DNA of 64,000 bases. Origin: Candidatus Neomarinimicrobiota bacterium (GTDB lineage Bacteria > Fidelibacterota > SORT01). The position numbers and the translations under genes were made by a program. The stretch lies in the NCBI GenBank assembly GCA_022573815.1, contig JACZTG010000004.1, forward strand, positions 1 through 64,000, in the 5' to 3' direction. Under the pieces are notes generated by a model. The model ran no database searches and was not told the DNA's origin. It was given only the letters and a program-made list of their open reading frames with translations. This document shows positions 1-64,000 of the stretch, piece by piece. Each line of letters opens with the position of its first letter. The first letter of the stretch is position 1.

Positions 1-110
1 GAATCATAAAAATAATTGTTGCATTTTATTACATAATGGTTAATCTATAAACTTGCTTAAGCTGTGAAGCTTACAATAAGCAATTAACTCAAAATCGGGG
101 CGAATTAAGT

Positions 111-557
111 ATGAAGATCTTTGTCGGAAACCTTTCATTAGTGTTAACCGAAGACGACCTTGAGCATCTTTTTGAGACTTTCGGTAAGGTTAAAAGTGTC
201 CGCATTGTGACAGATAAAATCAGCGGTCTTCCTGCCGGTTTCGTTGATATGCCTAATGATAAAGAAGCAGAACTGGCTATTAGAAATTTGGACGGCATTG
301 AGGTAATAGGGCATACCATTACACTGCGCTCCCGCGCAAAGGATTCGGATAGGCGGGAGGAGGATGATCGGCGCGAAGATAAACGCAGGGAACCAATGGA
401 ACGAAGAATGCCGCTTGACAGGAGGCTTTATATTGACAAAATCGAATTTGACGATCGACGGAATATTATTGATAGGCGGGTAAATCCTCCGCGAAGAAGT
501 AATAGCAACAGACGCTTAACTACAAGTCGCAGAACACAGGTCAATCGCAGAGCGTAA
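111..557 (+). CDS. RRM-family RNA-binding protein with Arg-rich tail
   Basis: Predicted cytoplasmic single-stranded RNA-binding protein of 148 residues. Residues 1-78 form one RNA-recognition motif: RNP2 is KIFVGNL (2-8), and the RNP1 region around 39-47 reads GLPAGFVDM, which keeps the GFV core but lacks the usual basic Arg/Lys-Gly start. From about residue 80 to the end the chain is low-complexity and very arginine-rich, with repeated DRR, NRR and SRR triplets, and is probably disordered and RNA-binding. Bacterial RRM proteins are normally 80-100 residues, often with Gly-rich tails, so the Arg-rich extension is distinctive. It is a single-gene unit ahead of leuS, which has its own promoter. 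RNA targets cannot be read from the sequence. Confidence 0.9.
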   Translation: MKIFVGNLSLVLTEDDLEHLFETFGKVKSVRIVTDKISGLPAGFVDMPNDKEAELAIRNLDGIEVIGHTITLRSRAKDSDRREEDDRREDKRREPMERRMPLDRRLYIDKIEFDDRRNIIDRRVNPPRRSNSNRRLTTSRRTQVNRRA

Positions 558-631
558 TCAGCTAAAAAGCCTCAGTTTTAATTCTACTATCTTTATTTTT
601 TAATCTTCTCTCATTATATTCTTCACTTATC

Positions 632-660
632 TTGACTTGCCGATAGATATTACTTATTAT
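632..660 (+). promoter_or_regulatory. Sigma-70-type promoter for leuS
   Basis: TTGACT at 632-637 and TATTAT at 655-660 are separated by exactly 17 bases, each matching the sigma-70 consensus at five of six positions. Transcription would start near 667, giving a leader of about 53 bases before leuS. The same pair of hexamers with the same spacing recurs before the gene at 46172, which strengthens the call. Confidence 0.65.
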
Positions 661-719
661 TCGGTCTGCTGAAACAGTAAAATAATATTACCGATTAAAG
701 GAAAACGATATTTGTAGAA

Positions 720-3146
720 ATGGCGGATAATTTCGATCATAAAGCAATAGAGACCAAGTGGCAGGAAATCTGGGCTGAATCAAAACAGCATAATATTGAT
801 CTCTCGGACGACAAAGATAAATTATATGTTTTGGTGATGTTTAGTTATCCATCGGGGGATAAGCTCCATATTGGACATTGGTATAATTACGGGCCCACAG
901 ACAGCTGGGCTCGCTTTAAAAAATTGCAGGGATTCAAGGTATTCGAACCGATGGGATTTGATTCGTTCGGGCTGCCGGCGGAAAATTACGCCATAAAACA
1001 CGGAGTTCATCCGGCAGTTTCCACCAAGAAAAATATTGAATATATGACCGAGCAATTGCATAGGATTGGTGCTATGTATGATTGGGATAAATATTTAAGT
1101 ACTTCAGATCCCGAATATTATAAGTGGACGCAGTGGCTGTTCCTGAAACTTTTTGATATGGGATTGGCATATAAAGAAGAAGCGCCGGTTAATTGGTGCC
1201 CATCGTGCTTAACTGTTTTGGCAAATGAGCAAGTTATTGACGGACAATGCGAGCGATGCGAAAGTGAAGTAAAGAAAAAAAACCTGAGTCAGTGGTTTTT
1301 CAGAATTACAAAGTACGCGGAAGAATTATTGGATGGTCTCGCTAATATCAATTGGCCTGAATCGACCAAATTGATGCAGAAAAACTGGATAGGAAAGTCA
1401 GAAGGCACTTCAGTGTTATTCCAGATAGACGGCACAAAAGAAAGTCTGAACATATTCACCACGCGGGTTGATACGATTTACGGGGCTACATTCATTGTTG
1501 TAGCTCCCGAGCATCACATTCTCGAGCATATAGTCAGCGATGAAAATAGAAAAGAAGTTGATGCGTATATTGAGAAAGCGAAAAATACTTCCGAAATAGA
1601 GCGAAGCACTCTTGACCGGGAGAAGACGGGAGTGTTTACCGGCGCATACGGCGTTAATCCTATCACAGGTGAAAAAATACCCGTCTGGACATCAGATTTT
1701 GTCTTAGTTACTTACGGCTCCGGAGCAATATTCGGTACTCCCGGACATGATAAAAGAGATTGGGAATTCGCAACGAAATTCGGACTTCCGATAAAGCAGG
1801 TGATTGAACCATACGATGGCGAGCCTGTGGATCTTGAAAAAGATGTTTGCAGCGGGGATGGGATTCTTATCAACTCGGGCGAGTATAACGGGCTGTATTA
1901 TAAAGAGGGAATAGTTAAAATAACAGAGGCTCTCGAAAAATTGGGCGCCGGCAATGCTACTATTAATTACCGCTTGCGAGATTGGCTGATTTCCCGCCAA
2001 CGCTATTGGGGAGCGCCGATTCCTATAATTTATTGTGATTCATGCGGAATGGTTCCTGTTCCTGAAGAAGATCTCCCTGTATTACTGCCGGATGATGTTG
2101 ATCTGGAGAAATATATCGGCCTGGATAAATCTCCTTTAGCTGAATCAAAATCATTCAGCAACGTGGACTGTCCGAAATGCGGCTTAAAAGGGAAGAGGGA
2201 AGTGGATACAATGGATACATTTGTGGATTCATCGTGGTATTTCCTGAGATACACCGACCCGAATTATAATGAAGCTCCATGGGATTCCAAATTAACCGAT
2301 AAATGGTTGCCGGTAGATCAATATGTGGGCGGGAAAGACCATGCTACGTTGCACCTTTTATATTCTCGCTTCGTTTGTATGGCGCTAAAGGAGGGTGGAT
2401 ATCTGAATTTCTCGGAACCGTTTAAAAATTTATTCCACCAGGGAGTTATAACGAATAACGGTTCAAAGATGTCAAAATCGAGAAATAATGTTGTCAGCCC
2501 TGATCCATTTATCATAAATTACGGGTCGGATACTTTCAGGATGTACCTGATGTTTATGGGGCCGTATGACGAGGGATGCGACTGGAATGATTCCGGTATA
2601 CTCGGTATTTACCGGTTCTTGAATCGTGTATGGAGATTGTGCAGAGGCGATGTTGTTAGTAAAAAATCTGAGATTTCCGTCGATGAAATGAATCGTATGA
2701 TGCATAAAACGATTAAATCGGTCACTCTTGATTTGCAAATAATGAACTTTAATACAGCCATCAGCCGGATTATGGAATGCGTTAATTATCTTTATAAGGT
2801 AGAAAAGCCTGAAAAAGAACATCTTGAAACATTAATTGTCTTACTTGCGCCGTTTGCACCACATTTATCAGAGGAGATTTGGCAAATGTTCGGCAATTCT
2901 GAGAGTATTTTCAATCATAAATGGCCATCGTGGGATGAAGATCTAGCTAAATCTGAAAAAGCGTCAATTGCTGTGCAGGTATTAGGGAAGTTGAGAGGCT
3001 CGTTTGATATCGATATGGACTCAACCGATGATATATTAGTGGAAAATGCACTAAATATTGACAATGTGAAGAAATATGTGGAAGGTAAGCAGATAGTTAA
3101 GAAAATTGTGATTAAAAACAAATTAGTGAACTTTGTAGTTAGGTAA
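720..3146 (+). CDS. leuS: Leucyl-tRNA synthetase
   Basis: Class I aminoacyl-tRNA synthetase that charges tRNA-Leu in the cytoplasm. At 808 residues it has the normal bacterial length. The ATP-binding HIGH signature is at residues 50-53 and the KMSKS loop at 583-587. Two zinc-type cysteine clusters are visible, a CPSC/CERC pair near residue 160 and a CDSC/CPKC pair near 440-485. The large insertion between the Rossmann halves carries the CP1 editing domain (TTRVDT and the GTPGHDKRD region). The ATG at 720 is chosen because the protein begins in the conserved N-terminal helix. A weak AAAGGAAA lies about 17 bases upstream. It is apparently monocistronic behind the promoter at 632-660. Confidence 0.97.
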   Translation: MADNFDHKAIETKWQEIWAESKQHNIDLSDDKDKLYVLVMFSYPSGDKLHIGHWYNYGPTDSWARFKKLQGFKVFEPMGFDSFGLPAENYAIKHGVHPAVSTKKNIEYMTEQLHRIGAMYDWDKYLSTSDPEYYKWTQWLFLKLFDMGLAYKEEAPVNWCPSCLTVLANEQVIDGQCERCESEVKKKNLSQWFFRITKYAEELLDGLANINWPESTKLMQKNWIGKSEGTSVLFQIDGTKESLNIFTTRVDTIYGATFIVVAPEHHILEHIVSDENRKEVDAYIEKAKNTSEIERSTLDREKTGVFTGAYGVNPITGEKIPVWTSDFVLVTYGSGAIFGTPGHDKRDWEFATKFGLPIKQVIEPYDGEPVDLEKDVCSGDGILINSGEYNGLYYKEGIVKITEALEKLGAGNATINYRLRDWLISRQRYWGAPIPIIYCDSCGMVPVPEEDLPVLLPDDVDLEKYIGLDKSPLAESKSFSNVDCPKCGLKGKREVDTMDTFVDSSWYFLRYTDPNYNEAPWDSKLTDKWLPVDQYVGGKDHATLHLLYSRFVCMALKEGGYLNFSEPFKNLFHQGVITNNGSKMSKSRNNVVSPDPFIINYGSDTFRMYLMFMGPYDEGCDWNDSGILGIYRFLNRVWRLCRGDVVSKKSEISVDEMNRMMHKTIKSVTLDLQIMNFNTAISRIMECVNYLYKVEKPEKEHLETLIVLLAPFAPHLSEEIWQMFGNSESIFNHKWPSWDEDLAKSEKASIAVQVLGKLRGSFDIDMDSTDDILVENALNIDNVKKYVEGKQIVKKIVIKNKLVNFVVR

Positions 3147-3180
3147 TAAGGCAGGCTTAACGTTAATTATGCCAGGTATA

Positions 3181-3227
3181 CATAATATATGTTATGCGTC
3201 GTTATGAACGGGATATATATCACGTTC
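3181..3227. repeat. Two inverted repeats between convergent genes
   Basis: The first dyad (3181-3196) has CATAA/TTATG arms. The second (3206-3227) is an 11-base-pair dyad with one G/A mismatch, with GAACG/CGTTC outer arms around GATATATATC. They lie between the convergent ends of leuS and the gene at 3247-3549. A bidirectional transcription stop is the simplest reading, but neither side has a T tract, so function is uncertain. Confidence 0.4.
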
Positions 3228-3246
3228 AACGGCTCCTCTCTATACT

Positions 3247-3549
3247 CTATATAGTGAATCTTTTACTTTTAATGCCGTATTTATTGCTTTCTTTCGGTAC
3301 TTTCAAATTAGCGGAATATGAGAGTTCATAATTAGATGCTATCCTGTTTAATTCATAAGGGTCTATAAGTCCCTGTGATATAGATAATTCCATAAATGCT
3401 TTTGTGGTCATTGAAAATCTAACTAACATATCTACCGCACCATTTAGATCCCGCATACTTTCTTGCATCAAATCAAGGTGTTTTTCTAATTTTCCAAGTT
3501 TTTGGTTTATTGCTTCAATTCCCTGCTGCTGGCTGTTTTTCTCTGACAT
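3247..3549 (-). CDS. Small coiled-coil protein of unknown function
   Basis: I do not recognise a family for this 100-residue protein. Residues 8-45 have heptad-like spacing of Leu, Ile and Met (EAINQKLGKLEKHLDLM) and are probably a coiled coil. The middle is helical and the last 20 residues are Lys-rich. There is no signal peptide or membrane segment. Its start lies one base after the stop of the TrkA-type channel gene and it shares that transcript with the diguanylate cyclase further upstream. That placement suggests a soluble partner or a local regulator of the channel, which is inference only. Confidence 0.7.
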   Translation of the reverse strand: MSEKNSQQQGIEAINQKLGKLEKHLDLMQESMRDLNGAVDMLVRFSMTTKAFMELSISQGLIDPYELNRIASNYELSYSANLKVPKESNKYGIKSKRFTI

Positions 3550-3550
3550 A

Positions 3551-4546
3551 TTAATTCTCGCTTTCTATAGTTTCTAATTTTGTAATTTGTTCCGGCTCTC
3601 CAAGCGCAAAAAGGATATCTCCCTTGGTAATCAGCTCATTCGGGCTGGGATTTAACATTATATTCCCGTTAGAGCGTTTTATTGCTGCAATCAGCACATT
3701 ATAATTGTCACGGATTTTAGATGTGGCTATTGTTTTGCCGATCAGTGAAGAATTTTCTTTTATGATTATTTCGTCAATTTCAAGACCGATACCTTCACCG
3801 TTTGTAGTTAGTTCAATGAGCTCTACGGTTGACGGTTTAAGTAATACTTGAGCCATAGCGTGTCCACCCGCATCATACGGGTTAATTACCTTATTTGCGC
3901 CGGACCTGAGAAGATTAGCCGTTCCTCTATCAGTTTCAGAGCGAGCGACAATGAATAAATCTTCCTTAAGGGAACGCGCCGTCAAAGTACAATAAACATT
4001 ATCGGCATCCGAATCAACGACCGTCAGGAGTCCTTTTGCGTATTCTAAACCGGCGGATGATAGAACTCCATCGTCGGTAACGTCACCGAGAATAGAAAAT
4101 ACTCCGTTCTCGGTAAGCTGCTGCACCACATCAGGGTTCCGCTCAATGACAATATACTTTTCTTTCTTTTTGCTGAGTTCCCGGCAGATTATTTTACCCA
4201 TCCTTCCATAGCCGGCAATTATATAATGATCTTTGAGTTTATTAATAGATTTTTGCATCTTTCTCCTAAAGAAATATTTTGTATCAGCCAGTCTGTAGGT
4301 GATGTAATTCAGCGCAATCGCTAAAGTACCGATACTAAAAACAATCAGGAAAATTACATGCCACCTACCCAATTCGGATAACGGGTGAACTTCTTTAAAC
4401 CCAACTGAACTGATAGTTATTATAGTCATATACACTGAATCTGTGAAAGACCAATTCTCGATTTTCATAAAACCGATTACGCCGAAGAGAAAAACGAATG
4501 CCAAAAAGAATAACGCTTTATGTAGTTTTGCGGATGAGCTCATCAC
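3551..4546 (-). CDS. Two-TM ion channel with TrkA-N and TrkA-C (RCK) domains
   Basis: Inner-membrane ligand-gated cation channel of the MthK/TrkA class, 331 residues. Two membrane helices (about 10-28 and 62-85) flank a pore loop. A TrkA-N Rossmann domain follows at about 105-220, with its nucleotide-binding GYGRMGK motif, then a TrkA-C domain at about 245-328. The pore loop reads TISSVGFKEVHP: the TVGYG-type filter is altered, with Phe for Tyr and Lys where the second Gly normally stands. Potassium selectivity is therefore not guaranteed, although the EVHPLS tail is typical of bacterial homologues. The gene overlaps the upstream GGDEF gene by four bases, so the two are translationally coupled. 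Confidence 0.88.
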   Translation of the reverse strand: MMSSSAKLHKALFFLAFVFLFGVIGFMKIENWSFTDSVYMTIITISSVGFKEVHPLSELGRWHVIFLIVFSIGTLAIALNYITYRLADTKYFFRRKMQKSINKLKDHYIIAGYGRMGKIICRELSKKKEKYIVIERNPDVVQQLTENGVFSILGDVTDDGVLSSAGLEYAKGLLTVVDSDADNVYCTLTARSLKEDLFIVARSETDRGTANLLRSGANKVINPYDAGGHAMAQVLLKPSTVELIELTTNGEGIGLEIDEIIIKENSSLIGKTIATSKIRDNYNVLIAAIKRSNGNIMLNPSPNELITKGDILFALGEPEQITKLETIESEN

Positions 4547-5490
4547 TTTGATTCTTTAGGGAGTTCAGAATCTTCGAATGAGATGGATTTGTTCCTTCCG
4601 CTGTTTTTAGCGCTATATAGAGCCCTGTCAGCGTTGTAAATCAGAGAATTTATCGTTGCTTCATTTTCTCCGTTGAATGAGGATAGGCCTATACTGATAG
4701 TAATAGACAGTTGTTTATTGTTGAATTCGAATTCCGCTTCCTCAATATCTTTCCTGAGTCGTTCGCATGCCATATAGGAAGATTCCGGTTCACTGTTTAT
4801 GAGGAGCCAAATGAACTCCTCTCCCCCATATCTCGCCACAACATCATGAGCTCTTTTCCCATGATCCATTATGGCTGCTACTTCCTTCAGAACAAAGTCG
4901 CCTGTCTGGTGACCGTAAGTGTCATTAAAATCCTTAAAAAAATCTATATCAATCATAGCGCAGCTCATAGAAAGTTCATGTCTTTTAGTTCTTGAAAGTT
5001 CTCTTTTGAATAATTCTTCAAGGTAACGTCTATTAGGAAGCATAGTGAGGTCATCGGTTGACGACTGAAAAGACATTTTGTCTATTTGCCCCTGTATGAA
5101 CAGATAAATTATTCCTAAACCACCGACAGTTATCGAAAGTTTTGCAATTAGCCAGGGCGCTTGTAAACTAAAAAAGCCTTCTTCAGCCATTATATTGCCC
5201 GTACCGTATAAAGAGTTAAAGAGCATATAGGTTTCATTGGTCAAAAGTGTAACGCCTGCAATTGCCAATATAAAATAAATAAAAGCTGCTCCGCCACGTT
5301 GACGCATTCGCCAGTACTTCAGATAAAATTTCAGGGCAGATGCCAGTATTACCGTCCAAATAGTCGTGTTTAAAAAATGAATAAATATTGCTATTCGATG
5401 GAATTTATCTATTTGTGCTTCGTTAATAATAATTAAAAATAGCAGATACGCTAAAAACGAAATGGGAAATATATATCCGATCTTCCTCAA
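4543..5490 (-). CDS. Membrane-bound diguanylate cyclase (GGDEF)
   Basis: Makes the second messenger cyclic di-GMP from GTP. Residues 1-135 contain about four hydrophobic helices that anchor the protein in the inner membrane. No named sensor domain is recognised in this part. The GGDEF domain covers about 143-310 with the active-site GGEEF at 222-226 and the metal-binding DIDFFKDFND at 181-190. An inhibitory RxxD site (RAHD, 213-216) lies five residues before the GGEEF, so product inhibition is expected. No EAL or HD-GYP domain is present. The stop overlaps the start of the TrkA-type channel by four bases, linking a c-di-GMP source with an ion channel in one transcript. Confidence 0.93.
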   Translation of the reverse strand: MRKIGYIFPISFLAYLLFLIIINEAQIDKFHRIAIFIHFLNTTIWTVILASALKFYLKYWRMRQRGGAAFIYFILAIAGVTLLTNETYMLFNSLYGTGNIMAEEGFFSLQAPWLIAKLSITVGGLGIIYLFIQGQIDKMSFQSSTDDLTMLPNRRYLEELFKRELSRTKRHELSMSCAMIDIDFFKDFNDTYGHQTGDFVLKEVAAIMDHGKRAHDVVARYGGEEFIWLLINSEPESSYMACERLRKDIEEAEFEFNNKQLSITISIGLSSFNGENEATINSLIYNADRALYSAKNSGRNKSISFEDSELPKESK

Positions 5491-5569
5491 ATTAATACAC
5501 CAGATATTAATTGAACTAATTTATCCCGACAATATAATTAGGATAGAAGTGATTTACAAGCAGACCGGT

Positions 5570-6337
5570 TCAGCGGATAATATATTCTTTAAAATCTTTA
5601 CCCACTTCAACAGAACCATTAAAATTTCGTTTTATCAGAGAAACAACATCAATTTCATCCATTTCAGGATATAAATGAGTTAACAGAAGTTTCTTAACCG
5701 CTGCCTTTTCAGCTATAATTGCGAGAGTAGCTGGAGTGAAATGCCCCTCTTTCCTGTTTTCATCCCGAAATGAGCATTCCGAAATCGCAAGATCGGCATT
5801 ATCAAAAAGAGCTAAGAGATTATCTCCGGCTTCCGTATCGCCCGTATAGCTGAACAGATCTCCATCCACGGTTTCAATCCGGTAGCCGAGGCTGTTTGGT
5901 TGATGGTACGTTGCATAAGGAATTATTTTACCGCCGTGAATTTCTATTTCCATTCCGGGTTTTAATTCAACAACATTGATAGACGAATTCTGACTGTAAA
6001 CCCAGCTGCCTCCGATCGCTTCCAAATTCTTAAGATAATCTATAAGACCAAGTGGGCCGTAAACATTTAGCTCGGTGGGTTCTTTAAATAACGGGTCATG
6101 TTTTCTCGCAAATAATAAAGGCAATAAATCAGTGACGTGATCCACATGTAAATGTGTATAAAATACGTTTTTGATTGTTTTATAATCTACACCAACGGAG
6201 GCAATCCTATTCAAAGTTCCGCTCCCGCTGTCAAACAGCATAAACCTGCCATCCAGGTTGATTAAGTATCCTGATTGAGACCGATCCTTATGAGGAACAC
6301 ACGTACCTGAACCGAGAATATGAACACTAAAGTTCAT
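5570..6337 (-). CDS. RNase Z-like metallo-beta-lactamase hydrolase
   Basis: Cytoplasmic zinc hydrolase of the ribonuclease Z/ElaC branch, 255 residues. The metal-binding HLHVDH motif sits at 62-67, followed by more metal-site candidates (YTGDTEAG near 165, the final LTHLYPEM near 225). The N-terminal LGSGTCVP strand is typical of the family. Canonical RNase Z is about 305 residues with an exosite arm; that arm is not obvious here, so this could be a short RNase Z or a related phosphodiesterase. Neither tRNA gene in this window encodes CCA, so a tRNA 3' processing enzyme is needed somewhere in the genome. The start overlaps the cutA stop by four bases. Confidence 0.82.
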   Translation of the reverse strand: MNFSVHILGSGTCVPHKDRSQSGYLINLDGRFMLFDSGSGTLNRIASVGVDYKTIKNVFYTHLHVDHVTDLLPLLFARKHDPLFKEPTELNVYGPLGLIDYLKNLEAIGGSWVYSQNSSINVVELKPGMEIEIHGGKIIPYATYHQPNSLGYRIETVDGDLFSYTGDTEAGDNLLALFDNADLAISECSFRDENRKEGHFTPATLAIIAEKAAVKKLLLTHLYPEMDEIDVVSLIKRNFNGSVEVGKDFKEYIIR

Positions 6338-6657
6338 TCGCTTTCAGTTTCTTTAATCAACCAATCAAGATAATCAGGATTGCCGCCCACTATCGGAATA
6401 GCCAATATTTCAGGAACGTCATAGCTATGCAGGGATTTAACTTCAGAGATGATTTTATCCAGATGAGATTTCGTTGATTTAGCAATAAGCATTACTTCAT
6501 TTTCGTTCTGGATATTTCCATCCCACCAAAATGTTGATTTCATATCGTTTATTATATTGGAGCAAGCAATAAGTCTTTTCTCCAACAATGAATTGGATAT
6601 GAGACCGGCTTCTTCAAGAGAAGATGCAGTCATGAATATGATTATCAGGTCGTCCAC
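6334..6657 (-). CDS. cutA: CutA-like divalent-cation tolerance protein
   Basis: Small trimeric ferredoxin-like-fold protein of 107 residues, the usual CutA length. Recognisable family elements are the N-terminal TASSLEEAG turn, the LIACSNII strand, the WWDGNIQ motif and the C-terminal SYDVPEILAIPI segment with a NPDYLDWL ending. CutA is linked to copper and other divalent-metal tolerance, but its molecular role is unclear even in model bacteria. The gene starts 29 bases after the 3' end of tRNA-Arg and is probably cotranscribed with it and with the RNase Z-like gene, which it overlaps. Confidence 0.93.
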   Translation of the reverse strand: MDDLIIIFMTASSLEEAGLISNSLLEKRLIACSNIINDMKSTFWWDGNIQNENEVMLIAKSTKSHLDKIISEVKSLHSYDVPEILAIPIVGGNPDYLDWLIKETESE

Positions 6658-6686
6658 ATATTTATCTGAGAAATCTAAACTATTTG

Positions 6687-6760
6687 TACGCCAGGCAGGA
6701 TTCGAACCTGCGACCCTTGGCTTCGGAAGCCAATACTCTATCCAGCTGAGCTACTGGCGC
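6687..6760 (-). tRNA. tRNA-Arg (anticodon CCG)
   Basis: A full cloverleaf reads on the minus strand. It has a seven-pair acceptor stem ending in a G1-U72 wobble, a D arm (GCTCAGCTGGATAGAGT), a five-pair anticodon stem TTGGC/GCCAA closing the loop TTCCGAA, and a T arm with GGTTCGAATCC. Loop positions 34-36 are CCG, which reads the Arg codon CGG. The discriminator is A and no CCA is encoded. It sits between folD and cutA on the same strand. Confidence 0.97.
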
Positions 6761-6798
6761 GTAATTCTGAAGATAAATTTAAGATTAAATGAAACAGA

Positions 6799-6822
6799 TT
6801 CAACGGGAATAAGGTCGTTGAA
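6799..6822 (-). terminator. Stem-loop after folD, possible terminator
   Basis: Seven perfect base pairs (TTCAACG/CGTTGAA) enclose a ten-base loop just downstream of the folD stop and upstream of tRNA-Arg. On the minus strand the bases that follow (TCTGTTTCATTT) are only moderately T-rich, so it may be a weak or partial terminator between the two transcription units. Confidence 0.4.
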
Positions 6823-6840
6823 CTAATTCTATGAAGATAA

Positions 6841-7716
6841 TTATGACCAGCCCCCGGCTGCTGTTACACTGTTTTTCATTAACATCATAATAGTCATCGG
6901 ACCGACGCCACCCGGCACGGGAGTAATCGCTTTGGCTTTATCCGCAACTGAATCAAAATCAACATCTCCAACCAACCGGTATCCTGATTTTTTTGATGAA
7001 TCCTCAACTCGATTGGTACCTACATCAATTATTACTACGCCTTCCTTGATCATAGAACCATCGATCATTCCGGGCATTCCTGCTGCTGCGATTAGAATAT
7101 CAGCCTGTTTAGTATGAACTGACAGGTCGGGAGTTCTTGTATGGCAGAGGGTAACCGTTGCATTACCTCCTTCACTTTTCTGTGTCAATAGATTAAGCAG
7201 CGGTCTTCCGACAATTCTACTTCTTCCCACAATGACCACGTGTTTTCCTTCGGGATTATTTCCGCTTCGGAGCAATATTTCTATTATCCCGGCAGGAGTC
7301 GCCGGAACGAATCCACCTTCTCCAATTGTCATCTTACCGACGTTCATGGGATGAAAACCATCCACATCCTTTTCGTAAGAGACAGTTGAAAGCGCATCTT
7401 TTTCATTAATATGCTTTGGCAGAGGGAGCTGCACAAGGATACCATGAATATCATCATCGTTGTTAAAATCATTAATAAGAGCGTGTAATTCATCTTGAGT
7501 AATATTTCCTTCAGGACGAAAATCTTTGGATACGATCCCGAGGTCTGAACACATCTTCTGTTTCATTTTAACATAAGTATCGGAAGCGGGATCATTGCCC
7601 ACAAGAATTACTCCCAATCCCGGAATGATATTCTTTTCTTTTAAACGAGCAATCTCATTTTCGATTTCCGATCGTATTTGATTAGCAATTTCTCTGCCGC
7701 TTATTATTTCAGCCAT
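6841..7716 (-). CDS. folD: Bifunctional methylenetetrahydrofolate dehydrogenase/cyclohydrolase
   Basis: Interconverts 5,10-methylene- and 10-formyl-tetrahydrofolate with NADP, feeding purine, formyl-Met and one-carbon metabolism in the cytoplasm. The 291 residues match family length. The catalytic Tyr48 and Lys52 lie in YVKMK (48-52), the substrate motif QLPLPKHIN near 97, the nucleotide-binding GRSRIVGRPL near 165 and the PVPGGVGPMT signature near 268. It starts 11 bases after the rny stop region on the same strand, so it is probably the last gene of the thrS-to-rny run. Confidence 0.97.
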   Translation of the reverse strand: MAEIISGREIANQIRSEIENEIARLKEKNIIPGLGVILVGNDPASDTYVKMKQKMCSDLGIVSKDFRPEGNITQDELHALINDFNNDDDIHGILVQLPLPKHINEKDALSTVSYEKDVDGFHPMNVGKMTIGEGGFVPATPAGIIEILLRSGNNPEGKHVVIVGRSRIVGRPLLNLLTQKSEGGNATVTLCHTRTPDLSVHTKQADILIAAAGMPGMIDGSMIKEGVVIIDVGTNRVEDSSKKSGYRLVGDVDFDSVADKAKAITPVPGGVGPMTIMMLMKNSVTAAGGWS

Positions 7717-7727
7717 TTATCAAACCC

Positions 7728-9287
7728 TCATTTAGCAAACGAAATAGCCCTATGTTCGCGTATGAGAACAACCTTTATTTGTCCCGGATACGTGAGTTCT
7801 GATTGAATCTTATCTGAAATTTCTGTTGCAAGAACATCCATTTCAGCATCGTTTACAAGATCATTTTCCACAACGACTCTTATCTCTCTTCCCGCTTGTA
7901 TCGCGTATGATTTCGCTACACCTTTGAATTCCTCCACCAATTCTTCGAGATTCGTCATTCTTTTTATATACGCTTCCAGAGTATCGCCCCTCGCTCCTCT
8001 GCGAGCGCCGCTTATCGAATCAGCCGATTGAACGAGAGCAGAAATAGGATGTGTCATTTCAACTTCTTCATGATGAGATGAAACGGCGTTAATGATAATT
8101 TCGTTGTCCATATACTTACCGACGACTTCTCCGCCCGTAATCGCATGTGGACCTGATGTATCCTTATCCAAAACTTTCCCTATGTCATGGAGAAGACCGG
8201 CTGTTTTTGCTATCTGTCCATCAAGAGAAAGCTCCGCAGCCATAAGGCCTGCAATCATTCCAACTTCAATACTGTGCTTAAGGACATTTTGACCATAGCT
8301 GGTTCGATAATTCATTTTACCAAGCAGCCTCATTAGTTCATCCGGCAACCGCGGGATGTTTAATTCAAGAATGGAATTCTCCGCTGCCGATTTCATTACG
8401 TCTTCAATTTCCGATTTTGATTTTTCAAATACTTCTTCGATTCGTGCAGGATGTATTCTTCCGTCAGCAACAAGATTATCAAGGGTGAGTCGTGCAATTT
8501 CTCTTCTTACAGGATCAAAGGCAGATATAACAACTGCTTCAGGAGTATCGTCAATTATAAGTTCGGTTCCGGTAGTAGACTCAAACGCCCTTATATTCCT
8601 ACCCTCACGACCTATTATTCGTCCTTTCATTGAATCGCTTGGAAGATTTACTACTGATACGGATATTTCAGATGAATGGTCTGACGCGCTGCGTTGGATT
8701 GCCGATACAATTATTTTCTTTGCTTCTAAAACAGCATTTCGCACCGCTTCATCTTTAATATCTTTCGCTTTTCTCGCAGAATCTTTTTTTGCTTTTTCTA
8801 AAAGATTTTCCATTAGCAAATCTTTTGCCTGCTGCTGAGACATCCCTGATATGTTGACAAGTATCTCGTTTTGCTCCTGGATTTGCTGAGATATTTTTTC
8901 ATCCTTATTTTGCATTATCCTTGTTCGCTCGAGAAGATCTTCCTCCATTATATTAAGAGCAACAGATTTGCGTTCAGCTATCTCGGAGTTTTTATCCAGA
9001 CTTAATTCTCTTTTATTTAATGAGTTTTCACGCTCCTGAATTGTTTTGGATTTTTCATGAAGTTGTTGTTCGACTTCACTTTTCAATTTTAGGGATTCTT
9101 CCTTTGCTTCAAGCAGCTGCTCTTTTTTTAACGATTCGGCATCTTTATTCGCCTGTTCAATAATGCTCTTTGCGGTTCCTTTGGCGCCAATGATTTTATT
9201 CGATTGATATTTTGCTGATACTATCCAGCCTGTTATGGTTCCGATAGCAGCAATTATTAGTAAAAATATTATTTCATAATATGTCAT
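7728..9287 (-). CDS. rny: Ribonuclease Y
   Basis: Membrane-anchored endoribonuclease that starts mRNA decay. Residues 3-22 form the single N-terminal membrane helix. A long charged coiled coil follows (about 30-190), then a KH RNA-binding domain with GRIIGREGRNIRAFE near 218 and an HD domain with the metal-binding HDIGK near 365 plus the SSHHEE motif. The 519 residues are the standard length. It lies directly downstream of zapA, an arrangement common in several phyla. The ATG is chosen because the membrane helix begins at once after it. Confidence 0.97.
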   Translation of the reverse strand: MTYYEIIFLLIIAAIGTITGWIVSAKYQSNKIIGAKGTAKSIIEQANKDAESLKKEQLLEAKEESLKLKSEVEQQLHEKSKTIQERENSLNKRELSLDKNSEIAERKSVALNIMEEDLLERTRIMQNKDEKISQQIQEQNEILVNISGMSQQQAKDLLMENLLEKAKKDSARKAKDIKDEAVRNAVLEAKKIIVSAIQRSASDHSSEISVSVVNLPSDSMKGRIIGREGRNIRAFESTTGTELIIDDTPEAVVISAFDPVRREIARLTLDNLVADGRIHPARIEEVFEKSKSEIEDVMKSAAENSILELNIPRLPDELMRLLGKMNYRTSYGQNVLKHSIEVGMIAGLMAAELSLDGQIAKTAGLLHDIGKVLDKDTSGPHAITGGEVVGKYMDNEIIINAVSSHHEEVEMTHPISALVQSADSISGARRGARGDTLEAYIKRMTNLEELVEEFKGVAKSYAIQAGREIRVVVENDLVNDAEMDVLATEISDKIQSELTYPGQIKVVLIREHRAISFAK

Positions 9288-9385
9288 TCATTTCTCATAG
9301 CGGATATCGCCATAAAAAAGAAAATGGAAGCGCTGAGAGGAGCGGTTCAGTTATTGAGCAGCTTGAATATTATCAATAATATTTG

Positions 9386-9700
9386 CTACGATGAGTCAGA
9401 TGAGAGAGTAAATTCTAAGGTATCTTCCAATTCTTGTACAAGCGCTTTAGCTTTTTCTTCCACTTCATCAACCTGAGTTGACTTTGATGATTTTTGGCTG
9501 AATAATTCGTCAGTAATATTCATAGCCGCAAGAATCGCAACACGTAAGGATGATTCAAATGGAACATTGGCATCTACTTCTTTCATCTTAGCATCGACGT
9601 ATTCTGCGACGCTTTCTATATATTTTGAATCAGCCTGACCTTTTACCGTATATTCTTTACCGTAAATATCAACTTTAACCAAGCTATCTGATTTTTCCAT
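9386..9700 (-). CDS. zapA: Cell division protein ZapA
   Basis: Small FtsZ-associated protein that cross-links FtsZ protofilaments and stabilises the Z ring. Residues 1-60 hold the ZapA head (VDIYGKEYTVKGQADSKYIESVA) and residues 65-100 the helical tail for dimerisation. At 104 residues it is the usual size. It stands between the ZapB-like coiled-coil gene and rny. The 98 bases to rny are too short for a 6S RNA, which often flanks zapA in other bacteria. Confidence 0.92.
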   Translation of the reverse strand: MEKSDSLVKVDIYGKEYTVKGQADSKYIESVAEYVDAKMKEVDANVPFESSLRVAILAAMNITDELFSQKSSKSTQVDEVEEKAKALVQELEDTLEFTLSSDSS

Positions 9701-9743
9701 TTTATATTAGTTCCGTTTTTAGATTTTTATCATTTGGTTTTAA

Positions 9744-9956
9744 TTAAAGCTGATCAAGAACTTCCAGCATTTCATTTACTTTATTCAATAGTTCGTTTTG
9801 TTTGCTCTCATTAATATCTGATACCGCTACCTGATTTCCACTGTCTGATTTATCTAATTTATCCTGTAATTCCGTATTTTTTTGTTTAAGGTTATTAATT
9901 TCTTCAATCGCTTGCCTTACTTTTGTTTCGAGAATGCTAAAATTATGCGAATCCAT
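9744..9956 (-). CDS. Short coiled-coil protein, ZapB-like
   Basis: A 70-residue protein that is almost entirely coiled coil: residues 8-35 (LETKVRQAIEEINNLKQKN) and 50-70 carry Leu/Ile heptads, with a polar gap between. Size, composition and position directly before zapA suggest a ZapB-like or FtsB-like division factor, since small coiled-coil genes next to zapA are common. Sequence alone does not prove homology to E. coli ZapB. It begins 14 bases after the pheT stop. Confidence 0.75.
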   Translation of the reverse strand: MDSHNFSILETKVRQAIEEINNLKQKNTELQDKLDKSDSGNQVAVSDINESKQNELLNKVNEMLEVLDQL

Positions 9957-9970
9957 AAAAAGTTCCTATA

Positions 9971-12358
9971 TTAGTCTCTAATTTTTGCGCCTACGCTCTT
10001 TCCGGCTGCTTCCATTATTTTATTACAAATGCTGTCTATCTCTACCTCTTCGAGTGTCCTGTCGTATGAAATAAATCGAAGATTGTAAGTAATACTTTTT
10101 TCTCCTTCAGCCAGCGGTTTTCCCTTATAAACTGAACTTATCAGGCTGCTCTCCAATAGACCGCCACCTTCTTTTCCGACAATACCCATCAATTCTCCCG
10201 AACTGACTTTATCATCAACTATAAATGATATATCTCTTTCTATTTGCGGGTATTTACTTGGTTCGGAAAAAGTAACCTCTTTTTTTATTTGCACATATAA
10301 GGGGTCTACATTGAGTTCAAAATAATAGACTTTATCTTCTAAGTCAAACTTTTTTATTACTTCATTGGATATTTCACCGATAACTCCAAGTTCAACATTA
10401 TCAGCAGAAATCGTATATGAATCCTCCATATATTCTTTGGAAGAAGGTTCAAGTGTTACTTGAGCATATCCGCAGCTGTACAATAGAGATTCTAATAATC
10501 CTTTTAGTACGAAAAAATCTGCTTTTTCAGGTTTATTGCTCCAATTCAGAACTGATTGAATACCCGACACTATAGCGCCGAATTTGTGTGTTTCTTTTAC
10601 GCCTGTTTCTGACTTATCATCCGCTACGGCTACCACTCCATCTTCGAAAAAGCGGACACCGTCTCTCTGACGATTGAAATTATATTGAACCGTTTCAAGT
10701 AATCTCGGCATTAATGAAGACCTGAGATATTGCATCTCAAGGCTTATCGGGTTGCTGATTTTAACCGGCTCCCCGCCCTCTCCTGCCAATTCCCATAAAT
10801 TTTGCGGCATCAAACTATTAGTGTAAATTTCCGTAAAGCCGAGACCGACAAATATATTCTTTAGTTTGATATTTAATGATTCGGTAGAATCTTTACTTCT
10901 GCTAAGTGATATACGGGCGTATTCTGACGGCGGGATATTATCATAACCGATAATCCGCGCTATCTCCTCAATAATATCAATTTCCCTTTCCACATCAGGC
11001 CTGAATGTCGGCGCAAGCAGGGTAATAGATTCTTCGTCATCAGAGATCGTCTCGTATTCTAATCTGTTAAGAATATCTTTTATCTTATCTTCCGGAATAT
11101 CCATCCCAATGATATCGCATACCCGTTTATATCTTACGTGAATTTTAATTTTATCAATCTTATCCGGATAGATGTCAACGATACCCTGAAGCGCATTTCC
11201 TCCGGCCGTATCAAGAATAATTGATGTAATTCTATTTAAAGTGAATTCGATGTTATTCGGGTCGCATCCTCTCTCAAATCTCTTTGAAGCGTCTGTGCTT
11301 AATCCAAGATGTTTTGAGCTGCTGCGGATTCTGCCCGGATCAAAATATGCGCATTCGATTAACAAATTAACAGTCTTATCAGTCACTTCAGAATTTGCCA
11401 TACCCATAATACCACCAATTCCAACCGGCTTTTCAGCATCGCACACCAAAACAGTTCCCTCAGATAACTTTCTTTTCGTTCCGTCCAGAGTGGTCACTTC
11501 TTCATCTTTGCCGGCAGCGCGAACAATTATTTTGTTATCCTTTAGCAAATCCAAATCGAACGTATGAATAGGGTTTCCTAATTCCATCAGCACATAATTA
11601 GCCGCGTCCACAACATTATTTATACTTCTCAGTCCTACAGACTGAAGTCTTTGCTTGAGCCATTGCGGAGATTCATTGATTTTAATATCCTTGATTACAC
11701 GGCAAGCAAACCGCGGACATCCTTCTTTATCATCAATTTGTAAAGTGACGGAAGAAGATGTCTTATCGTTGGATTCTTTTAATTTAATTTCAGGATATTT
11801 CAGATCCTTTCCGAGAATAGCTGAAAGGTCTCTCGCCACACCTATATGACTTAAACCGTCAGGTCTGTTGGGAGTTAAATCCAACTCAAAAACTGTGTCG
11901 GATGGCTCAATTGTATCAGATAATGGCGAACCGATTAATGAGGATTTCGGAAGAACTAATATGCCGTCAGCTTCATCTGACAGACCAAGTTCTTTTTCAG
12001 AACAAATCATTCCACGCGACTCTTCACCACGAATCTTGGCTTTTTTTATTTTAAGTCCGTCCGGGAGCGTTGCGCCTACAAGTGCAACCGCAACTTTTTG
12101 AGACTTTTCTACGTTCGGTGCGCCGCATACAATTGATAGGCTTTCATCTTCCCCGACGTTCAGGGTGCAAAGCGACAGCTTGTCGGCGTTAGGATGTTTT
12201 ACACAGTCAACGACTTCGCCTACGACTATCCCCTCATAATCCCCTCCCGAAGATACTGAAGTGACCTCGAGTCCCGCCATTGTAAGCATTTCTGCTATCT
12301 CTTCAGCGGAGTTATCCAGTTCAATATAATCAGAAAGCCAATTGAGTGAAATTTTCAT
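9971..12358 (-). CDS. pheT: Phenylalanyl-tRNA synthetase beta subunit
   Basis: Beta chain of the alpha2-beta2 enzyme that charges tRNA-Phe. The 795 residues follow the family order. An EMAP-like tRNA-binding domain is at about 40-150 (VDCVKHPNADKLSLC), with the B3/B4 editing domain in the middle (NNVVDAANYVLMELG). The B5 domain at about 400-475 carries FRPDVEREIDIIEEIARI, and the C-terminal anticodon-binding FDX-ACB domain has PQIERDISFIVDD. The gene follows pheS with an eight-base gap, which should keep the two subunits in step. Confidence 0.97.
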   Translation of the reverse strand: MKISLNWLSDYIELDNSAEEIAEMLTMAGLEVTSVSSGGDYEGIVVGEVVDCVKHPNADKLSLCTLNVGEDESLSIVCGAPNVEKSQKVAVALVGATLPDGLKIKKAKIRGEESRGMICSEKELGLSDEADGILVLPKSSLIGSPLSDTIEPSDTVFELDLTPNRPDGLSHIGVARDLSAILGKDLKYPEIKLKESNDKTSSSVTLQIDDKEGCPRFACRVIKDIKINESPQWLKQRLQSVGLRSINNVVDAANYVLMELGNPIHTFDLDLLKDNKIIVRAAGKDEEVTTLDGTKRKLSEGTVLVCDAEKPVGIGGIMGMANSEVTDKTVNLLIECAYFDPGRIRSSSKHLGLSTDASKRFERGCDPNNIEFTLNRITSIILDTAGGNALQGIVDIYPDKIDKIKIHVRYKRVCDIIGMDIPEDKIKDILNRLEYETISDDEESITLLAPTFRPDVEREIDIIEEIARIIGYDNIPPSEYARISLSRSKDSTESLNIKLKNIFVGLGFTEIYTNSLMPQNLWELAGEGGEPVKISNPISLEMQYLRSSLMPRLLETVQYNFNRQRDGVRFFEDGVVAVADDKSETGVKETHKFGAIVSGIQSVLNWSNKPEKADFFVLKGLLESLLYSCGYAQVTLEPSSKEYMEDSYTISADNVELGVIGEISNEVIKKFDLEDKVYYFELNVDPLYVQIKKEVTFSEPSKYPQIERDISFIVDDKVSSGELMGIVGKEGGGLLESSLISSVYKGKPLAEGEKSITYNLRFISYDRTLEEVEIDSICNKIMEAAGKSVGAKIRD

Positions 12359-12366
12359 TATGGCGT

Positions 12367-13383
12367 TTAAAATTGCTCTAAGAAGCGTAAATCGCCGTCA
12401 TAGAAAAATCGAATATCGTTTATTCCATACCTCATCATAGCGGTTCTTTCAATACCGAGCCCCCAGGCAAACCCGCTATAAATTTCGGGATCATAATCAA
12501 CAGTTCTCAAGACATTCGGATCGACCATTCCGGCTCCAAGTAACTCCACCCAACCAGAATGTTTGCATACTGCGCAACCCTTACCCTTGCAAATAACGCA
12601 GGAAATATCCATTTCCGCGCTCGGTTCGGTAAAGGGGAAATAACTTGCTCTGAAACGTGTTTTTACGTTGTTACCAAATAACTGTTTTGCAAAATAAATC
12701 AGCGTACCCTTTAGATCAGCCAGACTTACTCCTTTGTCTATATAGAGTCCTTCAATTTGATTAAACACACAATAGCTGCGCGCGCTTATCGCCTCATTCC
12801 GATAAACCCGGCCCGGTACGATAACCCGCAGCGGAGGTTTTTGAGACAGCATTGTCCGAATCTGAACAGGTGATGTATGTGTCCTGAGCATCGTGTTCTC
12901 CGTAATATACAAAGTATCCTGCATATCACGGGCAGGATGATTTTCAGGGAAATTCAACGCTGAAAAATTATAATATTCCGTTTCAACTTCAGGTCCTCTC
13001 TCGATATCAAAACCCATTCCTGTGAATATATCAAGAATCTCTTCCCACGTCTGCGTCAGAGGATGCTTCCGTCCTGTCAGTGAAACATCGCCCGGAAGGG
13101 TGTAATCTATCTCGGATTTTGAATCGGAGATATTCTTTGATTTAGAAGTTTCAAGCGCTGAATTATATAAAGAGAGTAAATCCTTCTTGAGCGCATTTAC
13201 AGCTTTACCGTATTTAGGCTTTTCATCCGCGGGAACATCATTTATTGATGACATTAAGGATGTGAGGACGCCATTTCTGCCCAAATATTTTATCCTCAAT
13301 TCTTCCAGCGAGGAAGTGTCTTTAGATTTGCTTAAGTCTTCTTCGAATTCCCTTCGAAGCTTATCGAGGTCCGGTAAATTCAT
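12367..13383 (-). CDS. pheS: Phenylalanyl-tRNA synthetase alpha subunit
   Basis: Catalytic class II subunit of PheRS, 338 residues. An N-terminal coiled-coil arm (about 1-85) contacts tRNA. The catalytic core has HPLTQTWEEILDIF, motif 2 in GRVYRNEAISARS with the following NQIEGLYI, the FPFTEPSAEMD segment, and motif 3 in GFAWGLGIERTAMMRYGI near the end. A CxxC-x4-CxxC cluster (CVICKGKGCAVC, near 270) is a known variant of bacterial PheS and may bind zinc. It lies between rplT and pheT. Confidence 0.97.
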   Translation of the reverse strand: MNLPDLDKLRREFEEDLSKSKDTSSLEELRIKYLGRNGVLTSLMSSINDVPADEKPKYGKAVNALKKDLLSLYNSALETSKSKNISDSKSEIDYTLPGDVSLTGRKHPLTQTWEEILDIFTGMGFDIERGPEVETEYYNFSALNFPENHPARDMQDTLYITENTMLRTHTSPVQIRTMLSQKPPLRVIVPGRVYRNEAISARSYCVFNQIEGLYIDKGVSLADLKGTLIYFAKQLFGNNVKTRFRASYFPFTEPSAEMDISCVICKGKGCAVCKHSGWVELLGAGMVDPNVLRTVDYDPEIYSGFAWGLGIERTAMMRYGINDIRFFYDGDLRFLEQF

Positions 13384-13395
13384 CCATTAACAAGC

Positions 13396-13749
13396 TTATG
13401 ATGCCTTTTTAACTTGCTCAGATATAACGGTAAAAGCCGCAGGGTCAGTGACGGCGATATCAGCTAAAACCTTTCTGTCTAAAGTTATTCCCGCTGATTT
13501 TAAACCGGATGCGAATTTAGAATAGCTCAAACCGTTTAGCCGTGCTGCTGCATTTATCCGCACGATCCACAATCTGCGGAAATCACCTTTCCGTTTTTTT
13601 CTATGTGAGTAGCTATACTGTAAGGCTTTGTCAACAGCTTCTTTTGCGGTTTTATAAAGTTTGCTTCTGCTGCCCCAGTAACCCTTTGCGGCTTTAAGTA
13701 TTTTTTTATGTCTGCTCTTTCTTGGAACAGCGTTGGTAGTTCTCGGCAT
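13396..13749 (-). CDS. rplT: 50S ribosomal protein L20
   Basis: Early-assembly 23S rRNA-binding protein of the large subunit, 117 residues as expected. The N-terminal basic extension ([20 protein letters not shown]) and the motif [17 protein letters not shown] are diagnostic. A clear ribosome-binding site (GAGGAG) stands about 11 bases before the ATG. In model bacteria L20 represses its own infC-rpmI-rplT transcript; the same gene order holds here, but the leader pseudoknot was not verified. Confidence 0.98.
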
Positions 13750-13775
13750 TTCTTACTATCTCCTCTGAATATCTT

Positions 13776-13967
13776 TTAAAGTATCATTCCCCTAACGCTT
13801 TTCGCATCGGCTTTGCTCACCAATGTCGCTTTTCGCAGGTTCCGTTTTCTTTTGGTTGATTTCTTATTAAGAATATGGCTGTGATAAGCCTTTTTTCTTT
13901 TTAGTTTTCCCGAGGAGGTTTTTTTGAATCTCTTTTTTGCTCCTCTGTGACTTTTCATTTTTGGCAT
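13776..13967 (-). CDS. rpmI: 50S ribosomal protein L35
   Basis: Small basic large-subunit protein of 63 residues. The start ([21 protein letters not shown]) and the [14 protein letters not shown] segment match L35 throughout. An AGGAAA ribosome-binding site precedes the ATG. It lies between infC and rplT in the conserved order, so it is cotranscribed with them. Confidence 0.98.
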
Positions 13968-13992
13968 TATTAATATTTCCTATATTTTATTC

Positions 13993-14514
13993 TTATTTCG
14001 GCAGATAATAGGCTGTAATAAATCTTCCTTCCCGTGATGGTTTTGACGCCACTACAGCCAATTCTTCAAGTTCTTTTTCGATCTTATCCATAAGCATATC
14101 GCCGAATTCTAAATGTGTCATCTCTCTGCCACGAAACATAACTGTAATCTTCAGTTTATTTTTTGCTTCCAAAAACTTTTTCGCCCGTTTAATTTTTGTC
14201 TGGAAGTCGTGTTCCTCGATCATAGGTCTGAACCGGACTTCTTTCACGTGGATAACGTGCTGTTTCTTCTTTGCCTCTTTGGCTTTCCTCCGTTTTTCGT
14301 ACCTGAATTTCCCATAATCCATCAATTTACATACCGGTGGTTTTCCTTCCGGCGCTATTTCTACAAGATCAAGTCCTCTTTCATCTGCAATAGCCAATGC
14401 ATCACGTAAATTCATAACTCCTAATGCGCCACCATCTTCATCAACCACTCTGATCTCTGAGGTCTGTATAGCCTCATTGATTCTTGTATCGTCACCTTTA
14501 TTTCTAGCTATAAT
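13993..14514 (-). CDS. infC: Translation initiation factor IF-3 (AUU start)
   Basis: Binds the 30S subunit, checks the start codon and keeps subunits apart. The first ordinary start in this frame is a GTG at 14448, but that removes the conserved N-terminal RINEAIQTSEIRVVDEDG block. The open frame continues upstream with homologous sequence to an ATT at 14514-14512, four bases after a perfect GGAGG. This gives 173 residues, the normal IF-3 length, and the ATT overlaps the thrS stop by one base. An ATA directly follows as a second non-standard candidate. E. coli infC also starts with AUU, which lets IF-3 repress its own translation. C-terminal domain motifs include VKEVRFRP and RGREMTH. Confidence 0.92.
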   Translation of the reverse strand: MIARNKGDDTRINEAIQTSEIRVVDEDGGALGVMNLRDALAIADERGLDLVEIAPEGKPPVCKLMDYGKFRYEKRRKAKEAKKKQHVIHVKEVRFRPMIEEHDFQTKIKRAKKFLEAKNKLKITVMFRGREMTHLEFGDMLMDKIEKELEELAVVASKPSREGRFITAYYLPK

Positions 14515-16436
14515 TAGTCCTCCAGTTTTCTCGCTGATATTGAACTTTTAATATACGATATAAATTCGTCAATTGATTTTGAGCCAATATCACCGGTAAT
14601 ATGTTTTCTTATAGACACACTATTATTTTCTACTTCCCTATCTCCAACTATGAGCATATACGGAATTTTCTGTGTTTCGCTTTCTCGTATTTTTGCGCCC
14701 ATTTTTTCTGAACGAGAATCTAATTTCGCTCTTATCCCGTTTTCTATAAGTTTATTATATATGCTATCAGCGTAATCATGGTGTTTGTCGGAAATTGGAA
14801 TGACCATCGTTTGAAGTGGCGAAAGCCAGGTGGGGAAGTTTCCTGCAAAATGTTCTATTAAAACGCCTATAAATCTTTCAAAGGAACCGAAAAGCGCTCT
14901 GTGAATCATCACCGGTCTTTGCCTGCTGTCATTTTTATCAATATATTCGAGTTCAAACCTTTCCGGAAGGACAAAATCCAGCTGAATAGTGGCTAATTGC
15001 CATGCTCTACCGAGAGCATCTTTAATTTGAATGTCAATTTTCGGACCGTAAAATGCGCCGTCTTTCTCGTTTGTGGTATAATCAACATCCTGAGATTTCA
15101 AAGCTTCTTCAAGTGCAGCTTCAGCTTTATCCCATAATATACTGTCTCCAAGTGCTTTATCTGGTTTTGTAGAAAAGAAATACTCGGGTTCAAAGCCGAA
15201 TACAGCGTAAAATTCTTTGATAAGCTTCATACAGCCGTTAACTTCTTCAGTTATCTGTTCGGGCAGAACGTAAAGGTGAGCATCGTCCATCGTAAGCTGT
15301 TTGACTCTGAATAACCCTCCCACCGCACCGGATACTTCATTTCTGTGTAATCTTCCGATTTCGGCTATTCTGATGGGTAAGTCACGATAAGAACGGGTTT
15401 TCATACTGTAAATGTATGTTGATTCGGGGCAATTCATCGGTTTTAAAGCATAGGTCTCTTCATCATCATCACCAACTATAAACATATTATCTTTATAGTA
15501 TTCCCAATGCCCGGATTTCTCCCATAAGGATTTTTTTACCAATATAGGCGTTGAAGTCTCAACATATCCGCCTGCATCGAGTTTTTCCCTTAGGAATTTC
15601 TCTAATTCACGGACGATTATCATTCCGTTTGGAAGCCAAAAAGGTGCGCCGGGCGCAATATCGTGGAAAGCAAAGAGTTCAAGCTCTTTTCCCAATTTTC
15701 TGTGGTCTCTTAGTTTTGCTTCCTTAAGCATTGTGAGATGAGTTTCCAAGTCTTTCGGGTCGCTGTATGAAGTGCCGTAAATCCGTTGAAGTTGCTGACG
15801 TTTCTCATCTCCGCGCCAATAAGATCCGGCGACTTTAAGCAGCTTGAATGCTTTTATCGCCTTAGTTGACGGGATATGCGGGCCTCGACATAAGTCGGTC
15901 CAATTATTTTGTGTATAAAGAGATACAGTGTCGTCTTCGATCTCTGCAAGAATCTCTAATTTATACTCTTCTCCCATTTTCTTAAATAGCTTAATAGCCT
16001 CGGTGCGCTTAACGGTTTCTCTTTTAAATGAGTGGTTCCCGTCGATGATTTCTTTCATTTTTTTCTCGATTATTTCCAAATCATCATCGGTGAACGGTTT
16101 TTTGGTATCGAAATCATAATAAAATCCATCTTTTATAGGAGGTCCTAATGTTACTTTGGTTCCCGGGAACAGCTCTTGAACTGCTTGAGCCATTATATGG
16201 CTGGTACTGTGCCAGACAATTGTTTTTGCCTCCTCGCTCTTGTCCGTAAGGATTTCTATTTTTGTACTATCGAATATCGGACGATCAAGGTCGTAAAAGT
16301 CACCATTTACCTTGATAGATAGAGCAGCTTTAGCCAATCCACTGCCGATGGATTTTGCGATTTCAGCGCCCGTAACGCCCTTTGTATGGGCATGAACTGA
16401 ACCGTCAGGCAATGTTATTTCAATCCCTTCACTCAT
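14514..16436 (-). CDS. thrS: Threonyl-tRNA synthetase
   Basis: Class II synthetase that charges tRNA-Thr. With the ATG at 16436 it is 640 residues, close to the E. coli enzyme. The longer reading frame runs back into tRNA-Val and gives a tRNA-derived leader (LDTQEVTGSSPVSPT), so it is rejected. Order: TGS domain (1-62), editing domain with HSTSH near 75, catalytic core with the zinc Cys in MNCPES, GGLFRVKQLTMDDAH, and motif 3 before the anticodon-binding domain at about 530-640 (VIPISDKHHDYAD). The start is only eight bases after the tRNA-Val 3' end and no Shine-Dalgarno is visible. Confidence 0.97.
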   Translation of the reverse strand: MSEGIEITLPDGSVHAHTKGVTGAEIAKSIGSGLAKAALSIKVNGDFYDLDRPIFDSTKIEILTDKSEEAKTIVWHSTSHIMAQAVQELFPGTKVTLGPPIKDGFYYDFDTKKPFTDDDLEIIEKKMKEIIDGNHSFKRETVKRTEAIKLFKKMGEEYKLEILAEIEDDTVSLYTQNNWTDLCRGPHIPSTKAIKAFKLLKVAGSYWRGDEKRQQLQRIYGTSYSDPKDLETHLTMLKEAKLRDHRKLGKELELFAFHDIAPGAPFWLPNGMIIVRELEKFLREKLDAGGYVETSTPILVKKSLWEKSGHWEYYKDNMFIVGDDDEETYALKPMNCPESTYIYSMKTRSYRDLPIRIAEIGRLHRNEVSGAVGGLFRVKQLTMDDAHLYVLPEQITEEVNGCMKLIKEFYAVFGFEPEYFFSTKPDKALGDSILWDKAEAALEEALKSQDVDYTTNEKDGAFYGPKIDIQIKDALGRAWQLATIQLDFVLPERFELEYIDKNDSRQRPVMIHRALFGSFERFIGVLIEHFAGNFPTWLSPLQTMVIPISDKHHDYADSIYNKLIENGIRAKLDSRSEKMGAKIRESETQKIPYMLIVGDREVENNSVSIRKHITGDIGSKSIDEFISYIKSSISARKLED

Positions 16437-16443
16437 AATAATC

Positions 16444-16518
<75 letters not shown>

Positions 16519-16610
16519 TGTATTTAATAAACTCAGTTTCACTTTTAGCGTGAATCCGATCATTTTATTAGCGTTAAAAACCATTAAAGACGCTATCTCC
16601 ATAGTTCGTG

Positions 16611-16639
16611 AAAGTAATTCATTATATCAATCTTGTCAA
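16611..16639 (-). promoter_or_regulatory. Possible promoter for tRNA-Val-thrS-infC
   Basis: On the minus strand a perfect TTGACA (16639-16634) is followed after 17 bases by TACTTT (16616-16611), a poor -10. A perfect TATAAT (16626-16621) also lies only seven bases after the TTGACA, too close to pair with it. One of these probably drives the translation cluster, about 85-95 bases upstream of the tRNA, but the arrangement is ambiguous. Confidence 0.35.
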
Positions 16640-16708
16640 GAATAAAAGAAATGGTTCAAACACTTAAACATATTAAAATTATTGATTTATTCTGGTATAG
16701 AAAAGTGG

Positions 16709-18364
16709 TCAATCAATCAATCCAAGAGTCTGTTTATATAACAAAAGATCATCAAGTAGTTCCAATGATTTTAGTATTGCCAGGTCATTCTTGAATATCG
16801 CCTCATATCTACCTTTTGTATTACCTAACATTTCAGAGATCTCTCTGGAAAGAACTCTCTTAATATTTTTATAATCCGCATCGTTAAAGTCATCCTTAAA
16901 TGACCTGAAATCCGATTTTATGTTCTTAACCTTATTTATAACATCATCGGGGTAGTTAGCTGATTCAAGGGCGCTTATAAGATTTGTATGTGTCTTAATA
17001 ACATCACTTTTATAAGTAAAATTTGATTTTTGCAGAAAATCGATAAAATCTTTTACATCGATGTCAGTCAAAAGAACCGGATAGGAAGCATCCTTGTGTT
17101 TGGATACCCAATTCGTTGAATACCGGTAAAACATATTTTTACGCCAGAGATGCGGAATTATGTTGGACGATTTGGGGTATTTAATCAGAAAATCAGGTTT
17201 TATTCCTCCCCTACCGTAAACAGGTCTTCCATTTGACGTCACGAAGATAGAATCCGTAAAATCTCTTTTAACAACTTTATCATCTGCAAAGTAATCTTCC
17301 TTCTGAATTAGCCGGCCGCTGGGGATATAATACTTTCCTGTTGTAATTTTTACCTTTTTATCATAAGGCATTGAAAGAATTGTTTGTACCAATCCCTTTC
17401 CAAATGTCTTGGAACCTACGATTATTCCCCTGTCAAGGTCTTGCATAATTCCCGAAAATATTTCGCTTGCGCTTGCGGAGCCGCCATTTACCAATACTAT
17501 TAATTGTACATCCATATCTATTAGCGGATCTTTTTTGGAATAATGCTCTCTGTTCATCTGACGAATTCTGCCTTTTGTAGAAACTAACAGTTCGCCCTTT
17601 TCAATGAACATATCACTGATTTTTACTGCTGCATCTAATAATCCACCCGGATTATCCCGAAGATCCACAATTAAACCGTCAAGACCTTCATCATCCAATT
17701 CCAAAAGAGTGTCTTTAAATTTATTAATTGAGCTTTTCGAAAACCCTGTAAGACGTAGATAGCCGATACCATCCTTAATAAATCCGCTATATAATATTTC
17801 ATTCACAACTATTTTTTCGCGCTTGAGTATGAATTCTAATGGTCCTGAAAAAGAATGCCTAAGGATAGTCAGGCGGACTTCTTTTCCTTCAGGTCCGCGA
17901 ATCATATTTGCCGCATCATCAAGTTTTAATCCAAACGATGCAACACTGTCGATCTTGACGATTTTATCTCCGGCGTGTATACCGCTTCGTCCGGCGGGTG
18001 TGCCCTCCATCGGGGAAATAACTGTTAACGTATCTCCGCGTATTCCGAGTTTAATTCCCACTCCACCGTATGTACCAGTGGTTAATATATTTAAATCGCC
18101 ACTGTTTTCTTTGGAAATGTACGTAGTATATGGATCTAAGGTTTGCAGCATCCCTTTTATGGCGGCTTCAATAAAAGTTTCAGGGTCTATTTCGTCAACA
18201 TAAGTTGTACTGACCTGTTTATATATCTGACCGAATAATTTTAATCCTTTGCTAATTTTGGAATATATGTCCGGCGAAGGCAGTAAAGTACTTCCCGTAT
18301 ATAGAATAAATACACCTACCAGAAAGGAAATGCTGATTATCTTTATTTTACGCATTTTGACCAT
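16709..18364 (-). CDS. C-terminal processing peptidase (S41, CtpA/Prc)
   Basis: Periplasmic serine protease with a Ser-Lys dyad, 551 residues. An N-terminal hydrophobic segment (about 5-27) acts as signal or membrane anchor. A PDZ domain covers about 95-170 (GGVGIKLGIRGDTLTVI, GIHAGDKIVKID). The S41 core at about 195-385 has the nucleophile Ser in NGGSASASEIFSG and the Lys in SKTFGKGLVQT. About 165 extra C-terminal residues follow, with no recognised domain. The start overlaps the tmk stop by 17 bases, so it is the distal gene of that operon. A second ATG three codons in (18355) is equally possible. Confidence 0.93.
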   Translation of the reverse strand: MVKMRKIKIISISFLVGVFILYTGSTLLPSPDIYSKISKGLKLFGQIYKQVSTTYVDEIDPETFIEAAIKGMLQTLDPYTTYISKENSGDLNILTTGTYGGVGIKLGIRGDTLTVISPMEGTPAGRSGIHAGDKIVKIDSVASFGLKLDDAANMIRGPEGKEVRLTILRHSFSGPLEFILKREKIVVNEILYSGFIKDGIGYLRLTGFSKSSINKFKDTLLELDDEGLDGLIVDLRDNPGGLLDAAVKISDMFIEKGELLVSTKGRIRQMNREHYSKKDPLIDMDVQLIVLVNGGSASASEIFSGIMQDLDRGIIVGSKTFGKGLVQTILSMPYDKKVKITTGKYYIPSGRLIQKEDYFADDKVVKRDFTDSIFVTSNGRPVYGRGGIKPDFLIKYPKSSNIIPHLWRKNMFYRYSTNWVSKHKDASYPVLLTDIDVKDFIDFLQKSNFTYKSDVIKTHTNLISALESANYPDDVINKVKNIKSDFRSFKDDFNDADYKNIKRVLSREISEMLGNTKGRYEAIFKNDLAILKSLELLDDLLLYKQTLGLID

Positions 18365-19022
18365 ATTTAATTTTCGCTTCTAATTTTGTTGAAAGCAACA
18401 ATGAAATATGCTTCCAAGCTTTTTCGGCTATGGCATCCACTTTCTCGTTTCCATCCAGAATTATAACTCTTTCAGGTTCTCTTTTGGCAATTTCCTTAAA
18501 TCCTTTTATTACCCTAAACTTAAACTCTTTCGTTTCCAACTCTAACCTATCCGGGCGTCCCATTGTTCCGGAACGTGATTCGGCAAGCTCCGCATCTACA
18601 TCAACTAAAAACGTTACATCCGGCCAAAGTTTTTTTGCCGCTTCTTTAACCAGAGCGTCAACAAATTCTAAATCAATACCTCTGCCGTAGCCTTGATAGG
18701 CGGTAGTGGAATCAAAATATCGGTCACAAATAACAATATCATTTTCCTTTAGACCCGGAAGTATCATTTCAACCGTTAATTGTGCCCTTGCTGCGGAATA
18801 AAGCATTACCTCTGTCAATGAATCCATTTCTGAATGTTTTGTGCTCAGTAAGATTTGTCGAATTTGCTCGGATATCCGGGTCCCTCCCGGTTCTCTGAAC
18901 AGAACCGCATTATAGCCCTCCTCCTGTACCTTGCGAAGAAGCGCATTTGCCTGAGTGGACTTACCTGAACCGTCAATCCCTTCGAATGTAACAAAAAGAC
19001 CCATTTTATCAGAATCCGTCAT
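18348..19022 (-). CDS. tmk: Thymidylate kinase
   Basis: Phosphorylates dTMP to dTDP in DNA precursor synthesis. The P-loop is GIDGSGKST near residues 15-23, the dTMP-binding DRYFDSTTAYQG lies near 98, and the lid region reads RSGTMGRPDRLE near 150. The 224 residues include a slightly long C-terminal helix. The ATG at 19022 overlaps the stop of the inositol-phosphate synthase gene by four bases, which indicates coupled translation. Confidence 0.96.
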   Translation of the reverse strand: MTDSDKMGLFVTFEGIDGSGKSTQANALLRKVQEEGYNAVLFREPGGTRISEQIRQILLSTKHSEMDSLTEVMLYSAARAQLTVEMILPGLKENDIVICDRYFDSTTAYQGYGRGIDLEFVDALVKEAAKKLWPDVTFLVDVDAELAESRSGTMGRPDRLELETKEFKFRVIKGFKEIAKREPERVIILDGNEKVDAIAEKAWKHISLLLSTKLEAKIKYGQNA

Positions 19023-20335
19023 TTTTCGTAGTATTCGATTCCAAGATGCGTAATCTGTTCCTCTTCCATCATATATCGCAAAGTGTTCTTCAATTTTGCT
19101 TGCTGAATGAATAAGTCATGTTCGGGATACAATTCAGGAGCAACGAGAGGGCTCTTAAAGTAGAATGATAACCATTCCTGAATCCCGCTCATTTCCGCTC
19201 TGCTCGCAAGGTCCATAAATAATGCAAGGTCAAGAAGTAAAGGAGCGGCAAGAATACTGTCTCTACAAAGGAAATTGATTTTTATCTGCATCGGGTACCC
19301 CATCCAGCCGAATATATCAATGCTATCCCAACCTTCCTTATCATCGCCGCGCGGCGGATAATAGTTTATCCTTACCTTATGGTAAAAGTTCCCATATAAA
19401 TCAGGATATGTGTCAGGCTGCAGAATATGTTCAAGAACACTCAATTTACTTTCCTCTTTTGTCTTAAATGATGCCGGGTCATCAAGAACCTCTCCGTCAC
19501 GATTACCAAGAATATTTGTGGAAAACCATCCGTTAAGTCCGAGTAAACGTGCCTTCAATCCCGGAGCGATGATTGTTTTCATAAGCGTTTGACCGGTCTT
19601 GAAGTCCTTGCCTGACACCGGAACGTTATTTAAATCCGCTAATTCATACAATGCGGGAATATCTGTGGTCAAATTCGGCGCCCCGTTTGCAAAAGGAACT
19701 TTTTCTTTTAGAGCGGCCCAAGCGTAAAGCATGCTTGGCGCTATATCATCGTGATTATCTTTCATTCCCTGCTCAAATGATTCAAGAGATTGATGAACAT
19801 CACCAACTTTGATATACGCTTCTGTACTTGCCGCCCAAACCAGAACCATTCTGGATAATCCATTTGATTCTTTAAAATCTTTTATGTCCTGCCTTAATGC
19901 TTCAGCAAGGTCATATTTATTATCCAAATCTTTAAACCAAACAGGTTCCAGGTTTTTTACATATTTTTGATCAAAAACCGCTTTCATAGGATGAATAGAA
20001 GAAAGAAAATCTTTAAGTGGTTCAAGGTCATCCGGTTTCAATACACCACTATTCTTCGCAGCTGCATACATATCCTCTTCAAATATATCCCATCCGCCAA
20101 ATACCAAATTTGATAAATCGGTTATTGGAACAAAATCTTTTATCATTGGCACCGATTTATCTGTTCTTTTCCCCAGTCGGATAGTGCCCATTTGGGTTAA
20201 AGAGCCAAACGGATGATGCAGTCCTTTCCTGACTGATTCAACACCCGCTATGAAAGTCGTCGTCACTGCCCCCATACCCGGAAGCAGCACACCAAGTTTA
20301 CCATCTGCCTTGGCAATTTTATCACCTCTCAGCAT
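19019..20335 (-). CDS. Myo-inositol-3-phosphate synthase
   Basis: NAD-dependent isomerase that turns glucose 6-phosphate into inositol 3-phosphate. The 438 residues contain the Rossmann start LGVLLPGMGAVTTTFIAGV, the DFVPITDLSNLVFGGWDIF segment, the GKDFKTGQTLMKTIIAP region that binds substrate phosphate and the NYYPPRGDDKEGWDSIDIFGW motif, all typical of the bacterial and archaeal INO1 branch. It lies 43 bases downstream of a CDP-alcohol phosphotransferase gene, so the likely fate of its product is an inositol phospholipid. Confidence 0.93.
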   Translation of the reverse strand: MLRGDKIAKADGKLGVLLPGMGAVTTTFIAGVESVRKGLHHPFGSLTQMGTIRLGKRTDKSVPMIKDFVPITDLSNLVFGGWDIFEEDMYAAAKNSGVLKPDDLEPLKDFLSSIHPMKAVFDQKYVKNLEPVWFKDLDNKYDLAEALRQDIKDFKESNGLSRMVLVWAASTEAYIKVGDVHQSLESFEQGMKDNHDDIAPSMLYAWAALKEKVPFANGAPNLTTDIPALYELADLNNVPVSGKDFKTGQTLMKTIIAPGLKARLLGLNGWFSTNILGNRDGEVLDDPASFKTKEESKLSVLEHILQPDTYPDLYGNFYHKVRINYYPPRGDDKEGWDSIDIFGWMGYPMQIKINFLCRDSILAAPLLLDLALFMDLASRAEMSGIQEWLSFYFKSPLVAPELYPEHDLFIQQAKLKNTLRYMMEEEQITHLGIEYYEK

Positions 20336-20378
20336 CTATATTCTCCTGAAAAACCAATTATTTTTATTATACTAATTA

Positions 20379-21059
20379 TTATCGTTTACTTCCGCTGGGC
20401 TTTCTTTCGCCAGCTGTTGCCTTATAAAGATGAAACATTCGTTGCGCAGCCGTATAATTCGCTAATATGGCAATTGTCCATATTGCTAACATCAAGAAGA
20501 GCTCATGTACATACGGTAAATCGCCTATTACCGCGCCCACGGATATATAAGTAATACGCTCTGTCCTCTGCATCATTCCTACGTTGCATTCAAGACCCAG
20601 TCCTTCTGCTCTTGCTCTCACATAGCTGACCATAACTGAGCCGCCCAAAGCGGCAAAAATTGCCACTGATGTCCAGTATGAATCTGATTTTACAAAATGA
20701 ACTGCAATTCCGAAAAACATAATAATTTCAGAATACCTGTCCATTACAGAATCATATAAAGCTCCGAATTTTGTTTTTTTATTGCCATGTGTTGCTATTC
20801 TTCCGTCTATGGTGTCGCAAATGGCGCCAAATACTATAAACATCCCACCCATCCGAAGATATGATAAAGCAAAAAATATAGCTCCCACGATATTAAATAT
20901 GGTTCCCAGAGTAGTAAGAGCGTTTGGATTTATATTCAGGGATTTAAAGAAATCAGCAAGAGGTATTATTATCTTTAGGTACGCTTCCTGTAATTTCGGA
21001 TGAACAGGATTAAACCCGTCTTTTGTTATTTTCTTTTTATAGTCTTTAGGTATCTGCAT
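20379..21059 (-). CDS. CDP-alcohol phosphotransferase, probable phosphatidylinositol-phosphate synthase
   Basis: Integral membrane enzyme that joins a CDP-diacylglycerol lipid to an alcohol. The 226 residues hold about six membrane helices. The family motif is seen as D82-x2-D85-G86-x2-A89 ... G99-x3-D103-x3-D107, so all four catalytic Asp are present. The Arg that normally follows Ala89 is Thr. The adjacent inositol-3-phosphate synthase makes inositol 3-phosphate the best candidate acceptor, giving phosphatidylinositol phosphate, as in mycobacteria, archaea and Bacteroides. PgsA- or Pss-type chemistry is less likely from context. The substrate is inferred from the neighbour, not seen. Confidence 0.85.
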   Translation of the reverse strand: MQIPKDYKKKITKDGFNPVHPKLQEAYLKIIIPLADFFKSLNINPNALTTLGTIFNIVGAIFFALSYLRMGGMFIVFGAICDTIDGRIATHGNKKTKFGALYDSVMDRYSEIIMFFGIAVHFVKSDSYWTSVAIFAALGGSVMVSYVRARAEGLGLECNVGMMQRTERITYISVGAVIGDLPYVHELFLMLAIWTIAILANYTAAQRMFHLYKATAGERKPSGSKR

Positions 21060-21060
21060 T

Positions 21061-21738
21061 TTATTTTTTATTACCTTCGATGAGAATTACGAATTCTCCC
21101 TTAGGTTTGCGTTCATTAAAGCTAGCGATAAGGTCTGAAAGACTTCCTCTTATAAATTCCTCATGTACTTTTGTCAGTTCTCTGCCAATTGTCGCCTTTC
21201 TATCACCGAAAGTATCTCTCAAATCCCGCAATGATTTAAGAACTCTATGCGGTCCCTCGAAAATTACTATTGTAACCTTATAAGCCGCAAGTTCTTTAAG
21301 CCTCTTGTGTCTACCCTTTTTCCGTGGAAGGTATCCTTCAAACAAGAATCTGTCTATTTCCATACCGGAAGCCACTGTGGCCGCTGTAAGCGCTGACGGA
21401 CCGGGAATAGGAGATATTTTAATATCATTTTTAATAGCTTCCCGAATAAGATAAAAACCCGGATCGCTAATTCCGGGAGTACCGGCATCTGATACGAGAG
21501 CTATCGAATTACCTTTCTTAATCAACTCGATCAGCGAAGTAGTCTTAAATTCCTTGTTGTGGTCATGATAAGGAGTCATTTTATTTTTTATTTTATAATG
21601 ATTAAGGATTTTTGAGGTCTGCCTTGTGTCTTCGCACGCTATTAAATCTACAGTTTTCAAAATATCAATAGCTCTCAACGAAATATCACCGAGATTACCG
21701 ATTGGAGTTGAAACAATATATATTGATCCGGAGGACAA
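21061..21738 (-). CDS. rsmI: 16S rRNA (cytidine1402-2'-O)-methyltransferase
   Basis: SAM-dependent tetrapyrrole-methylase-fold enzyme that adds the 2'-O-methyl group to C1402 in the ribosomal decoding centre. Diagnostic segments are YIVSTPIGNLGDIS at the N-terminus, ACEDTRQTSKIL, SDAGTPGISDPG near 85 and FEGYLPRKKGRHKRL near 140. The 225 residues are slightly short of E. coli (286) but match the core. It lies one base before the CDP-alcohol phosphotransferase gene in the same run. Confidence 0.96.
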   Translation of the reverse strand: MSSGSIYIVSTPIGNLGDISLRAIDILKTVDLIACEDTRQTSKILNHYKIKNKMTPYHDHNKEFKTTSLIELIKKGNSIALVSDAGTPGISDPGFYLIREAIKNDIKISPIPGPSALTAATVASGMEIDRFLFEGYLPRKKGRHKRLKELAAYKVTIVIFEGPHRVLKSLRDLRDTFGDRKATIGRELTKVHEEFIRGSLSDLIASFNERKPKGEFVILIEGNKK

Positions 21739-21744
21739 AGTAAC

Positions 21745-23055
21745 TTAGGAGTAGTGCGACTTAAGAGATTTCTCTATACAGTCAATTCCCTTGTCAATAT
21801 CATCTGTAGAAATTGTTAATGAAGGTCGAAATCTTATGGTTCTTTCGCCGCAGCCGAGAATAATAGCGCCGTTCTCTATTATCTTATTGACAATATCATC
21901 TCTTTCTTTCGCTGTCGGCAGATCAAATGCGCATAACAATCCTTTCCCACGAGCATTTGAAACAAAACCGTTGAACTCATCCTGAAGAGCTTGTATTCTG
22001 TATAGGAGATGATTCCCCACCGTTTCAGCATTTTGCAGCAGATTTTCATCTTTGATAATATTGAGATAGATAGATGTTCTCGCCATATCCACAATATTAC
22101 CGCCAAATGTGGAGTTAATTCTGCCGGATGACTGAAATACGTTATCCTCAACTTCGTCCAATCTTTTACCGGCAAGGAATCCACATACCTGCATCTTCTT
22201 ACCAAAAGAAATCATATCAGGAATAGTGTCAGAATTTTCATACGCCCAGAATTTACCGGTGAGCCCGACTCCCGTTTGAACCTCGTCAAAGATCAACATA
22301 AATTCCGATTCATCAGCTAATGTCCGCAATTCAGCAAGAAATTCACCGCGAAAATGATTATCTCCGCCTTCTGATTGTATTGGCTCAATTATGAGCGCCG
22401 CAATATCATCCGGATTTTGAGAGAGAGCGGATTTTATCTCCTCGAGAGATTTGTTTTCTGCCGCAATGATCTGTTCTTCATTATCCTCTAACGGAAATTG
22501 GATTGCGGGAGCGCTTATCCTCGGCCAATCAAATTTTGGGAAATACATAATTTTGTGTTCGCCGGTGTTCGTCAATGAAAGAGTATAGCCCGTTCTTCCA
22601 TGAAAAGCGTTTTTAAAGTGAATTACTTTTGAGCCTTTCTCTCCCTTTCCTTTAGCCAGATTTTTTCTAACTTTCCAGTCGAAAGCGGCTTTCAAGGCAT
22701 TTTCTACACCAAGAGCACCACCTTCAATGAAAAATGCGTGTTGCAATTCTTCGGGTATTCCAAAATTACTAAATGTTTCGACAAATTCAGCAAAAGTATC
22801 GGTGTAAACATCGGAAAGGGTAGGTTTATGTTTTGCTATTTTACCTAATTTATCGCTTGCTTCCCGTATTCGATGATGATTGAAGCCAACAGGGGAAGAT
22901 GCAAAAAAGGAAAACAGATCAACGAATTTTCTTCCGTCTCTTTTATCTACAAAACATGAGCCTTCACTTTTTTCTTCATCAAATATCATATCCATTCCAT
23001 CTGCAAGGATATGATGAGATAAGGAATCCTTAACTTTGCTTGCATTGATATTCAT
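21745..23055 (-). CDS. lat: L-lysine 6-aminotransferase (LAT)
   Basis: PLP-dependent class III aminotransferase that moves the epsilon-amino group of lysine to 2-oxoglutarate, giving 2-aminoadipate 6-semialdehyde. The 436 residues carry the PLP-binding GALGVENALKAAFDWK region, the IIEPIQSEGGDNHFR motif, FDEVQTGVG with the cofactor Asp, and the Schiff-base Lys in SFGKKMQVCGF. The N-terminal DLFSFFASSPVGFNH is characteristic of LAT rather than of ornithine or GABA enzymes. The next gene upstream is an aldehyde dehydrogenase that could oxidise the product. This suggests lysine catabolism to 2-aminoadipate. Confidence 0.9.
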   Translation of the reverse strand: MNINASKVKDSLSHHILADGMDMIFDEEKSEGSCFVDKRDGRKFVDLFSFFASSPVGFNHHRIREASDKLGKIAKHKPTLSDVYTDTFAEFVETFSNFGIPEELQHAFFIEGGALGVENALKAAFDWKVRKNLAKGKGEKGSKVIHFKNAFHGRTGYTLSLTNTGEHKIMYFPKFDWPRISAPAIQFPLEDNEEQIIAAENKSLEEIKSALSQNPDDIAALIIEPIQSEGGDNHFRGEFLAELRTLADESEFMLIFDEVQTGVGLTGKFWAYENSDTIPDMISFGKKMQVCGFLAGKRLDEVEDNVFQSSGRINSTFGGNIVDMARTSIYLNIIKDENLLQNAETVGNHLLYRIQALQDEFNGFVSNARGKGLLCAFDLPTAKERDDIVNKIIENGAIILGCGERTIRFRPSLTISTDDIDKGIDCIEKSLKSHYS

Positions 23056-23083
23056 ATATTATTCATCCCCTCCAACTGAATTA

Positions 23084-24571
23084 TCATTCATTATCTATTT
23101 GCGCTCTCTGGAGCTTACCTGAAAAATCTACATACACGGTTTTTTCTTCTGTGAAGAAATCAAACGCGCTACTTCCTCCTTCACGATGACCATTACCTGT
23201 ATCTTTGCATCCGCCGAACGGCATATTGCATTCAGCTCCGATGGTGGGACCGTTGATATAAGTTATTCCGGTATCAATATCCTTAATCGCCTTAAACGCA
23301 TTGTTAATGTTTTTTGTATAAATGCTCGAAGAGAGGCCGTAATCAATGTTGTTAGATATATCTATCGCCTCTTCGAATGTCTTGAATTTCAGCACGCTTA
23401 ATACAGGACCAAATATTTCTTCCTTTGCAATTCTCATTTCGGGATGAACATCAGTGAACAGTGTAGGTTTATAAAACCACCCTGCGTCAAGTTCTCCGCC
23501 GGTACCGAATCCCCCCCCGGCTGACAGAGTTGCTCCCTCGGATTTACCTATCTCCACATATTCATCAATGCCTTTCCTCTGATCTTCATTAACGATGGGA
23601 CCCACTTCAACTGATTCGTCCAAGCCATTTCCGAGTTTAAGATTCTCTATTTTCCCTATGAGCAGGTCTATGAAATTATCGTGAATAGCCTCATGTAATA
23701 TTAATCTGCTTGTAGCGGTACAGCGTTGTCCCGCTGTTCCAAATGCTCCCCATAGGACTCCTTCAATCGCCAAATCAATGTCCGCGTCATCCATTACTAT
23801 TTGAGCATTTTTCCCCCCAAGCTCAAGGGAGACTCTTTTAAGAGCTCTCCCTCCCGAAGAAGCAATCATTCTGCCGACCTCCGAAGAACCGGTAAATGAA
23901 ATCAGGTCGATGTTTTCATGCTCAACTATAGGAGTTCCCACGCTTCTGCCGCCACCGTGAACGATATTGATAACACCCGGAGGAATACCGGCATCAAGCA
24001 GTACTTCAACGAAAAGCGTCGCTGTGGCGGGAGTATCAGATGCAGGTTTAAAAACGACAGTGTTGCCGCAGGTAAGAGCGGGAAATATCTTCCAGGTAGG
24101 TATTGCAAGAGGGAAATTCCATGGAGAGATGACTCCGGCAGTGCCTATTGGTCTCCGAATAACCATATTAAACTTATCTCGCAATTCAGAAGGCGCCGTG
24201 TAACCGAACATTCTTCTGCTCTCAGAAGCTGAATAATAGGCAGTATCAATACCTTCTTGTGTATCTCCAAGTGTTTCAAGCAACACCTTACCCATTTCAC
24301 GAGTCATTAGTTCGGCAATCTCTTTTTTCCTTTCAACGAGAATATCGCCTGCTTTCTGAATCATATTACCCCTTATAGGAGCGGGAACCTGCTTCCATTC
24401 GTTAAATGCAGCGTTAGCAGCGGAAACCGCCTTGTTAACGTCTTCCTCGTTTGAACTTGGAAAAGTCCCTACTAATTCGTCCCAATTAGCGGGATTTCTA
24501 TTTTCGAATGTCTCCCCGCTAATGGCGTCGCACCATTTTCCATCAACATAATTCTGATACTTTTTACTCAT
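23084..24571 (-). CDS. Aldehyde dehydrogenase, likely 2-aminoadipate-semialdehyde
   Basis: NAD(P)-dependent aldehyde dehydrogenase of 495 residues. It contains PWNFPLAIPTWKIFPAL, the catalytic Glu in LELGGKN near 262, the nucleophile Cys in GQRCTATSRL near 297 and the EEIFGPVL motif near 395. Sequence alone does not fix the substrate. Because the next gene is lysine 6-aminotransferase, the natural partner is 2-aminoadipate 6-semialdehyde, oxidised to 2-aminoadipate. The two genes are 28 bases apart. Succinate-semialdehyde or betaine-aldehyde activity cannot be excluded. Confidence 0.9.
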   Translation of the reverse strand: MSKKYQNYVDGKWCDAISGETFENRNPANWDELVGTFPSSNEEDVNKAVSAANAAFNEWKQVPAPIRGNMIQKAGDILVERKKEIAELMTREMGKVLLETLGDTQEGIDTAYYSASESRRMFGYTAPSELRDKFNMVIRRPIGTAGVISPWNFPLAIPTWKIFPALTCGNTVVFKPASDTPATATLFVEVLLDAGIPPGVINIVHGGGRSVGTPIVEHENIDLISFTGSSEVGRMIASSGGRALKRVSLELGGKNAQIVMDDADIDLAIEGVLWGAFGTAGQRCTATSRLILHEAIHDNFIDLLIGKIENLKLGNGLDESVEVGPIVNEDQRKGIDEYVEIGKSEGATLSAGGGFGTGGELDAGWFYKPTLFTDVHPEMRIAKEEIFGPVLSVLKFKTFEEAIDISNNIDYGLSSSIYTKNINNAFKAIKDIDTGITYINGPTIGAECNMPFGGCKDTGNGHREGGSSAFDFFTEEKTVYVDFSGKLQRAQIDNE

Positions 24572-24681
24572 ATTTCTTCATCCAAACCTTATCTGTATAA
24601 TATTAGTCAGAACGCTAAAATTACTGAATAAAGATAATAATATTCAAGACATTTTCGATGAGATATATTTTTTGAATACTT

Positions 24682-24720
24682 ATTATTTAATGCATAGTTG
24701 CAATGCTGCAAATAAATAAT
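24682..24720. repeat. Inverted repeat between cdsA and the aldehyde dehydrogenase gene
   Basis: ATTATTTAATGCA and TGCAAATAAATAAT form arms of about 12 pairs with one bulge around a 12-base loop. It lies just after the cdsA stop on the minus strand. No T tract follows on either strand, so it may be a weak terminator, an mRNA 3'-end stabiliser or chance in AT-rich DNA. Confidence 0.35.
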
Positions 24721-24723
24721 GAA

Positions 24724-25536
24724 TTATCTCAAGAGTAAGTATATATAAGTCAGAGGAGCCGCGAAAAGTACTCCGTCGAACCGATCCAACATCCCTCCGT
24801 GACCGGGCAGAAATGAACCGGAATCCTTAACTCCGGCATCTCTTTTTATCATTGATTCGAATAAATCTCCGAACTGTCCTCCAATGCCGCCGAATATCGC
24901 AAAAAAGGAAATGTCAATAATTGAAAAAGATGAACCTAAGAAACCTGTCTGCTTCATCAGAAACATTGAGATTAACGATGCGCTGAATCCTGCAATTGCA
25001 CCCTCCCACGTTTTTTTGGGACTGATTCGCTCATTCAATTTGTGTTTTCCGAATGCTTTGCCTAAATAATATGCCGATATATCAGACAACCAAACACCAA
25101 TAAATATTGCCATTACAAGATTAAATCCGGTGTCATTATAAGTTGAATCGATTTCTCTAAGTGGATATAAGGTTCCAATTAAGATGACGGGATAAATAAG
25201 AGAAAATAAAGTCACCGCGCTGTTCTGTATGGGGGATTCATGTTTGGAAAATATTTCTATAACCATAGAAACCATTACAGCGACAATCAATACGTTAATC
25301 AGACCGGCTTCGAAATGAAAGTAAAACGATAATAGAATTATGATAGCAAAAAAATGACCTACAGATTTATTTGGATTTAAGCCCTTTGCAGACGCGAACG
25401 CGTAATATTCTTTTTGGCCTACAAGAGCGATTATACCGATGATTATCAAGAAAAATATATTCCCCATATATAGTGATGCGATAATCAACGGAGTGCCTGC
25501 AAGAGCTACTAATATTCGTTTACTATTTTCAGACAT
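24724..25536 (-). CDS. cdsA: Phosphatidate cytidylyltransferase (CDP-diacylglycerol synthase)
   Basis: Inner-membrane enzyme that makes CDP-diacylglycerol from phosphatidic acid and CTP, the branch point for anionic phospholipids and substrate of the inositol-lipid enzyme encoded at 20379-21059. About eight membrane helices fill the 270 residues. The C-terminal family signature is complete (MIKRDAGVKDSGSFLPGHGG then MLDRFD, about 230-255). SPKKTWEGAIAGF near 172 is also typical. It is the last gene of the rhodanese-to-cdsA run and starts 24 bases after rlpA. Confidence 0.96.
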   Translation of the reverse strand: MSENSKRILVALAGTPLIIASLYMGNIFFLIIIGIIALVGQKEYYAFASAKGLNPNKSVGHFFAIIILLSFYFHFEAGLINVLIVAVMVSMVIEIFSKHESPIQNSAVTLFSLIYPVILIGTLYPLREIDSTYNDTGFNLVMAIFIGVWLSDISAYYLGKAFGKHKLNERISPKKTWEGAIAGFSASLISMFLMKQTGFLGSSFSIIDISFFAIFGGIGGQFGDLFESMIKRDAGVKDSGSFLPGHGGMLDRFDGVLFAAPLTYIYLLLR

Positions 25537-25560
25537 AAATTATCCTCTCATTTACACCGT

Positions 25561-26004
25561 CTATCTTTTACCGGTACCCATTTCTATCACTACCAACTTT
25601 ATATTCGCAGTTCCCTGCTCTACAAAATCGAGCTTCAACGCAGCCGCGTAAGAACAGTCAAGAACCCGATTATTTACGTAAGGTCCCCTGTCATTAATTC
25701 TTATCCGCAATGTTTTATTGTTATCGAGGTTTCTTACCTGAATTATAGTACCTAACGGTAAATACCGATGCGCAGCTGATATTTTATACATATCAAATAT
25801 CTCACCGTTTGCGGTTAGTTTCCCATGAAATTTAGGACCGTAATATGATGATATACCGTACTGTACTTTTTCGAGTCCTGTGCTGTTTTTGTCAGTGTTT
25901 TTTTGCGGTCTATTGATATTCCCCGCACGAAAGCGAGGGTTTGCAGAGCACGATATAATGGAGAACAATATAACCGTAATCAATATTGGACGGATTATTC
26001 CCAT
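25561..26004 (-). CDS. RlpA-like septal/peptidoglycan lipoprotein
   Basis: Probable outer-membrane lipoprotein of the RlpA family, which acts on stem-peptide-free glycan strands at the division site. Residues 1-18 are a lipoprotein signal with the lipobox IISC (Cys19). A double-psi beta-barrel domain spans about 50-145: GISSYYGPKFHGKLTANGE, then LPLGTIIQVRN and the conserved RINDRGPYVNNRVLD. There is no C-terminal SPOR domain, so septal targeting as in E. coli is not evident. It overlaps the pyrD stop by ten bases. Confidence 0.9.
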   Translation of the reverse strand: MGIIRPILITVILFSIISCSANPRFRAGNINRPQKNTDKNSTGLEKVQYGISSYYGPKFHGKLTANGEIFDMYKISAAHRYLPLGTIIQVRNLDNNKTLRIRINDRGPYVNNRVLDCSYAAALKLDFVEQGTANIKLVVIEMGTGKR

Positions 26005-26936
26005 TCTTTTAACCTACCCGTAAGGTCGGATATATTTCTTAATCCTTTTGATTCGGCAATGTTAATTAAATCATCAAGAATATCACTAAAGGATTCGGGA
26101 TTAATGAAATTTGTCGTCCCCAATTGGACGGCGGTCGCTCCTACCAGCATAAATTGAACTACATCGGAAGCATTCATTATTCCACCTATTCCCACGACCG
26201 GTATCTTTACATTTTGATAGACGCTATTTACCATTGCAAGCGCGACAGGTTTAATTCCGGGACCGCTATATCCGCCTTTTTTTCTTTGTAACAACGGCAG
26301 TTCACTGTTTATATCAACTTCCATTCCTACAAGAGTATTGATGAGCGAAATAGAATCCGCGCCGGCTCCTTCTACCGCTTTTGCAATTTCTGAAATATCC
26401 GTTACATTCGGTGATAATTTTACCATCAAAAACCGCTCAGTTTCTTTTCTTATCCTCTTAGTCAGCTCTTCCGCTGATTTCGCCGAACTGCCAAATTCCA
26501 AGCCTCCATCCACATTAGGGCAAGAAATGTTTATCTCATATCCATCAATTCCTTTTTCAGATTCCAATGCGATTACAACTTCCAAATAATCATCAATGGA
26601 AAAGCCTGCTACGTTAACTATTACATTTGTGGATAATTCAGCAAGGTAAGGCATCTTATCGGCGATAAACGACCGCAAGCCGACATTAGCCAACCCTATG
26701 GAATTTAACATTCCATAGTCAAGTTCCGCAATCCTTGGAGCTGGATTTCCCTCACGTGCCTTTGGTGTAATGGATTTTGTGCAGATAGCTCCTAATTCAT
26801 CAGGATTTATGATACCCTTTAATTCATCACCATAGCCGAATGTGCCGGACGCTGAGAATAAGGGATTTTTTAATTTTAATTTCCCGAGATCAACAGTTAA
26901 ATCCACTTCCCACTTATCTGTGTTTTTCTCAATCAT
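25995..26936 (-). CDS. pyrD: Dihydroorotate dehydrogenase B, catalytic subunit
   Basis: FMN flavoprotein that oxidises dihydroorotate to orotate in pyrimidine synthesis. The 313 residues belong to class 1B: N-terminal LKNPLFSASGTFGYG, the active-site Cys of class 1 enzymes in NISCPNVDGG near 138, the FMN-binding GIGGIMNASDVVQF near 240. Class 1B enzymes need the PyrK electron-transfer subunit, whose gene lies directly upstream and overlaps by four bases, so the pair forms the usual NAD-linked heterotetramer. Confidence 0.96.
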   Translation of the reverse strand: MIEKNTDKWEVDLTVDLGKLKLKNPLFSASGTFGYGDELKGIINPDELGAICTKSITPKAREGNPAPRIAELDYGMLNSIGLANVGLRSFIADKMPYLAELSTNVIVNVAGFSIDDYLEVVIALESEKGIDGYEINISCPNVDGGLEFGSSAKSAEELTKRIRKETERFLMVKLSPNVTDISEIAKAVEGAGADSISLINTLVGMEVDINSELPLLQRKKGGYSGPGIKPVALAMVNSVYQNVKIPVVGIGGIMNASDVVQFMLVGATAVQLGTTNFINPESFSDILDDLINIAESKGLRNISDLTGRLKEWE

Positions 26937-27709
26937 ATATTTATGTTCGTAGAATCAAAAACGGGTCCGTCTTTACAAGCCAGCATATATTTATTTCCGG
27001 TTTCAGTATAGCGCTTTAAGGAACTGTCGATTATACATCCAAAGCAAATGCCGGTGCCGCAGCCGAATACTCTTTCAACAGACAGAGAGCAGGGCATATT
27101 CATTTTGTTCGCAATCTCACTGACAACAGAAAGCATAGGCTCAGGGCCGCAGGCGTATATACCATCCCATTTACTTTCATTGAGACGCTCTACCAGTAAA
27201 TCAGTCACAACGCCGTGATAGCCGCGAGAACCGTCATCTGTAGCGACGCTAATTGATTTGCTATTATCACTTATAAAACATACAGCTGAATTCTTGAATC
27301 CTGCCAAAAATTTCGGTCTGATTTCGTATTTATTCATCACATCCGCAAGATATAAAAGCGGAGGAACACCTACACCGCCTCCTACAAGCAAGTAATTGGA
27401 TTTTTCGGTATCAAATTTAAAGCAGCTGCCAAGCGGGCCGATAATATCCAAATAGTCGCCCGTATTGAGATTTGACAGATAGAATGTTCCCTTGCCAATT
27501 ACCGCATAAATTATTTCAATTGAGTTGTCCTGAACAGATGCAATACTGAATGGTCTTCTGAATAACGGCGCTTCTTCGCCTCGAATTTTTATATTGATGA
27601 ACTGACCGGGTTTTGATTGAAACAACTCAGGAGTAGATTCAAAAGTCAGAGAGAATGTGCTCCGTGCGATATTCCTGTTCGACAGTACTTTAACGGAAGA
27701 TCTTCCCAT
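26933..27709 (-). CDS. pyrK: Dihydroorotate dehydrogenase B, electron-transfer subunit
   Basis: FAD and [2Fe-2S] subunit that passes electrons from PyrD to NAD+. The 258 residues show the FAD-binding FRRPFSIAS near 52, the NAD-binding LVGGGVGVPPLLYLAD near 107, and a C-terminal iron-sulfur cluster with four Cys in FGCGTGICFGCIID and YMLACKDGPVF. The gene overlaps pyrD by four bases and touches the stop of the upstream TPR lipoprotein gene by one. Confidence 0.96.
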   Translation of the reverse strand: MGRSSVKVLSNRNIARSTFSLTFESTPELFQSKPGQFINIKIRGEEAPLFRRPFSIASVQDNSIEIIYAVIGKGTFYLSNLNTGDYLDIIGPLGSCFKFDTEKSNYLLVGGGVGVPPLLYLADVMNKYEIRPKFLAGFKNSAVCFISDNSKSISVATDDGSRGYHGVVTDLLVERLNESKWDGIYACGPEPMLSVVSEIANKMNMPCSLSVERVFGCGTGICFGCIIDSSLKRYTETGNKYMLACKDGPVFDSTNINI

Positions 27710-29838
27710 TACTTAGTGATTATTTGTTTACTCTTTTTTGAACTTTTATTTCGCGGTTGGTCTTCATCTTTAATATTTTCTTCAGGTTTTTCAATAATAA
27801 GGTTTAATCGCGCAACTCTTATTCTGGATTCTCTGGCAAATTCACTTTCCGAATAATTTTCAATTACGCGATTATATTCTTTAAGTGAGTTCTCAGGCGA
27901 CTCATTAGAACTATCTATCATATATGCTCTTAAATATGCAGCTTTTGCCGCGATATAAGAGCCGGGATAGTTGCTTTCAATTAACGCTACAAGTTTTAAA
28001 GCATCTTTATCATTCTTACTTATAAACGCTTTATCGTAAGCCTGCTCATATAAAATCGATTCAGGATTTGCTCGGAAATTAGCCCGGGAGGACAAAGTAT
28101 TCAATCTCCTGTTTACTTCAATTGTAGAGGGGCTATCAGGATATTTTGTGAGTATAAGATTAAACATAGAATCAGCAAATGTCTGATTGGTTTTCATCTG
28201 AAGAATACCAAGTGAAAGAGCAGAACGAGGCGCAAATTCCGAATCCGGATATTCTGTAAGAATATGCTCATAAATCGTCCTTGCCGAGTCGGGCTGATTA
28301 AGGTCTAATTGATAAAACTCAGCCATAAGATATTCATTATGAATTAGTTCTATGATTACCGCTGCTTTAGATCTATTTTTAAATGGGCTCTCTTTCTTCT
28401 TATCAACAACATTAAGTTCAGTTTGCATCGCGCTATCCGATGTAGTTGAATCTATGTTTACATTACCTAAATTTTTCAAAGCGAGAGAATCATTCTCTGT
28501 ATTTATTTTAGCGATAGGTAAATTTTCTTTTTCATCAAATCCGGTTTGTTCTGCAAATAACTGCTGATTTAATAATCTCTTTTCTTCCAGATTCCTTTCT
28601 TCCTCCTCCTCGATTTCATTTTGCGTTTTTTTCTTCTGCTTAAGTTTCCTTGCCGGAAGAATACCATCCAATCGCTCATTTTGACTAAGAGTGAATTGAT
28701 GCCATTGTTCACTTGCCGTATCTTCATCACCTGAAAGCCAGATAAGTTCAATTTTGTCTTTATCAACATTATCGGATGATTGCAAGAACCCTTTTATTTT
28801 AATCCTATTTCGTTTGGAGTTTTCAGAATATGAGCCTTTTTTAAGTTCTTTTTCAGCTCTATGAAAATATTCCATACCGTACGGATAATTGATATATTTA
28901 TTATCATTATCTAAAGGAAACGTATGTAATTTCGCCAGCTTCAACCATGCATCCATTGCTACTTCACTTTTTGGATAGGTAATTGCAATCGCGCCATATT
29001 GTTCAATGGCGCCATCTACATCACCCGTTAAGGCTGCTATTTCTGCAATTTCTAATTCAATATCTCCCCAAATATTCTTAAATCGCCGGGAATCAAGCAT
29101 CGCCTGAAGAATATCGAGAGCTTCCGTAGTATTTCCCATATGCTTTAATGCTCTGGTATTCTCCATCTTTGCTTTAATTAATAACTCAGGAGTTGGTAAT
29201 TGAATTTCTACTTTTTGAAAAGAACTAATAGCTTCCTTAAATTTATTTTGTTCAATTAATATCAATCCGATTCTGTAATATGTCTCAGCTTTTTGTTGAT
29301 TATCATCACTATATACAATAACATCCCGAAGATACTTGATTTCGTTCTCAGCATCATTTCTGTCTCTGTAAATTTCAGCGAGCATATCATTTCCCGCTGA
29401 GAGTAGTTTTCTGTCATCAGTACTGTTGAGCACTTCTGTAATTCCACTCTCTGCTAAGGTGAATTGTCCCAACTTCCAAACCGCTCTGCCTGTCCATAGC
29501 AGCGCCTCATCTTTTAGATTGCTTTCCGGGAATCGCCGAACCAATTCTTCCAAATTGATTTTAGATTTTTGATAGTCGCCTAAGTAAAACTGGGCTTTAC
29601 TCATTAAAAGAAGCGCATCATCTACATATCTACTATTGGGGAATTTTACTAATACTGATTCGCATTTTTCAACGGTAAGATTATAATTCTTAATTTCAGA
29701 ATTTGAAATCAGAGTTGAAATATTTTTCTCAGCATCTTCTCGACCCTTATTATAATATTTTTTTGCGTTATAAAATGTATTGTAATAAGCACAGGAGATC
29801 TGAAGCAAAAAAGTGAAAAGTATTATTGTTTTTTTCAA
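27709..29838 (-). CDS. Large TPR lipoprotein of unknown role
   Basis: A 709-residue lipoprotein: signal peptide with lipobox LQISC (Cys16), then the segment CAYYNTFYNAKKYYNKG. Degenerate tetratricopeptide repeats follow over most of the length, of the YbgF/BamD kind (NSRYVDDALLLMSKAQFYLGDY, FPESNLKDEALLWTGRAVWKLG, YPDSEFAPRSALSLGILQM, YPDSPSTIEVNRRLN). A charged low-complexity stretch with many Glu and Lys (about 400-470) splits the repeats into two blocks. Proteins with this N-terminus are widespread in FCB-group genomes and are probably anchored in an envelope membrane as a scaffold. No specific function is established. A BamD- or SprE-like role is only a possibility. Confidence 0.85.
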   Translation of the reverse strand: MKKTIILFTFLLQISCAYYNTFYNAKKYYNKGREDAEKNISTLISNSEIKNYNLTVEKCESVLVKFPNSRYVDDALLLMSKAQFYLGDYQKSKINLEELVRRFPESNLKDEALLWTGRAVWKLGQFTLAESGITEVLNSTDDRKLLSAGNDMLAEIYRDRNDAENEIKYLRDVIVYSDDNQQKAETYYRIGLILIEQNKFKEAISSFQKVEIQLPTPELLIKAKMENTRALKHMGNTTEALDILQAMLDSRRFKNIWGDIELEIAEIAALTGDVDGAIEQYGAIAITYPKSEVAMDAWLKLAKLHTFPLDNDNKYINYPYGMEYFHRAEKELKKGSYSENSKRNRIKIKGFLQSSDNVDKDKIELIWLSGDEDTASEQWHQFTLSQNERLDGILPARKLKQKKKTQNEIEEEEERNLEEKRLLNQQLFAEQTGFDEKENLPIAKINTENDSLALKNLGNVNIDSTTSDSAMQTELNVVDKKKESPFKNRSKAAVIIELIHNEYLMAEFYQLDLNQPDSARTIYEHILTEYPDSEFAPRSALSLGILQMKTNQTFADSMFNLILTKYPDSPSTIEVNRRLNTLSSRANFRANPESILYEQAYDKAFISKNDKDALKLVALIESNYPGSYIAAKAAYLRAYMIDSSNESPENSLKEYNRVIENYSESEFARESRIRVARLNLIIEKPEENIKDEDQPRNKSSKKSKQIITK

Positions 29839-29878
29839 GATTTAGCTCATGATCTGACTAATCCAATAATATTGATTT

Positions 29879-30379
29879 CTATACCTGAGAAGCGAGCAAT
29901 CCAAAATAGACAATTACTAACGAAAGTAATAAGCTTAACGCAGACGAAAACATAGATCTCTTTCGCAGATTAAGAAGGTCGGAACTAATATCGTCTCCGT
30001 TTCCGGAGTTCATTTTTTCTGAAAGTTGAGACATTTTTGGTCCTAAATACAAAGAATGAATTGCCGTATTCAAAACCATTAACGTAAATAATATTAGCTT
30101 TACAGTAATGCTCATACGATAAGTTTCTGATTTCATCATAGATGAAATATCCGGTTCAAGTATAATATTCAGTAAGCCCGTTGCAAAAAGAAGGAATAAA
30201 AGTATCCATCCAATATTTTTAAATCGCTTGCCGAGCAAAGACATTTTATTACTGAATTCTGCCGGCTCCATATTATTTTTCAACACCGGTACTTCAACAA
30301 GAACCATATATAACATACCTCCTACCCATGCTGCCATTGATATTAGGTGAAGATAATTTGATATAATTAATAAATTCAT
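29879..30379 (-). CDS. Four-helix membrane protein, CopD-like
   Basis: Integral inner-membrane protein of 166 residues with four predicted helices (about 7-28, 52-72, 88-108 and 140-160). The N-terminal LHLISMAAWVGGMLYMVLVEVP resembles the His-containing first helix of CopD/HemJ-like haem or copper membrane proteins. The His at position 11 and the later His near 108 (NTAIHSLYLGP) are candidate ligands. Function is not settled by sequence. It starts 15 bases after the rhodanese stop and shares that operon. Confidence 0.7.
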   Translation of the reverse strand: MNLLIISNYLHLISMAAWVGGMLYMVLVEVPVLKNNMEPAEFSNKMSLLGKRFKNIGWILLFLLFATGLLNIILEPDISSMMKSETYRMSITVKLILFTLMVLNTAIHSLYLGPKMSQLSEKMNSGNGDDISSDLLNLRKRSMFSSALSLLLSLVIVYFGLLASQV

Positions 30380-30394
30380 TTCACTCCTGACTTA

Positions 30395-30787
30395 TTAGTA
30401 ATTCGGATACGTACTCTTAAATAACTTCATACCACCAGTCATGTTGTATACGTCGTATCCGTTTTTGGATAAAATTTCTGATGCGATTACACTCCGTACT
30501 CCGGATCTGCAATATGCGATGATCTTTTTATCTTTATGCTCGGAAAGCTCATTCAATCTCTCTTCGAGCTTGTTATGCGGAATCAGCGTCGCTGTAGGCA
30601 AATGCCCCAACTCACCGTAATACTCTTCTAACGTTCGAACATCCAGCAAGAAGATATTTTCGTCTTTGTCTTTAAGCATCTTCCGTACTTCTTCGACCGT
30701 AATATCATTATACGCTTTTTCTGCTGAAGATGAACATGCGGCTATAGTTATAACCAATAAAACGATTTGCAGACCAAATTTCTTCAA
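30395..30787 (-). CDS. Rhodanese-domain lipoprotein
   Basis: Single-domain rhodanese of 130 residues, exported and lipid-anchored by a signal with lipobox IAACS (Cys18). The rhodanese fold covers about 35-128 with the CH2A-type motif FLLDVRTLEEYYGELGHLPTA and the active-site Cys in AYCRSGVRS near 92. Such periplasmic rhodaneses bind or transfer sulfane sulfur; the physiological donor is unknown. It is the first gene of the run to cdsA and has a candidate promoter upstream (30836-30864). Confidence 0.9.
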   Translation of the reverse strand: MKKFGLQIVLLVITIAACSSSAEKAYNDITVEEVRKMLKDKDENIFLLDVRTLEEYYGELGHLPTATLIPHNKLEERLNELSEHKDKKIIAYCRSGVRSVIASEILSKNGYDVYNMTGGMKLFKSTYPNY

Positions 30788-30835
30788 TTTATACCCTTTT
30801 TTCAGTTATCTGATAAACGTCTATAATTCATCGTA

Positions 30836-30864
30836 AGTATAGTAATAGAAAGTATATTACGCAA
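30836..30864 (-). promoter_or_regulatory. Candidate promoter for the rhodanese-to-cdsA operon
   Basis: On the minus strand TTGCGT (30864-30859) and TATACT (30841-30836) are 17 bases apart. The -10 matches five of six consensus bases and the -35 three. A start near 30829 would leave a leader of about 42 bases before the gene. Confidence 0.45.
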
Positions 30865-30925
30865 TCGAAAACCTCAAAAATCGCCTCCTATGATTAGAAA
30901 ATCATTATTGATGCCCTTATCCTGC

Positions 30926-30954
30926 TTGACATTATTTGAACGCTATACTATATT
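30926..30954 (+). promoter_or_regulatory. Strong sigma-70-type promoter abutting the fakAB start
   Basis: TTGACA (30926-30931), a 17-base spacer and TATATT (30949-30954) make one of the best promoter matches in the window. The predicted start point near 30961 is only about four bases before the ATG at 30965, so the transcript would be nearly leaderless. No Shine-Dalgarno is visible before that ATG. Confidence 0.6.
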
Positions 30955-30964
30955 TTTCAATCTG

Positions 30965-32764
30965 ATGAAAATCTTTTATCTAAATGGACCTCGTCTATTA
31001 AGAGCTCTTCTTGCCGGATCAGATTGGGTTATATCCCAAGCGGAATATCTTAATAAAATCAACGTTTTCCCGGTAGCTGATAATGATACCGGAACAAATA
31101 TGGCAATAACTCTCAAAAGTATTCACACCGCTCTGGTTAATTCGGAGGCAAGTTCGATTGAAGAGGTAAGCGGGACAGTTGCCGATTCAGCTTTGATGGG
31201 GGCGCAAGGTAACTCCGGAGTGATATTAGCTCAATTCTTCTACGGTTTTTCCGAAAATTTAACCGGTGAAGATAAAATTGACATTAAAACTTTTTCCTCA
31301 GCAATAAATAATGCTATAGAAACAGCCAGCAGCGCAATAGCTGACCCAGTTGAAGGCACAATACTTACAGTTATGAATGCCTGGGGGAAAGCTGTTGAAA
31401 CAGCATCGGTAAAATCACAAGATTTTGTTGATATTATACAGAAGTCGCTTGCTGAAGCAAAAATTTCTCTTGCGAATACTCCGAAACAAATGAAATTATT
31501 GGCAGATGCGGGAGTCGTTGATTCGGGCGCGCAGGGTTTTGTTTACTTTATTGAAGGTATTTATAATTATATAGATTCCGGTAACTTAAGTAATCTGCCA
31601 AAAGAGGTTGAAGATATAAAAATAAGTCATCCAAAAATTGAAATGGCTCCCGAAGATATAAAATTTCAATATTGTACGGAATGTATTGTATCCGGCTCGA
31701 ATATTAACAAATCAGAAATTAAAGAAAAACTCCTTAAAATCGGAGATTCATTGATTGTCGCCGGTTCTCCGAATAAAATTAAAATTCACGTCCATACCAA
31801 CAGTCCCGATGAAGTATTTGATATTTTACAACAATATGGAGAACTGATGAATAAGAAAATAGACGATATGAAAGCTCAGCATGTAGCGCAGTTTGAAGAT
31901 TCGGAAGCAGGAAAAATCGCTATTGTATCCGATTCGTCGTGTGATTTACCTGAAGAAATATTAAAACAACATAAGATTAGGATTGTTCCTTTACGAATAA
32001 ATTTTGGAACGGACTCTTACCTTGATAAAACCACAATGAACACAGGCGAGTTTTATAATATGTTCGAAGCGGCAGATGTCTCGCCCACCACCAGTCAGCC
32101 GACTCCGGCGGATTTCAAAAAAATATATGAAAGTGTAGCAGAAAAATCCAATCAGATAATATCAATTCATCTCACCGGTGCTGCCAGCGGAACCTTGCAG
32201 TCTGCTCAAGCAGTATCGAGGAATATAGCCGATACTGTCATTACCACAATTGACAGCACCACCACAAGCATCGCGTTAGGTCTTCTTGTTCGCTATGCCG
32301 CTGAATTATTGGAAGAAGGAAAATCGTATGATGAGATTATTCGATTGACCAGAAAGATGGTTCCAAATACCGAAATTATTGTTGGAATTGAGGATGTTGC
32401 GAATTTAATACGAAGCGGAAGAGTTCCTCTTTCAAAAGGTATTATAACCAGAGCGCTCAATCTACGACCGATAATCACCTTTGATGATGAAGGAAAAGGA
32501 AAACCCGTAACCGTATCATTCGGTAAAAAGGCCTTGGCGAAGAAAGTGTTCAAAACATTTATAAAAACTACTGGGGGCTTTACGAATTTAAGATTTGCGG
32601 TTGTTCACGCAAGAGCGTCAAAATCCGCCAAATGGATGGAACAGGAAATAAAATCACATTTCAATACGGACGATATATATATCATTGAAGCTTCCCCGGC
32701 TCTTGGAGCCCATGCCGGCTTAGGCACAATCGGCGCCGCATTTATAGGAGAACCGATAGGTTGA
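30965..32764 (+). CDS. Fused fatty-acid kinase: FakA (DhaL-like) plus FakB (DegV)
   Basis: Predicted cytoplasmic kinase that turns fatty acid into acyl-phosphate, 599 residues from the ATG at 30965. The open frame extends 25 codons further, but that stretch contains the promoter and no homology. Residues 1-205 form the ATP-binding DhaL domain, with DNDTGTN at 39-45 and MGAQGNSGVILAQFF near 75. Residues about 215-315 match the FakA middle domain, including YCTE and HVHTN that supply the Cys and His zinc ligands in S. aureus FakA. Residues about 318-599 are a complete DegV/FakB lipid-binding domain (SDSSCDLPEE, TTSQPTPADF, HLTGAASGT). The FakA C-terminal FakB-docking domain is absent and replaced by FakB itself. 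Confidence 0.88.
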   Translation: MKIFYLNGPRLLRALLAGSDWVISQAEYLNKINVFPVADNDTGTNMAITLKSIHTALVNSEASSIEEVSGTVADSALMGAQGNSGVILAQFFYGFSENLTGEDKIDIKTFSSAINNAIETASSAIADPVEGTILTVMNAWGKAVETASVKSQDFVDIIQKSLAEAKISLANTPKQMKLLADAGVVDSGAQGFVYFIEGIYNYIDSGNLSNLPKEVEDIKISHPKIEMAPEDIKFQYCTECIVSGSNINKSEIKEKLLKIGDSLIVAGSPNKIKIHVHTNSPDEVFDILQQYGELMNKKIDDMKAQHVAQFEDSEAGKIAIVSDSSCDLPEEILKQHKIRIVPLRINFGTDSYLDKTTMNTGEFYNMFEAADVSPTTSQPTPADFKKIYESVAEKSNQIISIHLTGAASGTLQSAQAVSRNIADTVITTIDSTTTSIALGLLVRYAAELLEEGKSYDEIIRLTRKMVPNTEIIVGIEDVANLIRSGRVPLSKGIITRALNLRPIITFDDEGKGKPVTVSFGKKALAKKVFKTFIKTTGGFTNLRFAVVHARASKSAKWMEQEIKSHFNTDDIYIIEASPALGAHAGLGTIGAAFIGEPIG

Positions 32765-33396
32765 CAGAATTACTAATTGTAATCGTCCTTAGCTATCTTG
32801 TAGGCTCCATTCCAAGCGCGATAATTGCGGCAAGATTAACAAGAGGTATCGACATCAGAGAGTATGGCAGCGGAAACGTTGGAGGCACTAACGCGCTCCG
32901 GACTCTCGGCTGGAAAATCGGAATGTCGGTGATGATATTTGATTTTGCGAAGGGCTGGTTCGCGGCATATTACATCGCTCAGTTAGGTTATACTAACGGA
33001 ATTATCGATCCTCTTATGGTACAAATTCTTGCCGGAAGTTTTTCGATTATAGGGCATATTTATACGCTGTTCGCCGGATTTAAAGGTGGAAAGGGTGTCG
33101 GAACCGCTGCCGGTATGCTCCTTGCTCTTTACCCGATTGCTCTTCTGTTTTGTTTTGCGGTATTTGCTACAACCGTTGTAACAACGAAGTATGTTTCACT
33201 TGCTTCCATGCTCGGAGCTCTCACATTGCCAATAAGCTTATATATTCATGAGCAGTTTTTTGAAGGAGATATTGAAATTGCGCGATATGTATTCGCAGTC
33301 CTTATCGTGTTTTTAATTTTTTATACGCATCGAAGTAATATTCAACGATTGTTAAAAGGCGAAGAAAATAAATTCAGCGCCTACAAAGCCAGCTAG
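32761..33396 (+). CDS. plsY: Acyl-phosphate:glycerol-3-phosphate acyltransferase PlsY
   Basis: Inner-membrane enzyme that transfers an acyl chain from acyl-phosphate to sn-glycerol 3-phosphate, the first step of phospholipid synthesis. The 211 residues have about five helices and the three PlsY motifs: GSIPSAIIAARL near 16, GSGNVGGTNALRTLG near 37 and GHIYTLFAGFKGGKGVGTA near 100. The start is TTG at 32761 within the overlap TTGA that contains the stop of the fused kinase, so translation is coupled. Its substrate, acyl-phosphate, is the product of that kinase. The end overlaps the convergent lipoprotein gene by four bases. Confidence 0.96.
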   Translation: MTELLIVIVLSYLVGSIPSAIIAARLTRGIDIREYGSGNVGGTNALRTLGWKIGMSVMIFDFAKGWFAAYYIAQLGYTNGIIDPLMVQILAGSFSIIGHIYTLFAGFKGGKGVGTAAGMLLALYPIALLFCFAVFATTVVTTKYVSLASMLGALTLPISLYIHEQFFEGDIEIARYVFAVLIVFLIFYTHRSNIQRLLKGEENKFSAYKAS

Positions 33397-33851
33397 CTTT
33401 CTTTCTCTTTTTTTCCGGCGAATAATTTTAAGCCTGCTTTTTTCCAAATCACCTCAAAACCTTCAATAGATAGCCCTTTTCTATCCGTCATAAGTCCTAT
33501 AGTTACAGTCTGACCGGGATTGACGAACCGCGGCAATGTTCCTCCCACCATAAAGACGTGCGCTAAATATCGCTGGGTCATCGTGTAATAATAGTACCGA
33601 TCGGTTTTATAATCAAACTCAACGGCTTTTCCTGATTCATTGATAACATAAATGATGTATCTGTCGCCGGGAAGAGCAAATCCACCGCTTGTTCTTAACT
33701 CGAAAAAGAGTTTGATACCTTCTTCTTCGACTTCAAAAACAGCGTTATCATATGATTTTGGTATAAGAGATCGTCCGCATCCGGCAAGTAAAAAGAGCAG
33801 GACTATCAGTGAACATATTTTAATTAATTTATTTTGCCCGGTCTGCAACAC
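33393..33851 (-). CDS. Lipoprotein of unknown function
   Basis: I do not recognise a family. The 152 residues start with a lipoprotein signal ending in LLAGC (Cys25). The rest is a predicted all-beta domain, with strands such as IKLFFELRTSGGF, RYIIYVINESGKAV and TVTIGLMTDRKG, possibly an immunoglobulin-like fold. The motif TMTQRYLAHVFMVGGTLPRFVNPGQ is distinctive. It overlaps the DUF971 gene upstream by 23 bases and the convergent plsY by four. An outer-membrane or periplasmic location is likely. Confidence 0.75.
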   Translation of the reverse strand: MLQTGQNKLIKICSLIVLLFLLAGCGRSLIPKSYDNAVFEVEEEGIKLFFELRTSGGFALPGDRYIIYVINESGKAVEFDYKTDRYYYYTMTQRYLAHVFMVGGTLPRFVNPGQTVTIGLMTDRKGLSIEGFEVIWKKAGLKLFAGKKEKES

Positions 33852-34158
33852 ATTCTTCGCATTGACAAAGTGACCTCAAAACATCGTATGAGAAGATACC
33901 CGAATCGTGCCTATCGGCCCAAACGGCCTGGATAGCATAATTCCCTACTTGACTCACCCCTACCAACTCGAACGCGTTTGGCGGGAGATTACTCGTATCT
34001 ATTGTAGGAGTGGTTTTCCCCCATAAATGTCCCTCTCCTTTGCAAGCGGCGCACGGACACGCTGTGCGGAGAGTAACAAAATCTATATATGTCTCATGGT
34101 TATCTGACCAGTTAATGGCTAAATCATTTGGTAATATTTCAACATTTGTCGGTTCCAT
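33829..34158 (-). CDS. DUF971-domain protein
   Basis: Small cytoplasmic protein of 109 residues with the DUF971 fold also found at the N-terminus of gamma-butyrobetaine hydroxylase. Seen: WSDNHETYIDFVTLRTACPCAACKGEGH with a CPCAAC cluster near 35, then VGNYAIQAVWADRHDSGIFSYDVLRSLC, ending in a second CQCEEC cluster near 100. The four or more cysteines suggest zinc or iron-sulfur binding; family members sit near iron-sulfur assembly genes in some bacteria. Function here is unknown. It overlaps the following lipoprotein gene. Confidence 0.88.
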   Translation of the reverse strand: MEPTNVEILPNDLAINWSDNHETYIDFVTLRTACPCAACKGEGHLWGKTTPTIDTSNLPPNAFELVGVSQVGNYAIQAVWADRHDSGIFSYDVLRSLCQCEECVADRAK

Positions 34159-34197
34159 CTTAGTTGCCTTTCTTTAATACGATTTACTCTGAATATT

Positions 34198-35175
34198 TTA
34201 CCATGAATATGCCGCAGGCGCGCTGCCGCCGGGACCCGGCCATATTTCATCTAATTTATTAAGAGATTCTTCAGTTAACTTTATCTCAATCGATTTTATT
34301 ATTCCTGTCAATTGTTCCATATTCCGCGGTCCGATTATTGGTGAGGTGACGGCGTCGTTGTGTAGCAGCCAGGCTATCGCCACATCAGCAGGCGATTCAC
34401 CCAACTCCTTACAAAACGCATAATAATCCTCAATATTCTTCTTTAACAATTTGATTTTTGAAACAGAAAAGTCATCGGCAGTTCGTGATTTTTTGTTTGC
34501 GTCGAAAGCATGACCGCCCAACAATCCACCATCAAGCGGACTCCAGGGGATTATTCCGATTCCGTGATCTTTAGCGGATGGCAGCACTTCAAGCTCCGGT
34601 AACCGGCAGCTTAAAGAATATTTATGTTGCTCTGAAATAATTCCCATAAAATTTCGTTTGGACGCAACGGACTGGGCTTTAGCAAGATCCCATCCCGCAA
34701 AATTACTGCTTCCTATATATAACACTTTCCCATCTTTAACGAGCTGCTCCATCGCTTCCCATATCTCTTCATATGGAGTAGAACGTTCCACATGATGCAT
34801 CTGATACAGGTCAATTCTGTCAGTTTGGAGCCGTTGAAGACTTTCCTCACAAGCACGAATGATGTGGTATTTCGATAATCCGCTCTCGTTGGGATCTTTC
34901 CCCATCTCTCCGTAAACTTTGGTTGCCAGGACGATTTGCTTCCTTCTCACTTCGTCCTTTGCCAACCAGTTTCCTAATATTTTCTCCGTCAACCCTTCCC
35001 CCATTTTCCAGCCGTAAACATTTGCCGTATCAAAAAAGTTTATTCCTATTTCTAACGCTTTATCCATAATCGCATGGGATTCTTGTTCATCGGCAAATGG
35101 GCCGAAGTTCATTGTGCCGAGACAGAGCTTCGAGACCTTTAGACCGCTTCTTCCTAAATAACTGTATTCCATCAT
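34198..35175 (-). CDS. Aldo/keto reductase
   Basis: NADPH-dependent oxidoreductase with a TIM-barrel fold, 325 residues, cytoplasmic. Motifs: FFDTANVYGWKMGEG with the catalytic Asp and Tyr near 50-55, the Lys in VLATKVYG near 85, the His in DLYQMHHVE near 127, the IGSSNFAGW strand near 155 and a C-terminal NADPH-binding GPRNMEQL near 283. It belongs to the YajO/Tas-like branch (AKR11/12-like). The substrate cannot be told. It stands between a methyltransferase gene and DUF971 on the same strand. Confidence 0.94.
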   Translation of the reverse strand: MMEYSYLGRSGLKVSKLCLGTMNFGPFADEQESHAIMDKALEIGINFFDTANVYGWKMGEGLTEKILGNWLAKDEVRRKQIVLATKVYGEMGKDPNESGLSKYHIIRACEESLQRLQTDRIDLYQMHHVERSTPYEEIWEAMEQLVKDGKVLYIGSSNFAGWDLAKAQSVASKRNFMGIISEQHKYSLSCRLPELEVLPSAKDHGIGIIPWSPLDGGLLGGHAFDANKKSRTADDFSVSKIKLLKKNIEDYYAFCKELGESPADVAIAWLLHNDAVTSPIIGPRNMEQLTGIIKSIEIKLTEESLNKLDEIWPGPGGSAPAAYSW

Positions 35176-35199
35176 TTATCCTTCTTCATTTATTTTAAA

Positions 35200-36186
35200 C
35201 TACTTAATCCCGGTCATAAATGCTGATGTCATTGGAGCCGCCGGACCGATTTTAGTTATGTCGCTAAAGCCAACATCAGACATCCAAGACCTTACCTCGC
35301 TTTCGCTGTAACATCTACCGCCGTTTGTAAGTCGCATCTGAACAGAAAAAATGGAGCCGTCTTCCGGTAACGTTTTATCTTCGTTTAATATGTGATCTTT
35401 AATAATAAGAATTCCGTCTTGGTCGAGTCCATCGAAAATTTTCCCTATCAATTTCAAATTAGTGTCATAATTCTCTTGATGAATGATATTAAAAAGAAGC
35501 GCACAATCATATGAAGAAGGAAAGTCGTCAACGTTATAATCACCTTCAACATATTTTATCCTATCGGAAAACGGATATTCAATTCCTATTTTCTTTGTTA
35601 TACCGATGGTTTTCGGAAGATCAAAAAGAATGATATTCAGGTTCGAATACTTTTTTGCCAGTTCAAAAGAATAGGTACCCGGTCCGCATGCGACATCAAG
35701 AAGATTGTTCTGTTTTGATAAATCAATAAGACGAGCAGTGGTATCAGCGTCTCCTCTTGACAGAGCATAATTATGCATTGCCTTAATGAAATCATCCCAT
35801 TCTTTATCGTGCTGTTTTTCAATGTATGGCTTGGATTTAGGCTTACCCTCTTTTATTGATGCAGACAACTTTCCCCACGCATCCCAGGAATTTCCAGTAA
35901 ACAGTATAATATCTCCAATATAAGAATCCGAGTCTTTCATTAGGTATTGAACCGCGGCATCAGTGTTCCTATAAATATCATCATTCTTGTCGAGAAATTT
36001 CATTGATACAAGAGAGTTAAGGATTGTCTCGGTATATCGAGAATCAGTGCCGCATCTATCTGCAACGTCTTCTGCATTTGCAGGGTTAGCGTTTATTTTA
36101 TCAAATATACCTATGTCAACCGCTGAAAATAATATTCTCGTTTTCTGATAACCGTCAACGATTTTTAATAGTTCACTAAATTCCAA
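35200..36186 (-). CDS. SAM-dependent O-methyltransferase-like protein
   Basis: A 328-residue enzyme of the class with an N-terminal winged-helix dimerisation domain (about 10-90, TRILFSAVDIGIFDKI) and a C-terminal Rossmann methyltransferase domain. The SAM-binding motif LLDVACGPGTYSFELAKKY lies near 165-183 and LLFNIIHQENYD, equivalent to the catalytic His loop, near 232. It resembles acetylserotonin or hydroxyneurosporene O-methyltransferases, but the acceptor is unknown. It may be the first gene of a unit with the aldo/keto reductase 24 bases downstream. Confidence 0.88.
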   Translation of the reverse strand: MEFSELLKIVDGYQKTRILFSAVDIGIFDKINANPANAEDVADRCGTDSRYTETILNSLVSMKFLDKNDDIYRNTDAAVQYLMKDSDSYIGDIILFTGNSWDAWGKLSASIKEGKPKSKPYIEKQHDKEWDDFIKAMHNYALSRGDADTTARLIDLSKQNNLLDVACGPGTYSFELAKKYSNLNIILFDLPKTIGITKKIGIEYPFSDRIKYVEGDYNVDDFPSSYDCALLFNIIHQENYDTNLKLIGKIFDGLDQDGILIIKDHILNEDKTLPEDGSIFSVQMRLTNGGRCYSESEVRSWMSDVGFSDITKIGPAAPMTSAFMTGIK

Positions 36187-36259
36187 ATAAATAACCTTAA
36201 AATTATAAAGCGAATTTAATGAATACTAAATGAAGATTCAATACGGGATAAAATAAATG

Positions 36260-36293
36260 GCGGTGGCTTCTTTCGAAACCACCGCATTTTTTT
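36260..36293. terminator. Strong hairpin with T-run, probable intrinsic terminator
   Basis: GCGGTGG/CCACCGC arms (36260-36266 and 36279-36285) form seven GC-rich pairs around a 12-base loop. On the plus strand they are followed by A and seven T, a textbook terminator. On the minus strand the following bases are CATTTATTTTAT, also T-rich. Both flanking genes are on the minus strand, so it probably stops transcription from the TlpA-like gene and may work in both directions. Confidence 0.6.
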
Positions 36294-36437
36294 CGGTAGG
36301 TGTTTTCTGTAGGTGTTAGGTGAAGTCTTTCGTTATCTTAAACAGTCCCCATACGTATTTCTGTTTATATTCAATATCTTTATCATTACATAGTTATAGA
36401 CGGTAAATCTGCAATAAAGTTTCATAATTTATATACA

Positions 36438-37007
36438 TTAGCCAATTAATTCGGTCGATTCGGCATCTAAGCCCAGTAAATATCTAACATCTTTTTCAAC
36501 TACCTTATCTTTCTCAGGATAGACACCCAAAAAGGTTTTATATATCTTCCCTTTTCTGGTGATGAGAAAGTTAGTCGGAAATCCATAAATTCCCCCAAAT
36601 GCGTCCATAACTTCATCATCTCCAATAAGAACATGATAGTCCATCTTCAATTTATCAATTGTCGGCTGTATATCTTCCTGGCTGCCTGATTGAACAGCAA
36701 TACCCACAATTTCGAATCCGTCATCTTTATATTTATGACCCATCTCCACCATTGATGGAATTTCAAATAGACAAGGACCGCACCATGTTGCCCAAAAATC
36801 CACGAAAACTACCTTGCCTTCTAATGATTTCGAATCAAAATGGCTACCGTCAAGGTATGAGAGTTCGAAATGAGGCATATCTTTTAGGTCAGGACTGTCA
36901 AGGGAGATGACCTCTGCTTGTATTTTACTTTTATTTTCGTTGGATGAACAAGAAACTAAAGTAAGAAAACTCATCGCAAACATTATCAATATATTAATTC
37001 TAATCAA
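36438..37007 (-). CDS. TlpA/ResA-like thioredoxin lipoprotein
   Basis: Envelope-anchored thiol-disulfide oxidoreductase of 189 residues. The signal ends in the lipobox LVSCS (Cys20). The thioredoxin-like domain of the AhpC/TSA-Redoxin class covers about 45-180 with the active-site WATWCGPC near 72-79, followed by FPTNFLITRKGKIYKTFLGVYP with the cis-Pro. Such proteins keep cytochrome c haem sites or other exported thiols reduced. It appears to be transcribed alone, with the hairpin at 36260 downstream. Confidence 0.93.
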   Translation of the reverse strand: MIRINILIMFAMSFLTLVSCSSNENKSKIQAEVISLDSPDLKDMPHFELSYLDGSHFDSKSLEGKVVFVDFWATWCGPCLFEIPSMVEMGHKYKDDGFEIVGIAVQSGSQEDIQPTIDKLKMDYHVLIGDDEVMDAFGGIYGFPTNFLITRKGKIYKTFLGVYPEKDKVVEKDVRYLLGLDAESTELIG

Positions 37008-37119
37008 TCTATAACTCCATTACTTCTATTATCAAAGTATAATTTTTTATATTAAGTACACCGTTAATATGAAGAATGCTCACAGTAACGGATGTATGGG
37101 AAATTACTATTTCAGATAA

Positions 37120-37893
37120 TTAGCTTTCTTTTTTGGTATCTGAGGGAGTATCCGTAAAGTGACTAAATGCTTTTAAGAATTCTATTGGCAGAGGAAAAAT
37201 TAAAGTGGAATTGTTTTCAGCCGCCACTTCAGTCAGAGTTTGCAGATACCGAAGCTGGAGGGCTGCCGGTTGCGTACCAAGTATTTCAGCTGCTTTAGCA
37301 AGTTTTTCCGATGCCTGATATTCTCCTTCCGCATGAATAATCTTTGCTCTTCTATCTCTTTCAGCTTCAGCCTGCTTAGCCATTGCGCGTTGCATTTCTG
37401 AAGGAAGATCGACGTGCTTGAGTTCTACCAGGCTGACCTTTACGCCCCAGGGGTCGGTCTGATCATCCACGATTGTTTGGAGTTGTTCGTTAATTGATTC
37501 TCTTTTGGAAAGCAGGTCATCCAGCTCAACCTGCCCGAGTATGCTCCGCAAAGTAGTCTGAGCAAGCTGACCGGTAGCAAAAAGATAATCTTCCACATTT
37601 ACTATGGCTTTTACCGGATCAACAACCCTGAAATACAAAACGGCGTTTACTTTTACTGAAACGTTATCCTTTGTTATAATATCCTGAGTCGGAATATCCA
37701 TTGTTATTACCCGAAGACTTACCTTAACCATCTTATCAATAAGAGGAATCAGGAATATCAATCCGGGTCCCTTTGCCCCGAGTATTCTTCCAAGTCTAAA
37801 GATTACGCCTCTGTCATATTCCCTGACAACTTTTAACGCGCTTGATATAAACAGTATCGCTAATATTAATATCAGAACTATTTGAGCAGTCAT
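37120..37893 (-). CDS. Slipin/stomatin-like SPFH membrane protein
   Basis: Inner-membrane scaffold of 257 residues in the stomatin (slipin) family. An N-terminal membrane helix (about 2-20) precedes the SPFH/band-7 domain (about 22-180), with [31 protein letters not shown], and the late motif [21 protein letters not shown] that starts the coiled coil. The partner NfeD gene is directly upstream with an eight-base gap, the standard slipin-nfeD pair. Proposed role: organising membrane microdomains together with the NfeD protease. Confidence 0.95.
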
Positions 37894-37900
37894 TTTTACC

Positions 37901-39214
37901 TCATTTTTTTGATTTAATAATATTTAATTTCAAACCTGAAACTGAAACAATTTCCACAGATTCTCCGGCGCTTATCGGTTCGTCGCTAAATGCCTTCCAA
38001 ATCTCGCCGTGAATATTCACTTCTCCCTGATTATCTATATCCGTTCGAGCGGTTCCTACATCTCCAATAAGTCCTTCCATCCCTGTCATGGGTTTCATCT
38101 GCTGAGCCTTGTAATAAAGATACATCGAAATTATGAAAAATGATGCCGTCAATAGAACAGCGGGAATGATAACGGAGAGACTTACCTGAAGAGCAGGAAT
38201 CGGTGAGTCAATCAGCATAATTGAACCGAGAACCATGGCGACTATGCCTCCAATCGTCAAACCGCCATAGCTTATCACCTTTATTTCAAGTATAAACAGA
38301 ATCATCGCAAATATGATAAGTGCAACGCCCGCCCAGTTTATCGGGAGCGTTTGGAAACTGAATAACGCTAATATAATGAAAATACCGCCGATTATTCCCG
38401 GAACCAAAGCCCCCGGATTAGAAAATTCAAAAAAGATGCCGTAAAATCCTAACATCATAAAAATATATGCGATGTTCGGATCGGATAATTTTAGTAGAAA
38501 AGTATAACGGAAGTTCATTTCCTTTCTGACGATATTAGCGTTTTCGAAATCTAAGATAACCACTTTATCTTCAAGTTTGACGCTGTCCCCCTGTAAACTC
38601 GAAAGAAGGCTATCGATATTCGGCGCTATATAATCAATAACGTTTAATTCCAATGCGACTTTCTCAGTTATAGAAGCGCTTTCGACCACAGCTTTTTCAG
38701 CCCAGTCGGCATTTCGATTCCGTTTCTCCGCTATTGCGCGAATTTGCGCTACCGCATCATTGGTCACTTTGTCCCACATAACGCTACCCGAATCCGGTGA
38801 CGAACCTCCTAATCCCACGGGATGCGCCGCACCAATGTTTGTTCCGTTATCCATCACGGCTATATGCGCCGCCATTGTTATAAAAACTCCCGCCGAGCCG
38901 GCGCGGGAACCTGATGGACTGACATAGACTATAATCGGTATCTTTGCTTCAAGTTCCGCTTTCACTATCTGTCTCATAGATGTCATCAATCCGCCGGGAG
39001 TATCAAGTTCAATAATTATAGCAGTCGCTCCGGCTTCTACCGCATCATCTATAGATTGCACGATGTAATCCGCAGATACAGGATTGATAATCGACTCAAC
39101 CGTTATAATATGGATTTCTGAAGTTTTCTCCGCTTGAATTTGAGAAGCTGATAAAACCGAAACAACGATCACAGGGAGAATAAAAATAAATCTGGTAATT
39201 TTAGCGAACAACAT
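37901..39214 (-). CDS. NfeD-family membrane serine protease (long form)
   Basis: A 437-residue long-form NfeD (NfeD1b type). Signal peptide at 1-28; ClpP-like protease domain at about 33-220 with the Ser in [10 protein letters not shown] (near 108) and the Lys-containing region further on; four to five membrane helices at about 240-360; a C-terminal OB-fold NfeD domain (about 375-435, [25 protein letters not shown]). Characterised relatives cleave the C-terminus of their partner stomatin. The pair with the slipin gene is conserved. It begins about 100 bases after hemW, so it may also have its own promoter. Confidence 0.95.
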
Positions 39215-39313
39215 GGGAATTCTTATTCCTTATATACAAATAATTACGTATCTATTGAATTATAAAGCAAGAACAATCGAATAGCGGCTATTTTAAATAC
39301 TGATATAGGTAAA

Positions 39314-40501
39314 TTATGGAGCAAACAGCTCGGATATTTCGTCTGCAAATAATAGACCCTTCTCAGTCAGAACCACTCGATCATTCTCATATGTTATCAG
39401 CTCTTCATTCTGAGAAACGCTCAGCCCTTTTATTTTTTCCATTTGAGATTTATACTTCTCTCCGAATACAAAATTGAATTCTTTCTCGAATGAGCGGATT
39501 TCCAAGCCAAATGAAGTTCTGAGCGCTAAAAATATCCGTTCAAACATCAATTGTTCTTTATTTAGCTCTTCCGAACCGGCAACCGGACTCTCTCCTGATT
39601 TCATTATTTTGTTATATTTATTTACATCCCTCACATTCCACCAACGTCTCTTGCCGTCGAACGAATGTGCCGAAGGACCGAATCCTATATAAGACGCGCC
39701 TCCCCAATAGGCTGAATTATGTTTAGATTCGTATCCTTCCAACGAATAACTGGAAATTTCGTATCTATGATAACCCTCTTCTTTTAGGAGAACCAAAATA
39801 GAATTTCTCATCTCCTCCTCAAGTTTTCCGTCTATTGGATTTAACTCGCCATTTTCTTTCATTGAGTAGTAAGGAGTACTCTTTTCGTAAGTGAGAGAAT
39901 AAACTGAAATATGATTCGGTTTTAACGTTGCAGCTGAATTGACGTTATCCAATACAGAATCAACTGTTTGTCCGGGAACGGCATATATTAAGTCCAGATT
40001 ATAATTATTGAAACCCGCCGATATAGCAATAGATACAGTATCGGATATTTCCTCCGGAGAATGTATTCTGCCTAAAGTTTTAAGTTCCTCTTCCTTAAAT
40101 GACTGAGCACCGATACTTAACCTATTCACTCCTGAACTGTAGTAAGATGAAAGCCGCTCTAAATCAACTTCACCGGGATTTACTTCAACGGTTATTTCCG
40201 CATCGCTTTTGACAGAAAATTTACTTCTTAGAGCTGCGAAGATTGATTCCATTTCGCCGCCGTTGAGAATACTCGGCGTTCCACCTCCGAAATATATTGT
40301 CCCGACTTCGCTGACGTTTTCTTCGGTTGATTCGATCTCCTTCAAAAGAGACTGTACAAACTCCGTTCTCAGCGGCTTATCTTCATCCCCGCTCTCGATA
40401 GAATAGAAATCGCAATATGGACATTTGAATTTACAAAAAGGAACGTGAAGATAAATTCCGGAAGTTGAGCCTAGCTCAGTATTGTGCCGATTCTCGACCA
40501 A
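39314..40501 (-). CDS. hemW: Radical SAM haem chaperone HemW-like protein
   Basis: Radical SAM protein of 395 residues, formerly annotated as oxygen-independent coproporphyrinogen III oxidase. The [4Fe-4S] motif is CKFKCPYC (near 23-30), preceded by IYLHVPFC. GGGTPSIL follows near 72, and the C-terminal HNSAYWGGASYIGFGPSAHS is typical of HemW. It lacks the extra N-terminal segment of true HemN, so haem chaperone activity is more likely than porphyrin oxidation. The start overlaps the lepB end by 31 bases; a slightly later start is possible. Confidence 0.93.
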   Translation of the reverse strand: MVENRHNTELGSTSGIYLHVPFCKFKCPYCDFYSIESGDEDKPLRTEFVQSLLKEIESTEENVSEVGTIYFGGGTPSILNGGEMESIFAALRSKFSVKSDAEITVEVNPGEVDLERLSSYYSSGVNRLSIGAQSFKEEELKTLGRIHSPEEISDTVSIAISAGFNNYNLDLIYAVPGQTVDSVLDNVNSAATLKPNHISVYSLTYEKSTPYYSMKENGELNPIDGKLEEEMRNSILVLLKEEGYHRYEISSYSLEGYESKHNSAYWGGASYIGFGPSAHSFDGKRRWWNVRDVNKYNKIMKSGESPVAGSEELNKEQLMFERIFLALRTSFGLEIRSFEKEFNFVFGEKYKSQMEKIKGLSVSQNEELITYENDRVVLTEKGLLFADEISELFAP

Positions 40502-41139
40502 CGAACTCTTTCTATGAAATTGTAAAGAGGTATTGTTTTATCCCATGACCAGTAAATTATCATCCCTTCGCCCAAAACATTCTTCATAGGAACCAATCCC
40601 CAATAACGGCTGTCGTAGCTTTCATCCCTGTTATCGCCCATAACAAATATTTGGTCTTCCGGTACTGTAATAGGACCGTAGTTGTCTCTGTTGCCGGCTC
40701 CTTTAGGATAAATCAGACCCTCTATTAAAGTTTTGTCCCGAATGTTCGGATCGGTGAATTTACCATGTTTAGGAAAATCCATAATTTTACCGTCCACATA
40801 AACTTTTTTATCCTTGATTTGAACTGTCTGTCCGCCCACGGCAATTGCCCGTTTAATATAATTTTGACTTGGGTCGCGAGGATATTTGAATATGATTATA
40901 TCTCCGGGACGCGGGTCTTTGAAAGCCGGAAGTTTCCAATCTGTTCCGGGAATACGAATTCCGAAAATGAATTTATTTCCGAGAATAAAATCGCCAACAA
41001 GAATAGTGTTTTCCATTGATCCCGTAGGTATCTGATAAGCCTCAACGATGGTTGACTTTATAATCATAGCGGTAATGATTATACCCGCCAATGATTTGGC
41101 GTTCTTAATAATTTTCTTTATTTCAAAGCTTTTCTTCAT
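40471..41139 (-). CDS. lepB: Signal peptidase I
   Basis: Inner-membrane protease that removes signal peptides from exported preproteins. The 222 residues have one N-terminal membrane helix (about 17-33). The nucleophile Ser41 lies in IPTGSMENT, the general-base Lys96 in YIKRAIAVGG, and the box E motif GDNRDESYDSRYWG lies near 168. It is the only signal peptidase I seen in the window. It lies in the middle of the 46172-37120 run. Confidence 0.96.
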   Translation of the reverse strand: MKKSFEIKKIIKNAKSLAGIIITAMIIKSTIVEAYQIPTGSMENTILVGDFILGNKFIFGIRIPGTDWKLPAFKDPRPGDIIIFKYPRDPSQNYIKRAIAVGGQTVQIKDKKVYVDGKIMDFPKHGKFTDPNIRDKTLIEGLIYPKGAGNRDNYGPITVPEDQIFVMGDNRDESYDSRYWGLVPMKNVLGEGMIIYWSWDKTIPLYNFIERVRWSRIGTILS

Positions 41140-41178
41140 ATCCTGTCCTGTTATACGATGAAATCAAATTATTGTTTC

Positions 41179-42102
41179 TTAGCTAATAGAGTCAAGCGCT
41201 ATTCCGTTTGAAATAGAAATTCCTTTAAGTATTGAACGAATTATCACTTCCGCAGCGGCATCCCCGATTATATTCACGTCACACTCGCTGTTTCCTGTGG
41301 AAACCGCAAAAACTATATCACCGTCATACATTGTATGCGACGGTATAATTGCTCTTGCTATACCGTCCTGTGCCATCTGGGCAACTTTCGTGGCTTCTTC
41401 CTTATTTAATTTGCCGTTGGTTGCCACTACGGCGAGAACAGTATTTTCTAAAAAAGACTCTGCTGATTTCGGCAGCTTCCATTCATCGCGATTCAGACTG
41501 CCCACAAGCAATTCATTTGTGTGAGGATTTATTACGTTTCCGAATGAGTTTGTAACTACCAAAGCGCCCACGGAGATATTATTATCGAGTTGCAGCGAAG
41601 CGCTGCCCAGTCCGCCCCTCCCTCGCTTATCGCCGGAAATACCTCCCGCTGAAGCGCCGATGCCAACACCGTGTAACCCGTTTAGTGGTTCCGAATCTGT
41701 GGCATTTTTAGCAGCTTCGTAACCCATTTCAATGTCCGGGCGTATTTCAGGAGAGCCTACTCTCAGATCAAAAATTACTGCGGTCGGGACTATGGGAATT
41801 TTCGCTACCTGCACGTCATATCCTATGCCCTGTTCTTCAAGATATTTTTGAACACCACCGGCTGCGTCAAGACCAAAGGCGCTTCCTCCCGTCAATAATA
41901 TCCCGTGAATCTTTTCTACCTTGCGAACGGGTTTGATAGCTTCAATTTCTCTTGTTCCCGGAGCGGAACCTCTTACATCAACACCCGCAACGGCTCCGTC
42001 TTCAAACAAAGCAACCGTACATCCTGTCTGGGCTTCAGTGTTTTCCGCACTACCGACGCTTACGCCGGGTACATCGGTGATACTATTTCCCCATTTCCAC
42101 AT
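41179..42102 (-). CDS. P1-family (S58/DmpA-like) peptidase
   Basis: Self-cleaving Ntn-type aminopeptidase or amidase of 307 residues, related to DmpA and nylon oligomer hydrolase NylC. Seen: ITDVPGVSVGSAENTEAQTGCTV at the N-terminus, GILLTGGSAFGLDAAGGVQKYL near 70, and HTMYDGDIVFAVSTG near 265. The predicted autocleavage Asn-Thr lies in LENTVLAVVATNG (near 225), where the new N-terminal Thr would be the nucleophile. The N-terminus has no signal peptide, so it acts in the cytoplasm. Its natural substrate is unknown. Confidence 0.93.
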   Translation of the reverse strand: MWKWGNSITDVPGVSVGSAENTEAQTGCTVALFEDGAVAGVDVRGSAPGTREIEAIKPVRKVEKIHGILLTGGSAFGLDAAGGVQKYLEEQGIGYDVQVAKIPIVPTAVIFDLRVGSPEIRPDIEMGYEAAKNATDSEPLNGLHGVGIGASAGGISGDKRGRGGLGSASLQLDNNISVGALVVTNSFGNVINPHTNELLVGSLNRDEWKLPKSAESFLENTVLAVVATNGKLNKEEATKVAQMAQDGIARAIIPSHTMYDGDIVFAVSTGNSECDVNIIGDAAAEVIIRSILKGISISNGIALDSIS

Positions 42103-42139
42103 TAACTGGTAATCAACTTAGAATTAGTTTTGATTTTTA

Positions 42140-43000
42140 TTAACCCGCTTCAACTGCTTTTTCCGCCACCAATTGCGGTGAATATTTTCCAATAAGAGCC
42201 ATCAGGAAATTCTGCATTGAATACATCTCTACCGCAAATGGCAGAAACCCTAAAAACCCGACTATAGGCATCTCAAAATATTTTGGTCCGGCACCTAAGG
42301 GTCCGGGAACGGTATAAATCCATTTAGTATATGCCCAATAATTCCAGAACTCCCAAAGCAGTCCACAAATAATTCCGGCTGCAAAAAGGTTTAGCAATTT
42401 AACGGGACTTCCATTTCTTAAATCAGGAAGAAAAGATTTTCCTCCTAACCATTCGTTAATCGGCTCGAGAAGGAAAACATATCCTGACCAGACGAATACG
42501 TAAAGGTATGCAGCAATTTCCATCGGAAAGGCGAACGGAATCAGAATCATTATTGTTCCGATAACCACATAAACCTTCATCACTTTTTGTCCGAGTTTCC
42601 ACTTTTTTATTCGCAGTTTATCAAACGGTCCAAGATATTTTACAAATTGGTACGTCAATAGTATTCCGGGAATGATAGTGGAAAATGACCATGCGGATGA
42701 GAACCAAAACAGAGGAATGCTGTCAGGCGTGCCCACATAATACCAATTGTTCATATACAAATCGTATGCTTCAAATAATAGCCACACCAAAACCGACCAG
42801 GGCAGCATCCATAAGAATTCCCGCCTTTTTTTAAGGATATATGAAAAGCCCGCTAATTTATATAGCAATGCGTCCATAAACATTATATAGCCTGTCCAGG
42901 AAAGAGGAGTCATATAACTCATCGCAAAACTATTTTCAAATATCAGACCGATTTCAGCAAGGAAAATGATGAGTAATCCAAGCCATCCATAAAGTTTCAT
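42140..43000 (-). CDS. Polytopic membrane protein of unknown function
   Basis: No family is recognised. The 286 residues contain about eight hydrophobic helices, with many Trp and Tyr (WMLPWSVLVWLLFEAYDLYMNNWYY, GLLWEFWNYWAYTKWIYT). Polar and aromatic residues recur inside helices, including a Glu-Ala-Tyr-Asp and a Glu-Phe-Trp motif in related positions of the two halves, so the fold may be an internal duplication. The N-terminus is cytoplasmic or a signal anchor. Neighbours are ggt and a P1 peptidase, which give no clear hint. Confidence 0.8.
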   Translation of the reverse strand: MKLYGWLGLLIIFLAEIGLIFENSFAMSYMTPLSWTGYIMFMDALLYKLAGFSYILKKRREFLWMLPWSVLVWLLFEAYDLYMNNWYYVGTPDSIPLFWFSSAWSFSTIIPGILLTYQFVKYLGPFDKLRIKKWKLGQKVMKVYVVIGTIMILIPFAFPMEIAAYLYVFVWSGYVFLLEPINEWLGGKSFLPDLRNGSPVKLLNLFAAGIICGLLWEFWNYWAYTKWIYTVPGPLGAGPKYFEMPIVGFLGFLPFAVEMYSMQNFLMALIGKYSPQLVAEKAVEAG

Positions 43001-43031
43001 ATTATTTTAACCCTTTTAATTATTAAAATAT

Positions 43032-44759
43032 TTATTCGCTGACCACCGCGGAATATCCTGCTCTTCTATTATCCGGAGCAGGTATCATCAATCCTGTTGA
43101 ATGATGCCTGCCGATTGTTTGCGCTGAGCCAATAACAATACTTTGCTCAACAATATAACCTAAAGATTCAAGCCTGGTGATCAACTTATCGTCCAAACCA
43201 CCCTCTTCGTATATCAACGCATCAGGAATCCATTGATGGTGAATTCGCCATGTACTAACGGCTTCAGTCGGGTTCATTTTAAAATCAATGTAGTTTATGA
43301 GAACTTGAGTCACCGTCGAAATAATTCTACTTCCGTCGGGTGAGCCGGTAATCAGAACTACCTCTCCGTCTTTTTCAACAATAGTAGGAGTCATAGAACT
43401 CAGCATTCTTTTGCCTGGGGCAATAGTGTTTGTTTCTCCATGGATTAATCCATATAAATTTTTTGAGCCAATCTTAGCAGCGAAATCATCCATTTCATTG
43501 TTAAGGATAAATCCCGCGCCTTCAACAATTACTTTACTGCCGAAATAAGAATTAAGCGTTGTAGTAACCGCCACAGCGTTCCCCCATTTATCTAAAACAG
43601 AATAATGAGTCGTCTCAGAAGATTCATTCTTCAACACGGTTTCAAGGGAATCAATAAATGCGTCATTATCGTGATTTATTTCTCCAGCCGCAGCGACCTC
43701 GCCTTTCTTTATCTTTTTTGAAAGACTTAACGCATACTCTTTTGAGATTAAAGCAGTCACAGGTACATTATAGTAGTCCGTATCACCAAGATAAGTTGCC
43801 CTATCGGCGAAAGCGTATTTAGCTGCCTCAGCAAAATGATTTATAAATGAGAGCGAATTACTCTCCATACCTGAGATGTCGAAGTTTTCGAGTATATTTA
43901 GAGTCTCTAACATAACAATTCCACCTGAGCTCGGCGGCGGCATACTGATAATATCGAACCCTCTGTAATTCCCAATAATCGGTTTACGTTCGACAGGGTC
44001 GTAACTTAACAAGTCTTCTTTTGTTATTATTCCACCATATTTCTGCATTGTGGATTCAAAGTAACCCGCTGTTACTCCATCATAAAACCCCTTCACTCCA
44101 TTATTTATAATTCGTTCCAAAGTTCCTGCTAAGTCTGTCTGATACAAAGTATCGCCGATTTCATACGGAATAGAGTCTTTTAAAAATATTTTTGCGCTTG
44201 AAGGATATTTAAGAAACAATTCCATCTTTTCTTGAATAGAATTAGCTAATAGTGAATCAACTATAATTCCATTTTTTGCTAACAAATAAGCAGGATGCAA
44301 TATTTGTGATATGGGAAGAGTGCCGTACTTATCAAGTGCGTATAGCATACCCGCAACGCTCCCGGGCACACCAACGGATAAATATCCTTCTTGAGATAAT
44401 TCTTCTATAGGCTCTCCAAAAGAATCTAAATACATATCTCTCGAGGACGCTAATGGAGCTTTCTCACGATAATCAATCGTGGTCTTAGTCCCATCCGATA
44501 GACGTAATACCATAAATCCGCCCCCACCTATGTTCCCTGCTCTCGGATTTGTAACTGCCAACGCAAATCCCACTGCAACAGCAGCATCTACGGCATTACC
44601 TCCATCTTTCAGTATTTGCCCTCCGATTTCTGTAGCATACTTTTCGACGGAAACAACAATTCCCACAGGTTTCTCAGAGGTATTATTCTTAGCTGAATTT
44701 TCATACGAGCAACTTCCAATAATGAGAAAAACTGCGGTTATCTGAATTAGTTTACGCAT
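43032..44759 (-). CDS. ggt: Gamma-glutamyltransferase (lipoprotein form)
   Basis: Periplasmic or surface Ntn-hydrolase that cleaves glutathione and other gamma-glutamyl compounds. The 575 residues start with a lipobox signal (LIIGSC, Cys17), so this copy is lipid-anchored. The proenzyme self-cleaves before the catalytic Thr in SETTHYSVLDKWGNAVAVTTTLN (near 390). The GSPDGSRIISTVTQVL region near 478 binds the gamma-glutamyl group. N-terminal motif DAAVAVGFALAVTNPRAGNIGGGGF is diagnostic. It is directly downstream of the RNase HII-YraN fusion gene with no gap. Confidence 0.96.
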   Translation of the reverse strand: MRKLIQITAVFLIIGSCSYENSAKNNTSEKPVGIVVSVEKYATEIGGQILKDGGNAVDAAVAVGFALAVTNPRAGNIGGGGFMVLRLSDGTKTTIDYREKAPLASSRDMYLDSFGEPIEELSQEGYLSVGVPGSVAGMLYALDKYGTLPISQILHPAYLLAKNGIIVDSLLANSIQEKMELFLKYPSSAKIFLKDSIPYEIGDTLYQTDLAGTLERIINNGVKGFYDGVTAGYFESTMQKYGGIITKEDLLSYDPVERKPIIGNYRGFDIISMPPPSSGGIVMLETLNILENFDISGMESNSLSFINHFAEAAKYAFADRATYLGDTDYYNVPVTALISKEYALSLSKKIKKGEVAAAGEINHDNDAFIDSLETVLKNESSETTHYSVLDKWGNAVAVTTTLNSYFGSKVIVEGAGFILNNEMDDFAAKIGSKNLYGLIHGETNTIAPGKRMLSSMTPTIVEKDGEVVLITGSPDGSRIISTVTQVLINYIDFKMNPTEAVSTWRIHHQWIPDALIYEEGGLDDKLITRLESLGYIVEQSIVIGSAQTIGRHHSTGLMIPAPDNRRAGYSAVVSE

Positions 44760-45743
44760 CTAAAGTCTGAACGCATCTGTTATATGGTTAATCACAGGTG
44801 TTTTGGAATTGATGTTCAACGCCATAACATCAAATCGGTATTCGCTTGCATCAGGACTTTTGCTGTTTATATAAAATTTTGCCGCGTTGGCAATTTGATT
44901 TTTTTTGTTTTCCGTAACCCATGTTTCCGGCTCGCCAAAATCACCGCTCATCTTTGTTTTGACTTCAACAAACACAATTGTATCGTTCTTTCCTGCTATA
45001 ATATCCAGTTCGTTTTCCCGGTCCGCCCAAAAATTCCTTTCCAATATTTCGTAACCCTTTTTTATTAAGTCCAAAGCAGCCAACCGTTCTCCGTAATTTC
45101 CAATCTCTTTTTTATTCGTAGTGTCCAATTTAATCTTTATTCCCTTTACTCTCTTAAACGAATGGCGGTGAATTGGAGAAGGTCCGATATTCTTAATCAC
45201 CCGAATATGCGCGGCAGTACCGTATCCCTTATGCTTTTCAAATTCATATTCGGGATAAACCTTTGCTATTTCGAGCATAATTCTGTCGCGGGAGACTTTA
45301 GCCAGAATAGATGCTGCCGCAATTGATACTGACCTTGAATCACCGGAAACAATGGCTTTTTGCGGAATAATCTTGTCAGGTAAGCCTCGGCCATCCACCA
45401 GGAGATAGTCAGGTGTCCTGCTTAGGCCGCCGATTGCCATTCTCATTGCCATATGTGTGGAACGTAATATATCTGATTTGTCGATCTCATCCTGCCAGAC
45501 TTTACCTATGCCGTAAGAAAGGCATGAATCTATTATTTCATTGAAAAGTTTCTCCCGCTTTGAAGAAGAAAGTTTTTTTGAATCGTTTATACCATCAGGG
45601 ATATTATTCTGATTAAACACAACAGCCGCCGCTACAACCGGTCCCGCTAAAGGCCCTCTGCCGGCTTCATCTATTCCTGCAATAAACAGCTTTCCTTCAG
45701 ACCAGAGCTTATTTTCGAAGGAAAGAAGATCAATGTTTGTCAT
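44760..45743 (-). CDS. RNase HII fused to YraN (UPF0102) nuclease-like domain
   Basis: Two-domain protein of 327 residues. Residues about 1-207 are a complete RNase HII, which removes ribonucleotides from DNA: the active-site GIDEAGRGPLAGP near 20-32, DSKKLSSSKRE, the catalytic Asp in YLLVDGRGLP, and AAASILAKVSRD. Residues about 213-327 are a complete UPF0102/YraN domain with a PD-(D/E)xK-like core: GNYGERLAALDLIKKGYEILERN, ENELDIIAGKNDTIVFVEVKTK. The two are usually neighbouring genes; here they are one chain, joined without a stop. The fusion suggests a shared DNA-RNA hybrid or repair substrate. It starts 24 bases after the cNMP-binding gene. Confidence 0.93.
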   Translation of the reverse strand: MTNIDLLSFENKLWSEGKLFIAGIDEAGRGPLAGPVVAAAVVFNQNNIPDGINDSKKLSSSKREKLFNEIIDSCLSYGIGKVWQDEIDKSDILRSTHMAMRMAIGGLSRTPDYLLVDGRGLPDKIIPQKAIVSGDSRSVSIAAASILAKVSRDRIMLEIAKVYPEYEFEKHKGYGTAAHIRVIKNIGPSPIHRHSFKRVKGIKIKLDTTNKKEIGNYGERLAALDLIKKGYEILERNFWADRENELDIIAGKNDTIVFVEVKTKMSGDFGEPETWVTENKKNQIANAAKFYINSKSPDASEYRFDVMALNINSKTPVINHITDAFRL

Positions 45744-45767
45744 TTAGAATCTGGAGATGAAATAATT

Positions 45768-46172
45768 CTATTCGTCATCTACATTATGATCAATTAAAGA
45801 ATGAGATAATTCAGACGTAGTTTCTTTCAATCGTTCGGCAAGAACTGTAAGTATTTTAACGGTAAACGATGGAAAATTTTGTACCATATCAATAACTGAT
45901 AGCCGTATTACAGAAACTTTACTGTCTTCCATCGCTTTAATTGAGGCAGATCTTTCATCGCCAAGTATAATTGACATTTCTCCGAGTATTGTACCGGGTT
46001 TGCTATATTCCGATACAAGTTGGTCATCTTTATATATTCCGAGTCTTCCTGATTGCAGAATGTAAATATATTGCCCAGTATCACCCTGATGACATATTAT
46101 TTCATCTTTTTCGTAATCTTTTTCTATACCGGTTGTCATACCTGTCCGTCCAAATTTATTAAATGCATTCAA
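45768..46172 (-). CDS. Single-domain cyclic-nucleotide-binding protein
   Basis: A 134-residue cNMP-binding (Crp-like) beta-roll domain with no DNA-binding helix-turn-helix. Seen: YEKDEIICHQGDTGQYIYILQSGRLGIYKDD, and the phosphate-binding cassette region GTILGEMSIILGDERSASIKAMEDS. The usual cassette Arg/Ser ligands appear as ERSAS. It may sense a nucleotide or act as a regulatory subunit for a partner. A second ATG (residue 12, 46139) is an alternative start. It is the first gene after the strong promoter at 46204-46232 and heads the run to slipin. Confidence 0.9.
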   Translation of the reverse strand: MNAFNKFGRTGMTTGIEKDYEKDEIICHQGDTGQYIYILQSGRLGIYKDDQLVSEYSKPGTILGEMSIILGDERSASIKAMEDSKVSVIRLSVIDMVQNFPSFTVKILTVLAERLKETTSELSHSLIDHNVDDE

Positions 46173-46203
46173 TTATACAATTGCTGCAAGAAATATACCT
46201 TAT

Positions 46204-46232
46204 ATAATAACGTGAAAGACTTGAATAGTCAA
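46204..46232 (-). promoter_or_regulatory. Sigma-70-type promoter for the cNMP-rnhB-ggt run
   Basis: On the minus strand TTGACT (46232-46227) and TATTAT (46209-46204) are exactly 17 bases apart, the same hexamers as in front of leuS. Predicted transcription start is near 46197, giving a leader of about 25 bases. The repeated pair of hexamers with equal spacing makes a chance match unlikely. Confidence 0.65.
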
Positions 46233-46569
46233 AATAAAATGGAATCCGCTCGGTTCTACCGGAGAACGGTGGAAAATACCTTTATTACTGTAAAAATTTA
46301 TAATTTAATCACCCACCGGGTTTCCCCCTGACCCGGTGGCTGTAGTGTAGCATCAGTACAGATTAAGGCATATATAGTGCCAACATTGGAAAATGAAATT
46401 ATAGTACTCGTATCACGTTGTTATTATTGATATTAAGAATTTGTGCACAACGTTTTATTGAGAGAAGTATATAGAAATTTGAAGATAATTTCCCAAAAAG
46501 AGGAATTTGGAAATATTTATTTTTAATTCTGAGAAAAGAGTTCAGATAAAAAAGATAATGATGAAACCT
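46233..46569. other. Intergenic region with hairpin and palindrome
   Basis: This is the longest stretch without a gene. It lies between the end of the uvrB-to-46570 run and the promoter at 46204-46232. It holds a strong GC-rich hairpin at 46313-46339 and a perfect ten-base palindrome TTGTGCACAA at 46441-46450. ACGTTGT/ACAACGT arms also lie at 46415-46421 and 46447-46453. The rest is AT-rich with no open frame that looks coding. Confidence 0.6.
46313..46339 (-). terminator. GC-rich hairpin, possible terminator or RNA element
   Basis: CCACCGGGT (46313-46321) pairs perfectly with ACCCGGTGG (46331-46339) around a nine-base loop, far more GC-rich than the surrounding DNA. It is about 230 bases beyond the last gene of the uvrB run. 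On the minus strand it is followed by GTGATTAAATTATAAATTTTTA, so it could be a late terminator of that transcript, but a clean T run is missing. Confidence 0.4.
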
Positions 46570-47202
46570 TTACCGATTTGACGATTTAGACGTGTATGTC
46601 ATTTCAGGAGTTTGAATTATCGCTACCTTTCTCGTTGCATCTATATAAACTTTCGTGTTCAGCTTGATGAGATAAGACCATTCCTCATATAACAATCCAT
46701 TGAACATTATATTTTGTATTTTCAGTTGTGGCTCGCCCCATGACGATATAACCATCAACTCTTCAAATCCTATGTCGATTTGTCCTTCTCTAATCGCTCT
46801 TATCCTGTCTCGTCTCCATTCCGGATGATCCAAGATAGACAATTCTCGTACTGCTATGCGTTTTCTCTGTCCGGTAGCATCATTCTGTACGGCGGCTCCA
46901 ATTCCGCCCCAAAGTATTCCTAAACTACTTAGGAACGCTAACCAGGAAATTATATTATTACCTCCGCTTTTACCAAACACAAAACCCAAACCAAAAAAAG
47001 CTATTAATCCTCCCATTCCAAAGTACGCAATTCTTAAATGTTCTACCGGCCTATCTTGTTCTTCAAGAATATTCTCAAAATATATCCTTCTCTCTTCAGG
47101 GGATAGATTTACCCAATCATTGTCATTTAGAGCCGGCCTGACTGCGCATGCGGATAATTGAAATGATAGAGAGCAAATCAACAATGTGGAAATCAATTTC
47201 AT
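46570..47202 (-). CDS. Lipoprotein-like membrane protein of unknown function
   Basis: No family recognised. The 210 residues begin with a signal ending in QLSAC (lipobox-like, Cys19). After about 45 residues there are two hydrophobic helices (about 66-82 and 92-110) separated by a short Gly/Asn stretch. The C-terminal part is soluble and contains GFEELMVISSWGEPQLKIQNIM and VAIIQTPEMTY; the 'WGEP' turn resembles small outer-membrane assembly proteins such as SmpA/BamE, but this is a faint likeness. It is the last gene of the run that begins with uvrB. Confidence 0.75.
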   Translation of the reverse strand: MKLISTLLICSLSFQLSACAVRPALNDNDWVNLSPEERRIYFENILEEQDRPVEHLRIAYFGMGGLIAFFGLGFVFGKSGGNNIISWLAFLSSLGILWGGIGAAVQNDATGQRKRIAVRELSILDHPEWRRDRIRAIREGQIDIGFEELMVISSWGEPQLKIQNIMFNGLLYEEWSYLIKLNTKVYIDATRKVAIIQTPEMTYTSKSSNR

Positions 47203-47249
47203 CTAATAAATATCCTCATTGAAAATAATACCCTTAATATAAATTACAG

Positions 47250-49622
47250 TTATCGCCAATTATAATTATCAATAGTTTTACCGTTAAGGCGCATTACGAT
47301 TGCCATATCTATATCCGTGCGTTTTAGTTTTATTTCTGATTTATCATACCGTTCGGTAACTTCTTTCGATGGATGACCATATAAATTATTTCTACCGACT
47401 GAAATCAGAGCCTCAGCGGGTGAAACAGCTTCTATAAAGTTCATACTGCTTGAAGATGAACTCCCGTGGTGAGGTACTTTTAACAGCTGCGATTTCAGAT
47501 TATAACCGGATTTAACAAGTTTCATTTCAGCAGACGATTCTATATCGGCTGTGAATAATATGCTCGACTCACCATAATTATATTTAAATACAAGAGAGGA
47601 ATTGTTATTGGAGTTGGCAAATCTCAATCCATAACCCAATGGTGGATGCAATATCCGTATAGAAGAAAATCTTCCTAATTTTATCAGATCTCCCATTTTT
47701 GTTTTCATTCTCGGAATATTCTTTCGCTCCGCAATAGAAAGAACTTTCAGGTAAGTCGAAGAACCTGAATCACTATAACTTGTAATTAATGTATCAACCT
47801 GAAAATTTTCTAAAATATAAATTGCTCCGCCTGTGTGGTCTGAATCCTGATGTGTGAGAAGTAAATAGTTAATTGTGTTAACTCCCTTTGACCTTAAAAA
47901 TGGACCTACAACAAACCTACCCGCCTCACTTCCGTAATTGGACTGACCGGTGTCTATTATAATATTTCTGCCGAAACTATCATCAATATAAGCAGCATCG
48001 CCCTGACCGACATCTAAAAACGTTACTTCGGCGCCTTTATATGATAATGACCGATTCAAACTTAATCCGGTAAATATCAGCAACATAATCATAAATGATT
48101 TTATCCGGCCTCCAACTGAATCCAAATATCCTAAGCTAAAAACTGAAGCAATAATTAGAACTAATATCCAGATTGGGAATTCCGGTATAGAAATAACCAT
48201 CCCGGATCTCCCGGAAAAAAACGTTAAGATTGACAGCAGAAGTTTTGTTAGAAGATCAAAAGTTGACCCTATCACCGCACCAAGTGGAAAATAAATATAC
48301 GAAAGTGTCAACATTGTAAATCCAAGCGATACAAGCAAGCCCGCCAGCGGAACGGCAATTATATTTATCAGAAAGCCGAACGGAGTTATCATATTGAAAT
48401 GATATGCTGTTAGGGGATTTGCCATTAAATTCGCAGCTGTTGTTATTAATAAAAATTGCAAGAACCATCTAATCATCCTATTGATAAATCCGGTAGGTGA
48501 TGGCAATGGTAATTTATCTAAATATTTATTATTGAAAAAAAGAATTGAAGCCACGATAAGAAATGATAATTGGAATCCCGGTTGATAAAGTTCGTTCGGC
48601 ATAATCATCAATATTATCAGAGCCGCTATACCAAGAGAATTTAGCGCTACTGTTTTTCTTTCCGATATAATTCCTATCAATAATGCAAATGCCATTATGA
48701 CCGCTCTTGCTACCGGTGTCCTCCATCCTACAATTGCGGCATAAAACGTTATTCCCAGTAGAATAAAATAAATTAGATGATTTCTTTTAAGCCGAAAAAG
48801 CGATCCTATTATGTATAAAATCCCAACTATAAAGCTGATGTGAAGTCCTGAAATAACTAATATATGAATTATTCCACTGTTTCTAAATTTGTCTTTCAGG
48901 ACGTTATCAATGGATTTTGTATATCCCAATATCAAAGGATTTGCTAATTGAGAACTTTCAGGCAATACCAACATAGATAATCGATCCCGAAGCGAACGTC
49001 TTATGTTATTAATAAATTGTGAAAATTCATTATCCTGTACAGTATTCGATAATACTTTAATAGAGTTAACATTATTACCTGACATATAGGCTGTTATGCC
49101 CATTGAATGATACCACTTCTTTAAACTGAAACCACCGGGATTTCTCCTGTCCGTTGGAAGCGATAACAACCCTCTAATTAAAAGGGAATCACCAATGTTG
49201 GACTTAATACTGTATTTTGGAAGATATAATCTAACTTTTATTCCGCTGCCGATTATTTTGCCTTTCTCTGACAACAGAGCGTCAGTTTCCAAAGTTATCC
49301 ATTTGTTTTTATCTTCAGATAGTTCGATTACTTCACCAATAAATGATACATTTGGATCAGCAACTAATTCTTTAGATAGGTTCCATTCATCTATATGATT
49401 AAAAGACGCCGATGAGTATCCGATAAAAAAGATCAATATAACTGAGAATATGCTTTTAATGTGATGGTTTAGAGTGAATGTAGATATGGCTATCAAGAGC
49501 AGTGAGAAAATAACCAACCAGGTAAAACTTGCGGAGATATGAATCAGATCGTAAAATAAAATACCCGAAATCAGTATCAGCAAGACTCGAACTGCCGGAT
49601 ACTTATGGAAATGGTAACTCAA
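47250..49622 (-). CDS. comEC: ComEC/Rec2 competence DNA-uptake protein
   Basis: Inner-membrane channel protein for uptake of single-stranded DNA in natural transformation. The 790 residues follow the family order: an N-terminal membrane region with DUF4131-like OB segment (about 30-190), the competence membrane core (about 215-515, starting with LPESSQLANPLILGYT and SGIIHILVISGLHISFI), and a C-terminal metallo-beta-lactamase domain (about 540-785) with DVGQGDAAYI and HQDSDHTGG. The protein is complete and unbroken, so it is probably functional, although other competence genes are not in the window. Confidence 0.95.
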   Translation of the reverse strand: MSYHFHKYPAVRVLLILISGILFYDLIHISASFTWLVIFSLLLIAISTFTLNHHIKSIFSVILIFFIGYSSASFNHIDEWNLSKELVADPNVSFIGEVIELSEDKNKWITLETDALLSEKGKIIGSGIKVRLYLPKYSIKSNIGDSLLIRGLLSLPTDRRNPGGFSLKKWYHSMGITAYMSGNNVNSIKVLSNTVQDNEFSQFINNIRRSLRDRLSMLVLPESSQLANPLILGYTKSIDNVLKDKFRNSGIIHILVISGLHISFIVGILYIIGSLFRLKRNHLIYFILLGITFYAAIVGWRTPVARAVIMAFALLIGIISERKTVALNSLGIAALIILMIMPNELYQPGFQLSFLIVASILFFNNKYLDKLPLPSPTGFINRMIRWFLQFLLITTAANLMANPLTAYHFNMITPFGFLINIIAVPLAGLLVSLGFTMLTLSYIYFPLGAVIGSTFDLLTKLLLSILTFFSGRSGMVISIPEFPIWILVLIIASVFSLGYLDSVGGRIKSFMIMLLIFTGLSLNRSLSYKGAEVTFLDVGQGDAAYIDDSFGRNIIIDTGQSNYGSEAGRFVVGPFLRSKGVNTINYLLLTHQDSDHTGGAIYILENFQVDTLITSYSDSGSSTYLKVLSIAERKNIPRMKTKMGDLIKLGRFSSIRILHPPLGYGLRFANSNNNSSLVFKYNYGESSILFTADIESSAEMKLVKSGYNLKSQLLKVPHHGSSSSSSMNFIEAVSPAEALISVGRNNLYGHPSKEVTERYDKSEIKLKRTDIDMAIVMRLNGKTIDNYNWR

Positions 49623-49626
49623 GAAA

Positions 49627-50109
49627 TCATTGATGTATTATACCGGTTATATATCTTTCCTTAATAATATTTTGAACATCTAACATAGCAACGTCTCGCG
49701 CGGGAAAGATTAAAACATATTTAGAATAGCTCGGGTATTGTTTGATGAATTTATAACCATCTCCGTCTCTTTCTTCCAAAGCCCAAATAGTATATTCATC
49801 AGATGCATTCTGAGATCCTTCCCAATCAGGCCTAAAATGTTTTTGAACATACAGTTCAGTTAATCTTCTTCCTTGATGCGAAACAATAAAACCGTAAGTT
49901 CTTATAATAGAGGAGTTAAGCATCTTCTTATTAACTTTATACTTTACCACTTGAATTTCGTAACCGGAAAGATCAAAACGGTCTTCTTCCACCTGTTTAA
50001 AATCGGAATCAGTGGCGCCAGGCGATTTCAGCGACATAGGTATTACGGATAAAGTCAAAATAACTGCTATCCCCCATTTAAGTAATGATTCGAAACCTGC
50101 TATACCCAT
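49627..50109 (-). CDS. Membrane-anchored hypothetical protein
   Basis: A 160-residue protein I do not recognise. Residues 8-26 are hydrophobic (LLKWGIAVILTLSVIPMSL), either a signal anchor or an uncleaved signal. The rest is predicted mixed alpha-beta with VVKYKVNKKMLNSSIIRTYGFIVSHQGRR, an acidic patch in ALEERDGDGYKF and LIFPARDVAMLDVQNIIKERY at the end. It fits snugly between apt (15-base gap) and comEC (4-base gap), so it is certainly part of this transcript. Confidence 0.75.
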   Translation of the reverse strand: MGIAGFESLLKWGIAVILTLSVIPMSLKSPGATDSDFKQVEEDRFDLSGYEIQVVKYKVNKKMLNSSIIRTYGFIVSHQGRRLTELYVQKHFRPDWEGSQNASDEYTIWALEERDGDGYKFIKQYPSYSKYVLIFPARDVAMLDVQNIIKERYITGIIHQ

Positions 50110-50124
50110 AATATGTCCCTATAA

Positions 50125-50649
50125 TTATTCTTCCGAGTATTGAATCAAAGAAATTATATTTTCGGTGCCGAGTTTTTCTCTCCCCTTGAGAAAGGTCAAC
50201 TCAATTAGGAAAAGAATAGCGGAGACAGTGCAATCAAATTTGTTAACCAACCTGAGAGCGGCGGACATCGTCCCTCCGGTTGCGAGCAAATCATCTATCA
50301 ACAGAACATTCATTCCCTTTTCGATAGAATCTTTATGAATTTCAATGGTATCTGTGCCGTACTCGAGTTCATAAGATTCCGAAACAACCTCACCCGGAAG
50401 CTTGCCCGGTTTTCTGATGAGATCAAAACCAACTCCTAATCTGTCTGCAAGCGCCCCTCCAAATATGAATCCCCTGGATTCAATTCCCAATATGAGATCA
50501 ATATCCAAGCCGGTAGTTTTTTCAACCATCAGATCCAACGATTTTTTTAGTCCGACTGGGTTTTTAAGGAGAGTAGTAATATCCTTGAATCCAATTCCCG
50601 GTTTAGGGAAATCAGGGATTGTCCTTATATATGTATCCAGCTCAGCCAT
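50125..50649 (-). CDS. apt: Adenine phosphoribosyltransferase
   Basis: Purine salvage enzyme that makes AMP from adenine and PRPP. The 174 residues match family length. The PRPP-binding motif VLLIDDLLATGGTM is near 120-133, the N-terminal IRTIPDFPKPGIGFKDITTL and the GIESRGFIFGGALADRLG flexible-loop region are diagnostic. It lies two bases after the nadE stop. Confidence 0.97.
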   Translation of the reverse strand: MAELDTYIRTIPDFPKPGIGFKDITTLLKNPVGLKKSLDLMVEKTTGLDIDLILGIESRGFIFGGALADRLGVGFDLIRKPGKLPGEVVSESYELEYGTDTIEIHKDSIEKGMNVLLIDDLLATGGTMSAALRLVNKFDCTVSAILFLIELTFLKGREKLGTENIISLIQYSEE

Positions 50650-50651
50650 TA

Positions 50652-52268
50652 TTATAAACCGCTGTAATGGTTTATTAACGGCATTCTCCTTCCAATGCCA
50701 AACGCCTTATTTGTGATTTTAATTCCGGGCGGAGATTGCCTTCTTTTGAATTCAGAACTTTTAATCAACTTGATAATTCGGCTAATAGTGTCCACCTCAT
50801 ATCCCTTGTCAATAAGCTCATCCTTTGTAAGTCCTAATTGGATTATGTCGTCAACGAGAGGACTGATTATGTCATAGTCAAATGGATCAACCTGATCCTC
50901 AGATAACTCCGCGGAAGGTGTTTTAGTGAACACTGATTCGGGAATAATATGCGATCCTTTTAAATCGTTATAGTATCGGCATAATTTGTAAACTTGTAAT
51001 TTTGAAACGTCATTGATCGGAGCCAATCCACCTGCCATATCGCCATACAATGTTGCATAGCCGAGCGCTAACTCAGTTTTATTTCCTGTGGATAATAGCA
51101 GATGATTAAATTTATTTGATAGCGCCATCAAAATATTGCCTCTTATTCTTGCCTGAATATTTTCCTCAGTCTCATTTTTCTCAGCTCCATTAAAATGGGG
51201 CTTTAATATATCAAGGTAATTCTCATACGTAGATTTTATAGGTATTGTTTTGAAGTTGATACCGAGATTTTTTGATAAATCCTCCGCATCTGATTTGCTA
51301 TGTTCTGAAGAAAATTGTGAAGGCATAGAAATTCCTGTTAAATTTTCCGGACCAATCGCTTCCGCAGCCAACAGCGCTACGAGACTTGAATCAATACCAC
51401 CTGATAATCCCAAAATCGCAGTTTTAAACCCACTCTTACCCATATAATCGCGTATTCCTAAGCGAATTGCGTTGAATGAGGATTCGATGCTGTCCTCAGT
51501 TGTATATTTTAAAGCGGGATTCTCTTCTGAATCAAAGTCAATTATTGAAAGGTCTTCTTTAAATGAAGGCGATATGTGTATCAAATTACCATTGGTATCC
51601 GATGCCAAACTTGCTCCATCAAAGATTATTTCATCCTGACCACCTACGAGATTACAATATACAAATGCTTTTCCTGTATTTTTGCTGTGATCAGTGACTA
51701 ATTTAATCCTTTCAGACAATTTACCTTCTACATATGGTGATGCCGAAATATTCAGTATAATATCAGCATAATTTGCAGCAAGAACTGAAGTGATATTATC
51801 TTCTGAAGTATCCCACATATCTTCACAAATTTGAACACCGGCGTTAATAGGCAAATCATCAACTATAACTTTAACAGGTAATTGCTTACTCCCTGATATA
51901 TAGTATCTTTTCTCATTAAAAACATCATAGGTAGGCAACTTACTTTTCTGAATTTTATTTATAAGTTTAGCATTCTGAATTACCGCTGCGGAATTAAACA
52001 ATTTTCCTTTAACATCCTCCACATACCCTACAATAGCTATTATATCAGGACATTCGGAAACAAGCCGCTCTAATTCACTTAAATTATCTTTTATAAACTG
52101 CCGGTTAAACAGCAGGTCAAGCGTCAGATAACCCGGAATCGTGGATTCGGGGAGAAGTACTATATCTGCGCCTAAATCATACGCATCCCTAATATATTGT
52201 ATTGCTTTATCCGTGTTGGCTTGTAAAGCTCCAACAGTTGTATTTATCTGGGCTATTGCTACTTTCAT
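50652..52268 (-). CDS. nadE: Glutamine-dependent NAD+ synthetase
   Basis: Last step of NAD synthesis: amidates nicotinic acid adenine dinucleotide with ammonia from glutamine. The 538 residues join an N-terminal nitrilase-like glutaminase (about 1-245) to a C-terminal synthetase. The Glu-Lys-Cys triad is visible in LLPESTIPGYL, KSKLPTYDVF and GVQICEDMW. The synthetase ATP motif is LSGGIDSSLVA near 288, and STGNKTELALGYATLYGDMAGGLAPI near 397 is diagnostic. It starts three bases after the acyP stop. Confidence 0.97.
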   Translation of the reverse strand: MKVAIAQINTTVGALQANTDKAIQYIRDAYDLGADIVLLPESTIPGYLTLDLLFNRQFIKDNLSELERLVSECPDIIAIVGYVEDVKGKLFNSAAVIQNAKLINKIQKSKLPTYDVFNEKRYYISGSKQLPVKVIVDDLPINAGVQICEDMWDTSEDNITSVLAANYADIILNISASPYVEGKLSERIKLVTDHSKNTGKAFVYCNLVGGQDEIIFDGASLASDTNGNLIHISPSFKEDLSIIDFDSEENPALKYTTEDSIESSFNAIRLGIRDYMGKSGFKTAILGLSGGIDSSLVALLAAEAIGPENLTGISMPSQFSSEHSKSDAEDLSKNLGINFKTIPIKSTYENYLDILKPHFNGAEKNETEENIQARIRGNILMALSNKFNHLLLSTGNKTELALGYATLYGDMAGGLAPINDVSKLQVYKLCRYYNDLKGSHIIPESVFTKTPSAELSEDQVDPFDYDIISPLVDDIIQLGLTKDELIDKGYEVDTISRIIKLIKSSEFKRRQSPPGIKITNKAFGIGRRMPLINHYSGL

Positions 52269-52271
52269 AAA

Positions 52272-52550
52272 TCAGTTCTCAACAGTGAAGGAGATATAAT
52301 CGGATTCAAATTCAATCCATCTGACCACAACATCCGTAACTTTCGAAAACGAAGGACCGCGACTTAAATCCTTAATAAATGAATTCAGCGCTCCTTTATC
52401 ACCGTAAACCTGAATTTCAACAGAAGAATCCGGTAAGTTTTTGACCCAGCCGTTTAGATTATTGGATGACGCTGATTTAGAAGCGAACCATCTATATCCA
52501 ACGCCTTGAACAAGACCTTTAATAATCAGATGAGCTCCGGTGTCATTCAC
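52272..52550 (-). CDS. acyP: Acylphosphatase
   Basis: Small enzyme that hydrolyses acyl-phosphates, 92 residues. The active site is intact: Arg in KGLVQGVGYRWFA near 22 and Asn in NGWVKNLPDSSVEI near 40. It abuts the LOG-like gene with no gap. Because the genome also encodes a fused fatty-acid kinase making acyl-phosphate (30965-32764), a housekeeping clearance role is conceivable, but the genes are not linked. Confidence 0.96.
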   Translation of the reverse strand: MNDTGAHLIIKGLVQGVGYRWFASKSASSNNLNGWVKNLPDSSVEIQVYGDKGALNSFIKDLSRGPSFSKVTDVVVRWIEFESDYISFTVEN

Positions 52551-53015
52551 TTAGATATTCTCATATGCTTTTGCGACAGCATCTTCCGGCGAGTCTGCTT
52601 GAATCACTCCTTCGATATTCCATGTACGGATTCCGATAACCTTAACCCCCATCTCCAAACAGTATGCGATTTCTGATAGTGTTCCATATTGTCCATCGAT
52701 TGCGATAGCGGCGTCAATAGACCTTACAATGATCGAATTCCTTGCGCTGCCCATCCCTGTTGCAATGGCAATGTCAATATAGTTGTTTCCCTCTTCCTTC
52801 GTACTTGTAGGTAAGATTCCAAGAGTAAGACCGTCTTGTGATTTTGCTCCGATACACGCAGCTTCCATTACTCCTCCCATACCACCGCATACAAGGATGC
52901 CTCCCAATTTAGCTATCCCGCTGCCTACTTTCTCCGCTATTTGCCAAATATCGTCCCCGACGTCTCGACCGCCAAAAACTCCAATTGCTACTCTTCTACC
53001 ATGTGTCACAGTCAT
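52551..53015 (-). CDS. LOG-like Rossmann protein (TIGR00725 type)
   Basis: A 154-residue Rossmann-like protein of the group related to cytokinin-activating LOG phosphoribohydrolases. Seen: RRVAIGVFGGRDVG, the LVCGGMGGVMEAACIGAKSQDGLTLGILP strand-turn and IDGQYGTLSEIAYCLEMGVKVIGI. The LOG catalytic PGGxGT motif appears as DGQYGTLSE, so nucleotide-binding is plausible and phosphoribohydrolase activity uncertain. It touches asnS and acyP without gaps. Confidence 0.88.
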   Translation of the reverse strand: MTVTHGRRVAIGVFGGRDVGDDIWQIAEKVGSGIAKLGGILVCGGMGGVMEAACIGAKSQDGLTLGILPTSTKEEGNNYIDIAIATGMGSARNSIIVRSIDAAIAIDGQYGTLSEIAYCLEMGVKVIGIRTWNIEGVIQADSPEDAVAKAYENI

Positions 53016-54308
53016 TTATGGCTCTAATCTATGAATTGTACGTGGGAAAGGAATCGTCTCACGAATATGTTTCAACCCGCAAATCCAGGCAACAACACGT
53101 TCAATCCCCATACCGAAACCCGAATGAGGAACGCTGCCGTATTTACGTAAATCAAGATACCATTTGAATTCTTTTTCGGGTAAACCGTGTTCCTTTAATC
53201 GTTTAAGTATTGTATCATAATCGTCTTCGCGCTGTCCTCCTCCGATAATTTCTCCATATCCTTCCGGAGCAAGCAAGTCCACACCGAGAGCCAATTTTTC
53301 ATCATCTGCGTCCCGTTTCATATAAAACGCTTTAATAGCAGCCGGATACCGATGAACAAAAACGGGCTTATCAAAAAACTCGGCAATTATAGTTTCATCC
53401 TCTCCGCCGAAGTCACCTCCCCACTCAAACTCATGTTCGCTGTCGTTTAATTTTTGCACAGCCTCAGTATATGAAATCCGCGGAAATGGAGGGATAATGT
53501 TTTCAAGTTTGGAGATGTCTCTTTCGAGCAGTTTAAGTTCTTCACTTCGTTCCTCAAGGACCTTCTGAATAATATAACATACGAATTGTTCAGCCAAATC
53601 CATATTGTCATCAAGGTCATTGTAGGTGACTTCAGGCTCAACCATCCAAAACTCCGTAAGATGCCGTCTCGTTTTCGATTTTTCTGCTCTGAATGTAGGG
53701 CCGAAACAATAAACTTTGCCTAACGAGACAGAGGTTGCTTCACTATATAACTGACCGCTTTGCGCAAGGTATGCTTTTCGCCCGAAATATTCTGTTTCAA
53801 ATAAGGTGGTTGTACCCTCGCAGGATGTGGGAGTGAATATCGGCGTATCAACAAGTGTAAAACCGTTATCGTCCAAATAGTTTCTACACGCTTTAATTAT
53901 GGTATGCCTGACTCTCAATATGGCGTTTTGTTTTCGGGATCTAATCCACAAATGCCTGTTATCCATCAAAAACCCTGTGCCGTGTTCTTTGGGTGTGATA
54001 GGATATTCCTCGGCTATCTGGTATATATTCAGATCTGTTACATGTAATTCAAATCCGCTTTCAGATCGTTTATCCTCTTTAACGATTCCGGTTATTGAAA
54101 GTGATGATTCCTGAGTAATTGTGTCAACTAACAAAAACTTCTCTTCTGAAATATCCGATTTTGAGATTACACACTGTATCATTCCCGAGCCGTCTCTTAA
54201 AATTAGAAAGGCGATTTTACCACTTGATCTTTTATTAAATAGCCAACCTTTCAATGTTACTTCTTTTTCTATATGCTTCGAAAGGTCTCCTATATAAATT
54301 CGTCCCAT
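53016..54308 (-). CDS. asnS: Asparaginyl-tRNA synthetase
   Basis: Class II synthetase that charges tRNA-Asn directly. The 430 residues comprise an N-terminal OB-fold anticodon domain (about 1-100, [24 protein letters not shown]) and the catalytic core with motif 2 in [25 protein letters not shown] and motif 3 in [27 protein letters not shown]. An AAGGA ribosome-binding site precedes the ATG. Presence of AsnRS means Asn-tRNA need not be made by transamidation. Confidence 0.97.
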
Positions 54309-54326
54309 TAACTGTCCTTTAATTTA

Positions 54327-54827
54327 TTACCAGCCTGAAAGTGTTTGATTTAATACTTCAGTAACTAACCGCTCCACAGCATCATCCAGACCTCCGATCC
54401 TGTCTTCCGGAGTAGATGCGGCATATATTCCCCACCCTTTTATGTTTCCTTCAAATAGATTGATCTGATTTATCTTATCGTACCAGACTATTTTCGCAGA
54501 AATTGTAACTCTAAATTCCTGAACCTCCTCGTTTTCATCGAATGTATAAGGTACGTCGGATACTCTTACTATTGTTCCTTTCATAACTGAATCCGAATCT
54601 TTCTGATCAACTATCTGGAGTATATTTTCTTTTATGAAATCGTCAAGCAATGCGTCCGTAATCTGTTCTGTGAGTCCAAATTCCGCTGTGTTGTTTTCGA
54701 GAAGGGGAATTGCAATTGTTTTAATATGACCGGGAACGGATGACCCGGAAAAGGAATATGGACTGCACGATAAGACTACAAATAGAGACAGAAACGGCAA
54801 AATTCTAAGATTTATTCTATATATCAT
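54327..54827 (-). CDS. lptE: LptE-like outer-membrane lipoprotein
   Basis: Probable LPS-assembly lipoprotein, the plug of the LptD barrel. The 166 residues start with a signal and lipobox (VLSCS, Cys21), followed by SPYSFSGSSVPGHIKTIAIPLLENNTAEFGL, the LptE start pattern, then GTIVRVSDVPYTFDENEEVQEFRVTISAKIVW. It ends with DAVERLVTEVLNQTLSGW. Homology to E. coli LptE is distant but the FCB-type LptE family is typically found, as here, next to a sigma-54 activator gene, which it overlaps by 11 bases. Confidence 0.85.
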   Translation of the reverse strand: MIYRINLRILPFLSLFVVLSCSPYSFSGSSVPGHIKTIAIPLLENNTAEFGLTEQITDALLDDFIKENILQIVDQKDSDSVMKGTIVRVSDVPYTFDENEEVQEFRVTISAKIVWYDKINQINLFEGNIKGWGIYAASTPEDRIGGLDDAVERLVTEVLNQTLSGW

Positions 54828-56001
54828 ATTCCTTTATCTTCCTATATAAAGTACGTTCACTTATGCCTAACGCATTGGAAGTCATTCGTCTGTTTCCTCT
54901 ATATTTTTCTAATGTAGATATGATTAATTCTTTCTCCATATCCTGCATTGACACAGTTCCGACTTCTTCGTCCGAATGAATAATTGGGGCGTCATTAACT
55001 TTACTTGAACGTATAACATCATCCGATTTAGAGTTAATATAACCTGCCGGCAACATAAATTTATCGGTAAGCAAGTTTTTAATTTCTGAAATTTCATTAT
55101 TCATATGAAAAAGCGTTCTAATTATAAGTTCTCTTTCAGCAGTTGCAGGGTCCTTATCCAATGGTACGGGCAAGTTCTGAGAAGTAAAATTCAAATCTTC
55201 ACCCTGAACTTGAAGATGATTTTTCATTAAAGAGCCGGTAATAACTTTTCCTTTTTCGAGAACCACCAGGCTTTCCATTAAGTTTTTCAATTCTCTGATA
55301 TTCCCGGGCCAATGGTATGTATTTAATATATCAATAGCTTCCTCTGTAAAGCCTCCAAATGTGATATTCAAATTTGATGCTCTTGCAGTCGAAAATATTT
55401 GTGCCAACATCTCGATATCTTCTTTACGCGACCGTAAACTCGGCAGCACAATAGTAATGGACTTCAATCTAAAATATAAATCCCTACGAAAAAGACCGGA
55501 TTGAATCAGCTCCGGCAATTTGCGGTTTGTGGCGGCAATTACCCGGACATCAAGTTTTTTTGACTCGGCATTTCCTACTCTTTGATATTCTTTTTGTTCC
55601 AAAATACGGAGCAACCTCACTTGCGTGTTGAGAGGCATTTCACCTATTTCATCAAGAAATATCGTGCCGCCGTTTGCTTCTTCAAAGTATCCTTTCCTGT
55701 CGGCCACCGCTCCGGTAAATGCTCCTTTTACATGACCGAATAATTCACTTTCAATAAGACCTTCCGGAATGGCACCAGCATTTACAACCACCAATGGTTT
55801 ATCATGGCGACTGCTCGCGCCGTGAATTGCCTTGGCTACCAGCTCCTTTCCTGTACCTGATTCCCCTTCAATGAGCACGGATATATCAGTCGGTCCTACC
55901 TGTTCGATCATTCGAACAACATCTTTTATTTTTTCAGATATTCCAATGAGTCCGTATTTCTTCTGAAGGATTTCGAGTTTAGTTTCAGGAAGAACTTTCA
56001 T
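54817..56001 (-). CDS. Sigma-54-dependent transcriptional activator without receiver domain
   Basis: A 394-residue bacterial enhancer-binding protein. The AAA+ domain begins almost at once (about 14-240) with Walker [17 protein letters not shown], the sigma-54-contacting GAFTGA loop in [17 protein letters not shown], and Walker [14 protein letters not shown] linker rich in charged residues follows, then a C-terminal Fis-type helix-turn-helix (about 355-390, [23 protein letters not shown]). There is no receiver or sensor domain, only about 13 residues before the AAA+ part, so control must come from expression or a partner. It overlaps purD by four bases. Confidence 0.95.
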
Positions 56002-57284
56002 TTCATTTTACCATTAGAAATATAATCAAGACCTTTTTGCCCAATATCTTTTCTGTAATGCATTCCGTCGAAATTTATATGGCTCAGCGCGGCATAAGAG
56101 TTTTCTATCGAACGTTCAAGCGAGTCGCCCAATGATGTAACAGTGAGAACTCTACCCCCATTTGTGTAATATTTATTGTCTTCTTCTTTTGTTCCCGAAT
56201 GAAATATCATTGTATCTTTTTCAAACGCATAATCCAAACCGTGTATTTCCTGACCCGTTTCATAATTGCCCGGATAACCGCCTGAGGATAATACAATAGT
56301 GGAAGCATAGTTTGTATTATTACTGAGATTGATTCCTGTTATATCGCCGTCAGCCGATCCGATAAGCAGATCAAGAAATTCTTCTCCCATAATAGGAATC
56401 ACAACCTGAGCTTCCGGATCACCAAACCTGACGTTAAATTCTATTACTTTTGGTCCTTCGTCGCTGATTATAACACCCGCATAAAGTAAGCCGCAAAATG
56501 GAGAACCTTCACTCTTCATACCTTCGATAACCGGAGTTAGAATGGTTTTCTTCACTTCTTCATATATTGAATCCGATACTACAGGCGCGGGTGAATAGGC
56601 GCCCATTCCACCTGTATTGGGACCTTCGTCATTATCAAAGACCCTTTTATGATCTTGGGAGCTGGGCAGAATCACGAAATTATTCCCATCAGAAATTGCA
56701 AAGATAGACGCTTCCTCGCCTTCCAACAAATTTTCTATTATGACTGTATCCCCGGCATCGCCGAAAATATTATCAACCATCATCTGATTTATAGTTTTTT
56801 CTGCCTGTTCTACAGTATTGCATACTACAGCGCCCTTGCCTGCTGCAAGACCACTTGCCTTAACTACACACGGCTTGAAATCTTTCCTAACATATTGAAA
56901 AGCATCGTCGGCTTTATCAAATCTTTCGTACTCAGCAGTAGGAATCGAATGGCGTGACATAAATTCTTTTGCAAAAGTTTTACTACCTTCCAATTGGGCA
57001 GCTTTTGATGTAGGGCCGAATATTCGAAGTCCATTAGAATTAAAAAGGTCAACTATACCGTTTACCAGCGGAACTTCCGGTCCCACAACGGTCAAGTCAA
57101 TATTCTTCTCCTTCGCAAAAGATAATAATCTCGCATCATCTGAAGCGTCTATCTTAACCAATTCCGCTTCTTTCATCCCTGGGTTCCCCGGGGCACAGTA
57201 AAGTTTATTGACCCGGCTATCTCCGGCGATTTTCCAAACCAATGCGTGCTCTCTGCCACCGGAGCCGATAACGAGTATATTCAT
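55998..57284 (-). CDS. purD: Phosphoribosylamine-glycine ligase
   Basis: ATP-grasp enzyme of purine synthesis that joins phosphoribosylamine and glycine. The 428 residues show the N-terminal GSGGREHALVWKIA, the ATP-grasp VVKASGLAAGKGAVV near 137, EGEEASIFAISDGNN and the metal site FNVRFGDPEAQVV near 285. Gene order uvrB-purD-sigma-54 activator is held by four-base overlaps on both sides. Confidence 0.97.
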   Translation of the reverse strand: MNILVIGSGGREHALVWKIAGDSRVNKLYCAPGNPGMKEAELVKIDASDDARLLSFAKEKNIDLTVVGPEVPLVNGIVDLFNSNGLRIFGPTSKAAQLEGSKTFAKEFMSRHSIPTAEYERFDKADDAFQYVRKDFKPCVVKASGLAAGKGAVVCNTVEQAEKTINQMMVDNIFGDAGDTVIIENLLEGEEASIFAISDGNNFVILPSSQDHKRVFDNDEGPNTGGMGAYSPAPVVSDSIYEEVKKTILTPVIEGMKSEGSPFCGLLYAGVIISDEGPKVIEFNVRFGDPEAQVVIPIMGEEFLDLLIGSADGDITGINLSNNTNYASTIVLSSGGYPGNYETGQEIHGLDYAFEKDTMIFHSGTKEEDNKYYTNGGRVLTVTSLGDSLERSIENSYAALSHINFDGMHYRKDIGQKGLDYISNGKMK

Positions 57285-59284
57285 ACAGCAACGCCCAATT
57301 CATTCTCAATTTTTTTAATTTCATCTCTCAGGAGAGCAGCGTTTTCAAAATCCAATTTTTCCGAAGCGTCTAACATTTCTTTTCTCAGCAAATCCAATAA
57401 ATCCATTTTATCCATCTTATCTGAATACTTATCTGCAACACTTCTGAGTTTCCGCTCTCTGGTATTACCTGAATAAGAATCCGCAACTGAAAGTGTTCTT
57501 TTAATATCTTCTTCGCTTTTTATAATGGAGGTCGGTATGATTCCATGTTTCTTATTATATTCAGCCTGTTTTATTCTTCTTCTTGTAGTTTCTTCGATAA
57601 CCTTTCTCATTGATTCTGTGATCTTATCCGCATAGAATATTACTTTTCCCGCAACATTTCGAGCAGCTCTGCCTGCTGTTTGCATCAAGGAAACCTCTGA
57701 TCTTAAAAATCCTTCTTTATCGGCATCAAGAATCGCTACAAGCGCTACTTCAGGAAGGTCTAATCCCTCCCGCAAAAGATTTATTCCCACAAGAACATCA
57801 AATTTATTTAATCGTAAATCCCTTAAAATTTGAACCCGCTCCAAAGCGCCGATTTCAGAGTGCATATATCTCACATCAATTTTTAAACCGTTCAGGTAAT
57901 CAGTTAGGTCTTCCGCCATTCTCTTCGTAAGCGTAGTGACAAGAATTTTTTCACCTGACTCGACGTTGCTTTTGATTTTTGTGACTAAATCATCTATCTG
58001 ATTTTTAGATGGAATAACCTCAATCTCCGGATCCAGCAATCCTGTCGGTCGAACCAGTTGTTCGACAATAATTCCCTCGCATTTTTCAAGCTCGTAAACA
58101 GCGGGAGTAGCTGAAACATAAATCATCCTGCCTATTTTAGAAGTGTATTCTTCAAATGTCAGTGGGCGGTTATCGAGTGCGGACGGTAATCTAAAACCGT
58201 AATCTACCAGAACAGTTTTTCTTGCTCTGTCACCGTTATACATTGCCCTAATTTGAGGCAGCGTAACGTGGGATTCATCCACAATTGTAATAAAATCATC
58301 CGGGAAATAGTCTATTAGAGTATCAGGCGGTTCACCCGCTTTCCTGTCGGCGATCAATCGTGAATAATTTTCTATCCCTGAACAATATCCTAATTCTTGA
58401 ATCATTTCAAGGTCATATTTAGTTCTCTGCTCTAATCGCTGAACTTCTAATAGTTTATTTTGATTCCTGAGTTCTTCAAGCCGAAGTTCAAGTTCTTCTT
58501 CTATTTTAATAACAGCTGCTTTCATCTTCTCTTCGGGGGTAACAAAATGTTTCGCGGGATAGATTACCGCTCTATTTTTTTCTCCGACAATTTCTCCTGT
58601 TAGAGAATCAACAACGGAAATATTCTCCACCTCATCACCAAATAGCTCAAACCGGATGGCATAATCATCGTATGCGGGGAATACCTCTATGACATCGCCT
58701 CTCACTCGAAAGGTGCCTCTCTCTAAAACCATATCATTTCTTAGATAATGTATATTAACCAGATTTAGCAACATTTCTCTTCTGACTACTTCATCGCCCT
58801 TTTCGATTATTATACACATCCCTTTAAAATCAGCCGGCGAACCTATACCATAAATACAGGATACAGACGATACGACAATTACGTCCTCTCTTTCAAGTAA
58901 TGCGCTGGTTGTTCTCAGTCTGAGTTTGTCAATCTCTTCATTCACAGAAGAATCTTTTTCAATAAAAGTATCTGTAATAGGCAGATATGCTTCCGGCTGA
59001 TAGTAATCATAATAAGAGATGAAAAATTCTACCGCGTTATCGGGAAACAATGATTTAAATTCTCCATAAAGCTGTGCCGCTAAAGTCTTATTATGGGACA
59101 TAATCAAGGTCGGCCTGCCGATATTCTGTATCACATTTGCCATTGTAAATGTTTTACCGCTACCCGTAACTCCAAGGAGTGTATTATGTTGCCTCCCGTT
59201 TTTCAGGGCATTCGTGAGTTCCTCAATGGCTTGAGGCTGGTCTCCGCTTGGAATTAAATTTGTTGTTAAATTAAATTGTGCCAT
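57281..59284 (-). CDS. uvrB: UvrABC excinuclease subunit B
   Basis: Nucleotide excision repair helicase-like subunit that verifies DNA damage and recruits UvrC. The 667 residues include the Walker A GVTGSGKTFTMANVI near 38, the beta-hairpin region FISYYDYYQPEAYLP near 88, MIYVSATPAVYE, the helicase motif GINLLREGLDLPEVALVAILDADKEG near 500, and a C-terminal UVR motif (LLDLLRKEMLDASEKLDFENAALLRDEI, near 630). The ATG at 59284 follows the promoter at 59314-59342 by 23 bases and heads the long run to 46570. No Shine-Dalgarno is visible. Confidence 0.98.
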   Translation of the reverse strand: MAQFNLTTNLIPSGDQPQAIEELTNALKNGRQHNTLLGVTGSGKTFTMANVIQNIGRPTLIMSHNKTLAAQLYGEFKSLFPDNAVEFFISYYDYYQPEAYLPITDTFIEKDSSVNEEIDKLRLRTTSALLEREDVIVVSSVSCIYGIGSPADFKGMCIIIEKGDEVVRREMLLNLVNIHYLRNDMVLERGTFRVRGDVIEVFPAYDDYAIRFELFGDEVENISVVDSLTGEIVGEKNRAVIYPAKHFVTPEEKMKAAVIKIEEELELRLEELRNQNKLLEVQRLEQRTKYDLEMIQELGYCSGIENYSRLIADRKAGEPPDTLIDYFPDDFITIVDESHVTLPQIRAMYNGDRARKTVLVDYGFRLPSALDNRPLTFEEYTSKIGRMIYVSATPAVYELEKCEGIIVEQLVRPTGLLDPEIEVIPSKNQIDDLVTKIKSNVESGEKILVTTLTKRMAEDLTDYLNGLKIDVRYMHSEIGALERVQILRDLRLNKFDVLVGINLLREGLDLPEVALVAILDADKEGFLRSEVSLMQTAGRAARNVAGKVIFYADKITESMRKVIEETTRRRIKQAEYNKKHGIIPTSIIKSEEDIKRTLSVADSYSGNTRERKLRSVADKYSDKMDKMDLLDLLRKEMLDASEKLDFENAALLRDEIKKIENELGVAV

Positions 59285-59313
59285 TTTGACATATTATTAT
59301 TTATTAAGGTAGT

Positions 59314-59342
59314 AATATAAACAGTTATTGGATTTGTAGCAA
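59314..59342 (-). promoter_or_regulatory. Sigma-70-type promoter for the uvrB operon
   Basis: On the minus strand TTGCTA (59342-59337) and TATATT (59319-59314) are 17 bases apart. Predicted start is near 59307, so the leader is about 23 bases. The -10 is the same as that of the fused fatty-acid kinase promoter. Confidence 0.55.
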
Positions 59343-59399
59343 GAAAGATTGTCATATTATTATTAATTAAACGGGAAGAACTGAAGAAATATCGTTAAA

Positions 59400-62072
59400 T
59401 CACAAATGAAGCATCTTACTCATAAGGGTATGCGCCAATCCAGTATTCCCCTGTACCCGTAAGATTAAAATATAAATTCCCGGTGAAAGATCTATATTTG
59501 ATTTTAAAGGTATCCAGTTAACTTCATAGCCACCCATATCTCTTGAATCATTGAGAATTGTAGCGACTAAATTACCATCGGTACTATATAATTCCATTTT
59601 AACTTGAGCCGGCTGAGGGATATAAAATTTGATACGGCTTTCTGATGTGAAAGGTACGGGTGTGCTTTTAATCAATCTTATACTGCTTATATTTTCTGAA
59701 TTAGGAAATTCATATCGCTTAACTTTTATTTTCTTATCAGCATTCCCCCACAATATTTTAAAGATATAATCAAATATTTGTGAGCTGCTGGCAAATGAAG
59801 AACTTCCATAAGGTTTATAAACTGATTCCAATCCGAATCCAAGCAGAGCATAACTTCCTTCTAACTCCTTGTTCACTATTACTCCCCCGGCAGTTTTCTC
59901 TTTTGAATCATAGAATATAAACGGCAATGAGTTTTCGGCGAAATCGATTGCATCGGGGTCTAATTGATTATCCGCTCCTATCACTCCGGATATTGAAGTA
60001 TAAATCGGCATTCCTGAAACGGTTGAATTATAAAGAAGAAGCTCGTTTCTGTTTCCGGCGAATTTTAATCCATCAGATTTAAAAGGTTCATACTCATCCA
60101 TAAATTCTAATATCTTTTGTCCTGTATAGATAACGTGCCCCCCATTTCTTAAAAACTCATCTAACTCTTTCAGAAGTGACGTCACGGACACAAAAGGAGT
60201 GACATCTCCGGAATATATTATTACAGTTTTATATCCCAATAATTCGAAGAAATATTTTTTATCTCTATCTTTGTCCCATTGATGGAATGAATAAGTAAGT
60301 TCGAGGCTGTCAAGCGCAGAGGCATAAAATGGCAACAGTTTATCATCATTATCGAGCGATATAATACCGACATCGGCTATACTGACGGAAATAGGTTGAA
60401 ACGTTCCGGCGTCCACAGTCACTCTCTGAATCATTTCTGCAATTGCATACGGAAATTCAGGATAAACTTTCAAATCGAATCTGCCTGGAACTAATTCTAC
60501 ATTATAAATGCCGTCATCTGTTGAGGTAGCTGTTGTGAACAGCTCTCCCTCCATGAAATAATGGACTTTCCCTCCTACAGGGGAACCTGAACTGTTTATT
60601 AGTTTACCTGAAACATCAACTCTTTTTTTCGGAACCAAAGAAAAATTTCCTTCGTAAGAATTCTTCCCTTGTAAATTTACAATTAGTGAATCCGAATAGA
60701 ATTTAATTTCATCAATTTTGATTACAGCATTCTCAGATATTACTATGGCCGAATACCTTCCCATTTCATCGGTTTCAACAGTTTTGGTCTCAGATTCTGT
60801 TCTGATTTCTACGCTTATTAATGGTTCAGGGGATCTTGTACCGGCCAATGTGACAATCCCATGTACTTCAGCAGTACCCATATTAAGTGCGGAACTCGCT
60901 ACATTAATATTATAATCAGGATAATTCGTACCGGTTGAAACATATTTTAACGCATCATATCGTTTATTCAGCAGCGCTTTTTCGTTATCGTTCCTTAACA
61001 GCGAAAGTGTGGCGGCTACATATCCCAAAGACACAAGATCGCTAAAATAAACCGACCCATCTGAAGTGTGTAAAAGTTGCGGAGCTTTCACCACATCATA
61101 AGGCGCTTTTGAATATTCGGAATAACCTTGTATAAATAATCCGGGAAGATCTCGAACGATGGCTGATGAGTTTTCGGGATACATCATTAGAAAAGCAGTT
61201 TGTGATGCCTCAATGGCTCTAATCACGTTCCAGAGCGGTTCAAGTTCTTCTCCAAACTTCAAGTCCCAGGTCATCGCAATAATATCAGGCTTCTTAGTGT
61301 TATCGTTAATATTCATAAGTTTATCCAAAGCCAATAGAATATCGGAAAGTGGTGTGCCGGATGCGTGGTTGAACAGGGGAACGTATTTTATCATAGATTT
61401 ATACGCTATTCCCATGTTATCCCAACTATCCCGCCATCCGAAAGCAGAGACAGTCAGCCAATCCCAATTAGCGGTATTTTCGTCATTGATTAAACTTTCA
61501 TCAATTTGAATTACTTCTATGTTATCAGGGCTGTACGGATAATACGTTGGAAGATTTCCGCCGATGAAGCTGATTCTCCTACCCTCTCCGCTTTTAAATT
61601 TAGATTTTTCGCTGGATAATTTCATATTACCAACCTGCGCCTGTAGCAGATGGAAAAGAGAAGTATCTACGGGGAGAGGTTCGATGTTTCTATTGAATAA
61701 GTTATAGTCGCTATATATTTCTGAAATAATATTATTCTTTGACAAAATATTTATGATGCTATCTGTAGTAGTAACAACAACCGCATCAATGAGCCAAAGA
61801 GGTTTATAACTTGATATCTCGCCCTTATCCTGAAATCTCTTCAAGACAGGAAGCAAACTTCGTTGACTTAAAGTGGATTTTTCCCGCATTGCGCGTAATA
61901 CTGTAATACCTGTGACATCAAGATTAGAACGGTTCTCTCTGAAATATCCTGCATAGTCTCTGGATATGTCATCAGATTCCAATGAAAGTATAAAAGTCTT
62001 AAATCCGGTATCTTGTCCGGATAAAGATGGAGCGAATATTAATGATAGAAGAACTAATACGAATGTTTTCAA
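59400..62072 (-). CDS. Secreted pseudo-subtilisin-like protein with FCB-type C-terminal sorting domain
   Basis: Exported protein of 890 residues. Signal peptide at 1-19 (LSLIFAPSLSGQ). Residues about 50-130 resemble a subtilase I9 propeptide (LPVLKRFQDKGEISSYKPLWLIDAVVVTTT). Residues about 150-385 align in outline with the S8 fold, but the Asp strand reads RISFIGGNLP, no catalytic His is found, and the Ser helix reads YFSDLVSLGYVAATLSLL without a GTS. Two carboxypeptidase-regulatory-like beta domains follow (about 395-470 and 485-560), then an alpha-beta domain resembling glutamine-amidotransferase folds. The C-terminal 80 residues are of the FlgD/type IX kind (FTSESRIKFYIPQPAQVKMEL, LSPGIYILILRV). 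Protease activity is not expected. Confidence 0.8.
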   Translation of the reverse strand: MKTFVLVLLSLIFAPSLSGQDTGFKTFILSLESDDISRDYAGYFRENRSNLDVTGITVLRAMREKSTLSQRSLLPVLKRFQDKGEISSYKPLWLIDAVVVTTTDSIINILSKNNIISEIYSDYNLFNRNIEPLPVDTSLFHLLQAQVGNMKLSSEKSKFKSGEGRRISFIGGNLPTYYPYSPDNIEVIQIDESLINDENTANWDWLTVSAFGWRDSWDNMGIAYKSMIKYVPLFNHASGTPLSDILLALDKLMNINDNTKKPDIIAMTWDLKFGEELEPLWNVIRAIEASQTAFLMMYPENSSAIVRDLPGLFIQGYSEYSKAPYDVVKAPQLLHTSDGSVYFSDLVSLGYVAATLSLLRNDNEKALLNKRYDALKYVSTGTNYPDYNINVASSALNMGTAEVHGIVTLAGTRSPEPLISVEIRTESETKTVETDEMGRYSAIVISENAVIKIDEIKFYSDSLIVNLQGKNSYEGNFSLVPKKRVDVSGKLINSSGSPVGGKVHYFMEGELFTTATSTDDGIYNVELVPGRFDLKVYPEFPYAIAEMIQRVTVDAGTFQPISVSIADVGIISLDNDDKLLPFYASALDSLELTYSFHQWDKDRDKKYFFELLGYKTVIIYSGDVTPFVSVTSLLKELDEFLRNGGHVIYTGQKILEFMDEYEPFKSDGLKFAGNRNELLLYNSTVSGMPIYTSISGVIGADNQLDPDAIDFAENSLPFIFYDSKEKTAGGVIVNKELEGSYALLGFGLESVYKPYGSSSFASSSQIFDYIFKILWGNADKKIKVKRYEFPNSENISSIRLIKSTPVPFTSESRIKFYIPQPAQVKMELYSTDGNLVATILNDSRDMGGYEVNWIPLKSNIDLSPGIYILILRVQGNTGLAHTLMSKMLHL

Positions 62073-62125
62073 AATAGTGCTCCGTTTGTGGTAGGATTCT
62101 ACCGAAATTCTAAATTTAATAACAA

Positions 62126-63427
62126 CTAATCCAATTTTGCCCGCACGTCGTATGCTGATGCCGAAATTATGCGAGCGTTTACAAATGAGCCGGCAACCAA
62201 CTTTTCATTTAATACGACAATGTTATCTATCTCAGGAGCGTCCTTATAAGATCTGCCGATTGACAAGCCTTCATCCTCCTTGTATTCATCGATCAACACT
62301 TTATAGCTTTTTCCGATCATATCCTCATTTTTACGATGAGAGATCTCCTGCTGCAATAGCATTATCTTATCCATTCTCTCCGTCTTAAGGTCTTTGGAGA
62401 CATCATCATTAAGAAAGACAGCAGGAGTATTTTCTTCGTGTGAATACGTAAATACACCCAGCCTGTCAAATTCAGCTTCTTCAATAAAGTCATAAAGTTC
62501 CTGAAATTCTTCTTCACTTTCCCCCGGATAACCGACTATTATAGACGTTCTAAGGGAGATGTCCTTAATTATTTTTCGGATATCTTTCAACAGCTTTCTT
62601 ATTTTTACGCCGTCAGCTCCTCTACGCATGGATTTCAATATTCTGTTATTAATATGTTGAATTGGCATATCAATATAATTACATACATTCTCAATAGAAT
62701 GCACGACACTTGTTAACTCTTCACTGATATGAGATGGGTGAGCATACATCAGTCTTATCCACTCGACCCCGCTAACTTTACTGAGCTCCCGAACAAGGTC
62801 ATGAATTTTAACTCCTTCACTGCCGTTATTTTGATTATCCCAGCCATAGGTCGTTAGGTCTTGTGAAATTAAAATTATTTCTTTTATACCGTTTTCCACT
62901 AATTTTTCAGTCTCTTCTAACAGAGATTCAAGGCTTCTACTTTTTTGCAATCCTCTCATCATCGGAATGGCACAAAAACTGCATTCATTGTCACAACCCT
63001 CGGCAATTTTCAAATAGGCGTAAAATTTCTTATCGTTGAGTAATCTCCTTCCGGGACGGGCATAATGAGCGGCTTCGCTTCCACCGAGATGGGTAAGTAT
63101 TTTTCGGAAATCTTCTACACCGAAAAAGGCGTCAACTTCGGGAAGATCTCTCCTTAATTCAAATTCGTATCGTTGTGAAAGGCATCCTGCTACAAGAACT
63201 TCTGTTGTCTTACCAGATTCTTTCAACCTTGTCGCATCAAGAATCGTTTCTATGGAATTTTCTCGAGCGCTTTCAATAAAACCACAGGTGTTCACTATTA
63301 TGACATCAGCGTCGCTTTCGTCGTTGACTAAGTTAAAACCGGCTCGCTCAATTCCTTTACTCATTACCTCCGAGTCCACTTCGTTCTTCGGACACCCAAG
63401 AGTTACGATTTTTATATTTTTACTCAC
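62126..63427 (-). CDS. rimO: Ribosomal protein S12 methylthiotransferase RimO
   Basis: Radical SAM enzyme that adds a methylthio group to the conserved Asp of ribosomal protein S12. The frame opens at 63472, but conserved sequence begins at SKNIKIVTLGCPKNEVDSE, so the GTG at 63427 is preferred (433 residues, near the E. coli 441). It overlaps the ftsY stop region and has GGGGAAGG just upstream. N-terminal MTTase domain Cys are in LGCPKN, NTCGFIE and AGCLSQRYE. The radical SAM CDNECSFC cluster lies near 147 and a TRAM domain closes the protein. RimO rather than MiaB is favoured by the LGCPKN motif. Confidence 0.96.
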   Translation of the reverse strand: MSKNIKIVTLGCPKNEVDSEVMSKGIERAGFNLVNDESDADVIIVNTCGFIESARENSIETILDATRLKESGKTTEVLVAGCLSQRYEFELRRDLPEVDAFFGVEDFRKILTHLGGSEAAHYARPGRRLLNDKKFYAYLKIAEGCDNECSFCAIPMMRGLQKSRSLESLLEETEKLVENGIKEIILISQDLTTYGWDNQNNGSEGVKIHDLVRELSKVSGVEWIRLMYAHPSHISEELTSVVHSIENVCNYIDMPIQHINNRILKSMRRGADGVKIRKLLKDIRKIIKDISLRTSIIVGYPGESEEEFQELYDFIEEAEFDRLGVFTYSHEENTPAVFLNDDVSKDLKTERMDKIMLLQQEISHRKNEDMIGKSYKVLIDEYKEDEGLSIGRSYKDAPEIDNIVVLNEKLVAGSFVNARIISASAYDVRAKLD

Positions 63428-64000
63428 TACCTTCCCCGAAAAATAATGATGAAGCAAATGCCTCCGCTTCAAATGGCTCCAAATCTTCCAAATCTTCTCC
63501 TACACCAATATACTTAACAGGTATATTAAGTTCATGGTTAATAGACAAAGCTATGCCTCCCTTAGCTGTTCCGTCTAATTTATTAAGGACTATCCCGTTG
63601 ACGCCCACAGCTTCTTGAAATTCTTTTGCCTGAATCAGCGCATTTCTTCCGTTATTTGCATCCAATGAAAGCAATACCTCATGAGGCGCGCTTTCACAGA
63701 TACTGGCAATTACTCTTTTTATTTTTTTCAACTCTTCCATTAGATTGATACTCGTATGAAGCCTTCCTGCAGTATCAATAATTAAAACATCTATATCCCG
63801 TGAAATAGCGGCTTTCATCGCATCGTGTGCAACAGAAGCGGGATCTGCTCCCGGAGCGCTTTTTACAATCTCAGCATCAGCCCGTTTAGACCAAACCTCT
63901 AATTGTTCCACCGCAGCAGCTCTGTAAGTATCCCCGGCTGCGACAAGAACCTTTCTGCCCAATCCTCTATGTATATGGGCTAATTTACCTATTGTAGTAG
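63420..64000 (-). CDS. ftsY: Signal recognition particle receptor FtsY (partial)
   Basis: C-terminal 193 residues of the SRP receptor GTPase that docks ribosomes at the membrane; the start lies beyond the window's right edge. In this frame the first residues are TTIGKLAHIHRGLGRKV, the end of the G1 loop (KTTTIGKLA), so the gene is certainly open at 64000. Other GTPase motifs are GDTYRAAAVEQL, IDTAGRLHT and LNKLDGTAKGG, and the C-terminal IPVKYIGVGEDLEDLEPFEAEAF is complete. The G4 motif reads NKLD rather than TKLD. It is the upstream partner of rimO, which overlaps its end. Confidence 0.96.
   Translation of the reverse strand, partial: TTIGKLAHIHRGLGRKVLVAAGDTYRAAAVEQLEVWSKRADAEIVKSAPGADPASVAHDAMKAAISRDIDVLIIDTAGRLHTSINLMEELKKIKRVIASICESAPHEVLLSLDANNGRNALIQAKEFQEAVGVNGIVLNKLDGTAKGGIALSINHELNIPVKYIGVGEDLEDLEPFEAEAFASSLFFGEGSE

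Follow-up and report, generated by a model that had tools for sequence, protein, structure and literature searches.

The closest described system is the two-protein fatty acid kinase composed of FakA (YloV/VfrB) and FakB, a member of the DegV family, which a review treats as a Gram-positive strategy (PMC10146087). In Staphylococcus aureus FakA, roles have been given to the nucleotide and metal residues Asn32, Asp38, Asp40, Thr41, Asn82 and Asp185 and to Cys240, His282 and His284 (PMC9136124); the zinc role of the latter three, located in the middle domain, is described in PMC11617999. The C-terminal domain (FakA_C) folds like FakB but lacks the tunnel elements (PMC9136124). FakB1 holds its ligand with a network of Thr62, Ser95, Ser171 and His270 together with Arg173, which is needed for catalysis (PMC8892158), and Arg205 of FakB1 (Arg202 of FakB2) serves both in docking to FakA_C and in the encounter with the membrane (PMC9136124, PMC8892158). 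The kinase turns FakB-bound fatty acid into acyl-phosphate, which PlsY uses to acylate glycerol 3-phosphate. FakA, FakB and PlsY convert oleate to lysophosphatidate (LPA) in vitro (PMC13400652). As described in PMC11617999, the mode of FakB delivery is disputed: either the kinase domain phosphorylates the fatty acid while FakB holds it, or FakB passes it to a pocket shared with the FakA C-domain.

Locus and domain architecture

The window (the whole 64,000-nt stretch of Fidelibacterota DNA that was analyzed) carries at 30965..32764, on the + strand, a gene with an ATG start and a TGA stop, here called fakAB. Its 599-aa product (P0001) comprises a DhaL (Dak2) ATP-binding kinase domain (residues 36-200; 31070..31564, +; Pfam Dak2, E 1e-36), a FakA middle domain for dimerization and zinc binding (residues 233-307; 31661..31885, +; Pfam FakA-like_M, E 1e-24) and a complete DegV/FakB fatty-acid-binding domain (residues 317-594; 31913..32746, +; Pfam DegV, E 5e-72). 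Only about 10 residues link the FakA-like_M and DegV matches. The start codon is backed by the relatives L034 and L035, which begin with MKIYYLNG, and the closest public relatives are from Marinimicrobia (now Fidelibacterota), at 71% identity.

The initial annotation had proposed that a FakA-type DhaL domain, a middle domain with its Cys and HxH residues and a whole DegV/FakB domain in the place of FakA_C are joined in one chain, and the Pfam and NCBIfam models confirm it. FakA_C, the FakB-docking domain that ends in the docking Glu, was not found in P0001 with these models; the DegV domain stands there instead. The NCBIfam YloV/FakA models are covered by P0001 over their first 60% or so only (to position 337 of 530 and 314 of 549), with scores below the cut-offs; the match ends with the middle domain, so the C-terminal domain of FakA is absent. 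The score against the DegV model TIGR00762 is above its cut-off (269 vs 99.7 bits), and the protein would thus be named a DegV family protein under NCBIfam rules. Because the architecture recurs in dozens of divergent homologues, chance, a frameshift and a wrong join in the assembly were rejected as its origin.

The next gene, plsY (acyl-phosphate:glycerol-3-phosphate acyltransferase; 32761..33396, +), begins with a TTG codon inside the fakAB stop, as had been noted, in a 4-nt TTGA overlap (32761..32764, +). Its product passes the family cut-offs (TIGR00023, 180 vs 137 bits; PF02660, 176 bits) and is the sole PlsY match in the genome. A small gene downstream, on the opposite strand (33832-34158, -), encodes a GBBH-like domain (PF06155) at the N-terminus of its product and has no evident relation to the module. 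A separate intact fakA and fakB elsewhere in the genome, which had been flagged as a sign against the fused enzyme, was not found: the genome has one Dak2 match and one DegV match, both within fakAB.

Kinase half

Residues N33 (just upstream of the Dak2 match), D39, D41, T42, N83 and D186 of P0001 correspond to S. aureus FakA Asn32, Asp38, Asp40, Thr41, Asn82 and Asp185, and Cys237, His275 and His277 (in an H275-V-H277 motif) correspond to Cys240, His282 and His284. Conservation was scored over 81 distinct fused proteins, in which departures were rare substitutions or ambiguous letters. The FakA-type Asn-Asp-Asp metal set and the Thr, Asn and Asp nucleotide contacts were kept in 78-81 of the 81, and the zinc residues in 80-81.

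Dihydroxyacetone kinase has the DhaL fold too, and P0001 gave weak matches to DhaL models. A kinase acting on dihydroxyacetone or another small carbonyl, its DegV domain serving for sensing or storage, was nevertheless judged hardly credible. The metal set (N33, D39, D41) is the FakA-specific one and not three Asp, the middle domain carries the Cys and HxH residues, the fatty-acid network is intact, and DhaK (Dak1) had no match in the window's genome. Identity as a dihydroxyacetone kinase was rejected on the missing DhaK and the FakA-type residues.

Fatty-acid-binding half and the docking arginine

Positions T376, S408, S484, R486 and H583 were aligned with FakB1 Thr62, Ser95, Ser171, Arg173 and His270. 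T376, Q378, P379, S408, R486 and H583, together with the kinase and zinc residues of FakA, were kept in 76 to 81 of the 81 fused proteins, and R486, the counterpart of the catalytic Arg173, is invariant (81/81). Loss of lipid-binding residues from the DegV part had been named as a warning sign; they are conserved instead, the carboxylate network included.

The docking arginine behaves differently. From the alignment, we take FakB2 Arg202 (numbered by structure-chain positions) to be the equivalent of FakB1 Arg205. This column falls on Phe519 of P0001 (codon 32519..32521, +) in an alignment uncertain by one residue, and no Arg is present at 517-522. The column holds F in 48 of the 81 fused proteins, L in 11, R in 6, W in 4, I in 3 and other residues in a few; 20 of the 21 free FakB/DegV proteins have R or K there. 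After thinning to 60% identity, R or K was present in 5 of 41 fused and 12 of 13 free representatives (Fisher p 2e-7, phylogeny ignored). A free DegV (L012) that is placed within the fused clade of the DegV tree has Lys in this column. A dock residue lost exactly where the dock domain is missing would be expected of a self-contained enzyme.

The same column bears on a second reading, in which the fused protein still works in the manner of FakA and receives loaded DegV domains belonging to other chains: in the dimer or a higher oligomer, one DegV would serve as a FakA_C-like scaffold while another presents the substrate, and tethering would not be the functional point. FakA_C and FakB do share a fold (PMC9136124), a trans-protomer arrangement has been predicted for S. 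aureus FakA/FakB (PMC11617999), and some genomes hold a pair of fused paralogues or have a split set alongside the fused gene. Against this, the docking arginine is mostly gone from the fused DegV domains, in the proportions given above, and the window's genome has a single DegV. This arrangement is unlikely in our estimation.

Predicted structure

An AlphaFold2 model of P0001, made with 27 aligned sequences, had a mean pLDDT of 84.5 and a pTM of 0.56; the single domains are therefore good and the interdomain arrangement is uncertain. In Foldseek searches of the PDB, the best match of the whole model was full-length Streptococcus suis FakA (7w7h_A; 615 columns, E 1.2e-31). The N-terminal part matched S. 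aureus FakA_N with TM scores of 0.91-0.93, and the DegV part matched FakB1, FakB2 and DegV structures with target-length TM scores mostly of 0.87-0.91. Because FakA_C is itself a tunnel-less FakB-like fold, the fused DegV domain is best regarded as a structural equivalent with full function and not as something unrelated put in its place. A profile comparison of FakA_C with DegV was collinear but weak (E 0.0016, probability 16%), and their kinship thus rests on the published structures.

Proposed mechanism

P0001 is very probably a genuine single-chain fatty acid kinase, predicted to make acyl-phosphate for PlsY. We infer that the protein is an active enzyme, that substrate is presented within the chain or across a dimer, that fatty acid is taken from the membrane and product released to it, and that the product reaches PlsY; the cycle would run as follows. 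The DegV part would pick up a free fatty acid at the inner leaflet of the membrane and bind the carboxylate through Thr376, Ser408, His583 and Arg486. DhaL, tethered to it and with ATP-Mg bound at N33, D39, D41, T42, N83 and D186, would then phosphorylate the carboxylate, either in the same chain or across a dimer formed via the zinc-stabilized middle domain. The acyl-phosphate would return to the membrane, where the co-translated PlsY could acylate glycerol 3-phosphate to give lysophosphatidate. With the carrier covalently attached, FakA_C would not be needed as a dock, and the docking arginine of FakB could be replaced, usually by a hydrophobic residue. The in vitro route from FakA, FakB and PlsY to LPA is why we read the two genes as encoding a one-chain kinase and an acyltransferase.

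Three points count against the single-chain kinase. An adjacent plsY was not found at 17 of the 81 fused loci. The uncertain interdomain arrangement (pTM 0.56) bears on whether the mouth of DegV reaches the DhaL ATP site. The S. suis model, as presented in PMC11617999, makes the FakA C-domain part of the active site, to which FakB hands the fatty acid over; a separate C-domain is absent from the fused protein.

Coupling to plsY and genome content

Adjacency of fakAB and plsY in related genomes, proposed as a check in the initial annotation, was found widely. At 64 of 81 fused loci, plsY is the next gene on the same strand, within 320 nt and mostly overlapping or abutting. Split runs also occur: Fidelibacterota family f4 and one genome of f29 have the order fakA-fakB-plsY (L066-L068) or fakB-fakA-plsY (L071, L072, L074, L075, L085). 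These three-gene runs in the same phylum support a Rosetta-stone argument that FakA, FakB and PlsY act together. The earlier proposal that the locus is a compact, stoichiometric module leading from free fatty acid straight to lysophosphatidate was supported in part: the domain reading, the link to FakA/FakB chemistry and the coupling to plsY stood; the fusion itself turned out to be no local curiosity, but old and phylum-wide.

One PlsX is encoded on another contig of the same genome, so the fused kinase is not the only source of acyl-phosphate. The kinase might instead mainly supply acyl chains for elongation or for other pools, with PlsX running in reverse to turn acyl-phosphate into acyl-ACP, or recycle fatty acids from lipid turnover, its proximity to plsY reflecting shared regulation only. 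Besides the presence of PlsX, this is favored by the 17 of 81 fused loci at which an adjacent plsY was not found and by Enterococcus faecalis, in which FakAB-activated acids become acyl-ACP and are elongated (PMC11586512). It was considered improbable, given that plsY repeatedly adjoins the fused and split arrangements alike and that two genomes with the fused gene (G013 and G020; 93% completeness) have no PlsX match.

Those two genomes and G010, all fak-bearing and without a PlsX match, range from 87 to 93% in completeness. Fatty acid kinase could be their main source of acyl-phosphate, or PlsX could be missing from the assemblies.

Distribution

Among 245 Fidelibacterota genomes, DegV was present in 123, and about 120 of 149 DegV matches (a manual count) lay in frames of about 600 aa that also held Dak2. 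No DegV or Dak2 match came from roughly half of the 245, the small-genome family f13 among them; part of the phylum therefore apparently lacks the kinase or has lost it. In the KSB1/Calditrichota phylum, DegV was found in 50 of 82 genomes, and nearly all matches were in fused frames of about 600 aa. In Bacillota (101 genomes), every DegV among the matches listed (about the 150 best) was free-standing, at about 270-340 aa. One Halanaerobiaceae genome, from this phylum, has a fused copy (L044) beside a split pair (L077), and in the DegV tree the DegV half of L044 groups with the second copies of Fidelibacterota.

Several variants were observed. Genus g83 has second fused paralogues (L011, L016, L020, L026, L029) beside another fused gene, and an adjacent plsY was not found for them. 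Two loci (L069:1714-4077, -; L070:1890-4253, +) encode a 787-aa protein in the reverse order, with DegV (4-307) ahead of DhaL (344-511) and of a region that resembles the middle domain and contains Cys and HIH. These are apparently an independent FakB-FakA fusion; both genomes also carry the forward one. In genome G195, of the same family as the window's genome, the fused gene is broken (L083:5363-6450, -), leaving a free DegV frame and plsY with a 64-aa DhaL/middle remnant upstream; this is either decay or an assembly error. In G165 and G167, fused genes (L080, L081) lie beside plsY with a much lower DegV score (about 125 bits) and many ambiguous residues.

Evolution of the fusion

A tree of the DhaL and middle domains set the split FakAs of Bacillota and Fidelibacterota apart from the fused proteins on a branch with support of 98/99 (97/98 when the reverse fusions and two long rows were removed); this tree was unrooted, its split sample was biased toward relatives of the query, and it does not give the order of fused and split forms. 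The fused domains also grouped in the DegV tree, where support for the deepest branch was modest (90/66) and L012 was the one free DegV inside. Fused status needs one change on the kinase tree trimmed in this way; a single old fusion behind the fused proteins is thus favored by these phylogenies. A recent local fusion was rejected, because the trees of both halves unite fused proteins across Fidelibacterota, KSB1 and Calditrichota.

More tentatively, the fused proteins may form an ancient class of their own among fatty acid kinases, one that works without FakA_C and in which the single FakB-fold domain of each kinase chain both holds the substrate and fills the position of FakA_C. The two-protein enzyme would then be related to it by duplication of FakB, one copy having decayed to FakA_C, a dock only. 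This is possible, but we would not lean on it. If it is true, the core chemistry is described by FakB presenting the substrate and not by the model that places the active site at the C-domain.

Comparison with known systems

A description of a natural FakA-FakB fusion was not found in a search of the open-access literature; domain databases may list the architecture. With a natural enzyme that has the binding protein where FakA_C would otherwise stand, the dispute over FakB presentation becomes directly testable on one purified chain. The distribution suggests that fatty acid kinase is used by a large Gram-negative group, with the kinase and PlsY genes coupled. A one-piece, lineage-wide enzyme encoded before the user of its product could help to settle the mechanism of the two-piece one.

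Fusions of DhaK with DhaL (e.g. glycerone kinase, dak_ATP) are a precedent for DhaL fused to an EDD-fold substrate domain. In fakAB, the domain order is the opposite and the substrate domain is different, and the window's genome lacks DhaK. DhaK and FakB are related through the EDD fold (PMC9136124).

The split fakA-fakB-plsY and fakB-fakA-plsY runs of other Fidelibacterota (L066-L068, L071-L076, L085) place the same three activities side by side. Unlike the fused form, FakA in these runs is a separate protein whose C-terminal domain resembles the one in Bacillota FakA (profile match, E 9e-45), and it groups with the Bacillota proteins in the kinase tree.

With the two-protein FakA/FakB of Gram-positive bacteria (PMC9136124, PMC11617999, PMC8892158), the fused protein shares the DhaL and middle domains, the ATP/metal and zinc residues, the FakB fold, the carboxylate network including the catalytic arginine, and the link to PlsY. 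It differs in being one chain without FakA_C, in carrying another residue in place of the docking arginine (FakB1 Arg205) in the majority of members, and in its occurrence in the Gram-negative Fidelibacterota and KSB1/Calditrichota, where it is usually encoded directly before plsY.
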